Assembly (NCBI GenBank): GCA_001771575.1
Contig: MEUD01000001.1
Location: forward strand, 1,365,277-1,429,276
Reading direction: 5' to 3'
Source: a candidate division WOR-1 bacterium RIFOXYB2_FULL_45_9
GTDB taxonomy: Bacteria; Margulisbacteria; WOR-1; O2-12-FULL-45-9; XYB2-FULL-48-7
DNA length: 64,000 nucleotides
The notes below the pieces were generated by a model, which saw only the letters and a program-made list of their open reading frames with translations, had not been told where the DNA came from and made no database searches. Each line of letters opens with the position of its first letter. Within the stretch, counting starts at the first letter, position 1. Both the position numbers and the translations under genes were made by a program. Below, in pieces: positions 1-64,000 of the stretch.

Positions 1-480
1 CTTCCCGGCGGGAAGATCGCGGTTTATTCCGGCCTCCTCCCTGTGACTCGGAACGACGCGGGCTTGGCCGTCGTGATTTCCCACGAAATTGCCCATGCTT
101 TGGCGAAACACAGCGCTGAACGGATCAGCCAGATCCTGCTGGTTCAATACGGCGGCGCGCAGTTGTCCGACGCCATCAAGAGCAACCCCGAAGAGACCAG
201 GAATAATATTATGCTGGCGTTCGGTATCGGTGCGAACGTCGGCGTCCTCCTCCCCTATAGCCGGGTCCAGGAAAAGGAGGCCGACCGGATTGGCCTGGCT
301 ATAATGGCTTACGCCGGTTATGACCCGAACGAAGCTTTAACGTTCTGGACCAGAATGGAGGATCTGTCGCCTTCAAGAACGCCGGAGATCCTTTCGACCC
401 ATCCTCTTTCCACGACCAGGATCAGCGACATTAAGGCGGGAATACCAGAGGCGTTGAAGTATTATCGACCGGCGAAGTAG
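1..480 (+). CDS. M48 family metallopeptidase, 5'-truncated by window edge
   Basis: The reading frame is open from base 1, so the gene begins before the window; 159 codons are visible. The zinc-binding HEIAH motif is at nt 82-96 and the third-ligand helix (EKEAD) at about nt 271-285. The upstream residues LPGGKIAVYSGLL and the HEIAHALAKHSAER context are typical of M48B/M48C peptidases of the LoiP/BepA type, which degrade misfolded envelope proteins in the periplasm. A GTG at nt 43 could be read as a start, but conserved family sequence lies before it, so it is internal. Family assignment is firm; the substrate is unknown. Confidence 0.93.
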   Translation, partial: LPGGKIAVYSGLLPVTRNDAGLAVVISHEIAHALAKHSAERISQILLVQYGGAQLSDAIKSNPEETRNNIMLAFGIGANVGVLLPYSRVQEKEADRIGLAIMAYAGYDPNEALTFWTRMEDLSPSRTPEILSTHPLSTTRISDIKAGIPEALKYYRPAK

Positions 481-547
481 GGAGAAAGCACAAAATACGA
501 GGTTTCCAATCGTTGCAGTTTCCCAGGTTTTGTACTATCATAAAAAT

Positions 548-1327
548 ATGAGCGTAGTATTTGGCGCCATTATGCCGCATCCGCCGATAATTATTCCGGT
601 GATCGGCAAAAACCGCTTAAAAGAAGCCGACAAAACCAGACGAGCCCTGGAGAGGATCTCGCAGACGATCAAAGAGAGAGACTTTGATACCATTGTTATC
701 ATTACTCCCCACGGCCGGATCGGGCAGGCATCGGTTCCGGTTTACACCAGCCATGTTTTCGAGGGGAACTTTGCCGATTTTGGCTATCCCAAGCCTTCCA
801 TTCTTTATAAAGGAGATCCGGCGCTCGGGCTGGCAGTCGTTAAAAATTCTCACTTAGCGTCGGCTCTGCCGGAGACGATCCTCGACCACGGAGTGATGGT
901 CCCGCTCCATTATCCGACTGCCGCCGGGGTCAGTAAGCCGATCCTCCCGGTCGCGGTCGCCTTTATTCCGTTGGATAAACTATTTCAATTCGGTAAAACT
1001 TTGGCCGAGACCGCGAAAACGCTTGAACGAAAGATCCTGGTTGTCGCCTCCGCCGACATGTCCCACCGCTTGACTCCCGACGCGCCGTCCGGCTATTCCC
1101 CGAAAGGGAAGGAATTTGACGACAAACTTGTTTCGCTAGTCGAGAAATACGACGTTCAGGGGATCCTGAACTTTGATCCAGCCCTGGCAGACGAAGCGGG
1201 GCAGGACGCCCTTTGGTCAATCTCGGTCCTGCTCGGCGCCTTAGACGGCCAGCCGGTAAAGTCGGAGGTTCTGTCTTACGAAGGGCCATTTGGCGTCGGT
1301 TACATGGTGGCGGCGCTTCAACCATGA
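548..1327 (+). CDS. Class III extradiol dioxygenase-like (LigB/MEMO-type) protein
   Basis: A 259-residue protein of the LigB-like fold. Visible family motifs are MPHPP near the N-terminus, TPHG around residue 57, [10 protein letters not shown] near 115 and SADMSHRL near 175; in this fold such His residues can form a metal site. The ATG at 548 is preferred over a TTG at 530 because the conserved sequence begins right after it. A TACTAT box lies at 533-538, 9 nt upstream, with no Shine-Dalgarno. Its stop overlaps the ATG of the AMMECR1 gene, so the two are probably co-translated. LigB-like and AMMECR1 domains are often fused or adjacent in the AmmeMemoRadiSam group. The substrate is unknown. 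Confidence 0.85.
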
Positions 1328-1836
1328 CCGAGCATCCGCTGGTCGCTCTTGCCAGACTGACGATTGCCACTTACTTAAACGAGGGGAGAGTTATCCCCCC
1401 GCCGAAAGAGCCAACTCCGGAGATGCGTGCCAAAGCGGGTGTCTTTGTGTCACTGCACAGGTATAATGCTTTGCGCGGTTGTATCGGGACTTTTGTTCCG
1501 ACAACTGAAAATGTCGCTAAAGAAATAATTCAAAACGCCGTTTCCGCGTCGACCGATGATCCCCGTTTTCCTCCGATGACCGCTGAAGAACTAAATGACC
1601 TGGAAATTTCGGTCGATGTTCTTTCGGCGCCGGAACCAATCAAGTCGGTTGCCGATCTCGACGCTAAAAGATTCGGAGTGATCGTTAAAGCGGGGCCCAG
1701 GCGCGGCCTTCTGCTTCCCGACCTTGAAGGGGTCGACACGCCTGAACAACAAATTGAAATTTGCCGCCAAAAAGGCGGCATCGGCAAAAACGAACCTGCA
1801 GACCTTTTCAGATTCGAAGTTAAGAGGTATCATTAG
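1324..1836 (+). CDS. AMMECR1 domain protein (AmmeMemoRadiSam system protein A)
   Basis: A 170-residue AMMECR1-domain protein with the signature LRGCIGTF around residue 44 and a conserved C-terminal half ([16 protein letters not shown]). The ATG at 1324 overlaps the TGA of the LigB-like gene in an ATGA arrangement, so I reject the longer frame starting at 1213. AMMECR1 proteins occur in all domains of life and no reaction is established. Pairing with a LigB/MEMO homologue is the known hallmark; the radical-SAM third member is not visible in this window. argC starts 52 bp downstream. Confidence 0.9.
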
Positions 1837-1888
1837 GGAAAGGGAGACGGTTGACGGGATAAGGGACGAGAAAAAAGAGGGAGAAAAA

Positions 1889-2935
1889 ATGATTAAAGTG
1901 GGGATTATTGGAGCGAGCGGTTATGCCGGGATGTCGGTCTTGCAGATCCTCCTGCGGCATCCGGAAGTGAAAGTTGAATGGCTGATGTCGAGCGAGCGGT
2001 CGAGCGGCTCTAAAATAAGCGATCTCTATCCGCATCTGACCGGCGAATGCGACCTGACGATGGTCGACCTAAATGATTTGGACAAACACCTCGGCGCCAT
2101 CGACGTCGTTTTCCTTTCCCTCCCGCACGGGATCGCCTTAAACCATGTTCCTAAGATCTTAGCGGCCGGGAAGAAAGTGATCGACCTGGGGGCCGACTAT
2201 CGCTATAGCGATGAAGCGGTCTTTAAAAAATGGTACCACGTCGAACATGCCGACAAAAATCTGCTTAAGGAAGCGATCTTCGGTCTGCCGGAAATTTACC
2301 GGAGCGAGATCAAGAAGGCCCGACTGATCGGCAACCCGGGATGCTATCCGACCGCCGCCCTTCTGGGGCTTATCCCGCTCCTTAAAAATAAGTTGGTCGA
2401 CAACGCTTCGATAATCGTCGACGCTAAATCAGGGGTCTCCGGTGCCGGGCGCGGCGCGACCCCTAAGACCCACTTTTGTGAACGAAATAATGGCATTGAA
2501 GCTTATTCGGTCACCACTCACCGCCACATGGGGGAGATAGAGTATCAGGGGCGCAGGATATTAGGTGATGAGGGACTGAAGGTTACCTTTGTTCCCCACC
2601 TGGTTCCGATGGACCGGGGGATATTGGCGACGATCTATGGAAAAAGCAAACTAACAACTAACAACCAACAACTAACAACTATATATAAAGAGTATTATAA
2701 AGATGAACCCTTTATCCGGGTGTTGGAAGGCAAAGCGCCGAATACCAAGTACGTCGCCGGAACCAACTTTTGCGACCTGGGAGTCGACTATAACGAGGCG
2801 ACCGGCCAGGTGATCGTGATGTCGGCGATCGACAACCTGATGAAAGGAGCGGCGAGCCAGGCGGTCCAGAATTTCAACCTAGTTTGCGGCTTTGCCGAAG
2901 GGACCGCCTTGCAACGGCTTGCTATATTCCCATGA
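1889..2935 (+). CDS. argC: N-acetyl-gamma-glutamyl-phosphate reductase
   Basis: ArgC reduces N-acetyl-glutamyl phosphate to the semialdehyde with NADPH, the third step of arginine synthesis. The 348-residue protein has the dinucleotide-binding loop GASGYAG at residues 8-14, the active-site motif GNPGCYPT with Cys152, and the HLVPMDRG segment. The ATG at 1889 follows a purine-rich ribosome-binding site (AGAGGGAGAAA); the long frame from 1724 is read-through. Its TGA overlaps the ATG of argJ. A low-complexity stretch at 2650-2680 codes for SKLTTNNQQLTT in an otherwise variable loop; the frame stays open. Confidence 0.97.
   Translation: MIKVGIIGASGYAGMSVLQILLRHPEVKVEWLMSSERSSGSKISDLYPHLTGECDLTMVDLNDLDKHLGAIDVVFLSLPHGIALNHVPKILAAGKKVIDLGADYRYSDEAVFKKWYHVEHADKNLLKEAIFGLPEIYRSEIKKARLIGNPGCYPTAALLGLIPLLKNKLVDNASIIVDAKSGVSGAGRGATPKTHFCERNNGIEAYSVTTHRHMGEIEYQGRRILGDEGLKVTFVPHLVPMDRGILATIYGKSKLTTNNQQLTTIYKEYYKDEPFIRVLEGKAPNTKYVAGTNFCDLGVDYNEATGQVIVMSAIDNLMKGAASQAVQNFNLVCGFAEGTALQRLAIFP
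2650..2680 (+). repeat. Low-complexity CTAACAA-type repeat inside argC
   Basis: Nearly the whole segment is built from the words CTAACAA and CCAACAA, quite unlike the surrounding codon use. It is in frame and codes for Lys-Leu-Thr-Thr-Asn-Asn-Gln-Gln-Leu-Thr-Thr. It falls between the HLVPMDRG region and the IYKEYYKDEPF helix of ArgC, a loop that should tolerate change. Confidence 0.75.
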
Positions 2936-4032
2936 GCATGCCAAAAGGCTTTTTAGCCGCCGGTGTCGCCTGCGGGATAAAAAAATCAGGGAAGAGCGAC
3001 CTGGCGATGATCTTTTCCGAGGTCCCGGCCAGCGCCGCCGCCGTCTTTACCACCAACCAGGTCAAAGCAGCCCCAATTATCGTTTCCATTAAACATATCC
3101 GCCGGGGAATGGCCCAGGCGATAGTTGCTAACGCCGGCAACGCCAACTGTTGGACCGGCGTCCGGGGTTTGCGCGACGCTTTTGAGATGGCAAGCCTGAC
3201 CGCCGCCCAACTTGGGATCGATCCCGAAAAAGTTTTGGTCACTTCGACCGGTTCTATCGGCCACCCGCTGCCGATGGACAAGGTTTGCTCCGGGATCAAG
3301 GCGGCTTCGTTAAAGCTCTCGAAAGAAGGGTGGCGAGATGCCGCCCGGGCGATCATGACGACCGATCTTACCGAAAAAAATATTACCGTGAAGGTCGGCA
3401 AATATTCCGTTTCCGGGATCGCCAAAGGATCGGGGATGATCGCCCCGACCATGGCGACGATGCACGCGTTTGTCGCCACCGACGCCGCCGTCGACCGGCA
3501 GACACTGCAACAGGTCCTCAAGGGAGCGTGCGAAAAATCGTTCAATATGGTCTCGGTTGACAACTGCATGTCGACCAACGACTGCGTATTTATTCTCGCC
3601 AACGGGATGTCCGGCGTCAAGATCAAAGGGGACGCGGCCGTGAAGCGGTTTGCCCAGGCGGTGGAGAAAGTTTGCGTTTACCTTGCCAAAGAGATCGCCC
3701 GCGACGGAGAAGGGGCGACTAAATTGCTTGAAATTAGGGCCAAAGGGGCTCGAAACAGTGCTGACGCCAAAGCGGCGGTCAAGGCGCTGGTCGGTTCTTT
3801 TTTGCTTAAAGCGGCGGTTTATGGGAAGGACCGGAACTTTGGCCGGATCCTTCAAGCGCTTGGCGCGACCAGGATCGTGGTCAACTGGGAAAAGTTCAAG
3901 TGGTCGTGGACCTCGGGGAAAACGCAGGACGTTATAACCGTTGATCTGAAAGAGGGGAAAGCCGAAGCGGTCGGCTGGGGTTGTGACCTGACCGAAGGTT
4001 ACGTCAAGATCAATGCCGATTATCATACTTAG
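2932..4032 (+). CDS. argJ: Glutamate N-acetyltransferase / amino-acid acetyltransferase (ArgJ)
   Basis: ArgJ moves the acetyl group from N-acetylornithine to glutamate, and in bifunctional forms also makes N-acetylglutamate from acetyl-CoA. The 366-residue precursor carries the autocleavage site in KGSGMIAPTMATM; the new N-terminal nucleophile would be Thr176. Other family motifs are FTTNQVKAAP near the N-terminus, TSTGSIG and the C-terminal YVKINADY. The ATG at 2932 overlaps the argC stop; a second ATG lies at 2938. No argA is visible, so whether this enzyme is mono- or bifunctional cannot be told from the sequence. Confidence 0.96.
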   Translation: MSMPKGFLAAGVACGIKKSGKSDLAMIFSEVPASAAAVFTTNQVKAAPIIVSIKHIRRGMAQAIVANAGNANCWTGVRGLRDAFEMASLTAAQLGIDPEKVLVTSTGSIGHPLPMDKVCSGIKAASLKLSKEGWRDAARAIMTTDLTEKNITVKVGKYSVSGIAKGSGMIAPTMATMHAFVATDAAVDRQTLQQVLKGACEKSFNMVSVDNCMSTNDCVFILANGMSGVKIKGDAAVKRFAQAVEKVCVYLAKEIARDGEGATKLLEIRAKGARNSADAKAAVKALVGSFLLKAAVYGKDRNFGRILQALGATRIVVNWEKFKWSWTSGKTQDVITVDLKEGKAEAVGWGCDLTEGYVKINADYHT

Positions 4033-4038
4033 TGGAAC

Positions 4039-4056
4039 CCGAGAATAAATTCTCGG
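4039..4056. repeat. Small hairpin between argJ and argB
   Basis: A perfect 7-bp stem CCGAGAA/TTCTCGG closes a TAAA loop in the 36-bp gap between argJ and argB. It is followed on the + strand by a run of A, not T, so it does not look like an intrinsic terminator of the operon. Its GAATAAATTC core resembles the larger palindrome after metG (59161-59188), suggesting a shared dispersed hairpin. It could also affect translation of argB. Confidence 0.6.
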
Positions 4057-4068
4057 TTAAAAAAATAT

Positions 4069-4938
4069 ATGCTAGAGAAATTAATAGAACGGGCTAATGT
4101 CGTTATCGAAGCTTTGCCATATTTGTTAAAGTTCAAGGACAAGATCATTGTCATCAAGTACGGCGGAGCGGCGATGGAAAACAGCGATTTGAAAGAAGAA
4201 GTTATCCGCGACGTAGTTTTCCTGAAAATGGTCGGGATGCACCCGGTCCTCGTCCACGGCGGTGGTCCGGAGATCAATCGCTTCCTCAAGAAGAAAGGGA
4301 TCGAGCCGAAGTTTATCGGCGGCTACCGCGTGACAGACGTTGAAACGATGAAGGTCGTTGTGAAGGTGCTGGGGGAGAAGATCAATGGCCAGATCGTCTC
4401 CATGATCAAGAAAGCTGGGGGGCAGTCAAAAGGGTTTTACGGTAAAAAAGGCGAAGTGATCAAAGCTTTCAAGTATTGGAAGAAAGACGCCGAAGGGAAC
4501 AAGCTTGATCTAGGCTATACCGGACAGGTCGGCGGGATCAAGTACCGCTATCTCTTAAAATGGATCCATATGGGCTATATTCCTGTCCTCTCTTCGATCG
4601 GTGTCGGCAAGGGGGGGGAACAGTACAATATTAACGCCGATAAAGCGGCCGCCGCGATCGCCGCTTACCTCAAAGCGGAAAAAATGATCATGATGACCGA
4701 CGTCCGCGGCGTCCTTGATCCGACCGGCAAACTGATCTCGGAGGTCAATACCTACCGGGCCGATAAAATGATCAAGGCGGGCTCTCTCTCGGGAGGGATG
4801 ATCCCCAAAGTTAAATCGTGCCTCTACGCGGTCCGCAAAGGGGTTAACACCGCCCACATTATCGATGGCCGCGTCCGCCACGCTCTTCTCCTTGAGCTTT
4901 TTACCGATCACGGCATCGGGACGATGGTGAAGAAGTAA
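4069..4938 (+). CDS. argB: Acetylglutamate kinase
   Basis: ArgB phosphorylates N-acetylglutamate, the second arginine step. The 289-residue amino-acid kinase fold shows [10 protein letters not shown] (phosphate binding), [11 protein letters not shown], the [12 protein letters not shown] segment and [11 protein letters not shown] near the C-terminus. The N-terminal helix ([19 protein letters not shown]) resembles the extension found in arginine-sensitive hexameric ArgB enzymes, so feedback inhibition is plausible by inference. It lies 36 bp after argJ and its stop overlaps the ppnP start (TAATG). Confidence 0.97.
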
Positions 4939-5219
4939 TGGTCCAACTTAACGAATACTTCAACGGTAAAGTAAAGTCCTTAACGGTCAACGCTAAGGGG
5001 GGAAAGCAGACGATTGGCGTGATGGAGCCGGGGGAGTACGAGTTCGGCACCTCTTCCCACGAACTTATGCACGTTATCAGCGGAGCCTTGACCGTCATGC
5101 TCCCCGACAGCCAACACTGGCAGGTATTTGAGGCCGGTTCGGTCTTTCAAGTCCCCGCTAATTCGAAGTTTCAGCTGAAAGTCGCCGTCGATGCCGCTTA
5201 CCTCTGCGAGTATTTATAG
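4938..5219 (+). CDS. ppnP: Pyrimidine/purine nucleoside phosphorylase (PpnP/YaiE, DUF1255)
   Basis: A 93-residue single-domain cupin matching PpnP, formerly YaiE/DUF1255, which phosphorolyses a broad range of nucleosides. Typical residues are [22 protein letters not shown] and the C-terminal [11 protein letters not shown]. The ATG overlaps the argB stop by one base, so it is the last gene of the argCJB operon. It has no obvious link to arginine synthesis. It converges on gltX with a 5-bp gap and no visible terminator. Confidence 0.92.
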
Positions 5220-5224
5220 ATTGT

Positions 5225-6655
5225 TTAGAGGCTTGCTAGGGCCTTGTCCAGCCTGGCAAGGACTTTCTCTTTTCCCAGCAGTTCCACCACGTCGTACATC
5301 GGCGGGGTTTCCGAGCGGCCGGAGAGGGCGAGGCGGCAGGGGTGGATGACGACTCCAAGCTTGACGTTCATTTCCGTCGCGATCCCCTTGAAAAGAGGTT
5401 CAATCTCAACTTTAGTGAACGGCTCAAGCGCGGCCAGTTTTTCTTTCAGCGCGGTCAGGACCGGTTTGGCCAGCCCGGTTTTAAAATGTTTTTCCGCCGC
5501 CTTTTGGTCGTAATCAAAGTCGTCTTTAAAGAAATAGATCGAGAGCGCCACGATGTCTGGGAAAAGGACCAGCCGGTCGTGGAAAAGCTGAACGATCTTT
5601 TTCAAGTATGCCAGATCGTGGCTACCGTAAGCCTCGATCAGAAGCGGTTCGCAGAGGTCAAACAGGCGTTCCGGCAAGATCTTGCGGATATACTGGCCGT
5701 TGAGCCAATTCAGCTTGTCCAGGTCGAAAACCGCCGGATTTTTTCCGACCCCTTCGAGTGAGAATTTCTCAATCAGCTCCTGGCGGCTGAAGATTTCATC
5801 ATCGCCGTGTCCCCAGCCGAGCCGGGCGATGTAGTTGATCATCGCTTCGGGGAGATAGCCGATCTTGTCGTATTCAATGACTGAAGTCGCGCCGTGGCGC
5901 TTGGAGAGCCGGGCTTTGTCTTTTCCGAGGATCATCGGGATGTGGGCGAACTGCGGCAAGCTCCAGCCAAAGGCCTGGTAGAGGAGAATCTGCCGCGGGG
6001 TGTTGGAGAGATGGTCGTCGCCGCGAATGACGTGGGTGATCTCCATCAGGTGGTCGTCAACGACGCAGGCAAAGTTGTAGGTTGGAAAACCGTCAGATTT
6101 GAGGATGACAAAGTCGTCTAAGACCTCGTTCTGGAAAGTGACCGGGCCGCGGATCAGGTCGTTGACCACGGTCTTGCCGACCGCCGGCAGGATGAAACGA
6201 ACGACTTTTGGGGCGCCATTGGCGAGCCGTTTTTTGATCTCTTCTTCGGGAAGTTTTCGGCACGAGCCGTCATACCTTGGCGCCTCTTTCCTGGTCTCCG
6301 CCTCTTTCCTTTTCTTTGCCAGCTCTTCCGGGGTGCAGAAACAATAATAGGCTTTCCCATCGTCAACAAGCTTTTGGACATGCTGGCGGTGGATTTCTAC
6401 TCGTTCGGTTTGGAAGTAGGGGCCGAATGAACCGCTGACCTTGGGCCCTTCGTCCCAGTCGAGGCCGAGCCATTCCAGGCCGTCAAAGATCGCTTTGTTC
6501 GATTCCAGAGTGGAGCGTTCCCGGTCGGTATCTTCGATCCGGAGGATAAATTTACCCTTCATGTGCCTGGCAAAGAGCCAGTTGAATAAAGCGGTCCTGG
6601 CTCCGCCAATGTGGAGGGCGCCGGTTGGTGACGGGGCAAAACGTACTCTAACCAT
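5225..6655 (-). CDS. gltX: Glutamate--tRNA ligase
   Basis: GltX charges tRNA-Glu and, in species lacking GlnRS, often tRNA-Gln too. The 476-residue class I synthetase has the HIGH-type motif in PSPTGALHIGGART (residues 9-22) and the KMSKS-type motif in KARLSKRHGA near residue 250. The C-terminal helical anticodon-binding region is complete. It is the third gene of a minus-strand rsmH-ftsL-gltX group, starting 6 bp after the ftsL stop. Discriminating versus non-discriminating specificity cannot be judged here. Confidence 0.97.
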   Translation of the reverse strand: MVRVRFAPSPTGALHIGGARTALFNWLFARHMKGKFILRIEDTDRERSTLESNKAIFDGLEWLGLDWDEGPKVSGSFGPYFQTERVEIHRQHVQKLVDDGKAYYCFCTPEELAKKRKEAETRKEAPRYDGSCRKLPEEEIKKRLANGAPKVVRFILPAVGKTVVNDLIRGPVTFQNEVLDDFVILKSDGFPTYNFACVVDDHLMEITHVIRGDDHLSNTPRQILLYQAFGWSLPQFAHIPMILGKDKARLSKRHGATSVIEYDKIGYLPEAMINYIARLGWGHGDDEIFSRQELIEKFSLEGVGKNPAVFDLDKLNWLNGQYIRKILPERLFDLCEPLLIEAYGSHDLAYLKKIVQLFHDRLVLFPDIVALSIYFFKDDFDYDQKAAEKHFKTGLAKPVLTALKEKLAALEPFTKVEIEPLFKGIATEMNVKLGVVIHPCRLALSGRSETPPMYDVVELLGKEKVLARLDKALASL

Positions 6656-6661
6656 AATAAA

Positions 6662-6940
6662 TTAGTATATCACAGCTTCTTTCGACGGCACCACGTAAGT
6701 AATTTCTTCAGGATAATACATATTAAGGCGGCTCTTGGCGATCTGGTCGATCGAATCCAGGTTCTCGATAATGGCGATCTGGGTGCCGAGCTCCCGGTTG
6801 CGGCTGACGAGCTCTCCCCGTTTGATCTTGAGGTCGGTCAGCTGGTACTTGAGCCGGATATTGATGGCGTTAAAAAATAAGTGGATCCCCGTGAGGATGG
6901 AGAAAAAGACGATTACCGCCAGGATCCGCCTGAATTTCAT
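6662..6940 (-). CDS. ftsL: FtsL-like cell-division protein
   Basis: A 92-residue bitopic membrane protein: a short basic N-terminus, one transmembrane helix at about residues 6-25, then a heptad-like coiled coil and the tail SRLNMYYPEEITYVVP. This architecture and its position immediately after rsmH (ATGA overlap) match FtsL, which joins FtsB/DivIC to recruit FtsW/FtsI at the septum. Sequence conservation in the family is weak, so the call rests mainly on context. A second small protein of the same build is at 28359. Confidence 0.72.
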   Translation of the reverse strand: MKFRRILAVIVFFSILTGIHLFFNAINIRLKYQLTDLKIKRGELVSRNRELGTQIAIIENLDSIDQIAKSRLNMYYPEEITYVVPSKEAVIY

Positions 6941-7824
6941 AGTTTGAGACCCGCCCGGAGCTTAGCGCTGCGGGCGCGCGGGTTGGCCGCGATTTCCGCC
7001 TCGCTTGCTAAGACCGGTTTCTTGGTCAGGACCTTAAAAAATTCGCTCCGCTCCCGCAGAAAATGCTTGACGATTCGGTCTTCCAGGGAGTGGTAAGAGA
7101 GGACCACGAGGCGTCCCCCCGGTTTGAGCAGCGCGGCGGCCGACTCCAGCGCGCACTGGAGCTTTTCCAGCTCGCCGTTCACGGCGATCCGCAGCGCCTG
7201 GAAGATCCGGGTGACCGTTTCTCTCTTTTTCCAGCCGGGAGTGGCCGCCTCAATGATCTCTTTTAACTGGAAAGTTGTTTCGATTTGTTTTTCTTCCCTC
7301 GCATCGGCGATCCGCTTGGCGATTCGCCTGGAGAAGCGCTCCTCGCCGTAGTCAAAAAAGATCCTGGTCAGCTCTTCCGGCGCGAAGTTGTTAACGATCT
7401 CTTTGGCCGAAAGCCCCTGGCGCCGGTCCATCCGCATGTCAAGCGGCCCGTCGTGCTGGAGGCTAAAACCGCGGTCCGGCCGGTCGATCTGGGGAGAAGA
7501 GACCCCCAGATCAAAAAGGATCCCGTCAACTTGTTCCGGGACCGCTTTCAGGTTGGCGAAGTTGTCGTGGAGGTAGGTGATCCCGGCAAAAGCGGCCAGG
7601 CGCTCTTTCGCGGCGGCAATAGCGTTCTCATCCTGATCAAAGGCATAAACCTTCACCCCTCTCCCTTTGGGAGAGGGGACGGGGGTGAGGGTTCTAAGGA
7701 CAGCCTCCACGTGCCCGCCTCCACCAAGCGTGCAATCGACGAAAGTCCCGTCCGGCGGGAGATTAAGATAATCGAGGACCTGGCCGGGCATCACCGGCGC
7801 GTGTTGATAAGGGTTCTCTGCCAT
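6937..7824 (-). CDS. rsmH: 16S rRNA (cytosine(1402)-N(4))-methyltransferase RsmH
   Basis: RsmH N4-methylates C1402 in the 16S rRNA decoding site. The 295-residue protein shows HAPVMPGQVLDYL, the SAM loop DCTLGGGGH, the FDLGVSSPQID motif, PDRGFSLQHDGPLDMRMD and the late SYHSLEDRIVKHF motif. I choose the ATG at 7824; a TATAAT box at 7831-7836 on this strand leaves room for at most about one base of leader. About 12 residues, LTPVPSPKGRGV, are inserted just after the SAM loop and are encoded by a dispersed palindromic repeat. The rest of the protein is normal. Confidence 0.95.
   Translation of the reverse strand: MAENPYQHAPVMPGQVLDYLNLPPDGTFVDCTLGGGGHVEAVLRTLTPVPSPKGRGVKVYAFDQDENAIAAAKERLAAFAGITYLHDNFANLKAVPEQVDGILFDLGVSSPQIDRPDRGFSLQHDGPLDMRMDRRQGLSAKEIVNNFAPEELTRIFFDYGEERFSRRIAKRIADAREEKQIETTFQLKEIIEAATPGWKKRETVTRIFQALRIAVNGELEKLQCALESAAALLKPGGRLVVLSYHSLEDRIVKHFLRERSEFFKVLTKKPVLASEAEIAANPRARSAKLRAGLKL
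7651..7693 (-). repeat. Dispersed GC-rich palindrome inserted in frame in rsmH
   Basis: A perfect 10-bp stem CCCCTCTCCC/GGGAGAGGGG with a TTT loop lies at 7656-7678, flanked by further near-symmetric CACC/GGTG sequence. Read on the minus strand it gives LTPVPSPKGRG. Palindromes with this type of sequence and translation are scattered through many unrelated bacterial genomes. It sits directly after the RsmH SAM-binding loop without breaking the frame. Confidence 0.85.
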
Positions 7825-7829
7825 GTTAG

Positions 7830-7836
7830 TATTATA
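7830..7836. promoter_or_regulatory. Divergent overlapping -10 boxes for rsmH and trpC
   Basis: The + strand reads TATTAT at 7830-7835, 5 nt before the trpC ATG. The minus strand reads TATAAT at 7836-7831, 6 nt before the rsmH ATG. Neither gene has a Shine-Dalgarno, and the two start codons are only 17 bp apart. Both transcripts would therefore be leaderless, and polymerase could serve only one direction at a time. Confidence 0.65.
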
Positions 7837-7840
7837 CACC

Positions 7841-8617
7841 ATGAATTTAGACGACATTGTCTTTAACAAACGCCAGGAAGTGACCGCCCTCAAGCTGACC
7901 TTCGACCTCGACCAAGTCCAAAAATCCATCGGCAAACTCCCCCAGCCCCGAGACCTTAAAAAAGCCCTGACCAAGAAAAAGCTCGCGTTGATCGCCGAAG
8001 TCAAAAAAGCCTCCCCATCGGCCGGCTTGATCCGCAAGGATTATAGCCCGGTCGCGATCGCTCGCGAGTACCAGGCGGCCGGGGCCGCGGCGATCTCGGT
8101 CTTGACCGACGAGAAATATTTTCAGGGGAAACTGGATGATTTGAGAAAGATCAGGAAAAAAGTCGCCCTCCCGCTGCTCCGCAAGGACTTTATTATCGAC
8201 GAGGTCCAGATCTACGAATCCCGGCTGGCCGGCGCCGACGCCATCTTGCTGATCGTCAGGATCCTGACCGACGAGGAATTAAAGCGCTTTTTGGCCGTCG
8301 CCAAAAAACTCAAATTGCAGGCGCTGGTCGAGGTCCATGACCTGGCCGAAACGATCCGGGCTTTGGCGTCCGGCGCCGAGATCCTTGGCGTCAACAACCG
8401 GGACCTGGACGCGTTGACCGTTAACCTGCAAAATTCGTTTTACATCGTCAAATCATTGCCGCAGTTAAAGAGGCTGGTGATCGTTTCCGAGAGCGGCATT
8501 CAGAGCGGGGAGGAGACGGCCAGGCTTCGTGCCGCAGGGTTTGACGCGATCTTGGTCGGGGAGAGCCTGCTTGGCAGCAAGGACATCAAGGCCAAAGCAA
8601 AGGAGCTGATCGGATGA
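7841..8617 (+). CDS. trpC: Indole-3-glycerol phosphate synthase
   Basis: TrpC closes the indole ring of indole-3-glycerol phosphate in tryptophan synthesis. The 258-residue TIM barrel shows AEVKKASPSAG (catalytic Lys and phosphate site), PLLRKDFIID, GVNNRDLDAL and VSESGI. I take the ATG at 7841, immediately after a TATTAT box, not the GTG-like start at 7823. No other trp gene is in the window, so it is an isolated member of its pathway. Its stop overlaps the start of an NHL-repeat protein that has no evident link to tryptophan. Confidence 0.95.
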   Translation: MNLDDIVFNKRQEVTALKLTFDLDQVQKSIGKLPQPRDLKKALTKKKLALIAEVKKASPSAGLIRKDYSPVAIAREYQAAGAAAISVLTDEKYFQGKLDDLRKIRKKVALPLLRKDFIIDEVQIYESRLAGADAILLIVRILTDEELKRFLAVAKKLKLQALVEVHDLAETIRALASGAEILGVNNRDLDALTVNLQNSFYIVKSLPQLKRLVIVSESGIQSGEETARLRAAGFDAILVGESLLGSKDIKAKAKELIG

Positions 8618-9585
8618 ATCGCTGGCTGATCGTTTTTTTACTTTTAGCCGCGCTTGCCGTCTCCGGATCGGCGATGGGGGAGGTCCCGGACGACGAAGAG
8701 ATCATTATTCCCAAGATCGAGCTTTCCAGGGAATTTGGTCTTCCCGGTTCGGCCGACCGGCAGTTCTATTTTCCTCAAGACGTAAAAATCCCCCTTTCAG
8801 GGAACCTGGAGACCGGGTTGTTCAGCATTTTTGTTGCCGACTCCGGCAACAACCGGGTCCAGCGGCTGGACGACGACGGCGGCTTTATGTACCAGTTCGG
8901 TTCTTTCGGCCTGGATAAGGGAAGGTTCAATGCGCCGGTCAGCGTGGCGATCGATTTTAACTATCGGGTCTACGTTAGCGAGCGGGAGAATAATCGGGTC
9001 CAGCTTTTTGACATCCGGGGAAATTTTATCCGGGAAGCGGCGACGGGTGAAGTTGGTTTTCGCAGTTTGCAGTACCCGGCCGGCATCGACGTCGATCAGT
9101 GGGGAGGGCTTTATGTCGCCGACTCCGGCAACGACCGGGTCTTGAAATACGATGAACAGGGGCGGAGCGCCGGACAGATTGGCGGCTTTGGGGTCGGTCT
9201 TGGCTTTTTTAGCAAGCCGATGGATGTGGCGGTCGACAAAGAGCGTTATCTTTACGTGGCCGACTGCAACAACCATCGGATCCAAAAGTTTGACTTTGAC
9301 GGCCGGCCGCTTCTTTCTTTTGGCCAGATGGGCCGGGGTCCGGGAGATCTGTTCAATCCCCAGGGGGTTGCCGTTGACGATAAGATCGTTTACGTTTCTG
9401 ACTCCGGCAACAACCGGATCGCGCTTTTCAGCAAGAGTGGCAAATTTCTGGCTGTTTTTGGAGAAAAAGGTTTTGGCCGGGGAGAATTTAATAATCCGGT
9501 CGGGCTGGCCGTTGGGCGCAAAGGATCTCTTTACGTGGCCGACAGCGGCAACCACCGGATCGTTGAGTTAAATGTCACTTATTAG
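8614..9585 (+). CDS. Secreted NHL-repeat beta-propeller protein
   Basis: 323 residues with an N-terminal signal peptide (about residues 1-21, hydrophobic LIVFLLLAALAV) and then about six NHL repeats of roughly 47 residues, each carrying a copy of VADSGNNRVQ or similar. Six repeats would close a beta-propeller. NHL propellers bind proteins, sugars or RNA; here the location is periplasm or cell surface. The ATG overlaps the trpC stop (ATGA). The 3' end overlaps the HIT gene by 14 bp. No specific function can be assigned. Confidence 0.88.
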   Translation: MNRWLIVFLLLAALAVSGSAMGEVPDDEEIIIPKIELSREFGLPGSADRQFYFPQDVKIPLSGNLETGLFSIFVADSGNNRVQRLDDDGGFMYQFGSFGLDKGRFNAPVSVAIDFNYRVYVSERENNRVQLFDIRGNFIREAATGEVGFRSLQYPAGIDVDQWGGLYVADSGNDRVLKYDEQGRSAGQIGGFGVGLGFFSKPMDVAVDKERYLYVADCNNHRIQKFDFDGRPLLSFGQMGRGPGDLFNPQGVAVDDKIVYVSDSGNNRIALFSKSGKFLAVFGEKGFGRGEFNNPVGLAVGRKGSLYVADSGNHRIVELNVTY

Positions 9586-9916
9586 CTGCCTCTTTTGTAA
9601 GATCATCGCCAAAGAGATCCCTGCGGGGATCGTTTATGAGGACGAAAAGGTCGTTGCTTTCAAGGATATTGCGCCGCAAGCCCCGACCCATATTTTGCTG
9701 GTCCCCAGGGAGCACGCGCGGTTTGTAGAAGAGCTTGCCGATAAAGGGGTGGTTGGGCGGATATATAAGATAGCCGCTGACCTGGCCCGGGAAAACAAGA
9801 TCGCCGATTCAGGCTACCGTATAGTCGTTAATCACGGCCGCGCCGCCGGACAGGCGGTCGACCATGTTCATTTTCACTTGTTGGGAGGGCGGGACTTCTC
9901 CTGGCCTCCTGGTTAG
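9572..9916 (+). CDS. HIT family (histidine triad) nucleotide-binding protein
   Basis: A 114-residue HINT-type protein with the histidine triad HVHFHLLGG near residue 98 and the N-terminal CLFCKIIAKEIPA that includes two zinc-type cysteines. HINT proteins hydrolyse purine nucleoside phosphoramidates and aminoacyl-adenylates. The ATG at 9572 lies inside the last codons of the NHL gene, and the stop overlaps the convergent minus-strand gene by 4 bp, so no terminator fits between them. Confidence 0.93.
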   Translation: MSLISCLFCKIIAKEIPAGIVYEDEKVVAFKDIAPQAPTHILLVPREHARFVEELADKGVVGRIYKIAADLARENKIADSGYRIVVNHGRAAGQAVDHVHFHLLGGRDFSWPPG

Positions 9917-10782
9917 AAAAGATAGGCGGCGGTCAAACAAAGTCCGGTCACGGTCGAAAAGCCGACCTTGATCCTCAAATTACCGAAAATCTCCCCTCCA
10001 TATAGACCGACCCCGAGCATGCTTCCTTCGGCGGCTCCCTGCAATCCGGGGATGTTGCTGACTTTTTGCGAGTAGTTTGCCATTACGATCGCGGTCTCAA
10101 TAAAAGTGTCAGGTCCGGTATTAAAGAGGGTCCCCACGCCAAGAGTCGTCAACGAGTAGCCGCTCCCAAGGCCAAACCCCATGCTGACCATGAGATCAAG
10201 ATCGGAGGTCGGCAGGAGAAGGTATTCCCCCCCCAGATAAAGGGCGGAGGCGACTATTCCGACCTGGGGAAGGATCAGTTTTTTCTTGGTCGGCGGTGGT
10301 GGGGCGTAAAATCGAACCATTTCGACAGCCGGGACCGCTTCGACTGATGGCATTGCTTCGATGGTTGCCGAAAATGAACTAACGGGCTCTGGTTTAGGTG
10401 GTGCGGGAGGAAGAGGAGCTGGAGGCGGGGGGGGCTGCAAGGCTTTTAGCCGCGCTTTGTACTGGAGCATTTTATCGGCGATCTGCTTTTTTTGTTTTGC
10501 GCTTTTGGCTAGGCTATACGACTTGTTTAGCCTGGCCAGCTCCTTTTTAATGGCAGCGATCCGGGTGTCAACGGTTTGTGCTTTTGGCGCGGATTTTAGC
10601 TCGGCTTTGTACTGGAGCATTTTGTCGGCGATCTGCTTTTTTTGCCCGGCGCTCTTGGCGAGGCTATACGCCTTGTTCAGCCTGGCCAGCTCTTTTTTGA
10701 TAACTTCCGCCCGCTCGGTGGAAACGGCAAAGGCCGGCAGAAGCAGAGAACCGATTAATAAAACAGCGATAAGGTATTTCAA
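9913..10782 (-). CDS. Secreted coiled-coil protein with duplicated helical repeat and predicted outer-membrane C-terminal domain
   Basis: 289 residues. A signal peptide (about 1-19) is followed by two near-identical helical units (KKELARLNKAYSLAKSA and KKELARLNKSYSLAKSA, each ending KKQIADKMLQYKA), a Pro-rich linker at about residues 115-135, and a C-terminal half rich in Gly, Ser and aromatic residues that looks like beta strands. Translation starts at TTG 10782, with AGGAGG at 10794-10799 (minus). A good promoter precedes it. I do not recognise the family; a surface or envelope-structural role is inference. Confidence 0.75.
   Translation of the reverse strand: MKYLIAVLLIGSLLLPAFAVSTERAEVIKKELARLNKAYSLAKSAGQKKQIADKMLQYKAELKSAPKAQTVDTRIAAIKKELARLNKSYSLAKSAKQKKQIADKMLQYKARLKALQPPPPPAPLPPAPPKPEPVSSFSATIEAMPSVEAVPAVEMVRFYAPPPPTKKKLILPQVGIVASALYLGGEYLLLPTSDLDLMVSMGFGLGSGYSLTTLGVGTLFNTGPDTFIETAIVMANYSQKVSNIPGLQGAAEGSMLGVGLYGGEIFGNLRIKVGFSTVTGLCLTAAYLF
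10444..10710 (-). repeat. 150-bp-period duplication inside the coiled-coil gene
   Basis: Two copies of about 117 bp, offset by exactly 150 bp (for example ACTGGAGCAT at 10461 and 10611), encode the two helical units. They are highly similar at the DNA level, including third positions, so the duplication is recent or kept similar by recombination. Confidence 0.85.
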
Positions 10783-10808
10783 GGAGAGATTTTCCTCCTA
10801 ACGTAATG

Positions 10809-10836
10809 AGTATAAATTATATCGATCGGATGTCAA
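10809..10836 (-). promoter_or_regulatory. Sigma-70-type promoter of the coiled-coil gene
   Basis: On the minus strand TTGACA (10836-10831) and TATACT (10814-10809) are separated by 16 bp, close to consensus. The start site would lie near 10802, just upstream of AGGAGG at 10799-10794. Confidence 0.7.
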
Positions 10837-10861
10837 GAGACCATAATTAATGGGGTTGTGG

Positions 10862-10884
10862 TAAAATATATCGAAAATGGAGGG
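10862..10884 (+). promoter_or_regulatory. -10 box and Shine-Dalgarno of the ybaB-like gene
   Basis: TAAAAT at 10862-10867 is a candidate -10 box, and GGAGGG at 10879-10884 lies 8 nt before the ATG. No clear -35 is seen. This gene, unlike many here, has a conventional leader. Confidence 0.45.
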
Positions 10885-10892
10885 ATAAGTTT

Positions 10893-11177
10893 ATGGTATT
10901 TGGAAATTTGGGAAAAATGGCGGAAATGGTCAAACAGGCGAATGAGATCAAGAAAGAGATGCAGAGGGCGCGCTATGACGGCGAGTCCGGCGGGGTAAAA
11001 GTCGTGGTCAATGGAGAGATGGAGATCCTGGAGATCAAGGTCCCGTCCGACCTGGCGCCGAATAAAATTGAACAGGCGGTCAAAGAAGCGGTCAACAAAA
11101 CGATGAGGACCGCGAAACAGGACATGGCGAAAAAAATGTCCAAAATGACCGGCGGCCTTTCTTTGCCGGGGATGTAA
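10893..11177 (+). CDS. YbaB/EbfC family nucleoid-associated protein
   Basis: A 94-residue protein matching YbaB/EbfC, small dimeric DNA-binding proteins often co-transcribed with recR or dnaX. Family features are the N-terminal MVFGNLGKMAEMVKQANEIKKEMQ helix, a central VVVNGEMEILEIKV strand pair and a C-terminal helix. Here the neighbour is a DUF167 gene whose ATG overlaps its stop (TAATG). The usual recR partner is absent. Confidence 0.92.
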   Translation: MVFGNLGKMAEMVKQANEIKKEMQRARYDGESGGVKVVVNGEMEILEIKVPSDLAPNKIEQAVKEAVNKTMRTAKQDMAKKMSKMTGGLSLPGM

Positions 11178-11398
11178 TGAGGCTGACCGTTAGAGTCGTC
11201 CCCAACGCCAAACGGGAGCGCCTGCTCGAAGAAGAGGGACGGGTCAAGATCTATCTGAACGCGCCGCCGGTTGAAGGGGCTGCTAACGAGGCGTTGATCG
11301 CTTTTCTCGCGGAGCATTATCAGGTCAAAAGGAACGCGGTGCGAATTATTAGCGGAGAAAAAAGCCGGACCAAGGCCGTTGAAATTAAAGGTATATAA
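11177..11398 (+). CDS. DUF167 family (YggU-like) protein
   Basis: A 73-residue DUF167 protein. The family signature is visible as VRVVPNAKRERL, then VYL-type NAPPVEGAANEALIAFLAEH and VRIISGEKSRTKAVEI. The family is widespread and its molecular role is unknown. The start overlaps the ybaB-like stop by one base, and the next gene begins directly after its stop. Confidence 0.93.
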   Translation: MRLTVRVVPNAKRERLLEEEGRVKIYLNAPPVEGAANEALIAFLAEHYQVKRNAVRIISGEKSRTKAVEIKGI

Positions 11399-12214
11399 AT
11401 GAGAGCTATTTGGCTCCTGTTTGTTTTTTCGTTGATGGTCAGTCGGGTGGTTGCTTCTCCGCGTTTTTTCAGCAGTTTTGACTTTGGCCCGACTTTTATC
11501 GGCTATCAGGAACAGGTCTTAGACTATACCGATCCAGCGACCAGCACGGTCGGCAGGATCGATTCGACCGCTAATCCCGTTACTTACGCTTTGCGCGGCT
11601 CTCTCGAGATGTATTGGGACAAAACGCTCCTTGGCCTCCGTTCGGTTTTCCCGGTCTATGCCGCGACTGTTAAAGAGAGTTGGAGCTTTAACGGTTCCCT
11701 GATCCAGACCAACGACCTCACCTACGCTGTTTCGACCGTTGATTTTTATGGTGGCTATTCGTTTGCGAAAAGATTTGAATTGCTTTCCGGTTTTTCCATG
11801 GCCAAGGCCGAGCAGAACAGAGAGAATTTTTATGTTAACGGGGTCAGACAGAATATCGACCGATCGACCGAAACGATCCTATCGCAGAATGTCTTTCTTG
11901 AGGCGCGGGGAAAAGAAGGAGATCAGCCCCTCTGGTTTGGTTATCAAGTTGGACTGCTCTACCCGCTGAACGTGACCACGACCAATACTCTCCTTCCTAA
12001 CTTTCAATTCTCTTCGCCGGGCTACACGTATTATGGCCGCGGGTCGCTGTATTATCTCCTCTCTCCGGATTCGATCATTGAGGCAAGCCTGGGTTATCGC
12101 TGGCTTCATTATGATGGTTCCAATTGGCTGACAATCGGTAGTTCGACCGCGAAATGGCCGATGAATAACACCTCTGAACTTACAATTTCTCTCGGCTGGC
12201 TTTATTCGTATTAG
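11399..12214 (+). CDS. Predicted outer-membrane beta-barrel protein
   Basis: 271 residues with a signal peptide (about 1-20, ending VVASP). The rest is built of alternating hydrophobic and polar strands rich in Tyr, Gly and Ser, separated by short turns, and ends in the aromatic SLGWLYSY typical of barrels assembled by BamA. It abuts the DUF167 stop without a gap, so it is probably in the same transcript. I do not recognise a named family. It may pair with the much larger barrel gene 118 bp downstream, but that is inference from position only. Confidence 0.7.
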   Translation: MRAIWLLFVFSLMVSRVVASPRFFSSFDFGPTFIGYQEQVLDYTDPATSTVGRIDSTANPVTYALRGSLEMYWDKTLLGLRSVFPVYAATVKESWSFNGSLIQTNDLTYAVSTVDFYGGYSFAKRFELLSGFSMAKAEQNRENFYVNGVRQNIDRSTETILSQNVFLEARGKEGDQPLWFGYQVGLLYPLNVTTTNTLLPNFQFSSPGYTYYGRGSLYYLLSPDSIIEASLGYRWLHYDGSNWLTIGSSTAKWPMNNTSELTISLGWLYSY

Positions 12215-12332
12215 CTGGTAATAGTCTTGCTTTTCCTCAATTAACAGCGACTAATCAATTTATCGACGAAATGTCGACATTATTCAGTGAAATATTAACC
12301 AATTATTGTCGATATTTAGATGACGCGTTTTT
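12215..12332 (+). other. Intergenic region before the large surface protein gene
   Basis: 118 bp of A+T-rich sequence with several short GTCGA/TCGAC words, for example TCGACGAAATGTCGA at about 12262, that could form a weak hairpin or operator. No Shine-Dalgarno lies before the ATG at 12333, and no convincing -35/-10 pair is seen. Confidence 0.35.
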
Positions 12333-15323
12333 ATGAGAAAAGTATTTTATATTATTATATTCTCCGTTTATCTTCATGGCTTGGCCGGAGCACTGGTCCC
12401 GCTGGAAGAAGCGATATATGCCAACGGTTATTATTTGAGCGTTTATCCGTCCTATCCTCCGGTTGTGGGTGAGAAGATTACTCTTCGTTTGCGAACATTC
12501 AGGACGACCCAAAAAGTAACCCTTTACTCCGACCGGTTTCGCGAGATCCCCATGTCATATCGGGATGGTTATTGGTGGGGGAAGTTCCAGGTCCCGGATG
12601 ATTATCAGGTCGGGTGGCATTTTTTCTTTGTCTGGATCAAGCAGATAGGTGAAGAGCCTGGGACTTACTATTGGGACCATTCGCGTGTCTGGTACCGCTT
12701 GAATGATCGCCCGGCCAAACTGCCACCGGCCAAACTGCCGCTCGTAAAACGAAATGGATCAATCACCCAGGAGGTGGCTGAAATAGCCATAGCCGAGAAT
12801 GAAGTTGGCGAACCTGGCTTTCTCCAGGTAGAAGCTCTTCCTCTGGTCGTTAAAGGGACAAAAAGTTTGAGCTTTACCTCGCGCAGTCTGGAAGGGAGCA
12901 GGGAGGGCTATGCTCCCGGGTTATCGCGCGAGGAATCGCTTCGCTTAAGCGTCGCCTGTCAGGCCGGTGATACACAGATCGACGCCAACCTGATCAGTAC
13001 CAGCGTCGCGGGGACGACCCAAATCAGCCAACGCGACGACCGGGTCTCGGTCTTGATCAAACGAGGGAGCACCGAAGCTTATTTCGGTGATTTTACCGCC
13101 GACCTGAACGAGACCGAATTTGCCCGGCTAAACAAGGTCCTCTCCGGCGTCCAGCTCAAGGGAGAACATGGTCGATTTGGCTTGACCGCTCTTTACTCTT
13201 CTCCGAAAGGGGTCGCGCGGGTCAGCCGGTTTTACGGTGATGGGACCCAGGGGCCATACAGTTTGGGAGCGACCCAAAAAGTGGTCATCAATTCAGAGCG
13301 AGTTTTGCTGAACGGTGAGACGCAGAGACGAGGGGACGATTACACGATCGATTACGACGCCGGGACCATCACCTTTAGACGCCGGACTATTTTAACCACC
13401 GCGATGGTTGAAGTCGCTTTTGACGATTCCGAGGCGCGGTACGAACATATTACTTACGCGATCAGGCCAACAGTTAAATTCGGCCAGAACGCCAAACTGG
13501 GAGCGACTTACATCAGAGACGCGGATGGTTTACGGGGGATCACCTCCACCTTGGAAAGCGCTCCGAGCGGTCATTCCGTGATCGGCTTGGACGGTTCGCT
13601 GATTACCGACTCCGGATCCCTGGGGGGGGAGTTAGCCTACTCCGAGCGAAACCCTGATCTTTTTTCTAATTCATTGCCGCTGGTTGGGGGCGGAGCCTAT
13701 AAGTTCAATCTAAGCCAGCAGTTGGGGACGATCGGGCTGACCGGTGCGGTCAAAAGGATCTCGCCCGGTTTTTCGGCGATCGCCGATCCGACGCCGCGGC
13801 AGGACCAGCTCCAATATGGCGGAGGGATCAGCTACCGGCCAAACGGGTTGTTTGCCGCTCGGACCAAGGTCGATTTTAACCGCTATGAACAGACTGGTGT
13901 TGCTTACCAGACTGAATTTGAGAGCGCGGCGGCCAGCTTGACCCCGGAGAGATTGCCGTCGCTGGAATACGAATACTCGCAGACCAAGGATAGCAACGAT
14001 CTTGTCTCCGGCGCGCCGCTGGGCCGGGTGATCACCAGAAAGGCGGGGGAGAGTAGAACCCGCTTTGGCAATATGGGGGCGAGCCTCAAGGCGTCCAGGG
14101 AAGAGTGGGTCGACCATCTCCCTTCAATGGAAGCGACCAATTATAACCGGACGAATTTTGGCCTGGCCAGCCAGGGGAGCGAGCGTTTCTCTTTTGTCTC
14201 AAACATCGAACTTGAAGACCGGGAAGAGCCGGACGGCGGCCGGCCGGTAAAAAAACATTACACCCTGAACCTGGCGGCGACCCCGGGAAAAGAGTACTTT
14301 TCCTCGGTCACACTTGACCACATCGATGACAGCGCGCTTGGGCAAACCGATGTCACCGATCTGGCCTTCCGGGCGGCGCCGACCGATTCTCTCCGCGCCG
14401 AAGGGAAGTATTCGATCTCTTCGCTGACCGAAGAGTTCGTCTCGGCCGAGGCCGTCTCCAAACAGACCGGTTCTTTTTCCCTTGACCTGCGGCCCAACCG
14501 CCTGCTCCGTTTCAAATACCTGTTCAAGCCGAGTTTTACCAAACTGTCGCGACTTGACCGGATCGTTTATTTTAATGAGCAGTCGCAGGCCGAGGTCAAT
14601 CTTTCTCCCAGCGACCTTTCCCTGGTCAGTTTTCTGCAAAAATACCGCCGAGCTTATTCGATCGCCAAACAGGATGCCCCAGGTTTCGCGGTCAAAGAAA
14701 ATAGCGCCGATTCGATCTCAACTTTATTTAGTCTGAAGCTGGCCCCGCTCTCTTATATTTCGACCGAGCTTAATTATCAGGTTGAAAATGGAACGACCGC
14801 TACCCTGGCCAGCCTGGAAGCGGCGACTTACAAGCCGGGAGAAAGTTTCTCCCGCCAGCTGGAGATTTTGGTCAGGACTTCGGTTTCGGAGAGGCTCTCT
14901 TTCGACGGCCGCCTCGCTTATCAGCGATTAACCCAGGGAGAGGGAGGGGGTAGCGACAACCTGGTTAACGGAGTGAACCAGAGCGCTTCCTTGAAAGGGC
15001 TCTGCAACGTGACCCCGGCCTGGGGCTTGTCGCTGACGGCGACTTATAGCAAGAATGTCAATAATCTTTCTCCCACGCCGGTCTCTTTCACTTTCTCCCC
15101 CGGGTTTGGGGTGATCTATCGATTGGCCGACCGCCTGCGGGTCGATTTTGATTACCTTTATTCAAATTCGAGCCAGGGAGCCGAAAAGATCAATTACTCG
15201 CTGAAAGGGCGCTATTCGATCAGCGAGTGGGTTAACGCGACCATCCGCTGGGAGCGGGAGATCAGTCTCAATCCTGATTATAAAACGATGGATATTTCCG
15301 GGAACATGGAGATCGTCCTCTAA
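12333..15323 (+). CDS. Large predicted outer-membrane barrel protein with N-terminal Ig-like domain
   Basis: 996 residues. A signal peptide (about 1-20) is followed by an Ig-like domain (about 30-125), a Pro/Lys linker, and a long series of amphipathic beta strands from about residue 160 to the end. The block NGETQRRGDDYTIDYDAG at about residues 330-347 resembles a unit seen in large surface proteins of several candidate phyla. The C-terminal half alternates hydrophobic and polar residues throughout, as in a barrel of 20 or more strands. There is no TonB box or plug that I can identify. Export or surface display is likely; cargo is unknown. Confidence 0.7.
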   Translation: MRKVFYIIIFSVYLHGLAGALVPLEEAIYANGYYLSVYPSYPPVVGEKITLRLRTFRTTQKVTLYSDRFREIPMSYRDGYWWGKFQVPDDYQVGWHFFFVWIKQIGEEPGTYYWDHSRVWYRLNDRPAKLPPAKLPLVKRNGSITQEVAEIAIAENEVGEPGFLQVEALPLVVKGTKSLSFTSRSLEGSREGYAPGLSREESLRLSVACQAGDTQIDANLISTSVAGTTQISQRDDRVSVLIKRGSTEAYFGDFTADLNETEFARLNKVLSGVQLKGEHGRFGLTALYSSPKGVARVSRFYGDGTQGPYSLGATQKVVINSERVLLNGETQRRGDDYTIDYDAGTITFRRRTILTTAMVEVAFDDSEARYEHITYAIRPTVKFGQNAKLGATYIRDADGLRGITSTLESAPSGHSVIGLDGSLITDSGSLGGELAYSERNPDLFSNSLPLVGGGAYKFNLSQQLGTIGLTGAVKRISPGFSAIADPTPRQDQLQYGGGISYRPNGLFAARTKVDFNRYEQTGVAYQTEFESAAASLTPERLPSLEYEYSQTKDSNDLVSGAPLGRVITRKAGESRTRFGNMGASLKASREEWVDHLPSMEATNYNRTNFGLASQGSERFSFVSNIELEDREEPDGGRPVKKHYTLNLAATPGKEYFSSVTLDHIDDSALGQTDVTDLAFRAAPTDSLRAEGKYSISSLTEEFVSAEAVSKQTGSFSLDLRPNRLLRFKYLFKPSFTKLSRLDRIVYFNEQSQAEVNLSPSDLSLVSFLQKYRRAYSIAKQDAPGFAVKENSADSISTLFSLKLAPLSYISTELNYQVENGTTATLASLEAATYKPGESFSRQLEILVRTSVSERLSFDGRLAYQRLTQGEGGGSDNLVNGVNQSASLKGLCNVTPAWGLSLTATYSKNVNNLSPTPVSFTFSPGFGVIYRLADRLRVDFDYLYSNSSQGAEKINYSLKGRYSISEWVNATIRWEREISLNPDYKTMDISGNMEIVL

Positions 15324-15377
15324 CCATTCACCTGAAATTTCGGGGATTATTGGGCGATAATGGTTCAGGTGAGATGA

Positions 15378-15779
15378 ATGAAAACAAATTATTGGTTCGT
15401 TGGTTTATTGGCGCTCTCTCTGCTGGCCGCAGGTTGCGGCGCTTCAAAAGAGACTCTAATTCCCCCAGCCGCGGTCGATGCGTACGGCATCGCTACCATT
15501 GACATCAACTGGTCGGAGACCCCGGCTGTTGGCGTCGATGTTACCGCCCAGGGGCCAGGCCTTGATGTGGTGGCGGCGTCGATCGTTTATCCACAAACCG
15601 CGGCGACCTTAGAGTTGGCATACGATGTCAGCTATGACCTTTTTGCCCAGGCTAAAAATGACCTGGGCCAGGTCGTGGCGATCGGAGAAGCAAAAGGGGT
15701 TGTGCTGACCAGGACCGGGAACACCCCGATCACCTTCTTTTTCCACGACGTCGCGTCAAGCGAGCCGACGACCCCATAG
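15378..15779 (+). CDS. Small lipoprotein of unknown function
   Basis: 133 residues with a classical lipoprotein signal: basic start, hydrophobic stretch and lipobox LAAGC with Cys20. The mature part, about 110 residues, looks like one beta-sandwich domain (alternating strands, no Cys, few charges) and ends in a Ser/Thr/Pro tail. It lies 54 bp after the large barrel gene, with a CACCTGAA/TTCAGGTG inverted repeat between them. It may work with the barrel in the outer membrane; this is inference from position. Confidence 0.7.
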   Translation: MKTNYWFVGLLALSLLAAGCGASKETLIPPAAVDAYGIATIDINWSETPAVGVDVTAQGPGLDVVAASIVYPQTAATLELAYDVSYDLFAQAKNDLGQVVAIGEAKGVVLTRTGNTPITFFFHDVASSEPTTP

Positions 15780-15800
15780 TACCGGCCGGTTTTTCTGTGC

Positions 15801-15806
15801 TACAAT
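15801..15806 (+). promoter_or_regulatory. -10 box of ruvC (leaderless type)
   Basis: TACAAT lies 9 nt before the ruvC ATG and there is no Shine-Dalgarno in the gap, so the transcript would start at or within a few bases of the ATG. Confidence 0.5.
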
Positions 15807-15815
15807 TCTTTTGCG

Positions 15816-16307
15816 ATGCTAACTTTAGGGATCGATCCAGGGACCGCGACCACAGGCTTTGGAGTGGTCAGGCAAACTGACCGGGGCTTGCTCCACGTCG
15901 CGAACGGCTGTATCAAAACTTCCCCCAAAAGTGCCGCCGAAACCCGCCTGGCGCAGATCTTCCGGCAGGTCAGCGACCTGATCAAAAAATATCAGCCGGA
16001 GTACCTTGCCGTCGAGCGGTTATTTTTCGGCCGCAATACCACGACCGCTATGGCGGTTGGCCAGGCCAGAGGGATGATCCTGCTGGCGGCCGCCCAGCAT
16101 AAAGTGATACTTTCGGAGTTCACCCCGCTTGAAGTAAAAATGGCTTTGACCGGCTACGGCCGGGCGGATAAGAAACAAATCCAGATGATGGTAAAAACTT
16201 TATTAAAACTCCCGGAGCTGCCAAAGCCCGACGACGCGGCCGACGCCCTGGCGATCGCCATTTGCCATCTTCACTCCTTCCGCCTCAAAGAGGGGGTTTT
16301 GGCGTGA
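15816..16307 (+). CDS. ruvC: Crossover junction endodeoxyribonuclease RuvC
   Basis: RuvC resolves Holliday junctions by paired nicks. The 163-residue RNase H fold has the acidic catalytic residues in LGIDPGTATTGFG (Asp7), VERLFFGRN (Glu) and KPDDAADALAIA near the C-terminus (two Asp). Length is normal. Its TGA overlaps the GTG start of ruvA. RuvB is not adjacent and not in this window. Confidence 0.96.
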   Translation: MLTLGIDPGTATTGFGVVRQTDRGLLHVANGCIKTSPKSAAETRLAQIFRQVSDLIKKYQPEYLAVERLFFGRNTTTAMAVGQARGMILLAAAQHKVILSEFTPLEVKMALTGYGRADKKQIQMMVKTLLKLPELPKPDDAADALAIAICHLHSFRLKEGVLA

Positions 16308-16903
16308 TCTCCCATCTGAACGGGACCCTGGCCAGCGTCGACCTGAACTCGGTGGTCATTGAGGTCGGCAATATCGGCTATCTGGTTAAGGTCCCCGCGG
16401 CGGTTGTTTCCCGCCTGCCGGCGGTCGGCGGTCCGCTAAAGCTGTTCACGATCCAGATCGTTCGTGAAGACGACATCTCCCTTTACGGTTTTATTTCGAC
16501 GGAGGAGCGGTCTCTCTTTTCCCTTTTCCTGTCGGTCTCCGGGGTCGGTCCCAAAATGGCCATGGCGATTATTTCTTCTTTCCCCTTGGACAAACTGGTC
16601 TCGGCGGTCGCCAAAGGGGATGTGGCCTTGCTTTCTTCCGTTTCCGGGGTCGGCAAAAAGACCGCCGAACGGGTAGTGCTGGAGTTAAGAGAAAAGATCG
16701 CCAAAAAGTACGCGGTCACGCCGCAAGAGATGGGGACCGGGATAAAAGGGGGAGAGAGCGCGTTGGGGTCGGATTCGATCTCCGCTTTGATCTCGCTTGG
16801 TTATTCTCCTAAGGAAGCGCGGGAGGCGGTAATGAGGGTCGATCTGGAGCAGGCGACGTCGGTTGAAGCGGTCATCAAGACCGCCTTAAAAAATCTTCTC
16901 TAA
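16304..16903 (+). CDS. ruvA: Holliday junction branch migration protein RuvA
   Basis: RuvA binds four-way junctions and loads the RuvB motor. The 199-residue protein has the N-terminal OB fold (ISHLNGTLASVD), two helix-hairpin-helix motifs (SVSGVGPKMAMAII and SVSGVGKKTAERVV) and a C-terminal UBA-like domain that contacts RuvB. I choose the GTG at 16304 because family alignment begins there and it forms a GTGA overlap with ruvC; the ATG at 16262 would add 14 unrelated residues. The stop overlaps the convergent YqeG gene by 4 bp. Confidence 0.95.
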   Translation: MISHLNGTLASVDLNSVVIEVGNIGYLVKVPAAVVSRLPAVGGPLKLFTIQIVREDDISLYGFISTEERSLFSLFLSVSGVGPKMAMAIISSFPLDKLVSAVAKGDVALLSSVSGVGKKTAERVVLELREKIAKKYAVTPQEMGTGIKGGESALGSDSISALISLGYSPKEAREAVMRVDLEQATSVEAVIKTALKNLL

Positions 16904-17400
16904 CGCCAGTGATCGATCAGATATCTCTCCGCCCACCTCATCCATTGCCGAGGCGGGAAAGTTTCTTCCTTCCGGTGATCGATATAGATCGAGTATATCC
17001 CCGCCAGGTTCGCCCCTAAGATATCCATGAAGAGCTGATCGCCGATCATGGCGGTCTCGTCAGCGCTCGTTCCCAGGATCTCAAGCGAGCGCCGGAAAGC
17101 GATCGGGAGCGGTTTGAGGCTAAAATGCAGGGCGGGAACGCCAAGGGTTTCGCTGAAGTATTTAACCCGCAAAGGATGGCGGCTGTTGGAGGTCAGGCAG
17201 AGCTTAAGCCCCTCGTCTTTGCGGGCCTGGACCCATTCGAAAACGTTGGGATAAACGTCGCGCACTTCCCGCGGGATCAAAGTGTCGTCAATATCAAGGA
17301 TCAGTCCCTTGATCCCTTGCTCGCGCAAGCCTTTAATGTCAATAAGAAAAATGTCCGGCACGATCGCCCTGGGATATAGCAGGGACCGGAGCTTATCCAT
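16900..17400 (-). CDS. YqeG family HAD IIIA-type phosphatase
   Basis: A 166-residue HAD-superfamily phosphatase of the YqeG group. Motif I is LILDIDDTL, motif II is LTSNSR and motif IV is MIGDQLFMDILGA. YqeG proteins act on small phosphates and are linked to phosphatidylglycerol-phosphate hydrolysis in some lineages; the substrate here is not known. I choose the ATG at 17400, which overlaps the preceding stop by 8 bp; a TTG at 17412 is possible. It is the last gene of the mdh-fumarase group. Confidence 0.9.
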   Translation of the reverse strand: MDKLRSLLYPRAIVPDIFLIDIKGLREQGIKGLILDIDDTLIPREVRDVYPNVFEWVQARKDEGLKLCLTSNSRHPLRVKYFSETLGVPALHFSLKPLPIAFRRSLEILGTSADETAMIGDQLFMDILGANLAGIYSIYIDHRKEETFPPRQWMRWAERYLIDHWR

Positions 17401-17623
17401 CAATCCGTTCAATTTTTAACCTCTTTTGCAGGTTCGCGATGACCTGATCGAATTCGGCAGTGAAGTCGGGCGAGACCATCAGGTGCAGGGTCGCTTCATC
17501 ACCCGCTTCCGGCTTTGGGGTCCTGATCGCCGCCATTCCCTGAAAGGCTTCAAAGTAAGGGCAGAGGAGGTAGATATCCTCTTTTTTTATCCTTAAAAAA
17601 TAATCGATCGAGTCCCTGGTCAT
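17393..17623 (-). CDS. DUF4911 domain protein
   Basis: A 76-residue protein resembling DUF4911 (YFLRIKKEDIYLLCPYFEAFQGMAAIRTP, then TLHLMVSPDFTAEFDQVIANL). The function is unknown. It lies between the mini binding-protein gene (ATGA overlap at 17620-17623) and the YqeG gene. DUF4911 and YqeG-like genes appear in fermentative bacteria, but I know no experimental link. Confidence 0.75.
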   Translation of the reverse strand: MTRDSIDYFLRIKKEDIYLLCPYFEAFQGMAAIRTPKPEAGDEATLHLMVSPDFTAEFDQVIANLQKRLKIERIDG

Positions 17624-18387
17624 AATTTAGGTATGTAAAAAAGGACCAGAGCGGGGAGCTCCTGGTAGAGGACCTTGTTTACCTCCTTGAGCTTGAGATC
17701 ACGCTCGAGCTGGTAAGCGTAGCCGATGACCGAAACCTGGTCCAGGAGCATGTCGATGGTCGAATTGTTAAAACCGCTCAAATTGACCGCTCCTTTAGAG
17801 TGGAAAAGCGGCTCAAGGAGCTTGTACGTATCGGTGACGTCCGGGGCCGCTTCCATGGTCAAACCGGCGATCAGGTCGGTTTTATAGCCGAGAAGATAAA
17901 GATGGTGCCGGCGCGAAACTAGTTCTTCGTTCCATTTGAGCTCGTTTTGGTATTTGACCTGGAACAGGGAGACCTTGATGCCGATCGCCCGCAGGTTATT
18001 CTGGACCTCTTTGGCGATGGCGGTCGTTTTAACCCCATCGGTATGAAGGAGGGAGATGTTTTTTAGTTTCGGGTTGACCGGAAGGTATTTTCCCCGGCGC
18101 ATCAAGACCTTGGCCTGTTTGAGATCAAGCGAATACGGGAGGAGCTCTTTTTGGTAGCCGGTCATTCCCGGGGGGATCACGCTTCCCGGCACGATCTCGG
18201 CGCTGGCCAATTTAACGATAGTTTTCATGTCGACCGCGTGAGCGACCGCCTGGCGAACGTAGACGTTGTTGAACGGCTCTTTTTCAAGATTGAAGCCAAG
18301 GAAAAAAATGCCGTCATATCCCAGGGAGAGGCAGGGAGAGACAAGGAGCAGAAGGGATAAGAGGGCAAATGATAATTTATTTCGCAT
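17620..18387 (-). CDS. Short secreted SBP_bac_5-like (family 5) binding-protein half
   Basis: 255 residues with a clear signal peptide (about 1-23) followed directly by FLGFNLEKEPFNNVYVRQAVAHAVD, a sequence normally found in the middle of a peptide/nickel-type family 5 binding protein. The rest follows the C-terminal half of that fold (NLRAIGIKVSLFQVKY, YIPKL end). The N-terminal lobe of about 220 residues is absent, so the usual two-lobe clamp cannot form. The frame is intact and has its own secretion signal. It overlaps fumB by 11 bp and has no transporter genes beside it. Compare the full-length protein at 60677. Confidence 0.8.
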   Translation of the reverse strand: MRNKLSFALLSLLLLVSPCLSLGYDGIFFLGFNLEKEPFNNVYVRQAVAHAVDMKTIVKLASAEIVPGSVIPPGMTGYQKELLPYSLDLKQAKVLMRRGKYLPVNPKLKNISLLHTDGVKTTAIAKEVQNNLRAIGIKVSLFQVKYQNELKWNEELVSRRHHLYLLGYKTDLIAGLTMEAAPDVTDTYKLLEPLFHSKGAVNLSGFNNSTIDMLLDQVSVIGYAYQLERDLKLKEVNKVLYQELPALVLFYIPKL

Positions 18388-18910
18388 ATTTGTTTCTTCC
18401 CGCCTCGAATAAATTGCCGCCGGTCGAGTCGATCGTTACGGTCGCCGGGAAATTATCGACGGTCAGTTCCAGGGCCGCTTCGGAATGCAGTTCCGGGTAG
18501 GCGAGAAGCCTGGCGGTTTTGACCCGTTTTGCCAGCAGGGCGGCGGCGCCGCCGGGAACGGTAAAGTAGACCGCCTGGTGTTTTTTTATCGCTTCGATCA
18601 CTTCCGGTCCACGGCTTCCTTTGCCGATCATCCCTTTAAGGCCGGCCGCCAGCAGAGCCGGGGTGAAGGCGTCCATGCGTGAGCTGGTTGTTGGCCCGAT
18701 CGATCCGATCACCTCTCCCGGTTTGGTCGGAGTGGGGGAGGCGTAATAAATGATTTGGCCTTGGAGATCGAACGGCGGTTGAAGACCAAATTGCTTATGG
18801 GCGGCATCCCGAGCGGCGTAGATCGTGCCGCTGATCAGGACTTCGTCTCCCGCTTTTAAGGCGTTGATCGCTTCATTGGTGAGCGGAGTGGTCAGCTTGA
18901 TCGCGCTCAT
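18377..18910 (-). CDS. Fumarate hydratase (class I), beta subunit
   Basis: 177 residues matching the C-terminal domain of class I iron-sulfur fumarase/L(+)-tartrate dehydratase. Typical segments are LISGTIYAARDAAHK, GSIGPTTSSRMDAF and IGKGSRGPEV. It works with the alpha subunit encoded just upstream (ATGA overlap) to interconvert fumarate and malate. With mdh first in the group, fumarase is more likely than tartrate dehydratase. Confidence 0.92.
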   Translation of the reverse strand: MSAIKLTTPLTNEAINALKAGDEVLISGTIYAARDAAHKQFGLQPPFDLQGQIIYYASPTPTKPGEVIGSIGPTTSSRMDAFTPALLAAGLKGMIGKGSRGPEVIEAIKKHQAVYFTVPGGAAALLAKRVKTARLLAYPELHSEAALELTVDNFPATVTIDSTGGNLFEAGRNKYAK

Positions 18911-19749
18911 AGTTCAACCTTTCGCGCCCGGTGGGCGTGGCATTCAATATTGACCGCGACCGGGAGCTGGGAAATATGGCATGGGGCGGTCTCAATGTTG
19001 ACCGCCAGCGCGGTGGCCCGACCGCCGAGTCCCATCGGTCCGATCCCCAACCTGTTGATCTTGACCAGGAGCTCTTTTTCCCATTTGGCCAGGTCATGGT
19101 CGCTGTTATAATGGCCGATCTCCCTCAATAGGGCTTTTTTGGCGGTCAGCGGGGCCAGCTCAAAATTACCACCGATCCCAACCCCAACAATTACAGGGGG
19201 GCAGGCATTGGGCCCGGCCAATTCAACGGTCTTAATAATGAATTGGCTGATCTCGTCATGACTGGAGGTTGGTTTGAAAAAATTAATGGCGCTGCAGTTT
19301 TCGGCCCCGCCCCCCTTGCACATCAGATTGATCGTTAGCTTGTCGCCTGGGACGAGCCGGACATGCGTGAAGGCTGGGGCGTTGTCGCCGGTGTTTTGGC
19401 GGCGGAGGGGATCGCTGACGATCGATTTGCGCAGATACCCTTCTGTGTAGCCGCGACTAACCCCTTCGTTGACCGCTTCTTCCAGCGATCCGTCGACAAG
19501 TCTGATTTCCTGGCCAAGTTCAATAAAAACGACGACCGAGCCGGTATCCTGGCAGATGGGACGTTTTTCTTTTCGAGCGATCCCCGCGTTGTGGATCAGC
19601 TGGCGGAGTATTTCCCGGCCGTTTGGCGATTCTTCGTCCTTGAGGGCTTTATTCAGCGCCACTTCAACATCGGCCGAGAGGTTGGTGTTGGCTTCAATAC
19701 AGAGGCCGCGAACCGCTTCGGTGATCTTCTTTGTGGAAAGTTCTCTCAT
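18907..19749 (-). CDS. Fumarate hydratase (class I), alpha subunit
   Basis: 280 residues matching the N-terminal domain of class I fumarase, which holds a [4Fe-4S] cluster. Candidate cluster cysteines lie in ICQDTGSVV, MCKGGGAENCSA and NACPPVIVGVGIGG. I take the ATG at 19749 (MRELSTKK); the longer frame from 19827 runs back into mdh. A TATAAT box lies between the mdh stop and this ATG, so the gene may have its own leaderless transcript as well as read-through from mdh. Confidence 0.93.
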   Translation of the reverse strand: MRELSTKKITEAVRGLCIEANTNLSADVEVALNKALKDEESPNGREILRQLIHNAGIARKEKRPICQDTGSVVVFIELGQEIRLVDGSLEEAVNEGVSRGYTEGYLRKSIVSDPLRRQNTGDNAPAFTHVRLVPGDKLTINLMCKGGGAENCSAINFFKPTSSHDEISQFIIKTVELAGPNACPPVIVGVGIGGNFELAPLTAKKALLREIGHYNSDHDLAKWEKELLVKINRLGIGPMGLGGRATALAVNIETAPCHISQLPVAVNIECHAHRARKVEL

Positions 19750-19756
19750 GCTAATA

Positions 19757-19762
19757 ATTATA
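19757..19762 (-). promoter_or_regulatory. Internal -10 box for fumA-fumB (leaderless type)
   Basis: On the minus strand TATAAT ends 7 nt before the fumarase alpha ATG and begins immediately after the mdh stop codon. There is no Shine-Dalgarno. It would allow fumarase to be made apart from malate dehydrogenase. Confidence 0.55.
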
Positions 19763-20683
19763 CTACAAAATCGTGCAGAGCTGTTTGACCGCGGCGGCCG
19801 CTTTGTGCAGTGCGCCAAGCTCTTCATCGGTCAATTTAATGGCGACTATTTCCGCGATCCCTTTTTTCCCCAGTCTGGTCGGGACACCGAGACAGACGTC
19901 GTTTATCCCATATTCCCCGGAGAGGAGAACGCAGGCCCCAAAAAGCTGTTTTGAGTCCCTAATGATCGCTTCCGCCATTTGAGCGGCGGCTGTTCCCGGA
20001 GCGTAATAGGCCGAGCCGGTCTTAAGCAGGGAGACAATTTCCGCGCCGCCGTCGGTCGTTCGTTTAACTATCTGGGCGACTTGTTCCGGAGAAAAAAGTT
20101 CGGTGAGGGGTCTTCCTTTGACCGTCGAAAGTCGCGGGATCGGGACCATCAGATCGCCATGGCTGCCCAGGACCTCAGCATAGATCTCATTGGCCGGGAC
20201 TTTGGCCAGCTCGGAGATAAAATGTTTCATCCTCGCCGCGTCGAGAAGGGGAGCCATCCCAAGGACCCGGTTGGCCGGAAACCCGGACACTTTTAAAGCA
20301 TGGTAGGTCATGACATCGAGCGGGTTGGTGACCATCAGCAGGACCGCTTGCGGGGCGTGCCTGGCAACTTGTTTAACGATACCGGAAATTATTTCCGCGT
20401 TTTTATGGATCAGGTCGTCGCGCGACATCCCGGGTTTCCTAGCCAATCCCGCGGTTATGACCACGACCTGGGAGTCTTTGATCTCCGCGTAATCGTTGGT
20501 CCCGATTATTTTAGACGAGAAGCCTTCGATCGAGCCGGACTGTGCCATGTCGAGCGCTTTTCCCTGCGGGACTCCCTCGACGATATCGAGCAGGATAATA
20601 TCGGCAAAATCGCGCTGGGCGAGGCGGTAGGCGCATTGAGCGCCGACGTTGCCGGCGCCGATGACCGTGATCTTTGACTTCAT
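19763..20683 (-). CDS. mdh: Malate dehydrogenase
   Basis: MDH interconverts malate and oxaloacetate with NAD(H). The 306-residue LDH-like MDH has the nucleotide loop GAGNVGAQCA (residues 8-17), the substrate-specificity loop RKPGMSRDDL with the malate-type Arg, MVTNPLDVMTY, and the catalytic His in LGSHGDLMVP. The ATG at 20683 follows a TAAAAT box by 6 nt with no Shine-Dalgarno. First gene of mdh-fumA-fumB-mini binding protein-DUF4911-yqeG. With pckG elsewhere in the window it links C4 acids to PEP. Confidence 0.95.
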   Translation of the reverse strand: MKSKITVIGAGNVGAQCAYRLAQRDFADIILLDIVEGVPQGKALDMAQSGSIEGFSSKIIGTNDYAEIKDSQVVVITAGLARKPGMSRDDLIHKNAEIISGIVKQVARHAPQAVLLMVTNPLDVMTYHALKVSGFPANRVLGMAPLLDAARMKHFISELAKVPANEIYAEVLGSHGDLMVPIPRLSTVKGRPLTELFSPEQVAQIVKRTTDGGAEIVSLLKTGSAYYAPGTAAAQMAEAIIRDSKQLFGACVLLSGEYGINDVCLGVPTRLGKKGIAEIVAIKLTDEELGALHKAAAAVKQLCTIL

Positions 20684-20689
20684 GAAACG

Positions 20690-20695
20690 ATTTTA
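20690..20695 (-). promoter_or_regulatory. -10 box of mdh (leaderless type)
   Basis: On the minus strand TAAAAT lies 6 nt before the mdh ATG with no Shine-Dalgarno. The divergent lipoprotein gene has its own box about 50 bp away. Confidence 0.5.
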
Positions 20696-20746
20696 TCAGA
20701 GAAGCCGCGACGGTTCAAATCGATTTGGCTTTTACATTTTTTCAGT

Positions 20747-20752
20747 TATAAT
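20747..20752 (+). promoter_or_regulatory. -10 box of the propeller lipoprotein gene (leaderless type)
   Basis: TATAAT lies 8 nt before the ATG at 20761; TTGGCT 16 bp upstream of it is a possible -35. No Shine-Dalgarno is present. Confidence 0.6.
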
Positions 20753-20760
20753 AGCCGCAG

Positions 20761-21882
20761 ATGAGAATTTTTACATACGCGTTAATTCTGGGGGTTTTGA
20801 TTTACACCTTTGGGTGCGGCGGCGTTTCAACGGTATCCACGACGACCTCCACGACCTTGCCGGCCAGCGGCTGGCAGACGATCGGCGGCGGGATGGACGC
20901 GCCGGTCTACGCCCTGATCTTTGACGCCAGCGGCGCTTTGGTCTCCGCCGGTTCTTTTAACAGCGCGGGCGGGATTACCGACACCAGCCATATCGCCAGA
21001 TGGAACGGGACCAGGTGGGAGGCGATCGGCAAAGGGTTAAACGGCGTGGTCAACGCTTTGGCTAGGGACTCCAGCGGCAACATTTATGCCGGCGGCAGTT
21101 TTACTGTTGCTCATAACAGTGGCGGTGACCTGGCGGTCGCCAATCTGGTCCGCTGGAATGGGTCCATCTGGCAGGATGTCGGCGGCGGAGTGAATGGAGA
21201 AATTTACGCTTTGGCCATCGATCCATCGAATAATCTATACGTTGGCGGCTCCTTTACCTCCGCCGGCGGCAACATTGTTTCCAACGTCGCCGAATGGGAT
21301 GGGCTTGCCTGGCGCAATTTGGCCGGCGGGACCGATAGCCCGGTACACTCTCTCTCTTTTGATTCAAGCGGCAAGCTTATCGCCGGCGGCGCTTTTCTCA
21401 ATACCACTTCCGGAGTGAACGCTAATCGTCTCGCCAGTTGGAACGGGGCCGCCTGGTCCGATCTGACCGGAGGCCGTGATTATTATATTAACGCGATCGT
21501 TGCGGTGACCGCCAATATATTCGTGGGAGGCGGCCTGATCGATTCAACGAGCGCGGATAAACGGATCGTTGGCCGATATGACGGGTCAGCCTGGGAGCAG
21601 CTTCCAGTCGGGACCAGCGCCGGAGAGCTGGTTGAAGATATGGCGGTCGACTCTTTGGGGACGGTCTATGTTGCCGGCAAGTTCACGACCGCCGGCGGCG
21701 TGACCGTTAATGGGTTGACCTCATATGATGGAGCCACCTGGGAAGCTTTTGGCGGCGGCCTGGACGGCAACCTTGTTCGGGCTGTAGTCCTTGATTCGTC
21801 AGGGAATATTTATGTTGGCGGGGATTTTACCAAAGCGGGCGGGATCGGCGCTTCATATATCGCTAAGTATCTAAAACCTTGA
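20761..21882 (+). CDS. Beta-propeller repeat lipoprotein
   Basis: 373 residues. The N-terminus is a lipoprotein signal with Cys19 in YTFGCGG, then a short Ser/Thr linker and about seven repeats of 40-50 residues. Each repeat carries a pattern like ALAxDSSGNIYVGGSFTxAGG followed by ARWNGTxWxxxGGG, typical of secreted propellers described as delta-60 or Kelch-like. The fold should be a closed propeller anchored to a membrane. Function and partner are unknown. It is divergent from mdh. Confidence 0.8.
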   Translation: MRIFTYALILGVLIYTFGCGGVSTVSTTTSTTLPASGWQTIGGGMDAPVYALIFDASGALVSAGSFNSAGGITDTSHIARWNGTRWEAIGKGLNGVVNALARDSSGNIYAGGSFTVAHNSGGDLAVANLVRWNGSIWQDVGGGVNGEIYALAIDPSNNLYVGGSFTSAGGNIVSNVAEWDGLAWRNLAGGTDSPVHSLSFDSSGKLIAGGAFLNTTSGVNANRLASWNGAAWSDLTGGRDYYINAIVAVTANIFVGGGLIDSTSADKRIVGRYDGSAWEQLPVGTSAGELVEDMAVDSLGTVYVAGKFTTAGGVTVNGLTSYDGATWEAFGGGLDGNLVRAVVLDSSGNIYVGGDFTKAGGIGASYIAKYLKP

Positions 21883-21913
21883 AATATTGACTGAAAATTG
21901 ACGATAAAAATTC

Positions 21914-22654
21914 ATGGCAGTTCCAGTCGGATTAAAATCTTCTCCAAGGACCCTGGTCCTGACCCACCTGCGTCCTCGCGAGGCTAGCCTGGAGCCTTGT
22001 CGCCGCTTGTGGGATTTAAATGATCAAGCATTTGTTGGCGGTCGGCCTTTTACCCGGCGGCTTTCTCTGGTCGAAGAAGGGAGCCTCCTCCCCGATGTTG
22101 ACGATTTTTCCGCTCTTGATGCCAAGATCTTTTCCTGGTCCGGCCGGATCGACGATCCAACCATTCCGCCCGGCCTCCAGCGTTTTGTCGATGACTTGGT
22201 CCCGCCGGTTATTCCGGCCAGCGTGCGGGGTTTTGCCGCGCCCGGCGATAACTATTTTATTTTTGGCGGCGGCAATCTTGATTACTGCCTTTTTCGGACG
22301 ATCTCTTCGGTAATTGAATTAAAAATTAAGCAGAACGAGCCGCTTTATGCCGCCGTTCCGCTGGTGCTGACCTATTTTTCCGGTCAGGTCAAAGACCCGT
22401 TCGCTTACATAAAAAACCCCGCTCAATATATTGATTATTTAACCGCGGCCAACCAAAGAGGGGCGATCGGTGAATTTGACTTGAGGGTCGATGGGAAAAC
22501 GCTTTTCAAACGGCCCGGGCCCGGACCCTTGATCGTGCTTGATTTTTACACGGTCTTTCGGCGTCTGCTGGCTTCACCAGTTTTTTTCCCGGAACTTGCC
22601 GATCCGTCGGCTCTTTTAAGGGTTTTTGCCAACTTTCAATACAATAAAGAATAG
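21914..22654 (+). CDS. Hypothetical protein, no recognised family
   Basis: 246 residues, start ATG 21914, no signal peptide or membrane helix. The N-terminal 90 residues are charged and Pro-rich (THLRPREASLEPCRRLWDL, RFVDDLVPPVIP). The middle has hydrophobic strands (NYFIFGGGNLDYCLFRTI, YAAVPLVLTYFSG) and the end is mixed. Codon use resembles its neighbours. It sits 31 bp after the propeller lipoprotein and converges on rsmA with almost no gap. I cannot assign a function; the single Cys residues do not form a recognisable metal motif. Confidence 0.6.
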   Translation: MAVPVGLKSSPRTLVLTHLRPREASLEPCRRLWDLNDQAFVGGRPFTRRLSLVEEGSLLPDVDDFSALDAKIFSWSGRIDDPTIPPGLQRFVDDLVPPVIPASVRGFAAPGDNYFIFGGGNLDYCLFRTISSVIELKIKQNEPLYAAVPLVLTYFSGQVKDPFAYIKNPAQYIDYLTAANQRGAIGEFDLRVDGKTLFKRPGPGPLIVLDFYTVFRRLLASPVFFPELADPSALLRVFANFQYNKE

Positions 22655-22655
22655 T

Positions 22656-23459
22656 TTATAAGCTGTTGGCGATCGCGGCAAATTCTTCGATCGAGACCGT
22701 TTCCGGCCGGCGATTAAGATCGACCGGTGAATTGGTCAGGCCAAACGGTTTAAGAGAATTGCTTAGTTTTTTGCGGCGCTGCTGAAAGGCGGCGTGGACC
22801 AGATCAAAAAATACTTTGATATCCTTGACCGGATACTTTGCCGTCTTATATGGTTTGAGGACCACGACCGCTGAACTGACCTCCGGCCAGGGGAGAAATG
22901 ACGATTTTGAAACGAGCGAGTTTAGTTTGACTTCGGCATAGAACTGGCAGAAGATCGAAAATGAACCGTAGTTTTTTGTCCCTGCCCCGGCGACCATCCG
23001 TTCCGCCACCTCTTTTTGCGTCATGACCACCGCTGTTTCCGGTTTTTCCTCACCCTCCAGGATCTTTTCAATGATCGGCGAAGTAATGTAATATGGGAGA
23101 TTGCCGACCAATTTATAGTGTCGGCCAAGGGCGAGTTCTGCCAGGCTGATCTTGAGGATGTCCTGGTTCACAAAGCTGATGTTGGGGAGTGGTTCCAGGA
23201 CCTTTTTGCTGATGTTCATCAACTCCTGATCGATCTCCACGGCAATCAGGTGGTGGATGTTTTTGGCCAGTTCGGCGGTGACCGTGCCTAGACCTGAACC
23301 GATCTCGATCACCAGGTCGTCCGGGCCCAATTCCGCGGCGGAGATGATCCTTACGACCACCTGGGGGTCGATCAGAAAATGTTGGCCGAGCCTTTTTCGG
23401 GGGAAGCGATTGTAGGTCATCAGGAGCTGGCGGGTGACTTCGGCCAGGGTTGGGGTCAT
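22656..23459 (-). CDS. rsmA: 16S rRNA dimethyladenosine transferase (KsgA)
   Basis: RsmA dimethylates A1518 and A1519 of 16S rRNA. The 267-residue protein has KRLGQHFLID (target-RNA and SAM entry), the SAM loop EIGSGLGTVTAEL and the catalytic NLPYYITSPI. The ATG at 23459 forms an ATGA overlap with the pdxA stop; the longer frame to 23522 is read-through. pdxA-rsmA is a conserved pairing in many bacteria. It is the last gene of the pilT-lipA-aminotransferase-pdxA-rsmA group. Confidence 0.95.
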   Translation of the reverse strand: MTPTLAEVTRQLLMTYNRFPRKRLGQHFLIDPQVVVRIISAAELGPDDLVIEIGSGLGTVTAELAKNIHHLIAVEIDQELMNISKKVLEPLPNISFVNQDILKISLAELALGRHYKLVGNLPYYITSPIIEKILEGEEKPETAVVMTQKEVAERMVAGAGTKNYGSFSIFCQFYAEVKLNSLVSKSSFLPWPEVSSAVVVLKPYKTAKYPVKDIKVFFDLVHAAFQQRRKKLSNSLKPFGLTNSPVDLNRRPETVSIEEFAAIANSL

Positions 23460-24451
23460 TTGCGGCGGGCAAAATGGGCGGCGACTTTGATCGCCGCTAT
23501 CAGGCTGTCCGGGCTGGCCCATCCCTTGCCGGCGATATTGAAGCCGGTCCCGTGGTCGACCGAGGTCCTGATGATCGGCAGGCCGACGGTAACGTTGACC
23601 GAATGGTTAAAGGAGAGAAGCTTGAGCGGGATCAGTCCCTGGTCGTGGTACATGGCGATGACGATGTCGTACTTACCACTATTGGCGAGATAAAAGATCG
23701 CGTCGGGAGAGAGCGGGCCTTCGACGTCGATTCCCATTTTTTTCGCTTCTTCGACCGCTGGCTTAATGATCTTTAGCTCCTCTTTGCCGAAGATCCCGTT
23801 CTCACCGGCGTGCGGGTTGAGCCCGGCGACCCCGATGCGCGGTTTCTTTCCCCGATCGGCCAGCAGAAAGTCGTGCGCCATTTTGATCTGGGCGACCAGC
23901 TTCTTTTTCTTCAGGTGGCGGCTGACGGCATTTAGCGGGAGATGGGTCGTGGCGAGCATCAGCCAGAGCTTTTCCGAGACGAACATCATAGCGTATTTTT
24001 TAGTCTTTGTTCTTGCGGCCAGGATCTCGGTGTGGCCGTCAAAGCGGAAGCCGGCTTTGCGGATCGATTCTTTGTTGATCGGCCCGGTGGTGATGGCGTC
24101 GATCTGGCGGTCAAGAGCGAGGTCGATCGCTTTGTCGATGTACTCAAAAGCCGCTTTTCCCGCCATTTTTGAGACCTGGCCCAGCTTGAGCCTGGGGAGG
24201 TCGACGTTGTTCAGATCAAAAATGTCGATCGTTTTTGGCTTGAACTGGGCGGCATTGATCGCGGCGATGGAATGCAGTTCGATCCCTTTGATCTTCGCGG
24301 TCTGCAATCCCTGGCGCATGACGCCACTGTCGCCAATGACGACGCAGCGGGCGACACTCTGGACCTCCTGCGAATTGAGGGCCTTCGCGCAGATCTCGGG
24401 GCCAATGCCGGCCGGGTCCCCCATGGTGATCCCGATGATCGGCCTATCCAT
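23456..24451 (-). CDS. pdxA: 4-hydroxythreonine-4-phosphate dehydrogenase
   Basis: PdxA oxidises 4-phosphohydroxy-threonine in the DXP-dependent pyridoxal phosphate pathway. The 331-residue protein shows ITMGDPAGIGPEI at the N-terminus, TGPINKES, DGHTEI, the metal-site YHDQGLIPLK and DHGTGFNIAG. The ATG at 24451 overlaps the aminotransferase stop by 8 bp. The pathway also makes the cofactor needed by the aminotransferase encoded just upstream, though that link is only suggestive. Confidence 0.95.
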   Translation of the reverse strand: MDRPIIGITMGDPAGIGPEICAKALNSQEVQSVARCVVIGDSGVMRQGLQTAKIKGIELHSIAAINAAQFKPKTIDIFDLNNVDLPRLKLGQVSKMAGKAAFEYIDKAIDLALDRQIDAITTGPINKESIRKAGFRFDGHTEILAARTKTKKYAMMFVSEKLWLMLATTHLPLNAVSRHLKKKKLVAQIKMAHDFLLADRGKKPRIGVAGLNPHAGENGIFGKEELKIIKPAVEEAKKMGIDVEGPLSPDAIFYLANSGKYDIVIAMYHDQGLIPLKLLSFNHSVNVTVGLPIIRTSVDHGTGFNIAGKGWASPDSLIAAIKVAAHFARRK

Positions 24452-25625
24452 TATACCTGATGCCCGCTTTTTCCATCCGTTCAAGCGCCTGGCAGAGCCG
24501 GTCTTCAGGAACGACGAGCGCGGCCCGGACGTATCCTTCGCCGATGTCGCCAAAAGAGATCCCCGGCGAAACGACGACCCCGGTTTTATTGACCACGTCC
24601 ATGGCGAATTCGGTCGAATCGTACCCTTGCGGGACCGGGATCCAGATATACATCGAACCTTTTGGTTTCTTGAGTTTCCAGCCGAGTGCGTTCAGGCCGT
24701 CGACCAGTAGGTCGCGGCGGCGCTGATAGGTGGCGCGGACGTTGTCGATGTAGCCGTTTTTCTGGCTGAAAGCGGTGATTGCCGCCTTTTGCACGGCGGT
24801 AAACAACCCGTAATCAAGGTTTGTTTTGATCTTGCGGAGCGATTCGATCAGGTTCCGGTTGCCGACGGCGAAGCCGCAACGCCAGCCGGGCATGCCGAAG
24901 GTCTTGGAGGTGGTGTGGAACTCAATGGCAATATCTTTCGCCCCTGGGATCGAAAAAATCGAGAGGGGTTTTTGGCCGTCAAAATAAATTTCCGCGTAGG
25001 CAAAATCATGGACCAGGATGATATTGTGTTTTTTGCAAAAAGCGACCGCTTCCTCAAAGAATTCACGGGGAGCGAGCGCTCCGGTCGGGTTGGTCGGGAA
25101 GCTAAGGAACATGATCTTGGCCTTATCGGCGATCCCGGGGACGATGATCTTCAGGTCGGGAAGATAATTTTTATGTTCGGTCGTCGGCAAAGCGATCGGC
25201 TCGCCTCCGGCCAGGATCGTCCCGCGGAAATGAGCGGGGTAGGCCGGCATCGGGACCAGGGTGAAATCTCCGGGATTGACGTAGGCAAAGGTGAAGTGGA
25301 CGACCCCTTCTTTGGAGCCGATCAAGGTGACGACCTCGTGTTCCGGGTCGATGTTGATGTTGTACTGTTTTTTGCACCAGCCGGCGACCGCTTCTTTGAA
25401 CTCCGGCGCTCCTTCAAACGATGGGTAGCGGTGATTTTCCGGGTTTTTCATCGATTCCAGCAGGGTGGCGATCGCTTCCGGCGGTGGAGGAATATCGGGG
25501 TTTCCCATCCCCAAGTCGATCAGGTCGATCCCCTGACTCGCTTTTTCCGCTTTTATTTTGTCAAGCTGGGCGAAAACATAGATCGGCAGTTTCAATAATC
25601 TTTGGGCTTCTTCAAATTTTTCCAT
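24444..25625 (-). CDS. Class I/II PLP aminotransferase, LL-diaminopimelate aminotransferase (DapL/AlaC)-like
   Basis: 393 residues of fold-type I aminotransferase. The PLP lysine is in HTTSKTFGMPGWR, with LGMGNPDIPPP near the N-terminus, FLSFPTNPTGA and the YAEIYFDG strand. Overall it most resembles the DapL/AlaC/aspartate aminotransferase cluster; the DapL route makes LL-diaminopimelate for lysine and peptidoglycan in one step. Specificity among diaminopimelate, alanine and aspartate cannot be fixed from sequence alone. The gene overlaps lipA by 14 bp and pdxA by 8 bp. Confidence 0.85.
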   Translation of the reverse strand: MEKFEEAQRLLKLPIYVFAQLDKIKAEKASQGIDLIDLGMGNPDIPPPPEAIATLLESMKNPENHRYPSFEGAPEFKEAVAGWCKKQYNINIDPEHEVVTLIGSKEGVVHFTFAYVNPGDFTLVPMPAYPAHFRGTILAGGEPIALPTTEHKNYLPDLKIIVPGIADKAKIMFLSFPTNPTGALAPREFFEEAVAFCKKHNIILVHDFAYAEIYFDGQKPLSIFSIPGAKDIAIEFHTTSKTFGMPGWRCGFAVGNRNLIESLRKIKTNLDYGLFTAVQKAAITAFSQKNGYIDNVRATYQRRRDLLVDGLNALGWKLKKPKGSMYIWIPVPQGYDSTEFAMDVVNKTGVVVSPGISFGDIGEGYVRAALVVPEDRLCQALERMEKAGIRYNG

Positions 25626-26463
25626 GTTTTTTCAATAACTCCTTAGCGTGATAGGAACTGCGAACAAAAGGGCCTGATTCTATCTTCAGAAACCCCATTT
25701 GCCTGCCGATCTCTTCGTATTCCGAGAATTCTTCCGGAGCGACGAAGCGATCGACCGGCAGGTGGCGCCGCGAAGGAGGCAAGTACTGCCCGATAGTGAC
25801 AAAATCACAGCCGGCGTGCCGCAGATCGGCTAGAATTCCTATAATCTCGCCTTTTTCTTCTCCTAATCCTACCATAAAACCGCTCTTAGTGTAAACTCCG
25901 CTCTCGGCGGCATTTCTGATCACTTTCAATGATTGCTGGTAGTTTGCCTGTGGCCTGACCTGTTTGTAGAGTCGGGGGATTGTTTCAATATTGTGATTTA
26001 AAACAGTTGGATTGGCCAGCAAAACGGTTTGCAGTGACCGGGAGTCTCCCTGGAAATCGGGGATCAAAACCTCAACGGACGCTTCCGGCAGTTCCGCTTT
26101 TACCGCCATGATGGTTTCGGCGAAATGTAGGCTTCCGCCGTCAGGCAGGTCGTCCCTGGTGACTGATGTGATCACGATATGGTCGAGCCCAAGTTTTTTG
26201 GCCGCGGAAGCGATCTTGGTCGGCTCTTCAGGGTCAAGGGGAAGGGGGTTGCCGTTGCCAACCCCGCAAAAAGCGCAATTTCGACTGCAAATATCTCCCA
26301 TGATCATGAAGGTGCAGGTCCCCTGGGAAAAGCATTCGCCGATGTTCGGACAGGAGGCGGATTCGCAAACGGTGTGGAGGGAAGGGTCGGCCAGTTTATT
26401 TCGGATCTCCCGAATATGTTTTAATTTAGGGGTATTTTTGATCAGGAAGCTAGGGAGCGCCAC
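25612..26463 (-). CDS. lipA: Lipoyl synthase
   Basis: LipA inserts two sulfurs into octanoyl-protein by radical SAM chemistry. The 283-residue protein has both iron-sulfur sites: auxiliary CESASCPNIGEC at about residues 34-45 and radical-SAM CSRNCAFC at about 60-67, with the C-terminal serine ligand region VRSSYHA. Translation starts at GTG 26463, 14 bp inside the end of pilT. No lipB or lipoyl-dependent complex is nearby. Membership of a pilT-led operon is unusual. Confidence 0.96.
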   Translation of the reverse strand: MALPSFLIKNTPKLKHIREIRNKLADPSLHTVCESASCPNIGECFSQGTCTFMIMGDICSRNCAFCGVGNGNPLPLDPEEPTKIASAAKKLGLDHIVITSVTRDDLPDGGSLHFAETIMAVKAELPEASVEVLIPDFQGDSRSLQTVLLANPTVLNHNIETIPRLYKQVRPQANYQQSLKVIRNAAESGVYTKSGFMVGLGEEKGEIIGILADLRHAGCDFVTIGQYLPPSRRHLPVDRFVAPEEFSEYEEIGRQMGFLKIESGPFVRSSYHAKELLKKHGKI

Positions 26464-27508
26464 TTAGAAGCTTTTCCATTCTATCCCGGTTTATAGCGTA
26501 AGTTAGAGCTTGTTCTCCGGTGATCAGATTGTTTTTAACTTGTCCCAAAAGGGAGGCGTCCATAGTTTGCATCCCGTTTTGGCTCCCGATCTCCATCATT
26601 GAATAAATTTCCTGGGTCGAACCTTTGCGGATAATATTTCTGATGCCCGAAGTCGCCCGCAAGATCTCATACGCCCCGACCAGTCCTTTTTTATCGGCCC
26701 TTGGGATCAATTGCTGGGAGATGATCCCGTGCAGGGTCAGGGAGAGCTGGGTCCTGATCTGGGTTTGCTGGTGAGGTGGAAAAACGTCGATAATACGGTC
26801 AATGCTCTGGACCGCGTCCTGGGTGTGGAGGGTGGAAATGACAAAGTGACCGGTTTCAGCCGCGGTGATCGCCATTTGGATCGATTCCAGATCGCGCATT
26901 TCACCGACCAGAATAACGTCGGGGGCCTGGCGCAGTACCCGCTTGAGCGCTTCGCTGAAGGAATTGGTGTCAAGTCCGACTTCGCGCTGTTCAATGATCG
27001 CTTGCCTTGGCGTGTGGACAAATTCGATCGGGTCTTCGATCGTCACGATGTGGCAGGGCCGGGTCGAGTTGATCTGGTCGATCATTGAGGCCTGGGTGGT
27101 CGACTTGCCGCAACCGGTCGGTCCGGTGACCAGGACCAGCCCGCGTTCAAGCTTGGTGAACGTTTTAACGATCGGCGGAAGGCTTAGGGCCTCCAAAGTT
27201 GGGATCTGTTTCGGGACCAGGCGGATTGTCGCTCCCATCCCTCCCATTTGGTAGTGAAGGTTGATCCTGTAGCGGCTCCTCTCATCCTCGTAAGAGGTGT
27301 CAAGCTCTTTGCAATTTTTGAATTCTTCCATATCTTCCTTGCTGATGATAGGAGCGACCAACGATTCAACGTCAGAAACGCTTAAAACGGCGTCGCCAAT
27401 TTTTGCCAATTCATTATTAATGCGCAGAGAAGGGAAATTTCGGCTCGCGAGCAGAAGATCGGAGGCTTTATTATCGTTTAATTGTCGCAATAAAGAATAA
27501 ATGTCCAC
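26450..27508 (-). CDS. pilT: Type IV pilus retraction ATPase PilT
   Basis: PilT depolymerises type IV pili and powers twitching. The 352-residue hexameric ATPase has Walker A GPTGCGKSTT at about residues 128-137, the Asp box ITIEDPIEFVH, Walker B region VILVGEMRDLES and His box STLHTQDA. The start is GTG 27508 with GGGAG upstream. First of five overlapping genes on the minus strand, divergent from the prepilin peptidase gene. PilC-like and pseudopilin genes are 32 kb away, so pilus genes are scattered. Confidence 0.95.
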   Translation of the reverse strand: MDIYSLLRQLNDNKASDLLLASRNFPSLRINNELAKIGDAVLSVSDVESLVAPIISKEDMEEFKNCKELDTSYEDERSRYRINLHYQMGGMGATIRLVPKQIPTLEALSLPPIVKTFTKLERGLVLVTGPTGCGKSTTQASMIDQINSTRPCHIVTIEDPIEFVHTPRQAIIEQREVGLDTNSFSEALKRVLRQAPDVILVGEMRDLESIQMAITAAETGHFVISTLHTQDAVQSIDRIIDVFPPHQQTQIRTQLSLTLHGIISQQLIPRADKKGLVGAYEILRATSGIRNIIRKGSTQEIYSMMEIGSQNGMQTMDASLLGQVKNNLITGEQALTYAINRDRMEKLLSGAP

Positions 27509-27524
27509 GAAAAACTCCCAATGT

Positions 27525-27572
27525 TTGACTTAAGGATGAGCATACTATATAATCACCTCAACCTAAAGTCAA
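27525..27572. promoter_or_regulatory. Symmetric divergent sigma-70 promoters between pilT and pilD
   Basis: On the + strand TTGACT (27525-27530), a 17-bp spacer and TATAAT (27548-27553) face pilD. On the minus strand TTGACT (27572-27567), a 17-bp spacer and TATAGT (27549-27544) face pilT. The two -10 boxes share two bases, so the promoters must exclude each other and cannot be used at once. Confidence 0.8.
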
Positions 27573-27576
27573 GGTC

Positions 27577-28362
27577 ATGCTAATTTTATTTCTTTTCATC
27601 ATAGGCGCGGTTGTTGGCAGTTTTTTAAATGTCTGTATCCATCGCTTACCCCGAAACGAATCAGTAGTGTGGCCGGCTTCACATTGTCCGGCTTGCGGCA
27701 AGCAATTATTTCCCTGGGAGCTCTTCCCGATAGTCAGTTATCTCGTTTTAAGAGGGAGATGTTCCGGTTGCCGCTCTCCGATCTCCCTTCGCTACCCGCT
27801 GGTGGAAGCGTTAAGCGCCTTCTTTTTTGTCGCGACCTGGCAGTTTACTTTCGGTGATCCGGTCTCTTTTCTGTTTTATCTGATTTTTGTATTAGGCCTG
27901 CTGGTCATTGTTTTTATCGATCTCGAACATATGCTGATACCCGACACGGTCAGCATGGGAGGATGTTTCTTTGGCCTGGTTTTTGCCGGGTTAAAAGCGA
28001 ACGGGGCCGGCTCACTGGCTCCGTTAGGGGACGCGCTTTTTGGGGGCGCGCTCGGCTTTTTATTTTTCCTGATGGTAGCGAAGTTGGGGGGGATGTGGTT
28101 CAAGAAAGAGGTCGTGGGGGAGGGGGACTTTTATTTGGCCGCTTTTTTAGGGACATATTTAGGCCCGGTCGGTCTGGTCGTGGCCTTGTTTGTCGCTTAC
28201 TTGAGCGCTGCCCTGGCCGCGATCGTTCTTTTATTGGGGAAGAAGGTTAAGATGGACAACTACCTTCCCTTTGGACCGCCGCTCGCTTTTGGCGGGGTTG
28301 TCGCCTTGTTTTTTGGTCAGGCGATACTCAATTGGTATTTCGCGGTCTGGTGGATCCAATGA
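27577..28362 (+). CDS. pilD: Prepilin peptidase / N-methyltransferase (A24 family)
   Basis: This membrane aspartyl protease cuts the leader of type IV prepilins and pseudopilins and may methylate the new N-terminus. The 261-residue protein has the cytosolic zinc site CPACGKQ and CSGCRSPI (residues about 35-70), followed by hydrophobic helices with the catalytic aspartates in FIDLEHMLIPD and GEGDFYL. Its likely substrate is the pseudopilin at 60295. The stop overlaps the ftsB-like start (ATGA). Confidence 0.94.
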   Translation: MLILFLFIIGAVVGSFLNVCIHRLPRNESVVWPASHCPACGKQLFPWELFPIVSYLVLRGRCSGCRSPISLRYPLVEALSAFFFVATWQFTFGDPVSFLFYLIFVLGLLVIVFIDLEHMLIPDTVSMGGCFFGLVFAGLKANGAGSLAPLGDALFGGALGFLFFLMVAKLGGMWFKKEVVGEGDFYLAAFLGTYLGPVGLVVALFVAYLSAALAAIVLLLGKKVKMDNYLPFGPPLAFGGVVALFFGQAILNWYFAVWWIQ

Positions 28363-28622
28363 AAAGGCTCGGCTTGCTTGCCGCGATTTTAGCCATTATT
28401 TACTTTATTTTTTTGATCCGTCAGGATATAATTAACTACCGCGAATTATCCGGAGAAAAAGGAGCGGTCGAGAAAAGGGTCGCCCTTGAGGAAGGCCGTT
28501 TTCTGGCGCTCAAAGAACGCCTGGTCAGGCTTAAGGGGAGTGACCTGACGGAAGAGATCGCCCGGACTAAGCTTGGTTTGATAAAAAAAGGCGAAACCGC
28601 CTACAAAGTGATATTGAAATAA
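28359..28622 (+). CDS. FtsB/DivIC-type septum formation initiator protein
   Basis: An 87-residue bitopic protein: basic N-terminus, transmembrane helix at about residues 5-22, then a coiled coil ending EEIARTKLGLIKKGE, the conserved tail of FtsB/DivIC. The following S1-domain gene gives the same order as divIC-yabR in Bacillus, which supports the call. Together with the FtsL-like protein at 6662 it would form the FtsL-FtsB bridge of the divisome. The ATG overlaps the pilD stop. Confidence 0.82.
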   Translation: MKRLGLLAAILAIIYFIFLIRQDIINYRELSGEKGAVEKRVALEEGRFLALKERLVRLKGSDLTEEIARTKLGLIKKGETAYKVILK

Positions 28623-28647
28623 GATTGCAGCGGGGGGTGAAAAATAT

Positions 28648-29052
28648 TTGTCGTTAGAAATAGGTTCGGAAGTTGAAGGTAAGATCACCGGAATAACAAA
28701 TTTCGGCGCTTTCATGGAATTGCCGGAAAAACTTGTCGGACTGGTCCATATTTCCCAGGTTTCCGATTCGTACGTGACCGATATTACCAAGCATCTTCGC
28801 ATCGGGGATGTAATGAAGGTTAAAGTTCTCGGAGCCAATAAAGAAGGAAAGTATGACCTGTCGATCAAGCAGGTTGGAAAGACCGTCTGGGCCCCCCCCA
28901 GGCCCAAAAAGCCGCGCGAAGAGCATAGCGGGCAACCCGGAAACTTTGAGGATAAGATCACGATGTTCCTGAAGCAAAGTGAAGAGAAGCTCCTTGATTG
29001 GAAGCGCAACCTCGAGTACAAGCAAGTCGGAAAAAAGAAGAAACCGAAATAA
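28648..29052 (+). CDS. S1 RNA-binding domain protein (YabR/CvfD-like)
   Basis: 134 residues: one S1 domain at about 1-73 (GSEVEGKITGITNFGAFMEL, GLVHISQVSD, DVMKVKVLG) and a basic, disordered C-terminal tail. Such proteins bind RNA or ribosomes and can tune translation. The start is TTG 28648, with the Shine-Dalgarno GGGGGGTGA ending 8 nt before it; no ATG fits. Position after a divIC-like gene matches the yabR neighbourhood. tRNA-Leu follows 11 bp later. Confidence 0.9.
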   Translation: MSLEIGSEVEGKITGITNFGAFMELPEKLVGLVHISQVSDSYVTDITKHLRIGDVMKVKVLGANKEGKYDLSIKQVGKTVWAPPRPKKPREEHSGQPGNFEDKITMFLKQSEEKLLDWKRNLEYKQVGKKKKPK

Positions 29053-29063
29053 CCCTCTTTTGT

Positions 29064-29148
29064 GCCCAGGTGGCGGAATTGGTAGACGCAAGGGACTTAA
29101 AATCCCTCGGCCGCATAAGCCATGCCGGTTCGATTCCGGCCCTGGGCA
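29064..29148 (+). tRNA. tRNA-Leu (anticodon UAA)
   Basis: 85 nt with acceptor stem GCCCAGG/CCTGGGC, D-arm GGCGGAATTGGTAGACGC, anticodon stem AGGGA/TCCCT around loop CTTAAAA (anticodon TAA), a long variable arm and T-arm GCCGGTTCGATTCCGGC. The long variable arm fits a type II Leu tRNA. The 3' CCA is not encoded. Confidence 0.96.
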
Positions 29149-29152
29149 TATC

Positions 29153-30349
29153 TTACAGTATCGCGGTCACTTTTTCGACGGGGACCTTAAGGGCGGCTGC
29201 CGCCTGTTCGGCGCTTCCGGACTCCTCAAAAACCCGACGGAGATAATCTTTTTCAAACGATTCCAGAAAACCGCTCCCCAAAGGATCAGCCTCGCCGAGC
29301 GTCAGCTCAAAAGCCAACCGCGTCGGCGAGACCGCCTCACCGGAAAAATTCAGAAAAAATCCCTCGATCGTCAGTTCTAATTCCCGGGTGTTTCCCGGCC
29401 ATTTATATTTTGTTAAAATATCTTCCACCGGTTGGCCGATCTTTCTTATTTCCCGGCCATAGCGGGTGCTGAACAGTTCCAGGTAGTGATTGATCAGCAG
29501 AGGGAGATCGGAGAGCCTGTCCCGCAAAGGGGGGAGAGCGATGGTTGTGCCGTCAAAATCAGGGAGCTCCCTGACATTGCCGGCGATCAGTCTGGCGGAG
29601 CCGAGCGGAACCCCCGGAGGAAAATACTCAAAATTATTGACAAAGATGGAGCTGTCTTTGGCTTTCTCCAGCCAGCCGGTGGCTTTTTCCAGATCGATGG
29701 TAGAGCTTCCGCTGGAGCGGCCAAGCAAGAGCCGGCGGAGACGGTCAGGGGCTATGTCCCGCCGCAGGTCGATCTTATGAAGGGGGAAGGTTCGGCGGCC
29801 GCTTTGGCCGTGGATCAGTTCAGCGACTGCTAATTTTTCGGTCCCGGCTTCTCCGACGATCAAGACCGGGTCATTTCCTCCTGCCGCCCTGGCAATCAAT
29901 TTATTGGCGGAAACGATCGCTTCGCTCTGGCCGATAAGCGGGGCGGGGGGCCGACTTTCTTTTTGTGCCTCTTTTCCCCCCTTGATCAAGGCTTTGCGCC
30001 GCAGGAGACGTTCGGTCATTTTCAGAACCGCGTCCACGTCAAAAGGTTTGATGATGTAATTGTTTGCTCCAAGCTTGATCGCGGCGCTCGCTTTTTGAAC
30101 GTCGTTGACCGCGGTGATCATGATGATCTCCAGCGACGGATCGATCTCTTTGAGCCGTTTGAGCGTTTCCAGTCCATTGATCCCGGGCATTCGGAAATCA
30201 AGGTAGACCAGGTCGATCTTGTGGTCGGCGGCCAGTTTAAGCGCGGCTTCACCGGAGGCGGCGGGGAAAATATTATACTTGCCTTTAAGGATAAGGGCGA
30301 AGGATTCCCTGATCGAAAGCTCATCGTCGACGACTAAAATATTATACAT
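29153..30349 (-). CDS. Response regulator with degenerate sigma-54 activator (NtrC-type) ATPase domain
   Basis: 398 residues. The receiver (about 1-120) looks functional: VVDDE, phosphoacceptor Asp in YLDFRMP, IIKPFD. The AAA+ region is decayed: Walker A reads GEAGTEKL where activators have GESGTGKE; the GAFTGA loop that touches sigma-54 is missing; the Walker B area reads SSIFVNNFEY instead of an FLDE-type motif. LPPLRDR and WPGNTRELE are kept. The C-terminus is a cut-short Fis-type helix. It cannot remodel sigma-54 in the usual way. It follows a small gene (8-bp overlap) behind a likely -24/-12 promoter. Confidence 0.85.
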   Translation of the reverse strand: MYNILVVDDELSIRESFALILKGKYNIFPAASGEAALKLAADHKIDLVYLDFRMPGINGLETLKRLKEIDPSLEIIMITAVNDVQKASAAIKLGANNYIIKPFDVDAVLKMTERLLRRKALIKGGKEAQKESRPPAPLIGQSEAIVSANKLIARAAGGNDPVLIVGEAGTEKLAVAELIHGQSGRRTFPLHKIDLRRDIAPDRLRRLLLGRSSGSSTIDLEKATGWLEKAKDSSIFVNNFEYFPPGVPLGSARLIAGNVRELPDFDGTTIALPPLRDRLSDLPLLINHYLELFSTRYGREIRKIGQPVEDILTKYKWPGNTRELELTIEGFFLNFSGEAVSPTRLAFELTLGEADPLGSGFLESFEKDYLRRVFEESGSAEQAAAALKVPVEKVTAIL

Positions 30350-30701
30350 GGTCGGCGAATCGGTCGATGAGCATTAAAGCTTGTTTGCGCAGTTGGGAGT
30401 TGTTTAAGATCGCCTGGGCGATGGTCCTGACCATAGGCTCGCTCGACCTATCGGCGACCAGGGAAGGGCCGTATTCGGCGGCCAGGGCGACCTTAACTAT
30501 CTTGGAGACTGCCGACTCAATGGTGTCGTCCTTGCTTAGGTTCCGCTCAAGGCCTTTTTCAAAGAGCTCAATCTGCTTGGTCTCTTTTTTGTTTAAGTTG
30601 TCGGTCTCTTTTCCCAGGATCAGAGGGAGAAAAGCGCGGGTAGGCGACCATTCCTGCGTTCTTTTGCCGGGTAATCCGGCGGTCATTTCCAGGTTACTCA
30701 T
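30342..30701 (-). CDS. Small hypothetical protein in the sigma-54 regulator cluster
   Basis: 119 residues, soluble, mostly helical by appearance, no recognised domain. It is Lys/Glu-rich in the middle (NKKETKQIELFEKGLERNL) and ends ALMLIDRFADHV. I take the ATG at 30701 because GGGGGTG lies just upstream and the longer frame enters the promoter. The stop overlaps the degenerate activator by 8 bp, so the two are co-expressed. A partner or output protein of that regulator is plausible but is inference. Confidence 0.65.
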   Translation of the reverse strand: MSNLEMTAGLPGKRTQEWSPTRAFLPLILGKETDNLNKKETKQIELFEKGLERNLSKDDTIESAVSKIVKVALAAEYGPSLVADRSSEPMVRTIAQAILNNSQLRKQALMLIDRFADHV

Positions 30702-30741
30702 ATTAAACACCCCCAAATATATATTAACGTCATATAATATA

Positions 30742-30758
30742 TAGCAATGCTTTTGCCA
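30742..30758 (-). promoter_or_regulatory. Likely sigma-54 (-24/-12) promoter
   Basis: On the minus strand the sequence is TGGCAAAAGCATTGCT: GG and GC are exactly 10 nt apart, TGGCA matches the -24 core and TTGCT matches the -12 core completely. The start site would be near 30732, about 31 nt before the ATG at 30701, with GGGGGTG as the ribosome-binding site. rpoN and its activator lie next door. Confidence 0.75.
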
Positions 30759-30834
30759 CGAGGGTTTCGGTTGTTGAGTTAAACATTGGCACACATGAAT
30801 GTGCAATTAGAAAGGAGAAATGCACAAGATTGGT

Positions 30835-32181
30835 TCAGATCTTTAGTTTTTTAGTGATGTTGCGGAGGGTGTTGCGGTGGATGCCCAGGATTTTGGCCGC
30901 TTTCCCTTTTTTGCCACCGGTCTTTTCGAGGGTCTGCTTGATAAAATCGATCTCAAACTTTTTTACCGCTCGGGTCAGTGAACTTTCATTATAGCCTGAT
31001 TCGCAGGCTGACTTTCCCTTGATCTCAACGGGGAGTTGGTTCGCTTCAATGAACCCCTCCTTGGTCAGTACGACCAGCCTCTCGATCAGGTTCTCCAGCT
31101 CCCGGACGTTCCCCGGCCAATCGTAGGCCAGGAGATGGGGGAGGACCTCTTTTTTTATTCCCCGGATCTTTTTGCCGAATTCCCGGTTGTATTTGGCGAG
31201 GAAATGATTGGCCAGGAGGGGGAGATCTTCCTTGCGTTCGCGCAGGGGGGGGAGGTTGATCGGGATGACGTTCAACCTGTAATACAGGTCTTCCCTGAAT
31301 TTTCGGTTCTTGATCTCTTCTCGCAGGTCGGAGTTGGTGGCGGAGACGATCCGGACGTCGACCGGGATCGGTTTTTGGCCGCCGACCCGTTCAATCTCTT
31401 TTTCCTGGATGGCGCGCAGGAGCTTGGCCTGCATCGGCAGGGGGAGGCTCCCGATCTCGTCAAGAAAGATCGTTCCGCCGCTGGCGATCTCGAATTTACC
31501 GAGCTGCCGCTCCGCCGCGCCGGTAAAGGAACCGGCTTCGTGGCCGAAGAGCTCCGACTCGAGCAGGTTTTCCGGGATCGCGGCGCAATTGACCGCGACG
31601 AAGAGCTTCTCTTTGCGGGCGCTCCGGTTGTGGATCGCCCGGGCGACCAGCTCTTTGCCGGTCCCCGACTCGCCGGTGATGATGACGGTCGAGTTGCTTT
31701 GAGCGACGTCCTCGATGATGCCGAATATTTCTTTGATCCGGTCGCTGGTCCCGATGATCTTTTCAAATTGCTCGTCCCGATCGATCAGGGCCCTAAGGGA
31801 GAAGTTCTCCCTGGTCAGCGAGCGTTTTTCCAGGACCTTGGCGACTTGTTCCTGCAGGGCTTCAATGTCAAAGGGTTTGGTGATGTAGTCGTACGCTCCG
31901 CTGCGGATCGCTTCGACCGCCTTGCCGACCATGACGACAGCGGTGATCATGATCACTTCGATCGAATCGTCGACCCCTTTGATGATCTTCAGGACCTCGA
32001 TCCCGTCGATCTCGGGGAGATGGATGTCGAGGAGGACGAGGTCGATGGGGAGCTTTTTGACCAGGTCGATCGCTTCCCGGCCGGAAGCGGCGAAGTGCAG
32101 TTCGTAGCGGCCTTCGAGCAGCATCTTCATCGACTCCCGCATGCTCTTTTCGTCGTCAACGACCAGTATTTTTGAGTTCAT
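30835..32181 (-). CDS. Sigma-54-dependent response regulator (NtrC family)
   Basis: 448 residues in three domains. Receiver (about 1-120) with Asp in LLDIHLP and ITKPFD. AAA+ domain (about 140-370) with Walker A GESGTGKE, the sigma-54 loop as GSFTGA (Ser for Ala, a common variant), Walker B IFLDEIGS, LPPLRERKEDLP and WPGNVRELENL. Fis-type helix-turn-helix at the C-terminus (GKAAKILGIHRNTLR). The ATG overlaps the rpoN stop. No histidine kinase gene with a catalytic domain is present, so its phosphodonor must lie elsewhere. Confidence 0.95.
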   Translation of the reverse strand: MNSKILVVDDEKSMRESMKMLLEGRYELHFAASGREAIDLVKKLPIDLVLLDIHLPEIDGIEVLKIIKGVDDSIEVIMITAVVMVGKAVEAIRSGAYDYITKPFDIEALQEQVAKVLEKRSLTRENFSLRALIDRDEQFEKIIGTSDRIKEIFGIIEDVAQSNSTVIITGESGTGKELVARAIHNRSARKEKLFVAVNCAAIPENLLESELFGHEAGSFTGAAERQLGKFEIASGGTIFLDEIGSLPLPMQAKLLRAIQEKEIERVGGQKPIPVDVRIVSATNSDLREEIKNRKFREDLYYRLNVIPINLPPLRERKEDLPLLANHFLAKYNREFGKKIRGIKKEVLPHLLAYDWPGNVRELENLIERLVVLTKEGFIEANQLPVEIKGKSACESGYNESSLTRAVKKFEIDFIKQTLEKTGGKKGKAAKILGIHRNTLRNITKKLKI

Positions 32182-33524
32182 CCTTTTGCCCGATCGCCAG
32201 CCGGGGCGATCTTCAGTTCCTTTCTGTAATAGGCGACGGTCCGTCGATCGATCCGGGCGCCCCGCTCTTTCAGGCGAGCGGTCAGGGCCTGATCGGTCAG
32301 CGGAGCGGTTTTATCTTCGTCTTTGATGATCTCCGCCAGCATCGCTTTAAGCCGGACGGCGGTCATTCCCTTGGGTCCCAGCGGACAGAGCGATTTTAAC
32401 TGGAAAAGTCCCTGCGGCGTCTGGATATATTTGGCCGCCACCGCCCGCGAGATCGTTGACGGATGAAGGCCAAATTCGGCCGCCAGGCTTTTTTGCGTGA
32501 GAGGGATGAGCCATAAGATCCCCTGGCGCAAAAAAGGTTCTTGCCGCTCAACAATCTTTCGGACTATCCTGGATAAAGTTTCACTTCTTTTGCCAAAATC
32601 CTCCATCAGGTGTTTTGCCCGGCGGAATTTTTCTTTCAGAAAGTTTTTGGTCTTTTCGTCCGTTTTGGGATCATCGAGCATCTTGAGGTAGCTTTTTGAT
32701 ATCCGCAGGGTCGGTCCGTAGCGCTCTTCCAGGTTGACGACCTTGAACGTTCCCTCATCGGTTATTTCAACCGCGTAAGAGGGGAGGACCTGCTGGGCTT
32801 CTCCGCCAAAAGACGCTCCAGGGTAGGGGTTGAGGTTCTCTTTGATAAAACCGGCCAGATGTTCGACCCCGCTTTCCGGGATTCCCAGCGCGGCGGCGAC
32901 GGCCGCGTAATTTTTATCGGCCAGATCGTCAAGGTGTTTATCGACCGCGTTTCCCAAAAGCTCCTGCAATTGTTCATTGTCAAAATTATAGGCTTCGATC
33001 TGGATCTTTAGGCATTCCTTAAGGTCCCGGGCGCCGACCCCTTCCGGTTCCAGGCCCTGGATAATTTTTAAGACTTTATCGACCGTTGGACGGGAAACGC
33101 CGCTCCGGGTCATGATCTCTTCGCGGTGGCGCGGGTAATCCTGGATGTAGCCGTTGGCGTCAAGGTGCCCGATCAGTGTTTTAGCGATCGAAAGGTGCGA
33201 TGCAGAAAGGTCCTCGATCTCGAGCTGGTCAAGCAGGTGCTGTTCCAGGGTTTTTTCCACCCGGCTAAAATTCTCCAGTCCGGGGAGATCTTTGAAGTCG
33301 GCGTCTTTCTTGATCCTGCCGTCGGAGGTCAGGTAGCGGAGGAACTCGACGTATTCATCCTGACGTTCGACCTCGAGCATGACGTTCTCTTCCGCTTCCT
33401 TGTTGACGTGCTCGATCAATTCCAGGTAAGGCAAATTAAGGACGTTGAGCATTTGGAGAAGGCGGGGAGAAAGGAGCGTTTCGAGCGTTGTTTTTACGTC
33501 GGCTTGCAGTTGCAGGTTTACCAT
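32178..33524 (-). CDS. rpoN: RNA polymerase sigma-54 factor
   Basis: 448 residues. Region I is the Gln/Leu-rich N-terminus (LETLLSPRLLQMLNVLNLP), the core-binding region follows (about 100-270), and region III has the helix-turn-helix LHPSTISRAVAAKYIQTPQG and the RpoN box as RIDRRTVAYYRKEL, slightly off the ARRTVAKYRE consensus. Sigma-54 needs an AAA+ activator, which is encoded directly downstream (ATGA overlap). The ATG at 33524 follows a TATAAT box by 6 nt with no Shine-Dalgarno. Confidence 0.96.
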   Translation of the reverse strand: MVNLQLQADVKTTLETLLSPRLLQMLNVLNLPYLELIEHVNKEAEENVMLEVERQDEYVEFLRYLTSDGRIKKDADFKDLPGLENFSRVEKTLEQHLLDQLEIEDLSASHLSIAKTLIGHLDANGYIQDYPRHREEIMTRSGVSRPTVDKVLKIIQGLEPEGVGARDLKECLKIQIEAYNFDNEQLQELLGNAVDKHLDDLADKNYAAVAAALGIPESGVEHLAGFIKENLNPYPGASFGGEAQQVLPSYAVEITDEGTFKVVNLEERYGPTLRISKSYLKMLDDPKTDEKTKNFLKEKFRRAKHLMEDFGKRSETLSRIVRKIVERQEPFLRQGILWLIPLTQKSLAAEFGLHPSTISRAVAAKYIQTPQGLFQLKSLCPLGPKGMTAVRLKAMLAEIIKDEDKTAPLTDQALTARLKERGARIDRRTVAYYRKELKIAPAGDRAKG

Positions 33525-33538
33525 GCTAAAATTATACC
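33510..33538. promoter_or_regulatory. Overlapping divergent promoters of rpoN and initiator tRNA
   Basis: For the tRNA, TTGCAG at 33510-33515, a 17-bp spacer and TATACC at 33533-33538 face the + strand. For rpoN, TATAAT at 33536-33531 on the minus strand lies 6 nt before the ATG. The tRNA -35 falls inside the rpoN coding start. The tRNA promoter is the weaker call. Confidence 0.5.
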
Positions 33539-33550
33539 AGAATCAAGCGA

Positions 33551-33624
<74 letters not shown>

Positions 33625-33681
33625 TTTTTTATCACAAACACCCCTGAAAAAAACAAGATGATAATCGTTCTTTTCGCTTAA

Positions 33682-33701
33682 ATGTCAATACATATTGACA
33701 T
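33682..33701. promoter_or_regulatory. Perfect inverted repeat, likely operator of the permease gene
   Basis: ATGTCAAT-ACAT-ATTGACAT is an 8-bp perfect inverted repeat with a 4-bp centre, 75 bp before the permease ATG and upstream of a TAAAAT box (33738-33743). Length and symmetry suit a dimeric winged-helix repressor such as an ArsR/SmtB protein, but no such gene is next to it. Confidence 0.6.
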
Positions 33702-33775
33702 GTAGGAGAAAATCAATTAAGCTTAATGGGTATCCGTTAAAATTGCATGGATAATTAAATTGACGGGAGGAAGAT

Positions 33776-34714
33776 ATGTTTGAAGCTATCGCCGATATCG
33801 TTGTTTATAGTTTGTTAAGAATGGCGCCGGGGACCCCGCTGGCCGACAGCTTGAATTTTTTTATTTACGATATCCTGAAGATCTCCGCGATGATGTTTTT
33901 GGTAATAAGTTTCATCGCCTTTTTGCGGAGCTATCTCTCGCCGGCCAGGATCAAACAGCTTCTTTCCCAAAAAAGTTTCGGTATTGGCTATTTGGCCGCC
34001 GCTCTTTTTGGGGCGGTCTCGCCGTTTTGCTCCTGTTCTTCCATTCCGCTTTTTATCGGGTTCATTGAATCGGGGATCCCGCTGGGAGTGGCGTTCGCTT
34101 TCCTGATAACCTCGCCGCTGGTCAACGAAGTTCTTTTTGTCCTGATGCTGGGGACCTTTGGTCTGAAAACTGCTTTGTTATACGCCGGTTTTGGCGTGCT
34201 GCTGGGGGTAATTGGCGGTGTGGTCCTTGAACGGCTTGGATTGGAGAAGGACCTGATCGGGTTCGATTCCAAACCGCTGGAGTTAGCGCTTCCTAAAACT
34301 ATATTGGAAAAAATTAAATATGCTTTGACCGAGGCCCGTGAAACATTTTATTGGATCTTTCCCTATCTTTTGGCCGGGGTGGCGATCGGCGCGGCGATCC
34401 ATGGTTTTATTCCGACCGACTGGATTGTGCGGCATATCAATTCCCGTTCGGTTCTGGCGATCCCGATCGCGGTCGTCTTAGGGGTGCCGATGTACGCCGG
34501 CTGTTCGACCCTGGTCCCGATCGTTTTCGCCTTTACCCAAAAGGGGATCGCCATCGGCACCGCCATGGCCTTTATGATGGCGGTCTCTGGCCTCTCCCTG
34601 CCGGAAGCGATCCTGCTCAAGAGGGTCATGCGCCTGCGGCTATTGCTGGTCTTTTTTGGCGTGGTGGCGATCGGCATAGTCGGGGTCGGTTATTTATTTA
34701 ACTTGCTCTATTAG
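33776..34714 (+). CDS. Permease of the UPF0718/DUF318 (ArsP_1) family
   Basis: 312 residues with about eight predicted membrane helices. The family hallmark SPFCSCSSIPLFIGF is at about residues 82-96, and a second GCSTLVPIVFAF-like motif is near 245. Members are predicted two-cysteine-motif transporters linked to arsenic or organoarsenical efflux and to other thiol-reactive compounds; the substrate here is unknown. GGGAGG lies about 6 nt before the ATG. The perfect inverted repeat upstream suggests repression. The downstream kinase gene runs the other way. Confidence 0.88.
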   Translation: MFEAIADIVVYSLLRMAPGTPLADSLNFFIYDILKISAMMFLVISFIAFLRSYLSPARIKQLLSQKSFGIGYLAAALFGAVSPFCSCSSIPLFIGFIESGIPLGVAFAFLITSPLVNEVLFVLMLGTFGLKTALLYAGFGVLLGVIGGVVLERLGLEKDLIGFDSKPLELALPKTILEKIKYALTEARETFYWIFPYLLAGVAIGAAIHGFIPTDWIVRHINSRSVLAIPIAVVLGVPMYAGCSTLVPIVFAFTQKGIAIGTAMAFMMAVSGLSLPEAILLKRVMRLRLLLVFFGVVAIGIVGVGYLFNLLY

Positions 34715-35568
34715 CCCCTGATAGCCGGGGGAAAAATGCTGGACATCCGGTTGATCGCGGTCAGAAAATCAAGGGCGCTTGCGAAAGGGGTCCTTGCCGT
34801 GATCGCTCCGTTAACGACCTCCCTGACCAGTGCTTTGGCCGGATGAGAAGGGAGTTGTTCCAGTATCTTATTGATGATCCCGGCCAGCATCAACAGGTCG
34901 ACCTGGATTTTTTGATTTCTTTTATCTTCAGATTCAAACTTGATCGAACAGATCCCAAAATCAACCACTTTAACGTCGCCGTTCAGATCGATCATGAAAT
35001 TGTTGGGATTAAAATCGTTGTGGGTGATCCCGGCCGCGTGCAGATTGTGGGCGATCCTTAACATGGCGTCGATCAGATAGTTCGCTTCGGCGCGGGTCAG
35101 GTCCTTTGTCTTGATCAGGTCAGACAATGTGCATCCGGGGATGAACTCCAGCACTATGTATGGGTTTTCTCCCTCGCGCGCGCCAAGCAGTTTCACCGTA
35201 TTTGGGCTGGCCAGTTTTTTTAGCGCTTCGGTTTCCAGCTCTATCAAATGCTCAAAGAGCTCGTTTCCTGTTTTAATGATGACCAGGTAACCCTCTTTGA
35301 GAGGCTTAGCGGCAAAAACGGTCGAGAGGGTCCCCTCGTAGATAGGGACCGCGAAATATTTATTATCAAAAATTCGGCTTTCAGAGTTATTAGCCGAAAA
35401 TTTCCTGGCCAATTCGTCCCTTAAAGGGATAAACACCTTCTCCGCCCTAATTGCCAGAGTCTCCCACGGTTTGCCGGACGATCTTAGGTGGGCCAGTGAT
35501 AAAACCAGCGCCGATTTGGTCGCGCGGTAAAGCTTGGTTGGTAAACCGATCTTGCTAACCATGAACAT
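34711..35568 (-). CDS. Small protein kinase-like protein
   Basis: 285 residues. After about 75 basic N-terminal residues comes a compact kinase fold: a VFAAKP strand in place of a clear Gly-loop, beta-3 Lys in VIIKTG, alpha-C Glu in ELETEALKKL, catalytic loop HNDFNPNNF and DFG in VVDFG. All residues needed for phosphotransfer appear present, with HND for HRD as in RIO-like and antibiotic-kinase-like groups. I choose ATG 35568; 35562 is also possible. The long frame to 36078 is antisense to the regulator gene. It is divergent from the DtxR-like regulator. The substrate is unknown. Confidence 0.78.
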   Translation of the reverse strand: MFMVSKIGLPTKLYRATKSALVLSLAHLRSSGKPWETLAIRAEKVFIPLRDELARKFSANNSESRIFDNKYFAVPIYEGTLSTVFAAKPLKEGYLVIIKTGNELFEHLIELETEALKKLASPNTVKLLGAREGENPYIVLEFIPGCTLSDLIKTKDLTRAEANYLIDAMLRIAHNLHAAGITHNDFNPNNFMIDLNGDVKVVDFGICSIKFESEDKRNQKIQVDLLMLAGIINKILEQLPSHPAKALVREVVNGAITARTPFASALDFLTAINRMSSIFPPAIRG

Positions 35569-35583
35569 ATATCGATAAAATCG

Positions 35584-35662
35584 GCGAATAATTTCAGCCC
35601 AAACATATTGAACAAAACAAAAAAGATACTTGCATTTTTTAGGGAGAGAGTTTATTATTCGC
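35584..35662. promoter_or_regulatory. Spaced inverted repeat between kinase and DtxR-like genes
   Basis: GCGAATAAT at 35584-35592 is repeated in inverted form as ATTATTCGC at 35654-35662. The second copy overlaps the -10 box of the regulator gene. This layout fits an autorepressed, possibly looping operator that also serves the divergent kinase gene. Confidence 0.5.
35630..35658 (+). promoter_or_regulatory. Promoter of the DtxR-like regulator gene
   Basis: TTGCAT at 35630-35635, a 17-bp spacer and TATTAT at 35653-35658. The start site would be near 35665 and AGGAGG follows at 35687-35692, 8 nt before the ATG: a conventional leader. Confidence 0.7.
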
Positions 35663-35700
35663 ATAGATAATTCGGGATCCCTAAATAGGAGGTTGGTCAT

Positions 35701-36180
35701 ATGAAAAAGCTGTCGGCGAACATGGAGAATTATTTGGAAACCATTCTCACTCTCGAGAACGAAAACGGTGGAGCCAGGATCAAGGACATAGCCGCCCGCC
35801 TCGGCATTAAAATGCCGAGCGTCACGGAAGCGCTGGCCAAACTTAAAGCGGCCAAACTCATTTCGCATGAAAAATACGGGACCGTGTCGCTCAATAAAAA
35901 AGGGCGCGAACTCGCGACCGAGATCGCCGAGCGGAACCAGTCCATTATGGGCTTTCTCCATAATGTTCTTAAGGTTGACGAACAGACTGCCCGCGAAGAT
36001 GCCGCGCGGGTTGGCTTTGGGTTCAGCCAGCAAACGCTGGAAAAAATGAGAATGCAAGCCGGTTCCCACCGGGTCCACCGGACAATGGAGAGCGAGGAGA
36101 TGAAAGTCCCGGTCGAGGTTATCGACAGCTCAAAACAGAAAGCTGGTCTCGGACGGTTTTTTGGGATATTCAAAAATTAA
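35701..36180 (+). CDS. DtxR/MntR-like transcriptional regulator lacking usual metal ligands
   Basis: 159 residues. The winged helix at about 1-65 (NMENYLETILTLE, IAARLGIKMPSVTEALAKLKAAKLISHEKYGTVSL split over helix and wing) and the dimerisation helices at about 70-130 follow the DtxR pattern. The metal-site motif, normally like EDACRxEH, reads EDAARVGF, and the earlier His/Glu ligands near the HRxxE segment read NQSIM. I see no replacement site. There is no SH3-like third domain; the tail is short and basic. DNA binding is likely, metal sensing is doubtful. Confidence 0.82.
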   Translation: MKKLSANMENYLETILTLENENGGARIKDIAARLGIKMPSVTEALAKLKAAKLISHEKYGTVSLNKKGRELATEIAERNQSIMGFLHNVLKVDEQTAREDAARVGFGFSQQTLEKMRMQAGSHRVHRTMESEEMKVPVEVIDSSKQKAGLGRFFGIFKN

Positions 36181-36199
36181 GTAGTGGAATTAAAAAAAA

Positions 36200-36237
36200 G
36201 GAAACCTGCGGCAATATCGCCGCGGGTTCCTTTTTTA
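36200..36237. terminator. Intrinsic terminator shared by DtxR-like gene and pckG
   Basis: GGAAACCTGCGGC and GCCGCGGGTTCC form a strong stem (one bulged A, one G-U pair) with a short AATATC-type loop, followed on the + strand by TTTTTT and preceded by a run of A that gives T on the other strand. It can stop transcripts from both convergent genes. Confidence 0.88.
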
Positions 36238-38010
36238 TTTAAGTCTTTTCTTCAACCCGGCTAATTCATGACGTAATTCTTTCGGTAGTTTCTTGCCGAA
36301 GGAGGCGAAGAATTCATCTAAACTGTCAGCTTCTTCTACCCAATCCTTCTCGTTTATGTTGAGCAGTTTGTGCATGTTTTCCCTGGGGATCCGCAGACCG
36401 GTCATGTCAATATCGTTTTCGTGAGGGATATAACCGATCGGGGTCTTTTCGGCGTCGATCTCGTTGCGGCAGCGGCTAATGATCCACTCCAGGACCCGCA
36501 GGTTTTCCCCAAAACCCGGCCAGAGGAAATGGCCGCTTTCATCTTTTCGGAACCAATTGACGTGGAAGATCTTCGGTGGTGAGGACATTTTTCCCCCCAT
36601 GGCCAGCCAGTGCCGGAAGTAGTCGTTCATGTTATAGCCGCAGAAGGGGAGCATTGCCATCGGATCGCGCCTGACCTCCCCGATCTTACCGACCTGGGCC
36701 GCGGTCCGCTCGGAAGCCATGGTTGCGCCGACAAAAACCCCGTGCTGCCAGTTGAAAGATTCGTAGACCAGCGGCGCCAGCCTGGCTCGGCGTCCGCCAA
36801 AAATTATCGCCGAGATCGGGACCCCGTGATGGTGTTCCAGTCGGTTGGTGATCGAGGAAACGTTTTTGATCGGAACGGTGAAGCGGGCGTTAGGGTGTGC
36901 CCCCAGGATCGGTTCACGGTTTTCATCAATTTGTCCCGGCCGCCATTTGTCACCCTGCCAGTCCCAGCCGTCAGTCGGGATCGGGCCGTCACCCCCCTCC
37001 CACCAGACGGTCTTATCTTTGCGCAATAAAACATTGGTATAGATCGTGTTCTTTTGGATAGCAGTCATTAAATTGGGATTGGTTTTTGTGTTTGTTCCCG
37101 GCGCGACGCCAAAAAGACCATATTCCGGGTTGACCGCCCAAAGCCGCCCATCGGTATCGATCCTCATCCAGGCGATATCATCCCCAACGGTCCAGATCCG
37201 ATACCCTTTGCGCCTGATCCCTTGAGGGGGGATAAGCATGGCCAGATTGGTCTTGCCGCAAGCGCTGGGGAAGGCGGCTGCGATGTAGTCGATCCGGCCG
37301 GTCGGATCTTCGATCCCCATGATCAGCATATGTTCGGCCATCCAACCTTCTTTTTCTCCTAAATAACTGCCGATCCTAAGAGAGAGGCATTTTTTCCCCA
37401 ACAGGACGTTCCCCCCGTAACCGGAGCCGACGCTCCAAATGGTGTTGTCCTGCGGAAAGTGAAGGATCAGTCTCTTATTGATGTCCAGCTCCGCTTTGCC
37501 GTGCAGACAGCGGGTGAAATCACCGTTGGTCTTTTCCAGGAACGAGAGGACTGCTTTTCCCATCCGGGTCATGATCCGCATGTTCAAGACAACATAAATG
37601 CTATCGGTCAATTCAATCCCGATCTTGCTAAACGGGGAGCCGACCGGCCCCATGGAAAAGGGGACGACATACATGGTCCGACCGCGCATCGATCCCTTAA
37701 AGTATTCAGCCGCCTTTTTGTAGGCATCTTTTGGCGGCATCCAGTTGTTGGTCGGGCCAGCCTCTTCTTTGGTCGGGGTGCAAATAAAGGTCAAATGTTC
37801 AGTCCGGGCGACGTCGTTCTTGGCGGTCCGGTGATAAAAACAGCCGGGGAGCTTTTTCTGGTTAAGTTTGATCATTTCGCCGGCCCTGGCCGCTTCTTTT
37901 TCCAACCGTTCTTTCTCGGCCTCTGAACCGTCTATCCAAACAATCCGGTCCGGCTTGCAGAGTTCGGCGCATTCTTTGACCCATTTGGCTAAAATCTTAT
38001 GCTTTGTCAT
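36235..38010 (-). CDS. pckG: Phosphoenolpyruvate carboxykinase (GTP)
   Basis: PckG converts oxaloacetate and GTP to PEP, or the reverse. 591 residues match the GTP-type enzyme. The P-loop is FPSACGKTNLAML at about residue 265, followed by GDDIAWM and NPEYGLFGVAPGT; the oxaloacetate-site region reads YGGNVLLGKKCLSLRI. The ATG at 38010 lies 9 nt after a TATAAT box with no Shine-Dalgarno. With mdh and fumarase it joins the C4-acid branch to gluconeogenesis or anaplerosis. It is divergent from tig and ends at the shared terminator. Confidence 0.96.
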   Translation of the reverse strand: MTKHKILAKWVKECAELCKPDRIVWIDGSEAEKERLEKEAARAGEMIKLNQKKLPGCFYHRTAKNDVARTEHLTFICTPTKEEAGPTNNWMPPKDAYKKAAEYFKGSMRGRTMYVVPFSMGPVGSPFSKIGIELTDSIYVVLNMRIMTRMGKAVLSFLEKTNGDFTRCLHGKAELDINKRLILHFPQDNTIWSVGSGYGGNVLLGKKCLSLRIGSYLGEKEGWMAEHMLIMGIEDPTGRIDYIAAAFPSACGKTNLAMLIPPQGIRRKGYRIWTVGDDIAWMRIDTDGRLWAVNPEYGLFGVAPGTNTKTNPNLMTAIQKNTIYTNVLLRKDKTVWWEGGDGPIPTDGWDWQGDKWRPGQIDENREPILGAHPNARFTVPIKNVSSITNRLEHHHGVPISAIIFGGRRARLAPLVYESFNWQHGVFVGATMASERTAAQVGKIGEVRRDPMAMLPFCGYNMNDYFRHWLAMGGKMSSPPKIFHVNWFRKDESGHFLWPGFGENLRVLEWIISRCRNEIDAEKTPIGYIPHENDIDMTGLRIPRENMHKLLNINEKDWVEEADSLDEFFASFGKKLPKELRHELAGLKKRLK

Positions 38011-38019
38011 AGTTTTGGT

Positions 38020-38025
38020 ATTATA
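38020..38025 (-). promoter_or_regulatory. -10 box of pckG (leaderless type)
   Basis: On the minus strand TATAAT ends 9 nt before the pckG ATG and no Shine-Dalgarno is present. Confidence 0.55.
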
Positions 38026-38045
38026 TCATATGAAACCGCGTCGGA

Positions 38046-38075
38046 TTGCAATTTTCTGGCAATTTGTAGTATAAT
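38046..38075 (+). promoter_or_regulatory. Promoter of tig (leaderless type)
   Basis: TTGCAA at 38046-38051, an 18-bp spacer and TATAAT at 38070-38075, 9 nt before the tig ATG. No Shine-Dalgarno lies in the gap. Confidence 0.65.
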
Positions 38076-38084
38076 TAAGCGGTT

Positions 38085-39119
38085 ATGAAAATAAATTCCA
38101 ATAATCGTTCTGGAAACAAGGTTACGATCGAAGCCGAAACAGAGTACTCTAATTTTACCGCCGCGGTTGAAAAAGCCTATATTGAGGTAGGGCGCGAAGT
38201 TAAAATTCAAGGCTTTCGTCCCGGAAAAGCTCCCCGTAACCTGGTTGAACAGGCGGTCAGCCGCCAAACTGTTGAACAACAAGCGGCACAAGACCTGATC
38301 GGCGACCTTTATCCCAAGATCATAAACGAAGCCAAGCTCGAACCGGTCGACTATCCAAACGTGGAGATCAAACAGCTGGAGAGCGGCAAACCCTTTGTTT
38401 TTAAAATAACTGTTGATGTTTATCCCGAAGTTAAGCTCGGCAAGTACCAGGGACTGAAAGTTGAAAAAAAGTCGGCCGCCGTGACGGAAGAGGAGATCCT
38501 GGCTTTGCTGGGGCGTCTTCAAGAGCGGTTCTCAATTACTAACGCCGAAGGAAAAAAAGAGCTTTTGTCGCTGGACGATGAATTTGCCAAGAAAGTCAGT
38601 AGTTTTGGGACTTTAGCCGAACTTAAGGAAGAAGTTAAAACTACTATGTTAAAGGATAAAGAGGCTGAAGCGGAAGCCGATCTGCGCAATAAATTGGTCG
38701 CTGAAGCGATCGCCAAGGTTGAAGTCGAACTTCCCGCAGGGATGATCGAGCGGGAAATCGATATTATGCTGGATGAACTGGCCGGGTCCCTCGCCCAGAG
38801 CGGATTGACGGTCGAAGACTATTTGCGCGGTACCAAAAAAGAGATGGAAAACCTCCGGCAGGAGATGCGAAAAGCGGCCGAAGGGAGAGTAAAAGGGAAG
38901 GTCGTTTTAAAAGCGATCGCCGAAAAAGAGGAAATCAAGGTCACCGATGATGACATAAAAAAAGAGCTTACGCAGATCTCGGCCGAGACCGGCCAGCCGC
39001 TCGACCATCTGGAAAAGAACTTTAACGAGAGCGCTCGCCGGGGTTACATGGAAGAGTACTTGATGAGACAAAAGGCCCTTGATTATTTGGTTGCTAAAGC
39101 CGAGATCAAATCCGCTTAA
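38085..39119 (+). CDS. tig: Trigger factor without the PPIase domain
   Basis: 344 residues against about 430 usual. The ribosome-binding domain is present (about 1-110), with the signature GFRPGKAPRNLVEQ. The sequence then goes from VTEEEILALLGRLQERF straight to LLSLDDEFAKKVSSFG, which in normal trigger factors comes after the FKBP-type PPIase domain. That domain, about 90 residues, is missing as a clean block. The C-terminal chaperone helices are complete to the end. The protein should still bind ribosomes and nascent chains but not isomerise prolines. It leads tig-clpP-lon. Confidence 0.93.
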   Translation: MKINSNNRSGNKVTIEAETEYSNFTAAVEKAYIEVGREVKIQGFRPGKAPRNLVEQAVSRQTVEQQAAQDLIGDLYPKIINEAKLEPVDYPNVEIKQLESGKPFVFKITVDVYPEVKLGKYQGLKVEKKSAAVTEEEILALLGRLQERFSITNAEGKKELLSLDDEFAKKVSSFGTLAELKEEVKTTMLKDKEAEAEADLRNKLVAEAIAKVEVELPAGMIEREIDIMLDELAGSLAQSGLTVEDYLRGTKKEMENLRQEMRKAAEGRVKGKVVLKAIAEKEEIKVTDDDIKKELTQISAETGQPLDHLEKNFNESARRGYMEEYLMRQKALDYLVAKAEIKSA

Positions 39120-39142
39120 AGAAGTAAAGGAGAGGAGTAGTT

Positions 39143-39748
39143 ATGCGAAATCGCGCGCAATTAATTCCCATGGTCGTGGAACAGTCGCCAAAAGGGGAGC
39201 GGGCATATGATATTTATTCCCGTCTGCTGAAGGACCGGATCGTTTTTATCGGCGGACCGATCGATGACGACATCGCCAACATCATAATCGCCCAGCTTTT
39301 GTTCCTCGCGGCCGAAGACGCCAATAAAGACGTCAACATTTATATTAATTCCCCGGGTGGCGTCGTAACCGCGGGCCTCGCCATCTACGACACGATCAAT
39401 TTTCTCAAATGCCCGGTCTCGACCATCTGCATCGGCCAGGCGGCCTCCATGGGGGCTCTGCTGTTAAGTTCCGGATCAAAAGGGAAGCGCTTCGCTCTCC
39501 CCAACGCCCGGATCATGATCCACCAGCCGCTTGGCGGCGCCCAGGGGCAGGCGACCGATATTGAGATCCAGACCCAGGAGCTCTTAAGGATCAAAAGATT
39601 GCTTAACGAGATCCTGGCCAAAAATACCGGACAGCCGCTTTCCAAGATCGAAAAAGAGACCGACCGCGACTATTACATGGGAGCGGATGAGTCGGTCAAA
39701 TACGGCCTAATCGATGAGGTCATAGTTTCGGCAAAACTAAAAAAGTAA
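39143..39748 (+). CDS. clpP: ATP-dependent Clp protease proteolytic subunit
   Basis: ClpP forms the tetradecameric serine-protease chamber fed by ClpX or ClpA/C. The 201-residue protein has catalytic Ser102 in [11 protein letters not shown], His127 in IMIHQPLGG and the Asp in [17 protein letters not shown] lies before the ATG. clpX, often next in this order after tig-clpP, is replaced here by lon, whose ATG overlaps the clpP stop (TAATG). Confidence 0.97.
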
Positions 39749-42177
39749 TGCCCGATCACAAACAGGACAAGTCCAAACTTTCCGACTGGGGGGAAGAGCT
39801 TCCTCTTATTCCCCTGCGGAACATGGTCGTCTTCCCGCAGATGATCGTCCCCCTTTTTATCGGCCGGAGCAAATCTGTTAAAGCGCTGGAAGAGACCCTG
39901 GCCAAAGAAAAGATCGTGGTCTTTACTTCCCAGAAGAACGAAGAAGTTGAAGAACCGGGGCCCAAGGACCTTTGTTCAATCGGGACACTTTCCGAAATCG
40001 TGCAGATGCTCTCGCTTCCCGACGGCACTACCAAGGTTTTGGTCGAAGGGATCTGCCGGGTCAAGATCGAGAAATATATTTCCGAGGCCCCTTATTTTAG
40101 AGCGGCGATCTCCCGTCTGCCCGAGTCCGAAGAGGTCAGCGCCGAGGCCGAGGTCCTGGTTCGCGGCGTCATCAAACAATTCGAGGAATACGTTAAGCTC
40201 AACCGCCGGATCCCGCCGGAGACCCTGATGTCGATCGTCAATGTCGACAATCCCGGACGGCTGGCCGACCTTATTTCTTCCTACCTTTCCCTCAAAGTCG
40301 ACGAGAAACAGGCGATCCTGGAAGCGTTGACCGCTGAAAAACGATTGAAAAAACTGGCCGAGATCCTGACCAAGGAAATTGAGGTGCTGGGGGTCGAGAA
40401 GAAACTTCAGGGGAAGGTCAGAAAGCAGATCGAAAAGGTCCAGAAAGAGTACTACCTGAAGGAAAAATTACGGGCGATCCAGGAAGAATTGGGAGAAGAA
40501 GAGGGAGAGTCGGAACCGGAGATCGCCGAGTACAAAAAAAAGATCGCCGACGCAAAACTCCCCCCGGTCGTCAAGGAAAAAGCGCAAAAGGAGCTGGAGC
40601 GACTTGGCCAAATGCCGCCGATGGCCGCCGAATCGTCGGTCATCAGGACATATTTGGACTGGATCGTCGAACTCCCCTGGAAGAAGAAGACCAAGACAAA
40701 ACTCGATATCGGCGAGGTTGAGCGGATCCTCAATGAAGAGCATTTTGGATTGGAAAAGGTCAAAGAGCGGATCCTGGAATATTTTGCCGTTCTGCAATTG
40801 ACCGGTAAAATGGGTGGGACGATCCTTTGTCTCGTCGGTCCGCCGGGAGTAGGGAAGACCTCGGTCGCCAGATCGATCGCTTCGGCCATGGGGCGCAAAT
40901 TTACCCGGGTGGCCCTGGGAGGGGTCCGGGACGAGGCCGAGGTCCGCGGCCACCGCCGGACCTATGTCGGTTCCATGCCGGGACGGATAATCCAGTCGAT
41001 CCATAAAGCCGGCGTCAGCAACCCGGTTTTCTTGCTTGACGAGATCGATAAACTGGGGACCGATTATCGCGGCGACCCGGCCGCCGCTTTGCTGGAAGTT
41101 CTTGACCCGGAGATGAACAAAGAGTTCTCCGACCATTATCTGGAGCTGGAATTCGACCTGTCCGATGTGTTTTTTATCACCACTGCCAACACTCGCGAGC
41201 CGGTTCCGCGTCCCCTGCAGGACAGGATGGAGATCATCGAAATGTCCGGTTATACCGAAGAAGAAAAGCTGGGGATCGCCAAGGGGTACCTGATCCCGCG
41301 CGAAATGGAAAAACACGGGCTGAAGAAAGAGCAGGTTGAGCTCAAAGAAGAGGCTTTGCTGACCATTGTCCGAGAATACACCAGAGAAGCGGGGGTTAGG
41401 AACCTGGAGCGGGAGATCGGGACGGTCCTGCGCAAGATCGCGACCAAGATCGTCAAAGAAAAAAACACCGAAAAATTCGTCGTGACCAAGGCGGCGCTTC
41501 AAGATTATTTGGGCGCGATCCGCTATCACTATGGTTTGGCCGAAGAGGCCGACCAGGTTGGGACCGCGACCGGACTGGTTTGGACGGAAGTTGGCGGAGA
41601 TATTACGCCGGTCGAGGTGACCACCATGACCGGACGGGGAGCGCTGACCTTAACCGGCCAGCTGGGGGATGTAATGCAGGAGTCGGCCAAAGCGGCCATT
41701 AGCTACGTCCGCTCAAAGGCAAAAATCCTTGGGCTGGACGAGAACTTTTATCGAAAAATTGATATTCATATCCATGTTCCCGAAGGGGCTGTCCCCAAGG
41801 ACGGACCTTCCGCCGGCATTACTATCGCTACCGCCCTTGTTTCAGCCTTGACCGGGATCCCCGTCCGCAAAGACGTGGCGATGACCGGCGAAGTGACCCT
41901 CCGGGGAAAGGTTTTGCCGATCGGCGGCCTCAAAGAAAAACTGCTTGGCGCTCGACGCGCTGGAATAAAGAGTGTTATAATCCCCAAGGAAAATAAAACC
42001 GACCTGGATGAGATCAAAAAAGAGATCCCGTCCGACATGATGGTCGTCTTGGTCAAAGAGATGGAAGAAGTGATTGATATTGCTTTGACCTCTAAGATCA
42101 AACCCAGGACGAAAGAGGCGGAAGTTAAGCCCTATCGATATTTACCCGGCGACCAGCCGCCGCAGTTGTACGCTTAA
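39748..42177 (+). CDS. lon: ATP-dependent protease Lon
   Basis: Lon degrades misfolded and regulatory proteins. 809 residues: N-terminal substrate domain ([14 protein letters not shown], about 15-210), coiled-coil region, AAA+ domain with Walker [12 protein letters not shown] at about 365, Walker B FLLDEIDK, and the Ser-Lys protease domain with catalytic Ser in KDGPSAGI at about 688 and Lys about 42 residues later (GGLKEKLL). Length and all motifs are normal. It follows clpP by a one-base overlap. Confidence 0.97.
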
Positions 42178-42188
42178 GGAGGAAAACA

Positions 42189-43127
42189 ATGTTAAATAGA
42201 ACAAAGAACATCCCTTTTCTTCAGTTGTTATTTGTCGTCTTGTCTTTGGCCATTTTCTTGAACGGTTGCGGCGAGCGTAATGAGGCCAGTTCTTATTATT
42301 ACAGTCCCAGCTTCACGGTCGATGGGGGAGTCGTCTTTATTTACGGCCTGCAGAGCGTTAATAAAAACTTTTTAGGCTCGCAGCTTAGTTCAAGCTATAC
42401 CGAAACGGTCAAGACCATGGATACCTCCGGAGCGACCGAGACATTTATTTTCGACACCACCGGAGATGTTCCGTATTCCATGTCCTGCTCGCCGGTCGCT
42501 GCGATCAAATACGTTGCTTACATGGGTGACCTGCGCAACAGTACGTTCGGCAAGATCGGGATCCGCAACATCAAGCCGAGCAACCAGACCGGGCTGACTC
42601 GCGCGGAAATGGTGTTTGACGACGCCAGCCGGATCCGCTCGTTCGATTGGTCGGCGGACGGGAACAAACTTGTTTTTTGCAATGATACCGGGTTGGTTAC
42701 CCGCAACTGGAACGACTACACTGGAGCGACCGATACCGCGGTCGTCGCCCAGACCGGGGTCGAATTCGTGACCTGGAAGTACGGCAACCGGATCGCTTTT
42801 GTCTACACCGATGGGACCGGACGGCACCTCTCCGTTATCAACTCCGATGGGACCGGACGGGTCGATCTTCCGGCCGCGGCGATGCTGGACAAACCGCAGG
42901 TCTCGCCGATCGCGACCAACGAGGTTTACGGGATCGCCGGTGGGAGCTACTGCGTGATCAACCTTAATGATGCCAGCCCGGCAACCGCGGAGATCATGAC
43001 AAAGTTCAGAGGGGAACTTCCCAGGATCGCGCCGAACGGGAGCATGGTAGTTTACGGCAAAACCGGTCAGCAAAGCGGGGTCTATTCGCTTAATCTGTCG
43101 ACTAAAGTTGAATCTACTATTAAATAG
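42189..43127 (+). CDS. TolB/WD40-like beta-propeller lipoprotein
   Basis: 312 residues. A lipoprotein signal (about 1-27) ends in the lipobox LNGC. The mature part has repeats of the TolB kind (IRSFDWSADGNKLVFC, VEFVTWKYGNRIAFVYTDG, RIAPNGSMVVYG) about 40 residues apart, consistent with a six-bladed propeller. AGGAGG lies directly before the ATG, 12 bp after the lon stop. Function is unknown; such propellers usually bind partners at the membrane. Confidence 0.75.
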   Translation: MLNRTKNIPFLQLLFVVLSLAIFLNGCGERNEASSYYYSPSFTVDGGVVFIYGLQSVNKNFLGSQLSSSYTETVKTMDTSGATETFIFDTTGDVPYSMSCSPVAAIKYVAYMGDLRNSTFGKIGIRNIKPSNQTGLTRAEMVFDDASRIRSFDWSADGNKLVFCNDTGLVTRNWNDYTGATDTAVVAQTGVEFVTWKYGNRIAFVYTDGTGRHLSVINSDGTGRVDLPAAAMLDKPQVSPIATNEVYGIAGGSYCVINLNDASPATAEIMTKFRGELPRIAPNGSMVVYGKTGQQSGVYSLNLSTKVESTIK

Positions 43128-43196
43128 GCTATCTATTAGATCTATACGAATAGGGTGTTTCTGACCTTTTGGTAATATTTTTGGGATGTTACCGCA

Positions 43197-43222
43197 ATAA
43201 CCTTCTAAAATAACCTTCTAAA
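43197..43222. repeat. 13-bp tandem repeat in the 184-bp gap after the propeller gene
   Basis: ATAACCTTCTAAA occurs twice without a spacer. The rest of the gap (43128-43311) is A+T-rich, with a weak GGTAA/TTACC hairpin at about 43171-43193 and a GATAAT box at 43298-43303, 8 nt before the kinase ATG. No RNA gene is apparent. Confidence 0.7.
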
Positions 43223-43311
43223 AACGCTGCTTTTATGCTAAAAAAATAGGATTTTAGGCGCAAGTATTGGTGGATCTATTACGATATGTATTTAGAGGAT
43301 AATAGTGCCAT

Positions 43312-45273
43312 ATGAGTACAAAACCTTTACATAGAATTGATTCCACAAGCGCGCAAGCGCCAAGGTCCTTAAACCGTTTGGCACAGCCGGGTCAGAGTAT
43401 TGCCAATAACCCTGGCGCGTCTACCTCTCCAAGCTTAACCGTGACCCATGCTTCCGATTCTCCCCAGATCGACTGGTATGAACATGGAGGGCGGATTGGC
43501 AGAGGTGGGATGGCCTGGATGCATGACGCGACCGGTTCAGATGGCGGGGGCTACGCGATTAGGCGATACAGCGGCAACCAGTTACCAGAGATCATGAAAC
43601 ATGAATTGGGAGTCGCCCGTTATTTAAGAGGACAAAACATCAGGAACTTTGCCGGTATTCAAGATGTTGTTGCCGGGAACGTGATCATGCAAAAGGCTCC
43701 AGGGGTGCCGCTATCACAGCTCATTGCCGATAATCCGGGTGGACTGCCGGTCAGAGTGGCGACGACGATCGCGAAAGCGGTCGCTGAAACGCTTGAGGAC
43801 CTGGCCAGGCTCGGGGTGGTTCACCGCGACATTAAGCCAGGCAATATCATGGTTGAAGTTAACGCCGCCGGTGAAGTGTCTTCCGTAAAAGTGATCGATC
43901 CATTTATTGCCACCCCAACCGTTGCCGAAGGGATGCCAGATGGTGGTATTCGGGGCATGAGCCTGCGCTATGCTTCATTAGAACAAATAACCAGTGGAAA
44001 CGCTACGGAAAAATCCGATGTTGGTGCTCTGGGTAAAGTTTTATACGAGATGTTGACTGGAAGACCGCTAATAAAATCCAGCTCTTTTTCCGGAGTCATC
44101 AATGTCATGCAGTCAGACCTGACCCCGCAACTTAACAATATTCCGGCTGAAGTTCGTCCTTTGGTCCGGGAGATGGTGAGCGTTGATCCTACCGTCGTTC
44201 CCTCCGCCAGCGATGTTAGCGCAAGGCTTGAACCTGTTGCTGGAGAAATAACTACGGCAGGCCGTGTGACGATTAACCCAGGCAAGCCAGGAACTGCTAT
44301 GGAAACCGCCGGGAGAACCGTTGACGTAATGGCCGATACAATGGAAATCAGTTCAACGCTTGCTGAAACGCGGACCGCGGCGGAGATTCCAGCCAAACCG
44401 CCGGTCGTTGAAGAAGGGACCCTGGCCGATGTTCCAGCGGCCAAAGCGCCAAGATCACCCGGCCGATCAACCCCTCCAGGGGGGAGAATGCCGATCAATT
44501 ATCGCGGCATTGGATTGGGTTTGGGGAGTACCGTTTTGGGATTGGGAGTTGGGTACGGCGTTCATTACGGGTTAGGCGAGGTTGGGGTGGAAAGTGAAGG
44601 GGTCAAAGCGGCCGTTTCGATCGGCTCCGGTCATTTAGCTGGCGTTGGTTTTCATCGGCTTGTCACCGGCCAAACCCCAGGGATCAGAACGCAAGCCAGA
44701 GGCCTGGCCTTAGGCTTAGGTGGAGCATTTTTTGCTGGTGATTGCTATAATTCCTATTTGGGTTCCAGCGGGGTCGGTCCAACCTCATCTGCCAGGTCAG
44801 TGCCGGCCCAAGCAGCCGTTGGGGTGGGAGGTGGAATAGGGTTTTCGGTTGCCGGAACAGCGGCCCTTCCTTTCGCAGTGGTTGCGATCGCTAATCAAGT
44901 TCCTAAATACGTTTATTCTCCCGATGATTACTCGGCTAAACAGAGCGAAATCGATGTCGCCAGAGAACAAATGAGAAAGACCTATGAAGACGGATCGGGA
45001 CTGGAAAGCGCGATCGCGCTGACTGCCCTGACCCTGACCTTTGTTCCGATCTTTGATGGACTGCTCACCCTTGGTTCTGACGCGACCGCGAGCTCCGCCA
45101 AACCGGTGACCGCCGTCCCTCCTTCAAGTCCCGACCGGCTTACCACTGCGGAGAGGGCCTCCTTGACCGCCGCGCCGCCGCAATCTACAGTTCCCATTAA
45201 TCCCCTTCCTTTACGGCCAACGTTCATCTCGAGTTTTACGCCATCGATGTCATTAATGTCGAGCCGTTTCTAA
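43312..45273 (+). CDS. Ser/Thr protein kinase-like protein with hydrophobic C-terminal region
   Basis: 653 residues. A disordered Ser/Pro/Gln-rich N-terminus (1-50) leads into a kinase fold (about 53-310): Gly-loop GGRIGRGGMAWM, catalytic loop VVHRDIKPGNIMVEV, YASLEQI in the activation region and DVGALGKVLYEMLTGRP. The beta-3 Lys position reads AIRRYS (Arg) and DFG reads IDPF, so activity is uncertain. A Pro-rich linker (about 345-400) is followed by several Gly-rich hydrophobic segments that may cross a membrane. Pfam-type kinase assignment is good; the tail is unrecognised. Confidence 0.8.
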   Translation: MSTKPLHRIDSTSAQAPRSLNRLAQPGQSIANNPGASTSPSLTVTHASDSPQIDWYEHGGRIGRGGMAWMHDATGSDGGGYAIRRYSGNQLPEIMKHELGVARYLRGQNIRNFAGIQDVVAGNVIMQKAPGVPLSQLIADNPGGLPVRVATTIAKAVAETLEDLARLGVVHRDIKPGNIMVEVNAAGEVSSVKVIDPFIATPTVAEGMPDGGIRGMSLRYASLEQITSGNATEKSDVGALGKVLYEMLTGRPLIKSSSFSGVINVMQSDLTPQLNNIPAEVRPLVREMVSVDPTVVPSASDVSARLEPVAGEITTAGRVTINPGKPGTAMETAGRTVDVMADTMEISSTLAETRTAAEIPAKPPVVEEGTLADVPAAKAPRSPGRSTPPGGRMPINYRGIGLGLGSTVLGLGVGYGVHYGLGEVGVESEGVKAAVSIGSGHLAGVGFHRLVTGQTPGIRTQARGLALGLGGAFFAGDCYNSYLGSSGVGPTSSARSVPAQAAVGVGGGIGFSVAGTAALPFAVVAIANQVPKYVYSPDDYSAKQSEIDVAREQMRKTYEDGSGLESAIALTALTLTFVPIFDGLLTLGSDATASSAKPVTAVPPSSPDRLTTAERASLTAAPPQSTVPINPLPLRPTFISSFTPSMSLMSSRF

Positions 45274-45347
45274 TATTTGGCCTGAAATCGCGGCTGTTTT
45301 TTTTCGACAATTACCTGTGAGTTTCATTCTTTAATACTGGAGCTTTA

Positions 45348-46184
45348 ATGGTATTTGTCGGAAAGGTCACCCCAAGATATCTAAATAGAGGAGCTTTGCC
45401 CAATAGGCTTGGCTCTTTTGAGCTCGCTTCCCGGGCCAAGAAAGAACTGCCGCTTCGAGCGGTTTATTATACCGGACCGGAAATTGATCGATATGTTTCG
45501 TGGCAGAGTATCAGGAGCAATGAAGCTACGGCCTCGTCGGATTCAGTGATCGAACTATCCCCGCAAATAATCGACAGCGTGATCCACCCCCAAAACGATC
45601 TTGAAGGAGGGGTCTTGCTCCATCGAGGCCAGTTGCAGGAGAAAGCATGGGGGATCTTGAGCCTGACGGGAGAAAGATTTAGGTCCGATCTTGAGCAATA
45701 TTGCCAGTGGATAGTCCTGCTTCCCGGACTTGAACGCGATAGAGAGGAAGCATTTGGCTTTGATCTGGCCATGAGCGGGGCGGCCAATAAAGAGGTGAAT
45801 TCCTTATTGAGCGGGTTTACCGATGATGTCGTGGACCTGCACGATGGATTGGTCTTTATTAATCCCTATTATGGAGGGAGAGGCTTCTTTTTCGGCGGGT
45901 TTGAGATGGTCAGGGAAATGAGTTCTCTTGTTGGCGGGAGGGTGGTAAGAAGCGCCGCCGCCGGATTAAATATGCCCCTGCGCCCCGAAGTTGCCGACTA
46001 TTTCGCGGCCGTTTACGCGCGACTGGTCGCCGAAGATTTTCTAGATATTTCCCTGGTCTATGGACTGCTTGATCATGAAGAAAAATGCCGTCATTTGTCC
46101 GGGTTGGATGATCGGATCCTCGCGTCGCGCGGCGGGATCTCCTTCCGGGAATCGACCATGGTCAATGATATTTTAAAAGGCTGA
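45348..46184 (+). CDS. Hypothetical protein, no recognised family
   Basis: 278 residues, soluble, no signal peptide. Sequence is mixed alpha/beta with a Gly-rich centre (NPYYGGRGFFFGGFEM at about 180-195) and several Asp/His residues (DDVVDLHDGLVF) but no motif that I recognise. GGAG at 45339-45342 precedes the ATG at normal spacing. It follows the kinase-like gene by 74 bp on the same strand and may belong with it. Codon use looks like the surrounding genes. Confidence 0.6.
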   Translation: MVFVGKVTPRYLNRGALPNRLGSFELASRAKKELPLRAVYYTGPEIDRYVSWQSIRSNEATASSDSVIELSPQIIDSVIHPQNDLEGGVLLHRGQLQEKAWGILSLTGERFRSDLEQYCQWIVLLPGLERDREEAFGFDLAMSGAANKEVNSLLSGFTDDVVDLHDGLVFINPYYGGRGFFFGGFEMVREMSSLVGGRVVRSAAAGLNMPLRPEVADYFAAVYARLVAEDFLDISLVYGLLDHEEKCRHLSGLDDRILASRGGISFRESTMVNDILKG

Positions 46185-46220
46185 CCTCTTTTTCTCTTCC
46201 ATTTTGCATGAAGCTTATAG

Positions 46221-46226
46221 TATAAT
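46221..46226 (+). promoter_or_regulatory. -10 box of argF operon (leaderless type)
   Basis: TATAAT lies 6 nt before the argF ATG and there is no Shine-Dalgarno. No ARG-box-like palindrome is evident around it. Confidence 0.6.
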
Positions 46227-46232
46227 CCCTAT

Positions 46233-47156
46233 ATGAAGGATTTTATCTCCATTCATGACTTGAGCGCTGGGGAAGTCGAAGAGATCCTCAACCTGGCGGC
46301 CGACCTCAAAACCAAGCAAAAACGCGGCGAAAAACACGAATATCTTTGGGCCAAGTCCATGGCGATGATCTTCGAAAAACCAAGCACCAGGACCCGGGTC
46401 TCTTTTGAGATCGGGATGTGGCAGTTGGGAGGACTGGCGATCAATCTTGACCAGGAAGCGATCGGCCTGGGGAGCCGGGAATCGATCGGCGACGTCGCCC
46501 GGACCCTCTCCCGCTTTGCCGACGCCATTTTAATCCGGACATTTTCCCACCAAAAAGTGATCGAGCTCGCCCAAAACGCCAGCGTGCCGGTGATCAACGC
46601 TCTGTCCGATCTGCTCCATCCCTGTCAGGCCCTATCCGATGTTTTTACGATCAGGGAAAAGAAAGGGAAAAACCTCCGCTCGCTTAAAATGGCGTATATT
46701 GGCGACGGGAACAATGTTTGCCACTCGCTGATGTTCGCGGCGGCCAAGGTTGGGATCAACCTGACCGTGGCGACCCCAAAAGGATACGAGCCTAAGGGCG
46801 AAATAGTCCTGCGAGCGCTCGAAGACGCGCGGCATGCGGGAATAGAGATCGCTATTCTTAATGACCCGGTTGTTGCCGCGCGAGGGGCCGACGTCATTTA
46901 TACCGACGTTTGGGCTTCCATGGGGCAAGAGAAAGAAAAAACCAGGCGGGCGAAAACCTTTTTGCCTTATCAAGTCAATGCCGAGTTGGCCCAATTAGCC
47001 AACCCTAATTATATATTTATGCACTGTCTCCCGGCGCATCGTGGCGACGAGGTGACCGACACAATCATTGATTCGCCGAATTCCGTTGTTTTTGATCAGG
47101 CGGAGAACCGCCTGCACGTTCAAAAAGCGATCCTGGTCAAATTACTAAAGGGGTAG
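46233..47156 (+). CDS. argF: Ornithine carbamoyltransferase
   Basis: ArgF makes citrulline from ornithine and carbamoyl phosphate. The 307-residue protein has the carbamoyl-phosphate motif [11 protein letters not shown] at about residues 46-56, HPCQALSD, and the ornithine-site [11 protein letters not shown] near the C-terminus. It leads argF-argG-two sensors-argH-ndk. A TATAAT box lies 6 nt upstream, so the message would be leaderless. argG follows after 2 bp. Confidence 0.97.
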
Positions 47157-47158
47157 TC

Positions 47159-48358
47159 ATGTCAAAAATTAAAAAGGTGGTCTTAGCTTACTCCGGCGGC
47201 CTCGATACGTCGATCATGATCAAGTGGCTTAAGGACAATTACGGATGTGAGGTTATCGCTTATGCCGCTGACGTTGGTCAGGCCGAAGAGCTTGATGGTT
47301 TAAAGGAAAAAGCGATAAAGACTGGGGCTTCCAAGATCTACATCGAGGATTTGCGCGAAGTCTTTGTCCGGGACTTTATTTTCCCGATGCTGAAGGCCGG
47401 AGCGATCTATGAGGGCCAATATCTGCTGGGAACATCGATCGCCAGGCCGATCATTGCCAAGCGGCAGATCGAGATCGCCCTCAAGGAAAAGGCTGACGCT
47501 GTGGCTCATGGTGCGACCGGCAAAGGGAACGATCAGGTCCGTTTTGAATTGACCTTTAAGGCGCTGGCGCCAAAGATGAAAGTTATCGCCCCCTGGAGAG
47601 AATGGGAGCTCAAAGGCCGGGAAGAGGAGATCGCTTACGCCAGGGAGCACAATATACCGATACCGGTAACCAAGAAAAAACCGTATTCATCTGACCGCAA
47701 CCTCTGGCACATTAGCTACGAGGGAGGTGTTTTGGAGGATCCCTGGTTTGAGCCGAAGGAAGAGATGTTCCTCCTTTCCGTTTCACCGCAAAAAGCTCCC
47801 AACAGTCCGGAATACGTGGAAATTGATTTTTATAAGGGAGAACCGACCACGGTCAATGGCCGCAAACTGGCCCCTGTTCCCTTGATCGAAGAACTGAATA
47901 AAATTGGCGGGCGCAACGGCGTCGGCCGGGTGGATATTGTCGAGAACAGGCTGGTGGGGATCAAGTCTCGCGGCGTTTATGAAACTCCGGGAGGGACCAT
48001 TCTTTATGCCGCCCACCAGGCGCTGGAATCGCTGACCCTTGACCGCGACGTATCGCATTATAAACAGCAGGTGGCTCAGCGCTACGCTGAACTGGTCTAC
48101 AATGGCCAATGGTTCACGCCGCTGAAGGAAGCGTTGGATGCCTTTGTGAACGCGACCCAGCGGAACGTTTCCGGCCGGGTCCGTTTGAAGCTCTTTAAAG
48201 GAAACTGCACAGTTGTTGGCCGCTCGTCGGACCGTTCGCTTTACCGGCCCGATCTGGCGACCTTTGAAAAAGAAGATATCTATAACCAAAAAGACGCGGA
48301 GGGGTTTATTAACCTGTTCGGGCTGCCGATCAAGGTGGCCGCTTTGCTCAAGAAATGA
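47159..48358 (+). CDS. argG: Argininosuccinate synthase
   Basis: ArgG condenses citrulline and aspartate with ATP. The 399-residue protein has the N-type PP-loop [14 protein letters not shown] at residues 9-22, [13 protein letters not shown] and [14 protein letters not shown]. Length is normal. Its TGA overlaps the ATG of the first membrane sensor gene (ATGA), an unusual junction since argG is generally followed by argH. Confidence 0.97.
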
Positions 48359-49674
48359 CCTCTTTCCCGTTCATATACGGGTATTCGATCCTGGCGTGCG
48401 GCGGGGTCAGCCTGTTGATCGGGATCTTTCTTTTTTCCCGCTATCATTCAGGGCTGGGCCGCAATTATTTTTTTCTGACCACTTCAATCTTTTGCGTGGC
48501 AATCACCGAAGCGTTCCTTCGGTTGGCGCCTAATCCTGAGGCGGCCCAAATACTCGGCTCGCTGACGGTAAGCTGTTGGTATCTGGCTTTTTTAGTTTAT
48601 ATTTATTTTGCCGTCTCTTTTACTGAATGCCGATTTAAGTTTTGGCCGGTAATTATCCCGCTGACCGCCGCTTTTCTTTGGCTGTATACGTCGACTAATG
48701 TCGTCATCGCCGGTTATCAGAAGTATCCATACGGTTATGGGCTTGTGCCGGGGGAGGGATATATTCTTAATTCGATAATGACCGATGGTTTGCTTATCAT
48801 CGGGCTTTATTATTTATTTAAGGCGCGCAAAGAGGCCAGGGAATATTATCGTCGAATGCAGGCGGGGGTGTTTATCCTGGCAACGATCGTTCCGGCGGTG
48901 GTAGGGGAAATAATCGACCATTGGCTGATTTTTGCCGGGCAATATTATGTTCCACTTGGGGTCGTCTCCGTTACGGCGATAGTTATTATCGCCGCGTATG
49001 GGATATTGCGCTACGCCCCGATATTTGGCTTAAGCAATGGGGCGATCGCGGAAGCGGCCGCCCTGGTGCTTGGCGATCCGCTTTTTATTGTTGATAGTGA
49101 GAAAGTTATCAATTACGCCAATCCGGGGGCGACCAAATTAACCGGTTGGCCGGTCGGCGAACTGATCGGGAAAAGGATCGAGCTCTACTTGTCGGCAGAA
49201 AAAGGAAAGATCTATAATCTAAAACGAAATAATAGGAACAACGCTCTGGTTAACCTGGAAATATTCCCGGTTGCCGGGGATAAAGGGTATATTTATTTGG
49301 CCAGGGACCTCTCGTCGATGGTGGCATTGCGCAAGGCGGTGCGTAAAATGACAGCGGCGAACAACCTTGCTTTGCGTCGGGAAAGAAAGACGATCGAAAT
49401 AATCTTCGAGTTTGCCGATGCTCTAAAACTGCCGGATATTGAAGCGATCTGGTGGCGGGTTGAGGAGAACGAGGATCAGTTGACCAGGGAAAACGTTCGC
49501 CCCGTCTACCTGCTGACCAGGGAGTTCGCTAATTTGGTGAAAGAAGTTGGTCTCGCTCGAGATGCGATTGCCGCGAAGGTTTCCGAGCTGGAAAAGGCCA
49601 ACATGCTTATGGTTGGACGGGAAGAAGCGCTCCGCGGACTGGAAAAACGCTATGAAGCGCTAAGGAAAAAATGA
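48355..49674 (+). CDS. Seven-helix membrane sensor with PAS domain and no kinase domain (first of pair)
   Basis: 439 residues. About seven membrane helices fill residues 5-225 in the pattern of the histidine-kinase N-terminal 7TM domain. A PAS domain follows (about 232-330: [20 protein letters not shown] split across strand and helix, [10 protein letters not shown]). The remainder to 439 is charged helix and coiled coil. There is no H-box, no ATP-binding lid, no GGDEF or phosphatase motif. It could act as a scaffold or sensor for another protein. It sits between argG and argH with overlaps at both ends. Confidence 0.8.
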
Positions 49675-50999
49675 CGATCTTTTATCTTGATCTATTAGGA
49701 AAAGCGATCTCAAGCGCCGCCTTGCTTGGTTTGGCGGTTTATATTTTTCAGGCGAACCGCTATTCATTGAGCAATCGGAATATTGCGGCTTCTTTTTTCT
49801 TTCTGGCGCTGTGGATCATTTCTTTGGCGATAAGGATGTTTGATCCGAACCCGGCCAACCAACTGTTTTACAGCCGACTTTCTCACATGTTCGGTGCCCT
49901 GGCTATTGCTGTTTTCTCTTACGCGATGTTTGTTTTTCCAGAAGAGCGGGATCTTTCGCCGATCGTTAAATGGCCTATTATCTTATTCGGAGCGGTTGTT
50001 GCCTCTTTCGCGATCGCGACCGGTCTTATTGTAAAGGATTATGTTTCGGTTTCTCATCCTTTTTCGTACTTGGGCGTAGTTATCGGCGGGCCGCTTTATC
50101 GTTATTATTTGTTGTATTGGGGCATTTTTCCAGTTGTCGCTATTTTCCACTTGGTTTATAGATATTTTCGTTCCCAAGACGTGACAAGGGGAAGGATTGG
50201 TTATTTTCTTTTGGCGATCTTGCTCGGCGTTAGCGGAGTTATTTTATTTAATCTGTTTTTGCCGAATTTTAGCCAGGTCGACACCTCTTCGGTTGGCCCG
50301 ATCCTGATCTTACTGCCGGTTTTGATCATTGCTTATTCGATAATTCGATTTGGATTGTTCAGGATCACTCCGGCGGTAGCGGCGATCGAACTGCTTGATT
50401 CATTGGGGGCGACCTTAAGTATTTTTGATTTATCCGGCAAGCCAATTTATGCTGTTGAAGATAATGACCTGTTCACGAAGAATGAGATCAGGGGGATAGT
50501 CAAGCGAGTGGTTGAAAGTGGAGAGATCAGAGGAGAGCGGATGAGAACAAGCGAAAAATGGATCGATTTTTCCGCTTTTTTTCTTTCCTGGGGAGGTGGG
50601 GTGATCGTTCTTGTCCATGATCTTTCCAGCCTGGAAAAGGAATTGATCAGTGAGCAACATCTGCAGGGGGAGCTCAAGCTTCATTTTGAGCGGGAAACGG
50701 CCCTGCGCCAGGCGCTCTTGGGCCTGGCGACGGTTTTTCGGTCAGCGGAGATCGAGAAGGTCTGTCTGCCGGTAAAAAGTATGTTTGCCGGGGATAATGG
50801 GGCAAGGGAAGCGCTGGCCAAAATGATCGCCAGAGCGGAAAAGAGGGCTGATCTGCTTCAGCAATTGGAGCGGGACCGGGCGGCTCTGGAGATCAAGCTC
50901 AAGGAAATTAGGGAGATCGAGAACCAAGGTGTGCAAAGGGAGATGAAAATGATAGAATTGAAGCAGAAAATCAGTGAACTGGAGGAGAAAAACAAATGA
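49671..50999 (+). CDS. Seven-helix membrane sensor with PAS-like domain and no kinase domain (second of pair)
   Basis: 442 residues with the same build as the gene before it: about seven membrane helices (5-225), a shorter PAS-like region (about 235-325, SLGATLSIFDLSGKPIY) and a long coiled coil from about 330 to the Lys/Glu-rich end. No catalytic histidine-kinase motifs are seen. The two proteins differ in sequence although they share layout, so the duplication is old. Heterodimer formation through the coiled coils is a reasonable guess. The stop overlaps the argH ATG. Confidence 0.78.
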   Translation: MTIFYLDLLGKAISSAALLGLAVYIFQANRYSLSNRNIAASFFFLALWIISLAIRMFDPNPANQLFYSRLSHMFGALAIAVFSYAMFVFPEERDLSPIVKWPIILFGAVVASFAIATGLIVKDYVSVSHPFSYLGVVIGGPLYRYYLLYWGIFPVVAIFHLVYRYFRSQDVTRGRIGYFLLAILLGVSGVILFNLFLPNFSQVDTSSVGPILILLPVLIIAYSIIRFGLFRITPAVAAIELLDSLGATLSIFDLSGKPIYAVEDNDLFTKNEIRGIVKRVVESGEIRGERMRTSEKWIDFSAFFLSWGGGVIVLVHDLSSLEKELISEQHLQGELKLHFERETALRQALLGLATVFRSAEIEKVCLPVKSMFAGDNGAREALAKMIARAEKRADLLQQLERDRAALEIKLKEIREIENQGVQREMKMIELKQKISELEEKNK

Positions 51000-52384
51000 A
51001 AAAGAAACCATGGTCCGGGCGCTTTCGCGCGCCGATGGCGGAAACCGCGGAGCTGTTTTCCAGCTCGATTAATTACGACGTCAGATTGTACAAGCACGAT
51101 ATCGTCCAAAACATAGCTTATGCCGGGGCACTGCTTAAAGCGAAAGTCCTGACCGCCCAGGAGTGCGCTAAAATAATTAAAGCGCTGGAAGAGATCTTAA
51201 AAGGGATCGAAAAGGGGACCCTAAAGCTCAAGCCGGAACTTGAAGATATCCACATGAACATTGAGGCGGCTTTGATCGACAAGGTCGGCGATATCGGCAA
51301 GAAGCTCCACTCGGGCCGGAGCCGCAACGACCAGGTCGCGACCGATGCCCGGCTTTTAGTGAAATATGAGACGACCGAAATCATTTTCTTGATCAAAAAA
51401 CTCCAAACTGTCATTCTCAATCTGGCGGATGAGCACCTTAAAGTGATCATGCCGGGATATACCCACCTGCAGAGAGCCCAGCCGGTGCTTTTTTCGCATC
51501 ACCTGATGGCCTATTTTGAAATGCTGCAGAGGGATAAAGAGCGCCTGCTCTCCTGCCAAAACGAGGCCGATGTTATGCCCCTTGGTTCGGGGGCGCTGGC
51601 CGGCAACAGCTTTGGGCTCAATCTTGACCTGCTGGCCAAGGAATTAGGCTTCTCTAAGATCAGCAAAAACAGCATTGACGCCGTCTCCGACCGTGATTTC
51701 GCGATTGATTTTGTCTTTGCCTGTTCTATGCTGATGATGCATCTCTCCAGGTTTTCGGAAGAGTTGGTCATCTGGTCGTCGTTCGAGTTTAATTTCATTG
51801 AATTGTCCGACAAATACACGACCGGTTCATCGATCATGCCGCAGAAAAAGAACCCCGACCTGGCCGAGCTTTCCCGGGGTAAAACCGGCAGAGTTTATGG
51901 GAGTCTGATCGGTCTTTTGACCATGATGAAGGGCTTGCCGCTGGCGTACAACCGGGACCTTCAGGAAGATAAAGAAGCATTGTTCAATGCCATGGACACG
52001 GTTAAAGGGGTCCTGTCGGTTTATCCGGAAATGCTGGAGAGCATGAAGGTCAACGCCGAGATCATGGCGGCCGCGGTCAAGAAGGGCTTTTTAACGGCGA
52101 CCGATCTGGCCTACTATTTGGTCAGACGAGGGGTCCCCTTTAGAGAGGCCCATGAGATCGTTGGCAAGATCGTCGCCTACTGCGAAGAATCGAACATGCA
52201 GTTGGAATATATGTCGCTCAAACAATTGAAGGGATTTTCGGAGCATTTTGAATACGATTCGACCCGGGTCCTATCCGCTGAAAGCAGTATCGCCAGCCGC
52301 GATCTGCAGGGCGGAACGTCCCCCAAGCGGGTCAGGGAGGCGATCAAGAATGGTCGAAAAAACCTTCTTCATGATAAAGCCTGA
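50996..52384 (+). CDS. argH: Argininosuccinate lyase
   Basis: ArgH splits argininosuccinate into arginine and fumarate. The 462-residue fumarase-superfamily enzyme has the N-terminal WSGRFRAPM, HSGRSRNDQVATD and the catalytic signature GSSIMPQKKNPD at about residues 279-290. The ATG overlaps the stop of the second sensor gene (ATGA). The 3' end overlaps ndk by 35 bp. The fumarate it releases feeds the fumarase encoded at 18.4-19.7 kb. Confidence 0.97.
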   Translation: MKKKPWSGRFRAPMAETAELFSSSINYDVRLYKHDIVQNIAYAGALLKAKVLTAQECAKIIKALEEILKGIEKGTLKLKPELEDIHMNIEAALIDKVGDIGKKLHSGRSRNDQVATDARLLVKYETTEIIFLIKKLQTVILNLADEHLKVIMPGYTHLQRAQPVLFSHHLMAYFEMLQRDKERLLSCQNEADVMPLGSGALAGNSFGLNLDLLAKELGFSKISKNSIDAVSDRDFAIDFVFACSMLMMHLSRFSEELVIWSSFEFNFIELSDKYTTGSSIMPQKKNPDLAELSRGKTGRVYGSLIGLLTMMKGLPLAYNRDLQEDKEALFNAMDTVKGVLSVYPEMLESMKVNAEIMAAAVKKGFLTATDLAYYLVRRGVPFREAHEIVGKIVAYCEESNMQLEYMSLKQLKGFSEHFEYDSTRVLSAESSIASRDLQGGTSPKRVREAIKNGRKNLLHDKA

Positions 52385-52778
52385 CGGGGTTGCCCGTGGT
52401 CTGGCGACAGAGATCATAAAAAGAGTGGATTTGGCGGGACTAAGGACCGCTAAAAGCGAGGAAGTTTCTATTTCCCGAAAGCAGGCGGAACTACTTTATG
52501 CTCCTCATTTAGGGAAAAGCTTTTATCCCGGATTGATCAACTTTATTACCTCCGGTCCGGTCGTTGTAAATATAGTTGAAGGAGAAAACGCGATCTCTCG
52601 GGTCAGACTGCTTATGGGAGACACCGATCCTCTGGCGGCCGAGCGGGGGACGATCCGCGGGGACCTTAAAGAGGCAGAAGTTATCAATCACGAAGGGATC
52701 ATAAAAAACCTGGTTCATGGTTCGGACAGTCCAAGCTCCGCCAGCCGCGAGCTGGCGATATTTTTTCCAGGGTCATGA
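52350..52778 (+). CDS. ndk: Nucleoside diphosphate kinase
   Basis: Ndk balances nucleoside triphosphates through a phospho-His intermediate. The 142-residue protein has KTFFMIKPDGV at the N-terminus, ERGTIRGDL and the active-site His in NLVHGSDSPSSA. I take the ATG at 52350 (MVEKTFFMIKPDG); the longer frame from 52248 is antisense-free read-through of argH. It overlaps argH by 35 bp and the next gene by 4 bp. Confidence 0.96.
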   Translation: MVEKTFFMIKPDGVARGLATEIIKRVDLAGLRTAKSEEVSISRKQAELLYAPHLGKSFYPGLINFITSGPVVVNIVEGENAISRVRLLMGDTDPLAAERGTIRGDLKEAEVINHEGIIKNLVHGSDSPSSASRELAIFFPGS

Positions 52779-53479
52779 AATACCTGTTCCTCTTCCTGGC
52801 TATGACGCTGGCGCTTGGCTCCGCGACCGCCTTGAATGAAAAAAACTATCCATATCTTGGGGTTGTTTCCGATTTCGCGCATGTTCTTACCCCATCGGCG
52901 CAGGACAAGATCGAGCGCCAGGCGGAGTCGCTTAAGCGGATCACCTCGGTCAATTTATGCGTCGCCACCTTCTATTCCATAAACACGCTGGAAGTGACGA
53001 GCTATGGCGAAGAATTGTATCATCGCTGGGACATCGGACAAGCCGATAAAAAGCTTGACCATGGCGTCCTGGTCGTGATCACCTGGGCGGAGCAGAACGT
53101 GAAGCTGTTTGTCGGCGGCGGCGTCGCTCCGGTTTTGAACGAAAAAGCGCGCGAGAGCCTTGAGTTTTCCATTATCGGCGAACTTAGCCGGGGAAATTTT
53201 TCCGATGCCGCGGTTTTTGGCGCGACCGCCATCACCCAGTTGATAATGAACGGCCCCCTGCCGGAAAACAGGCGGCTGGAAATATTTGAATGGCTCTTCC
53301 CGTTGAGCGTTCTTTTTCTCTTTACCGTTCTAGCCCCGCTCGCTTTTTCCGGCGACTACATCATGGCTTACAGTATTGCCTTGGGGGGGATATTCGGTTA
53401 TGTCTTTTTTGGTTTTCTTGGAATGATCGTTTTAGCGGGGATATCGTTCTTGATAAATATGCTTCGTGTAAGGGGGTAA
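52775..53479 (+). CDS. TPM-domain membrane protein (first of pair)
   Basis: 234 residues: signal peptide (about 1-19), one TPM domain (about 25-165; YLGVVSDFAHVLTPSAQDKIE, YHRWDIG, DHGVLVVITW, KLFVGGGV) facing the periplasm, then two membrane helices at about 178-225. TPM domains occur in YgcG-type proteins, in photosystem-linked phosphatases and in envelope maintenance; activity here is unknown. It shares a 4-bp overlap with ndk. A second TPM gene follows 6 bp later. Confidence 0.88.
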   Translation: MKYLFLFLAMTLALGSATALNEKNYPYLGVVSDFAHVLTPSAQDKIERQAESLKRITSVNLCVATFYSINTLEVTSYGEELYHRWDIGQADKKLDHGVLVVITWAEQNVKLFVGGGVAPVLNEKARESLEFSIIGELSRGNFSDAAVFGATAITQLIMNGPLPENRRLEIFEWLFPLSVLFLFTVLAPLAFSGDYIMAYSIALGGIFGYVFFGFLGMIVLAGISFLINMLRVRG

Positions 53480-53485
53480 CTTGTT

Positions 53486-54343
53486 TTGAAGCGAGTAATT
53501 TGTTTAATAGTTATTTTATGCGGTTGCTTGTTGATGCCAACCACCGGGGAAGTCTCCTTCCCGGCCGCCAAAGGATTTGTTAATGATTTCGCGGGGGTGA
53601 TCGAGCCGGACGCGGCCAAAAAACTCGACAACTTATGCGCGATCCTTGATCAAAAAACAGGGGTAGAGCTGGCGATTGTGACCGTTAAAACCGTTGCCCC
53701 TCTTGACTCCAAGACCTACGCGGTCAAGCTTTTTGAAAAGTGGGGGATTGGGAAAAAGGGAAAGGACAACGGGCTTTTGCTTTTAGTCGGGGTGGATGAT
53801 CGCCGTGTCGAGATCGAGGTTGGCTATGGGTTGGAGGGTACGGTCAACGATGCTCTAGCCGGGCAGATCCTGGATGTGTACGTTGTGCCTCGCTTTAAAG
53901 CGGGGGATTATAGCGGCGGAATTTACAATGGAGCGGCCGCGCTGGCCCAGCGAGTTGCCGAAGCTAAAAATATCGAACTTGGAGAGGAATACCAGGGGAA
54001 AAATATGGGGCTGGAAGACGACGAAGAATCATGGGAAGAGGTTTGGTGGATATTGGGAATCATCGGCTTGATGTTTGTCGCGCTGGCTTTCTCAAGCGTG
54101 ATTCCCGGTCTTTGGGGGTTGGCTTTTGGTGCGTTTTTCGGTTTTTCTTTGGCCGGGATCATTGGCGGAGTGGTTGGAGCAATAATTGGTTTTGTGTTAT
54201 CATTCTTTATCAAATCGATCCCGGGTGGAGGGTCCGGCGGTGGATCGTTCGGTGGGGGATCATTTGGTGGTTTTGGTGGCGGAGGATTCGGGGGATTTGG
54301 CGGTGGCAGAAGCGGGGGTGGGGGAGCGGGACGAAGCTGGTAA
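53486..54343 (+). CDS. TPM-domain protein with Gly/Ser-rich tail (YgcG family, second of pair)
   Basis: 285 residues: signal peptide (about 1-22), TPM domain (about 28-160; FVNDFAGVIEPDAAKKL, WGIGKKGKDNGLLLLV, VEVGYGLEGTVNDA), two membrane helices (about 185-235) and a final 50 residues of Gly, Ser and Phe repeats such as GGSFGGGSFGGFGGGG. This is the standard YgcG/YoaJ layout. The start is TTG 53486, with AGGGGG before it. Together with LemA downstream it forms the common LemA-TPM pair, here with a second TPM gene. Confidence 0.9.
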   Translation: MKRVICLIVILCGCLLMPTTGEVSFPAAKGFVNDFAGVIEPDAAKKLDNLCAILDQKTGVELAIVTVKTVAPLDSKTYAVKLFEKWGIGKKGKDNGLLLLVGVDDRRVEIEVGYGLEGTVNDALAGQILDVYVVPRFKAGDYSGGIYNGAAALAQRVAEAKNIELGEEYQGKNMGLEDDEESWEEVWWILGIIGLMFVALAFSSVIPGLWGLAFGAFFGFSLAGIIGGVVGAIIGFVLSFFIKSIPGGGSGGGSFGGGSFGGFGGGGFGGFGGGRSGGGGAGRSW

Positions 54344-54345
54344 AC

Positions 54346-54375
54346 AAGCTGTAAGCTTACAGCTTTAAGCTTTTT
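54346..54375 (+). terminator. Palindrome with T-run between the TPM and lemA genes
   Basis: AAGCTGTAAGCTTACAGCTT is a perfect 20-bp palindrome at 54346-54365, followed by TAAGCTTTTT. It could be a weak intrinsic terminator or attenuator that lowers lemA expression. AAAGGAGG follows for lemA at about 54377-54383. Confidence 0.5.
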
Positions 54376-54390
54376 AAAGGAGGATTACAA

Positions 54391-54948
54391 ATGAATAAGT
54401 GGTTGATCGGCATATTAGTAGTTATTGTTTTCTTAGGGGCTTGGTCGGTCGGCGTTTATAATGGCCTGGTCGGCAAGGACCAAGAAGTTAAACAGAGCTG
54501 GGCGCAGGTTGAAAACCAGCTGCAGCGCCGCTATGACCTGATCCCCAACCTCGTGGAAACGGTCAAAGGGTACGCGACCCACGAAAAAGAATTGTTCGAG
54601 AACGTCGCCGCCGCTCGTTCGGCTTGGGCCGGAGCCAAGAGCAGCAGCGAAAGGATTAACGCGGCGAACCAGGTCGAAGGGGTACTTGGCAGACTTTTGG
54701 CCGTGGTCGAGAGTTATCCGCAGTTAAAAGCGTCGGAAAACTTCCGGGCCCTGCAGGACGAACTGGCCGGCACCGAGAACCGGATTGCCGTCGCCAGAAT
54801 GAGATACAACGACATGGTCCAGGGCTACAATGTGTCGGCAAAATCGATCCCGACCGTTTTTGTCGTCAGATTGTTCGGCTTTGATCCTGAAAAGATCTTT
54901 TTTGCCGTCCCCGACGCGGCCAAAGAAGCGCCAAAGGTTAAGTTTTGA
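54391..54948 (+). CDS. LemA family protein
   Basis: 185 residues: an N-terminal membrane helix (about 4-24, uncleaved signal anchor) followed by a long helical bundle. Family motifs are YNGLVGKDQEVKQSWAQVENQLQRR split around residue 30, YDLIPNLVETVKGYA and AVARMRYNDMVQGYN, ending FGFDPEKIFF. LemA proteins are envelope proteins of uncertain role and are often beside TPM-domain genes, as here. AGGAGG precedes the ATG. Confidence 0.94.
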   Translation: MNKWLIGILVVIVFLGAWSVGVYNGLVGKDQEVKQSWAQVENQLQRRYDLIPNLVETVKGYATHEKELFENVAAARSAWAGAKSSSERINAANQVEGVLGRLLAVVESYPQLKASENFRALQDELAGTENRIAVARMRYNDMVQGYNVSAKSIPTVFVVRLFGFDPEKIFFAVPDAAKEAPKVKF

Positions 54949-54953
54949 TCCCG

Positions 54954-56447
54954 ATGAGAATAAAAATTGAATGCGGCTCGATAGTCGACTTCAAATGCGA
55001 TCTGCTGGTAATTAACGAGTTTGTCGGAGTTAAACAACCAGGCGGGGCGACTGGTGCGGTTGATCGGGCGCTTGGCGGACTGATCGGCCGATTAACTCGG
55101 GACGGAGAGATCAGCGGTAAACTTGGAGAAGTGACCATGCTGCATTCCCAGCCGGGGGTCAAAGCGTCGAAGATCGCGATCGTCGGCCTGGGGAAGATTG
55201 AAGATTTTGACCTGGACGCGGTCAGAACCGCGTCAGCCGCGGCGATAAAAAAGGGGCGCGAGATCAAAGCAAAGACGGTCGCGACCATCGTTCACGGCGC
55301 GGGGATCGGCGGACTGGACGCGGAAGAGGCGGCGAAAGCTGTGGTTGAAGGATCGATCCTCGGGGTTTATAAGTTTCCCGGTTACGCCAAAGAAAAAGAG
55401 CTTCCCGACCATAAAATTGAGGCTTTGGTGCTGATCGATCATGATCGGAACAAGACAAACGCCTATAAAAAGGGAGTTGAGCTGGGCAGGATAATCGCGG
55501 AAGCGGAAAATCACGCCCGTGACCTGGTCAACACCCCGGCCAACAAAATGACCCCATCCAATTTTGCCAAACTGGCGGAGCATATCGCCCGGATCAATAA
55601 GTTAAAATGTGTTATTATCGATCCCAAAAAAGCGGGGATGGAAGCTCTTTGGGCGGTCGCCAAGGGGTCCGATGAACAGCCGAAGCTGGTGGCTATCGAA
55701 TACTTGGGGAATCCCCGTTCCAAAGAAAAACTGGCGCTGGTCGGCAAAGGGATAACTTTTGATTCCGGGGGGATCTCTTTGAAACCATCGAAGAAAATGG
55801 GGGAGATGAAGACCGATATGGCGGGAGCGGCGGCGGTTCTTGGGACCATGAGCTTGCTCTCTGACCTCAAGCCAAAATGCAACGTGCTTGGCGTCCTCCC
55901 TCTGACCGAGAATATGCCTTCGGGCCACGCGACCAGGCCAGGAGATGTGGTCGGTTCATTGTCCGGTTATACGATCGAGGTCTTAAATACCGACGCCGAA
56001 GGGCGGATGATCCTGGCCGACGCCATTACGTATGCCAAGCAGAGGGGGGCGACCCGGATCATTGACGTGGCGACTTTGACCGGGGGGTGTGTTGTTGCCC
56101 TGGGGGATGCCGCGACCGGAGTGATCGGCAACGATCAGGAATTTATCGACCAGATCATCAGGGTTGGGAACCGCTGCGGGCAAAAAATGTGGCAGCTCCC
56201 GCTCTTTGATGAATATAAAGAAGCGCTCAAGAGCCAGATCGCCGACATTAAGAACACTTCCGAAACGGGGAAGGCTTCTCCATCGTCAGGAGGGGCTTTC
56301 CTGGCCAAATTTGTCGGAGAGACCCCCTGGGCCCATCTTGATATCGCCGGGACCGCCCACATCGATAAGGCAAAAGGCTATCTGCCGGAAGGGGCGACCG
56401 GCGTGCCGGTCAGGACCTTGATCGAATATATTACCAGGCAAGGGTGA
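54954..56447 (+). CDS. pepA: Leucyl aminopeptidase (M17)
   Basis: M17 aminopeptidase, hexameric and dimetal, removing N-terminal residues from peptides. About 497 residues. The metal and catalytic motifs are GKGITFDSGGISLKPS at about 262, KTDMAGAAAVLG and the signature NTDAEGRMILADA at about 344; the last segment PSSGGAFLAKFVGE is normal. I prefer ATG 54954 to TTG 54945, though the TTG overlaps the lemA stop and is possible. Cytosolic, no signal peptide. Confidence 0.94.
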   Translation: MRIKIECGSIVDFKCDLLVINEFVGVKQPGGATGAVDRALGGLIGRLTRDGEISGKLGEVTMLHSQPGVKASKIAIVGLGKIEDFDLDAVRTASAAAIKKGREIKAKTVATIVHGAGIGGLDAEEAAKAVVEGSILGVYKFPGYAKEKELPDHKIEALVLIDHDRNKTNAYKKGVELGRIIAEAENHARDLVNTPANKMTPSNFAKLAEHIARINKLKCVIIDPKKAGMEALWAVAKGSDEQPKLVAIEYLGNPRSKEKLALVGKGITFDSGGISLKPSKKMGEMKTDMAGAAAVLGTMSLLSDLKPKCNVLGVLPLTENMPSGHATRPGDVVGSLSGYTIEVLNTDAEGRMILADAITYAKQRGATRIIDVATLTGGCVVALGDAATGVIGNDQEFIDQIIRVGNRCGQKMWQLPLFDEYKEALKSQIADIKNTSETGKASPSSGGAFLAKFVGETPWAHLDIAGTAHIDKAKGYLPEGATGVPVRTLIEYITRQG

Positions 56448-57604
56448 TGAAAAAGTTCTGGCTGACGTTCTTTTTGCTTCTCTTAAGCCGACCTCTTTTT
56501 GCCGTGCCGCTGATAAATGGGATCCCGGCCCAGCTCGCCGCGGAGAACGACCCTAAATTCAAATATCTTTATCGGATCAGGGTCAATAATGTCGCGGGGG
56601 GATCGATCGAGGTCAGCGCGGACGCGCAAAAGAGATGGCGGTTGGTTGGCCATGTTGTCTACCCTACGACCAGGGTCAATCGGGACGGCTACGCCGCTTC
56701 GCGCTGGGTCAAAGACGGCGAGGTTGCCGCGACCGCAGTCAACGCTATTCATCTTAAAACGGGGAGTGACGAGCGGAGCGGCAAAGGGGTGATCTTTAGC
56801 TTGTTGCCCAGGGAACAGCTTCGTCCTCCCAAAGCGTATCGCTCCTATTTGAGCCCCGATTCTTCGATCTATACCGATATCCCGGCCGGGACGGAGATCT
56901 TTGGCGGCGGCTTTGCCCCCTTTGTCGGAAATAAAATGTTTTTCTCCAGACAGTCCGATTATCTTTATCCCATTACTCCGGACTATCAACCGGCGGTCGG
57001 CGATGTTTTCACGATCATGGTCAAACGCCCCCTCGATTATCCGACCGAAATAATGTTTGAGAACAACTTTGGCGGCAAAATAGAGATCAAATACCTTGGC
57101 GGTCGGACCAAGACGCTCGGGACCGTCCTCCGTCCGGTGGTTGGGGTCGGTCGTTTTGAAGGGACTGTTTACTCTTCGGTCGGGCGGATCAGGGCGAACC
57201 ACGCCGGGGTAATTGACGTTTCGACCTCCCCGCTTGGCGAGATCGGCGGGTTCCAGATTGTTCCCGCCGAACACGGGTCTGAACTTAAGTATGTCCGCGA
57301 ATCAACCCAATGGATGGTGATCGGGCCTCCTTTGGTTGGCGCTGGGTCGATGGAGGGGGTCGCGCCGTTCTTTCGTTATTTTATTCAGCCCTCTTACCAG
57401 GCGGATGACTTGTTTGACGATGATAATTGGGAAGATAAGCTTCTTAGCCGATTTATAGTTGAAGTAAAATTGATCGGGGAGGAGAAGTGGCAGGCGATGC
57501 CCAACCTGGCGTTAGACAGGAATAAAGCTTTGCCGAAATGGGCTGATAATGCCCTGGGGAATGTTTCCGCTATCAGGGTCTTGTTCCCGATTACCGGTCA
57601 ATAA
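56447..57604 (+). CDS. Secreted protein of unknown function
   Basis: 385 residues with a clear signal peptide (about 1-20, LTFFLLLLSRPLFA). The mature part looks all-beta: alternating strands, many Gly and Arg, and motifs such as RWRLVGHVVYPTTRVN and NFGGKIEIKYLGGRTK that suggest several sandwich domains. It has no Cys pairs, lipobox or membrane anchor, so it is periplasmic or exported. I do not recognise the family. The ATG overlaps the pepA stop by one base, and metG follows after its own promoter. Confidence 0.65.
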   Translation: MKKFWLTFFLLLLSRPLFAVPLINGIPAQLAAENDPKFKYLYRIRVNNVAGGSIEVSADAQKRWRLVGHVVYPTTRVNRDGYAASRWVKDGEVAATAVNAIHLKTGSDERSGKGVIFSLLPREQLRPPKAYRSYLSPDSSIYTDIPAGTEIFGGGFAPFVGNKMFFSRQSDYLYPITPDYQPAVGDVFTIMVKRPLDYPTEIMFENNFGGKIEIKYLGGRTKTLGTVLRPVVGVGRFEGTVYSSVGRIRANHAGVIDVSTSPLGEIGGFQIVPAEHGSELKYVRESTQWMVIGPPLVGAGSMEGVAPFFRYFIQPSYQADDLFDDDNWEDKLLSRFIVEVKLIGEEKWQAMPNLALDRNKALPKWADNALGNVSAIRVLFPITGQ

Positions 57605-57637
57605 CGTTGGCAAATTTCACTTTTATCGGGACTCTGA

Positions 57638-57643
57638 TATAAT
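57638..57643 (+). promoter_or_regulatory. -10 box of metG (leaderless type)
   Basis: TATAAT lies 6 nt before the metG ATG; TTCACT 16 bp upstream of it is a possible -35. No Shine-Dalgarno is present. Confidence 0.6.
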
Positions 57644-57649
57644 TGATTA

Positions 57650-59140
57650 ATGACGGAAAAATTCTACCTGACAACCCCAATCTATTACGTTAACGATATT
57701 CCTCATATCGGGCATGCCTACACGACGATCGCCGCCGATGTTTTGGCCCGCTACAAACGAGGCCGGGGGGTTCAGACCCATTTTTTGACCGGGACCGATG
57801 AGCATGGTCAGAAGGTCTGGAAAGTCGCTGAAAGCCAGGGTGTGGGGGCCAAGGAGTTTGTTGACGGGATCGTTCCCCGCTGGAAAAAGGCCTGGGAAGT
57901 TTTAAATATTACCAATGATGATTTCATCCGGACGACCGATGAAAAGCACGAGAAAACGGTCCAGGCGTTCTTTCACAAGTTGTTATCGCAAGGGGATATC
58001 TATAAAGGTGAATATCAAGGATGGTATTGCGTGACCTGCGAGACATACTGGGCGGAAGGAGAGCTAAAAGAAGATATGGAAGGGCGCAAGCTCTGTCCAG
58101 ACTGTGGTCGGCAGACCGACCTGCTCAAAGAAGAGAGCTACTTTTTTAAATTATCAAAATACCAGGCGCCGCTTCTTAAATATATTGAAGAGCATCCGGA
58201 ATTTATTGCACCCGCCCCCCGCCGAAACGAGGTCATTCAATTTATCAAGCAAGGATTACATGATCTCTCTGTTACCAGGACCGCTTTTCCGTGGGGAGTG
58301 ACCGTGCCGGACGATCCCAAACATGTGGTTTACGTTTGGTTTGACGCTCTGATCAACTATGTTTCCGCGATCGGCTGTTTTCAGGACGACGCTCAATTCA
58401 ACAAGTGGTGGCCGGCCGACGTTCATATCGTCGGCAAGGAGATCGTCCGCTTCCACGCGGTGACCTGGCCGTGCATGTTAATGGCGCTGGGGCTCCCCTT
58501 GCCGAAAAAGATCTTCGGCCATGGCTGGTGGACGGTGGAAGGGGCGAAAATGTCCAAATCAAAAGGGAACGTTGTCGATCCGATCGTCCTGGCGGAGAAA
58601 TATGGGGTCGATGTTGTTCGTTATTTTATCCTTAGAGAGGTTGCTTTCGGTGCTGACGGTGATTTTTCCTACGCTTCGCTGGTCAATCGTTATAACGCCG
58701 ACCTGGCCAACGATCTTGGCAATCTCTTGAGCCGCGCTTTGACCATGATCGAGAAATATTTTGATGGTAAAGTGCCGGCTATGGTCGGTAGCCCAGACGA
58801 ATTAACCCAGGAATTGGCTAAGTTGATCGAAAAAACCCCGGGGTTGGTTGATCAGGCAATGAACGAGCTCTCTTTTTCCGACGCGCTGGGAGCGATCTGG
58901 CAGTTGATTAGCCAGTCGAATGTCTTTATTGAGAAACAAGCCCCCTGGGGACTAGCGAAAAAAGGGGAGATTGAAAAATTAGCCCAGGTTATGGCGATAC
59001 TATTTAAGGTTTTATCGACAACTGCCGAACTTCTGTCACCTTTTATGCCGATCACTTCCGGCAAGATCAAGAGCCAATTGAACCTGGGCGGAGATAAAGT
59101 CGCAAAGGGTGAGGTCCTATTTCCTCGATTGCAGAAATAA
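57650..59140 (+). CDS. metG: Methionine--tRNA ligase
   Basis: MetG charges both initiator and elongator tRNA-Met. 496 residues. HIGH-type motif in NDIPHIGHAYTT at residues 12-23, zinc-type Cys pairs in CVTCETYWAEG and CPDCGRQ, and KMSKSKGN at about residue 301. The helical anticodon-binding domain is complete, but there is no C-terminal EMAP-type tRNA-binding domain; such shorter forms are common. Its stop is followed by a strong palindrome. Confidence 0.97.
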   Translation: MTEKFYLTTPIYYVNDIPHIGHAYTTIAADVLARYKRGRGVQTHFLTGTDEHGQKVWKVAESQGVGAKEFVDGIVPRWKKAWEVLNITNDDFIRTTDEKHEKTVQAFFHKLLSQGDIYKGEYQGWYCVTCETYWAEGELKEDMEGRKLCPDCGRQTDLLKEESYFFKLSKYQAPLLKYIEEHPEFIAPAPRRNEVIQFIKQGLHDLSVTRTAFPWGVTVPDDPKHVVYVWFDALINYVSAIGCFQDDAQFNKWWPADVHIVGKEIVRFHAVTWPCMLMALGLPLPKKIFGHGWWTVEGAKMSKSKGNVVDPIVLAEKYGVDVVRYFILREVAFGADGDFSYASLVNRYNADLANDLGNLLSRALTMIEKYFDGKVPAMVGSPDELTQELAKLIEKTPGLVDQAMNELSFSDALGAIWQLISQSNVFIEKQAPWGLAKKGEIEKLAQVMAILFKVLSTTAELLSPFMPITSGKIKSQLNLGGDKVAKGEVLFPRLQK

Positions 59141-59160
59141 GTGACGAAAAATAGTCAGGT

Positions 59161-59188
59161 ATAACCGCGGAATTAATTCCGCGGTTAT
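59161..59188. terminator. 28-bp perfect palindrome after metG
   Basis: ATAACCGCGGAATT is followed immediately by its exact reverse complement, AATTCCGCGGTTAT. The stem is 14 bp if it folds without a loop, in practice about 12 bp with an AATT loop. Only a scattered T-rich stretch (ATATATCATTCGTTTTT) follows, so it may terminate metG but could equally be a dispersed hairpin, since a shorter relative lies at 4039-4056. Confidence 0.75.
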
Positions 59189-59221
59189 ATATATCATTCG
59201 TTTTTCCTTGGTTTTTCCCCA

Positions 59222-59235
59222 GGCAATAAAATTGC
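59222..59235 (+). promoter_or_regulatory. Candidate sigma-54 (-24/-12) promoter of the pilus assembly genes
   Basis: AGGCAATAAAATTGCT places GG and GC exactly 10 nt apart and has a full TTGCT -12 core; the -24 core matches as GGCA. The start site would be within a few bases of the ATG at 59248. Pilus genes are classic sigma-54 targets and rpoN is in the window. Confidence 0.5.
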
Positions 59236-59247
59236 TTTAAACAGTTC

Positions 59248-60252
59248 ATGCACAATCGTCAAACTTCCAGGTTTTGCAATCAGCTGGCGAGTTTATTGGT
59301 TGCCGGCATCCCTCTGGTCGCCGCGCTTAGGGTCATTGGCCAAACAGATTGTTTTGAAAAAGAACGATCACTTATCGACAAAACGATCCTTAAACTTGAA
59401 GAGGGGGAACCGTTGTGCGAAGCGGTAAATGGTCTTCTCCCCGCGCTGGCTTGTGGCGCCATTAAGGGAGGGGACCGAAGCGGAAGAATTGACGCGGCGC
59501 TGACTTATTTAGGCGATTATTACAACCAGCGGGCCGACTTATCAGAAAAGCTGGCTGGGGCTTTGGTATACCCGGCATTTATCGCGGTAATATGCTTATT
59601 TTTGTTGATATTTTTATTTGTTTTTATCGTTCCTTCAATGGGGGAGCTTTTAAGTGATTTGGGAGGGAAACTGCCGCCATTAACCATTACAGTCATGACA
59701 ATCAGCCAATTGTTGGTTGATTATTGGCTCGCCTTCTTTGGTTTTATTTTGGTTATTAGCGGAGTCATGGTGTTCAAAAGAGGGATATTGTTTGAACAAT
59801 TGACCAGGATTCCGTTGATCGGCGACTATTATCGCCATGAACTTGCTCTTTTTAATTGTCTGACTTTGGGGATGCTGCTTGAGGGTGGGGTTCCTCTGGC
59901 TGAAGCCATTTTGATAAACGCCGACGCGGCGTTCGATAAAGCGCAAAAGGCCGACCTGGCGCTTTTACTGAAAAAAGTTGAAAATGGGAAAAAACTTAGC
60001 GATGCTTTGGCCGGAAGCCTATTTTTCCCGAGAGAGGCGGTCTCGCTCGTGGCGATCGGTGAAAACAGCGGTCAATCGGGGAAAGCATTTTTGGATATCG
60101 CGGCGATCAAAGCTAAGGAAAGAGGGGCGAGGCTGGAGCAATTGTCTAAATTACTTGAGCCGGCGATCACTGTGGTCGTGGGAGGGGTAGTGGCGTTTAT
60201 CGTCCTTGCCCTCTTTCTTCCTTTGCTTCAACTGGTCGCGGCTTTAAGCTGA
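59248..60252 (+). CDS. Type II secretion / type IV pilus inner-membrane protein (GspF/PilC family)
   Basis: 334 residues with two repeats of the T2SSF domain. Each has cytosolic helices (LASLLVAGIPLVAALRVIG near the start; LFNCLTLGMLLEGGVPLAEA near 212) and an exit with GDRSGRIDAAL or GENSGQSGKAF, followed by membrane helices at about 110-135, 155-175 and 300-325. These proteins form the platform for pseudopilin assembly. The N-terminal 60 residues of typical PilC proteins are absent, as in some GspF forms. A pseudopilin gene follows. Confidence 0.92.
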   Translation: MHNRQTSRFCNQLASLLVAGIPLVAALRVIGQTDCFEKERSLIDKTILKLEEGEPLCEAVNGLLPALACGAIKGGDRSGRIDAALTYLGDYYNQRADLSEKLAGALVYPAFIAVICLFLLIFLFVFIVPSMGELLSDLGGKLPPLTITVMTISQLLVDYWLAFFGFILVISGVMVFKRGILFEQLTRIPLIGDYYRHELALFNCLTLGMLLEGGVPLAEAILINADAAFDKAQKADLALLLKKVENGKKLSDALAGSLFFPREAVSLVAIGENSGQSGKAFLDIAAIKAKERGARLEQLSKLLEPAITVVVGGVVAFIVLALFLPLLQLVAALS

Positions 60253-60281
60253 TTGCAGTTTGTCCGGGCTCAATCTATAAT
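60253..60281 (+). promoter_or_regulatory. Sigma-70-type promoter of the pseudopilin gene
   Basis: TTGCAG at 60253-60258, exactly 17 bp, then TATAAT at 60276-60281. The start site near 60288 would leave a very short leader; GGGAGGTGA at 60284-60292 precedes the ATG at 60295. Confidence 0.7.
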
Positions 60282-60294
60282 ACGGGAGGTGAAA

Positions 60295-60708
60295 ATGATG
60301 AACAAAAAAGGTTTTACCCTGGTTGAAATATTGATCGTGATCGGGATCATTGGCTTGTTGTCGGTTTTTCTGGTCCCTAGTTTGCTTGGCGCCAGGGATA
60401 AGGGGAAAGAAGCGGCGGTCAAAGGGGTGATGCATTCGGTCCAGCTGGCGATCGAAGCTTATCACATGGAAAACGACCTTTATCCGCTGGGAAAAGATAT
60501 AACTGTCAAATCGCTTTGTGAGAATTACTTGATGGCTGGGGATTACATCGCCGCGGTCCCGAAAAATCCCTTTACCGGCAAGGAATATAAGGACGGCGAT
60601 CTGGCGGGAAAGATCATTTACAGCTATGACGAAACGACCGGGACTTACACATTAACCGGCTATAAACGGAGCGGACTTGCGAAAATTCTCGAACTTACTA
60701 ATTTGTAG
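60295..60708 (+). CDS. Type IV pilin-like / GspG-type pseudopilin
   Basis: About 137 residues. The class III leader MMNKKG ends at the prepilin peptidase site G-F, followed by FTLVEILIVIGIIGLLS with the conserved Glu5 and then a GspG-like globular part ending in a short beta region (YSYDETTGTYTLTGY). Cleavage by the PilD encoded at 27577 is expected. GGGAGGTGA supports the ATG at 60295 or 60298. It lies 42 bp after the GspF-like gene and overlaps the next gene by 32 bp. Confidence 0.93.
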   Translation: MMNKKGFTLVEILIVIGIIGLLSVFLVPSLLGARDKGKEAAVKGVMHSVQLAIEAYHMENDLYPLGKDITVKSLCENYLMAGDYIAAVPKNPFTGKEYKDGDLAGKIIYSYDETTGTYTLTGYKRSGLAKILELTNL

Positions 60709-62224
60709 CCTTTTGTTGTTTTCCATGGCGATTGCTATGGATTTCGATCAAGAGGGGATTCTCCGTTCAAGCTTGAACGGTGAGGTTTCGATCCTCAACC
60801 CTGTTCTTTCAACCGATAACATCTCCTCCGCCGTTGAGGGGGCCATTTTTAACGGGTTGATCACTTTTAATGAAAAATTGGAAGTGATCCCGGAGCTGGC
60901 CGCTTCATGGCAAGCCTCAAAGGACGGGAAGACCTGGACCTTTAACCTGCGGCGGGACGTTTTTTGGCATGACGGGCGACCTTTCACGTCAGAGGACGTG
61001 GTCTTTACCTATAACGCGATTTTAAACCCAAAGGTAAATTCGGTCCGCCGGAGCGATTACATAATTAATGGCCAGCCGATCAAGTTCAAGGCTTTAGATA
61101 AATATACCGTTCAGGCGGTCTTGCCGGTCCCTTTTGCCCCTTTTCTGGTCAGGATGGGGATGGGGATCGTGCCAAAACATCTCCTGGGCGGGAAAGACTT
61201 GAATACCGCGTCGTTTAACCGCCGACCGGTTGGTACCGGACCTTTTATTTTTAAGGAATGGACCTCCGGTGATCATGTGACCGTGGTCAGAAATCCAAAA
61301 TATTTTCTTGGCGCGCCAAAACTGGCCGGGATAAAATATAAAATGATCGCGGATGACAATTCCCAGCTGGTCGCTTTGGAAGCGGACGAGATCGATGAAG
61401 CGGGGATCCCGCCTAAAGACTATGAGCGGATGAAGAAAAAAGCGGGGATCAAGGTCTATGACTATGACGTGTTGCTTTATATTTATCTCGGGTTTAATTT
61501 AGCCAATCCTAAGTTTGCCGATCTTCGGGTCAGGCAAGCGCTGGCTTACGCGACCGATAAAAAACAGTTGGTCGATCTGATCTTTAAAGGGCTGGCTTCT
61601 CCGGCTTCCGCCCCAACGGCTCCAATCTCCTGGGCTTACAACAGCAATGTTCCCAAATACGAGTATAACCCGGAAAGAGCGAAAAAACTGCTCAAGGAAG
61701 CCGGGGTCAACAGCCTGGAATTTACCATCTTGGTCAATCAGGGGAATAAAGAGAGAGAGAAAGCGGCGGTAATTTTACAACAGCAATACAAGAAGGTTGG
61801 CGTTAACGTAAAAGTCAGGGTCATGGAGTGGTCCGCCCTTCTTAAGATCGTCAATGCGCCAAAAGATCCCAAGGAATTTGAAGCAGTGATTATGGGGTGG
61901 TCCTTGGGGCTTGATCCGGACGCTTATTCGATCTGGCATTCAAGCCAGTATCCGGCCGGGTTTAACTTTGTAAAATATAGCAACAAGAAAGTTGATCGGC
62001 TTCTGGATCAGGGCCGCCTGACTACCGATAAAAATGAACGGAAGAAGATTTACGCCAAAATATGGCAGGAAATTGCCGCCGATCAACCTTATATTTTCCT
62101 CTGGTATCCAAAAGCGTTGACCGGGATTCGTGACCGGGTAGGTGGCCTTTCCAAGCCTGGCCCGGCGGGGCTTTTTGTTCACCTGGAAAAAGTATTTATC
62201 AGAAATGCGCAAGTTCGTCCTTAA
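60677..62224 (+). CDS. Peptide/nickel-type ABC transporter substrate-binding protein (SBP_bac_5)
   Basis: 515 residues. Signal peptide at about 1-20 (NLLICSLLLFSMAIA), then a full two-lobe family 5 binding protein: ISSAVEGAIFNGLI, GKTWTFNLRRDVFWHDG, RPVGTGPFIFKEW and ADLRVRQALAYATDK. The signal peptide is encoded only if translation starts at TTG 60677, which lies inside the pseudopilin gene (32-bp overlap); the first in-frame ATG would remove it. It is the first gene of a peptide-transport operon and overlaps the permease by 20 bp. Confidence 0.92.
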   Translation: MRKFSNLLICSLLLFSMAIAMDFDQEGILRSSLNGEVSILNPVLSTDNISSAVEGAIFNGLITFNEKLEVIPELAASWQASKDGKTWTFNLRRDVFWHDGRPFTSEDVVFTYNAILNPKVNSVRRSDYIINGQPIKFKALDKYTVQAVLPVPFAPFLVRMGMGIVPKHLLGGKDLNTASFNRRPVGTGPFIFKEWTSGDHVTVVRNPKYFLGAPKLAGIKYKMIADDNSQLVALEADEIDEAGIPPKDYERMKKKAGIKVYDYDVLLYIYLGFNLANPKFADLRVRQALAYATDKKQLVDLIFKGLASPASAPTAPISWAYNSNVPKYEYNPERAKKLLKEAGVNSLEFTILVNQGNKEREKAAVILQQQYKKVGVNVKVRVMEWSALLKIVNAPKDPKEFEAVIMGWSLGLDPDAYSIWHSSQYPAGFNFVKYSNKKVDRLLDQGRLTTDKNERKKIYAKIWQEIAADQPYIFLWYPKALTGIRDRVGGLSKPGPAGLFVHLEKVFIRNAQVRP

Positions 62225-63116
62225 CCGACTGCTGCAGATTATCCCACTTTTATTGGGTATTTCGCTCCTTTCTTTTCTGGTTACGCGCCTTGCCCCCGGC
62301 GATCCAACCGCCCTTTTTATCGATCCAAATATTGACCCGCTTGAATTAGCCAGGGTAAGAGCGAATTGGGGGCTCGATCAGCCGATTTTTATTCAATATT
62401 TGGTCTGGCTGAAGAACGCCCTTCTGCTTGATTTTGGCCGGAGTTACACCACAGGTCTGCCGGTCATAACCGAGATCGGCGAGCGGCTCCCCATGACCCT
62501 GCTTTTGATGATCTCATCTTTTATTTTAACCTTACTGATCACTATCCCGGTAGGGGTTATCTCGGCGGTAAAAAAGAATTCCTGGTTTGATAATCTATTT
62601 ACATTCATCTCTTTTGCCGGGATGGCGATCCCGACATTTTGGCTTGGCTTGATGTTGATGCTGGTTTTTTCCGTGAAACTTCATTGGTTGCCGGCAGTCG
62701 GGAACCTCGCCCTGCCGTTAATTACGATGACGATCGGTAGTTTGGCCGGGCTAACTCGCTATCAGCGGGGTGCGATGCTTGAAGTTTTAAACCAGGAATA
62801 TATTCGCGTCGCGCGAGCTAAGGGATTACCGGAAAGAGTGGTAATATTTAAACATGCTTTGCGCAATGCCCTCTTGCCAACGATCACTATCCTGGGTTTA
62901 TCGCTCCCCGATCTGTTCGGCGGAGCCTTTGTGATCGAAACGATCTTTGCCTGGCCGGGGATGGGACGGCTGGGGGTCCAGGCGATCTTCCAGCGAAACT
63001 ATCCGACGATCATGGGGATAGTCATGCTCTCCGCGATCTTGATCATTGTCGGCAATCTCCTGGCCGACATTGCTTACGCGATCGTTGACCCAAGGATACG
63101 TTATGAGAAGAAATAA
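62205..63116 (+). CDS. Dpp/Opp-type ABC transporter permease, DppB-like
   Basis: 303 residues with about six membrane helices and the DppB family N-terminus (LNRLLQIIPLLLGISLLSFL). The ABC-ATPase contact loop (EAA motif) is in YIRVARAKGLPERVV near residue 205. I start at ATG 62205 (MRKFVLNRLL), 20 bp inside the binding-protein gene; the longer frame is read-through. It pairs with the DppC-like permease to form the transmembrane channel. Confidence 0.94.
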   Translation: MRKFVLNRLLQIIPLLLGISLLSFLVTRLAPGDPTALFIDPNIDPLELARVRANWGLDQPIFIQYLVWLKNALLLDFGRSYTTGLPVITEIGERLPMTLLLMISSFILTLLITIPVGVISAVKKNSWFDNLFTFISFAGMAIPTFWLGLMLMLVFSVKLHWLPAVGNLALPLITMTIGSLAGLTRYQRGAMLEVLNQEYIRVARAKGLPERVVIFKHALRNALLPTITILGLSLPDLFGGAFVIETIFAWPGMGRLGVQAIFQRNYPTIMGIVMLSAILIIVGNLLADIAYAIVDPRIRYEKK

Positions 63117-63918
63117 AGCGGCCATTTTTGGCCTGGCAATAATGGCCATTTTTTTGGGGCTGGCAATATTCGCGCCGGTGATCGCTCCGTATTCGCCGGA
63201 CGAGATATCTTCAGCCGGGGCGAGCCCACCATCCTGGCAGCACCTTTTTGGGACTGACGACCTGGGGAGGGATGTTTTAAGCCGTTCGCTTTATGGCGCG
63301 CGGATTTCTTTATCGGTTGGCGCGGTCGCCGTGGTGATCGCTTTGCTTCTGGGGACGCTGGCCGGTGCGGTTGCCGGGTATTACGGCGGCTGGGTTGACG
63401 GATCGATCATGCGAGCGGTTGACGTGATGTTTGCTTTCCCGTCAATATTTTTGATCCTGGCGATCCAGGCGATGCTCACCCCGAATATTTACAATGTCAT
63501 GTTCGTGATCGGCCTGACCTCATGGATGGGAGTTGCCCGCTTGGTCCGTGGTGAATTCCTTAGGATTCGCCAGCTTCAATATGTTGAGGCGGCCCGGGCG
63601 ATCGGTTGCGGCGATCTGCGGATAATCTTTCGCCACATGCTTCCCAACGCCCAGGGGCCGATCATTGTTGCCGCGACCCTGGGGATGGCGGGAGCGATCC
63701 TCACGGAATCAGCCCTTTCCTTTTTAGGTATGGGGGTTCAGCCGCCAATGTCTTCCTGGGGAAATATGCTCATGGATTCGCAAGCTTACATGCGCGATGC
63801 TCCCTGGATGTCAATTATTCCCGGATTATTGATCATGGTTACGGTCCTTTCTCTTTATTTTATCGGGGAAGGGGTCAGGGAGACGCTTAGCCCAAAGGAG
63901 AGGCATGCTGGAAGTTAG
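63103..63918 (+). CDS. Dpp/Opp-type ABC transporter permease, DppC-like
   Basis: 271 residues with the DppC-type N-terminus (NKAAIFGLAIMAIFL), FGTDDLGRDVLSR-type segment and about six membrane helices; the EAA loop is in YVEAARAIGCGDLRII near residue 170. The ATG at 63103 overlaps the DppB-like stop by 14 bp, and the 3' end overlaps the ATPase gene by 14 bp, so the operon is tightly packed. Confidence 0.95.
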   Translation: MRRNKAAIFGLAIMAIFLGLAIFAPVIAPYSPDEISSAGASPPSWQHLFGTDDLGRDVLSRSLYGARISLSVGAVAVVIALLLGTLAGAVAGYYGGWVDGSIMRAVDVMFAFPSIFLILAIQAMLTPNIYNVMFVIGLTSWMGVARLVRGEFLRIRQLQYVEAARAIGCGDLRIIFRHMLPNAQGPIIVAATLGMAGAILTESALSFLGMGVQPPMSSWGNMLMDSQAYMRDAPWMSIIPGLLIMVTVLSLYFIGEGVRETLSPKERHAGS

Positions 63919-64000
63919 AAACTTATCGGTCAATTACTATGTTGACGAGGGGACTGTCAACGCGGTTGCCGGCGTCACTTTTAATTTAAAAGAAGGGGAG
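63905..64000 (+). CDS. ABC transporter ATP-binding protein, 3'-truncated by window edge
   Basis: The first 32 codons read MLEVRNLSVNYYVDEGTV and continue to the window end. This is the usual start of a DppD/OppD-type ATPase, before the Walker A motif. It overlaps the DppC-like gene by 14 bp and must be the ATPase of this peptide transporter. Nothing can be said about the missing part. Confidence 0.9.
   Translation, partial: MLEVRNLSVNYYVDEGTVNAVAGVTFNLKEGE

Follow-up and report, generated by a model that had tools for sequence, protein, structure and literature searches.

Why is a sigma-54 activator homologue with an inactivated ATPase core kept close to rpoN and a canonical activator? We asked whether this gene, here called the pseudo-activator, is a broken copy or a regulator in its own right, by analysing the window (the whole 64,000-nucleotide stretch of DNA) together with related genomes. 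Sigma-54 activators are regarded as ATP-driven machines, and the known unconventional ones have mostly lost the sigma-54 contact loop only. The pseudo-activator is best described as a response regulator that descends from sigma-54 activators and has become a conserved pseudo-ATPase, and it is probably a built-in controller of a sigma-54 circuit rather than a broken gene.

Lost motor motifs and the kept receiver

The gene begins with ATG and reads through on the minus strand (Table 1). Pfam recognised an intact Response_reg domain (96 bits), an AAA_lid_14 match and a degenerate, partial Sigma54_activat match (PF00158; 44.6 bits over residues 138-244 only, cut-off 20.2), against 247.7 bits for the latter domain in the neighbouring canonical activator. 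HTH_8 was not detected by Pfam, though reported in that neighbour. An AlphaFold2 model built from 30 orthologues had a mean pLDDT of 86.8, with NtrX (5m7p), NtrC1 (1ny5) and NtrC4 as best PDB matches by Foldseek, and the central AAA+ domain is homologous to that of bEBPs. The first-pass annotation had described an inactivated sigma-54 activator homologue with an intact receiver; the Pfam receiver match and the presence of the listed motifs agree with it, including LPPLRDR at residues 272-278 and WPGNTRELE at residues 317-325, which it had named as remaining.

Table 1. Features of the locus and of DNA-uptake genes in the same genome. Positions are those of the window unless a locus handle is given.
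Feature	Position	Strand	Remarks
Pseudo-activator gene, 398 aa	29153..30349	minus	receiver, dead AAA+ core, lid and eroded Fis-like C-terminus
Inactivated Walker B IFVNNFEY, residues 235-242	29624..29647	minus	catalytic Glu absent in 27/27
Replaced sigma-54-contact loop GSSTIDL (GAFTGA position)	29690..29710	minus	from alignment
Inactivated P-loop GEAGTEKL, residues 166-173	29831..29854	minus	third Gly to Glu; Glu in 27/27 orthologues
Phospho-acceptor segment LDFRMPG (Asp51), intact receiver	30182..30202	minus	Asp invariant in 27/27
Small partner gene, 119 aa, helical	30342..30701	minus	overlaps pseudo-activator start by 8 nt; no Pfam/NCBIfam family
Sigma-54 promoter TGGCAAAAGCATTGCT	30743..30758	minus	41 bp before small gene start
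NtrC-type enhancer palindrome GCACATTCATGTGTGC	30789..30804	minus	30 bp upstream of promoter; only exact copy in genome
Canonical NtrC-like response regulator/activator	30835..32181	minus	intact Walker A, GSFTGA, Walker B, HTH_8
rpoN (sigma-54)	32178..33524	minus	Pfam
comEA-comEC (G000)	L230:5237-8042		this genome, behind sigma-54 site
yraN-comM (G000)	L233:6073-7970		this genome, behind sigma-54 site
ssb (G000)	L229:7581-8000		this genome, behind sigma-54 site

The orthologue search covered 57 genomes and gave orthologues in those of the same class, which number 31, several of them fragmented drafts. The pseudo-activator gene is present in 30 of the 31, the exception (G008) being 69% complete. 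In G018 the copy is broken across contig ends; clade and motif counts are based on the 27 full-length copies. These form one clade (SH-aLRT 100), separate from the canonical activators, and all carry the same key substitutions in open frames without stops, in different species. Peptide-pattern matches elsewhere, mostly in Devosia and in other proteins, covered the receiver only and were set aside as non-orthologous.

The motor motifs are altered throughout the clade. The Walker A pattern GxxGxGK is not kept: the first-pass reading of a glycine-to-glutamate change applies to the third Gly, the only position altered in this copy, which retains the P-loop Lys and Thr. We infer that this glutamate abolishes nucleotide binding; since the Lys is present in 25 of the 27 proteins, sequence alone leaves room for residual binding. 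GAFTGA had been called missing, and the motif is indeed lost, but the loop was replaced rather than deleted, and its counterparts in relatives follow a common new pattern, approximately G-x-[ST]-[TV]-x-[DE]-L. Its Phe survives in 1/27, and the fifth-position Gly is absent among the states listed (23 of the 27 rows). In Walker B, whose acidic residues were correctly noted as replaced, Asn, His, Gln or Arg stands in place of Glu, and the Asp, kept in 11/27, is Asn here. The arginine-finger stretch (FREDLYYRL in the neighbouring activator) is missing or replaced; at neither finger position is Arg a leading state in the clade, this copy has gaps at both, and the sensor residues of the core are gone as well. 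The HTH recognition residues, RNT in 21/21 canonical activators, are mostly replaced by Pro and hydrophobic residues, with Pro at the Arg position in 19/27. Judged by its sequence, the pseudo-activator lacks what an ATP-driven sigma-54 activator needs.

The receiver shows the opposite pattern. All five switch residues (D, D, D, T and K, that is the acidic pair, the phospho-Asp, the Thr switch and the Lys) are invariant in the 27 proteins. Mean pairwise identity in this domain is 65.2% among pseudo-activators versus 59.9% in the canonical activator, whereas the corresponding values are 34.5% versus 72.2% in the AAA+ core and 34.6% versus 59.5% in the C-terminus. Between this genome and its congener, dN/dS is 0.12 for the whole gene and 0.018 for the receiver alone, and purifying selection is strong. 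Because the receiver is held while the core drifts, the conserved function seems to be centred on the receiver. The first-pass view of the protein as remodelled, not random, is borne out by the single class-wide clade, the invariant P-loop Glu and the low dN/dS. The same key motif losses were found in every full-length orthologue, and no relative with intact motifs emerged that would mark this copy as one-genome decay (Walker B Glu retained in 0/27, third P-loop Gly in 0/27).

The small partner gene, its promoter and its enhancer

The pseudo-activator had been placed in a cluster with rpoN and a canonical activator. This arrangement, with the small gene lying between the two activator-type genes, recurs in 12 of 20 long neighbourhood loci, and families f1, f2, f4 and f6 often have the genes arranged as rpoN, activator, small gene, pseudo-activator. 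In other families of the class, however, the pair of small gene and pseudo-activator stands apart, while rpoN and its activator lie together elsewhere. The small protein is therefore the more faithful partner of the pseudo-activator, and in the several families where rpoN and the activator are not its neighbours, the pair is linked to them by the promoter elements alone. A pilT and/or prepilin peptidase gene lies near the pair in 14 of the 20 loci, and some families have no pilus genes in its neighbourhood. No histidine kinase gene was recognised beside the locus, and this genome encodes two further canonical activators. At the edges of the cluster, a tRNA-Leu gene (29063-29149) ends 3 bp from the 3' end of the pseudo-activator in convergent orientation, and a tRNA-Met gene (33551-33624) lies upstream of rpoN.

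The small partner, a protein of about 110 aa, was found by its profile in 30 of the 31 class genomes and sits directly upstream of the pseudo-activator in the loci examined. The two frames overlap by 8 nt in six of the seven loci measured and by 1 nt in the seventh. The predicted structure of the protein is helical (block pLDDT 89-97 for residues 41-110), its dN/dS is 0.086, and nothing above noise came from Pfam, from NCBIfam or from the PDB, whether by sequence or by fold. Strong matches are confined to the class, with weak paralogues outside it. In many class genomes, flhA and the gene for a FliA-like sigma factor flank a distant paralogue (L169-L183, e.g. L174:5110-5352), which, judged by gene position only, could regulate the flagellar sigma factor in a FlgM-like anti-sigma role. 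A further version occurs in another family of the phylum (f10; L184-L187), near a pyruvate-kinase-like gene and with no flagellar or sigma-54 neighbour.

The promoter of the pair was recognised with a sigma-54 consensus learned for this genome, about TGGCAATAARATTGCT. It is one of 20 TGGYAN6TTGCT sites in this genome, and the best site within 250 bp upstream of the pair has at most one mismatch to TGGCA-N6-TTGCT in 24 of 27 loci. The classical consensus TGGCACN5TTGCW, with 2 mismatches allowed, gave no excess in the window (18 matches versus 20.9 by chance). Beside the promoter, an unsupervised dyad search found the palindrome GCACA-N6-TGTGC, which is present with at most one mismatch in 25/27 loci; mean mismatches were 0.59 versus 3.52 in shuffles, and such shuffles and E-values bear on the sequence elements, not on their function. 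The 31 class genomes hold 40 exact copies, 14 of them by count at the pair's promoter, where several relatives carry tandem copies. The NtrC box is TGCACC-N5-GGTGCA, which we take the palindrome to resemble. The recognition-helix residues RNTL of the canonical activator are invariant in 21/21, and this activator may bind the palindrome.

Sigma-54 sites before DNA-uptake genes

Elsewhere in this genome, sigma-54 sites precede ssb, comEA-comEC, yraN-comM (YifB) and topA with pseudopilin-like genes, and also a ComGA/PilB-like ATPase gene, a secretin operon and nitrogen genes. Among relatives, 14 had an exact site a short distance before comEA and 18 had one before yraN (L242-L297); as controls, the motif in reverse gave 1 and 0, and the other strand gave 0. 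Most of these sites lie 11-14 bp before the start codon; with the usual sigma-54 spacing this places the start codon at about +1, so that the mRNAs would be leaderless. The promoters before DNA-uptake and recombination genes of many class genomes suggest a sigma-54 competence regulon. In Ralstonia, both twitching and natural competence are known to require RpoN (PMC4371752), and to connect sigma-54 with competence is thus not entirely novel.

The enhancer palindrome was absent at comEA, yraN, ssb and the other sigma-54 promoters searched, and we therefore dropped the idea that one enhancer serves the entire regulon. The neighbouring activator thus stays a putative driver of comEA, yraN and ssb. 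Two other groups of genes with sigma-54 sites were noted by eye: ORF6N-like and 23S-intervening-sequence-like genes just behind perfect sites (L211, L225 and L194 of G000), and, at 1465000-1481000 of G000 (L238), a GAF-type activator with two amtB-glnK pairs and the genes of a glutamine synthetase and of glutamate synthase behind it, and with three sites in the region.

A putative feedback module and its relation to known systems

We propose, with a probability of roughly 45%, that the pseudo-activator is a phospho-controlled, sigma-54-induced protein that feeds back on the neighbouring activator. The phosphorylated canonical activator, next door in this family, would bind the enhancer palindrome and switch on the small-protein/pseudo-activator operon from its sigma-54 promoter. 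The receiver of the pseudo-activator would accept phosphoryl groups, and together with the small protein the pseudo-activator would damp the output of the activator or set its timing. The feedback loop thus closed would lie within a sigma-54 regulon which, in this class, apparently includes DNA-uptake (natural competence) and type IV pilus genes. Phosphate control, as first suggested for this protein, would fit the invariant receiver. We infer both the feedback on the neighbouring activator and its sign, and damping is the least certain step. Against this reading stand the promoters of comEA, yraN and ssb without the palindrome, the two other canonical activators in the genome and the families in which the pair lies away from rpoN and the activator. 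More tentatively still, the pair may represent a previously undescribed, class-wide sigma-54 feedback module. In it, a pseudo-ATPase response regulator whose P-loop Glu is fixed and a member of a new family of small helical proteins, both encoded in an enhancer-driven operon, would control a sigma-54-dependent natural-competence/type IV pilus regulon.

The main rival, which we consider rather unlikely, holds that the pair is the activator's main output and no damper, the phosphorylated pseudo-activator acting on proteins, for example of the pilus/DNA-uptake machinery, and not on transcription. It would be unusual for an activator to have no recognisable enhancer other than that of its own damper, and the only exact enhancer copy in the genome does lie at the pair's operon, so the pair could instead be what the activator is for. 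The lost recognition-helix residues, the receiver as best conserved domain, the pilus genes near the pair in most loci and the flagellar position of the small-protein paralogue point the same way. This reading is weakened by the families whose neighbourhood has no pilus genes, and no sequence link connects the pair to a pilus component.

It had also been suggested that the protein opposes or titrates the activator, and as an inactive subunit of mixed rings or dimers it could serve as co-activator or poison. The kept overall fold, with its NtrX, NtrC1 and NtrC4 matches, would allow this, and hetero-oligomers of paralogues are known (VnfA1-VnfA3 and HrpRS). However, arginine fingers and sensor residues are gone, the core has drifted far beyond that of its presumed partner, which argues against a conserved ring interface, and a central segment is further deleted in this genome's family. 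Mixed-ring poisoning was therefore rejected as first choice and such rings seem improbable; feedback through the receiver is preferred to them because the receiver is held and the core is not. It is very improbable that the protein regulates sigma-70 promoters as a GAFTGA-less DNA-binding protein like NtrC of Rhodobacter and Caulobacter: the loss of GAFTGA is common to both, and such proteins exist, but Caulobacter NtrC needs its Walker residues (PMC10274813), which are dead in all 27 pseudo-activators, and these proteins act on DNA, whereas recognition residues are replaced here and HTH_8 went undetected. A decaying pseudogene or a sequencing artefact has next to no probability. Core and C-terminus do evolve faster than in the activator, but class-wide conservation of the open frame with its substitutions rules out decay or a frameshift, as do the selection on the gene and the conserved promoter and enhancer.

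New here are the small partner, the pair's own sigma-54 promoter, the NtrC-like enhancer and the sigma-54 sites before comEA-comEC, yraN-comM and ssb. A clade in which the whole motor is lost and the phospho-switch kept, and which has a constant partner and an enhancer of its own, would show clearly how a regulator can become a pseudoenzyme, and it makes the role of a dead sigma-54 activator directly testable. Sigma-54 promoters before DNA-uptake genes across the class would amount to an unusual control of natural transformation.

In Streptococcus competence, DprA turns down phosphorylated ComE. This competence shut-off (PMC7665891) resembles the proposed loop no further than in the idea that a late product, once induced, lowers the activity of a phosphorylated competence regulator; there is no homology, sigma-X takes the place of sigma-54, and DprA is not a response regulator. 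With NtrC/PilR-type bEBPs, the pseudo-activator shares the order of receiver, AAA+ core, AAA+ lid and Fis-like C-terminus; unlike them, it has no functional Walker A or B, GAFTGA, arginine fingers or HTH recognition residues. Like the GAFTGA-less NtrC, NtrX and VpsR proteins, it would make no sigma-54 contact through loop 1, but those proteins act on DNA, and it has lost the DNA-recognition and Walker features too. The closest published arrangement is vnfZ-vnfA3 of Azotobacter vinelandii, a sigma-54-induced, translationally coupled pair that modulates the parent activator, both co-activating and repressing its targets (PMC9542535). VnfZ is a substrate-binding-protein homologue, whereas the small partner here is helical and no such homology was found for it, and VnfA3, in a further difference from the pseudo-activator, binds target promoters and co-activates (PMC9542535). 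Common to both systems is a sigma-54 promoter before an operon of a coupled partner and an activator paralogue.
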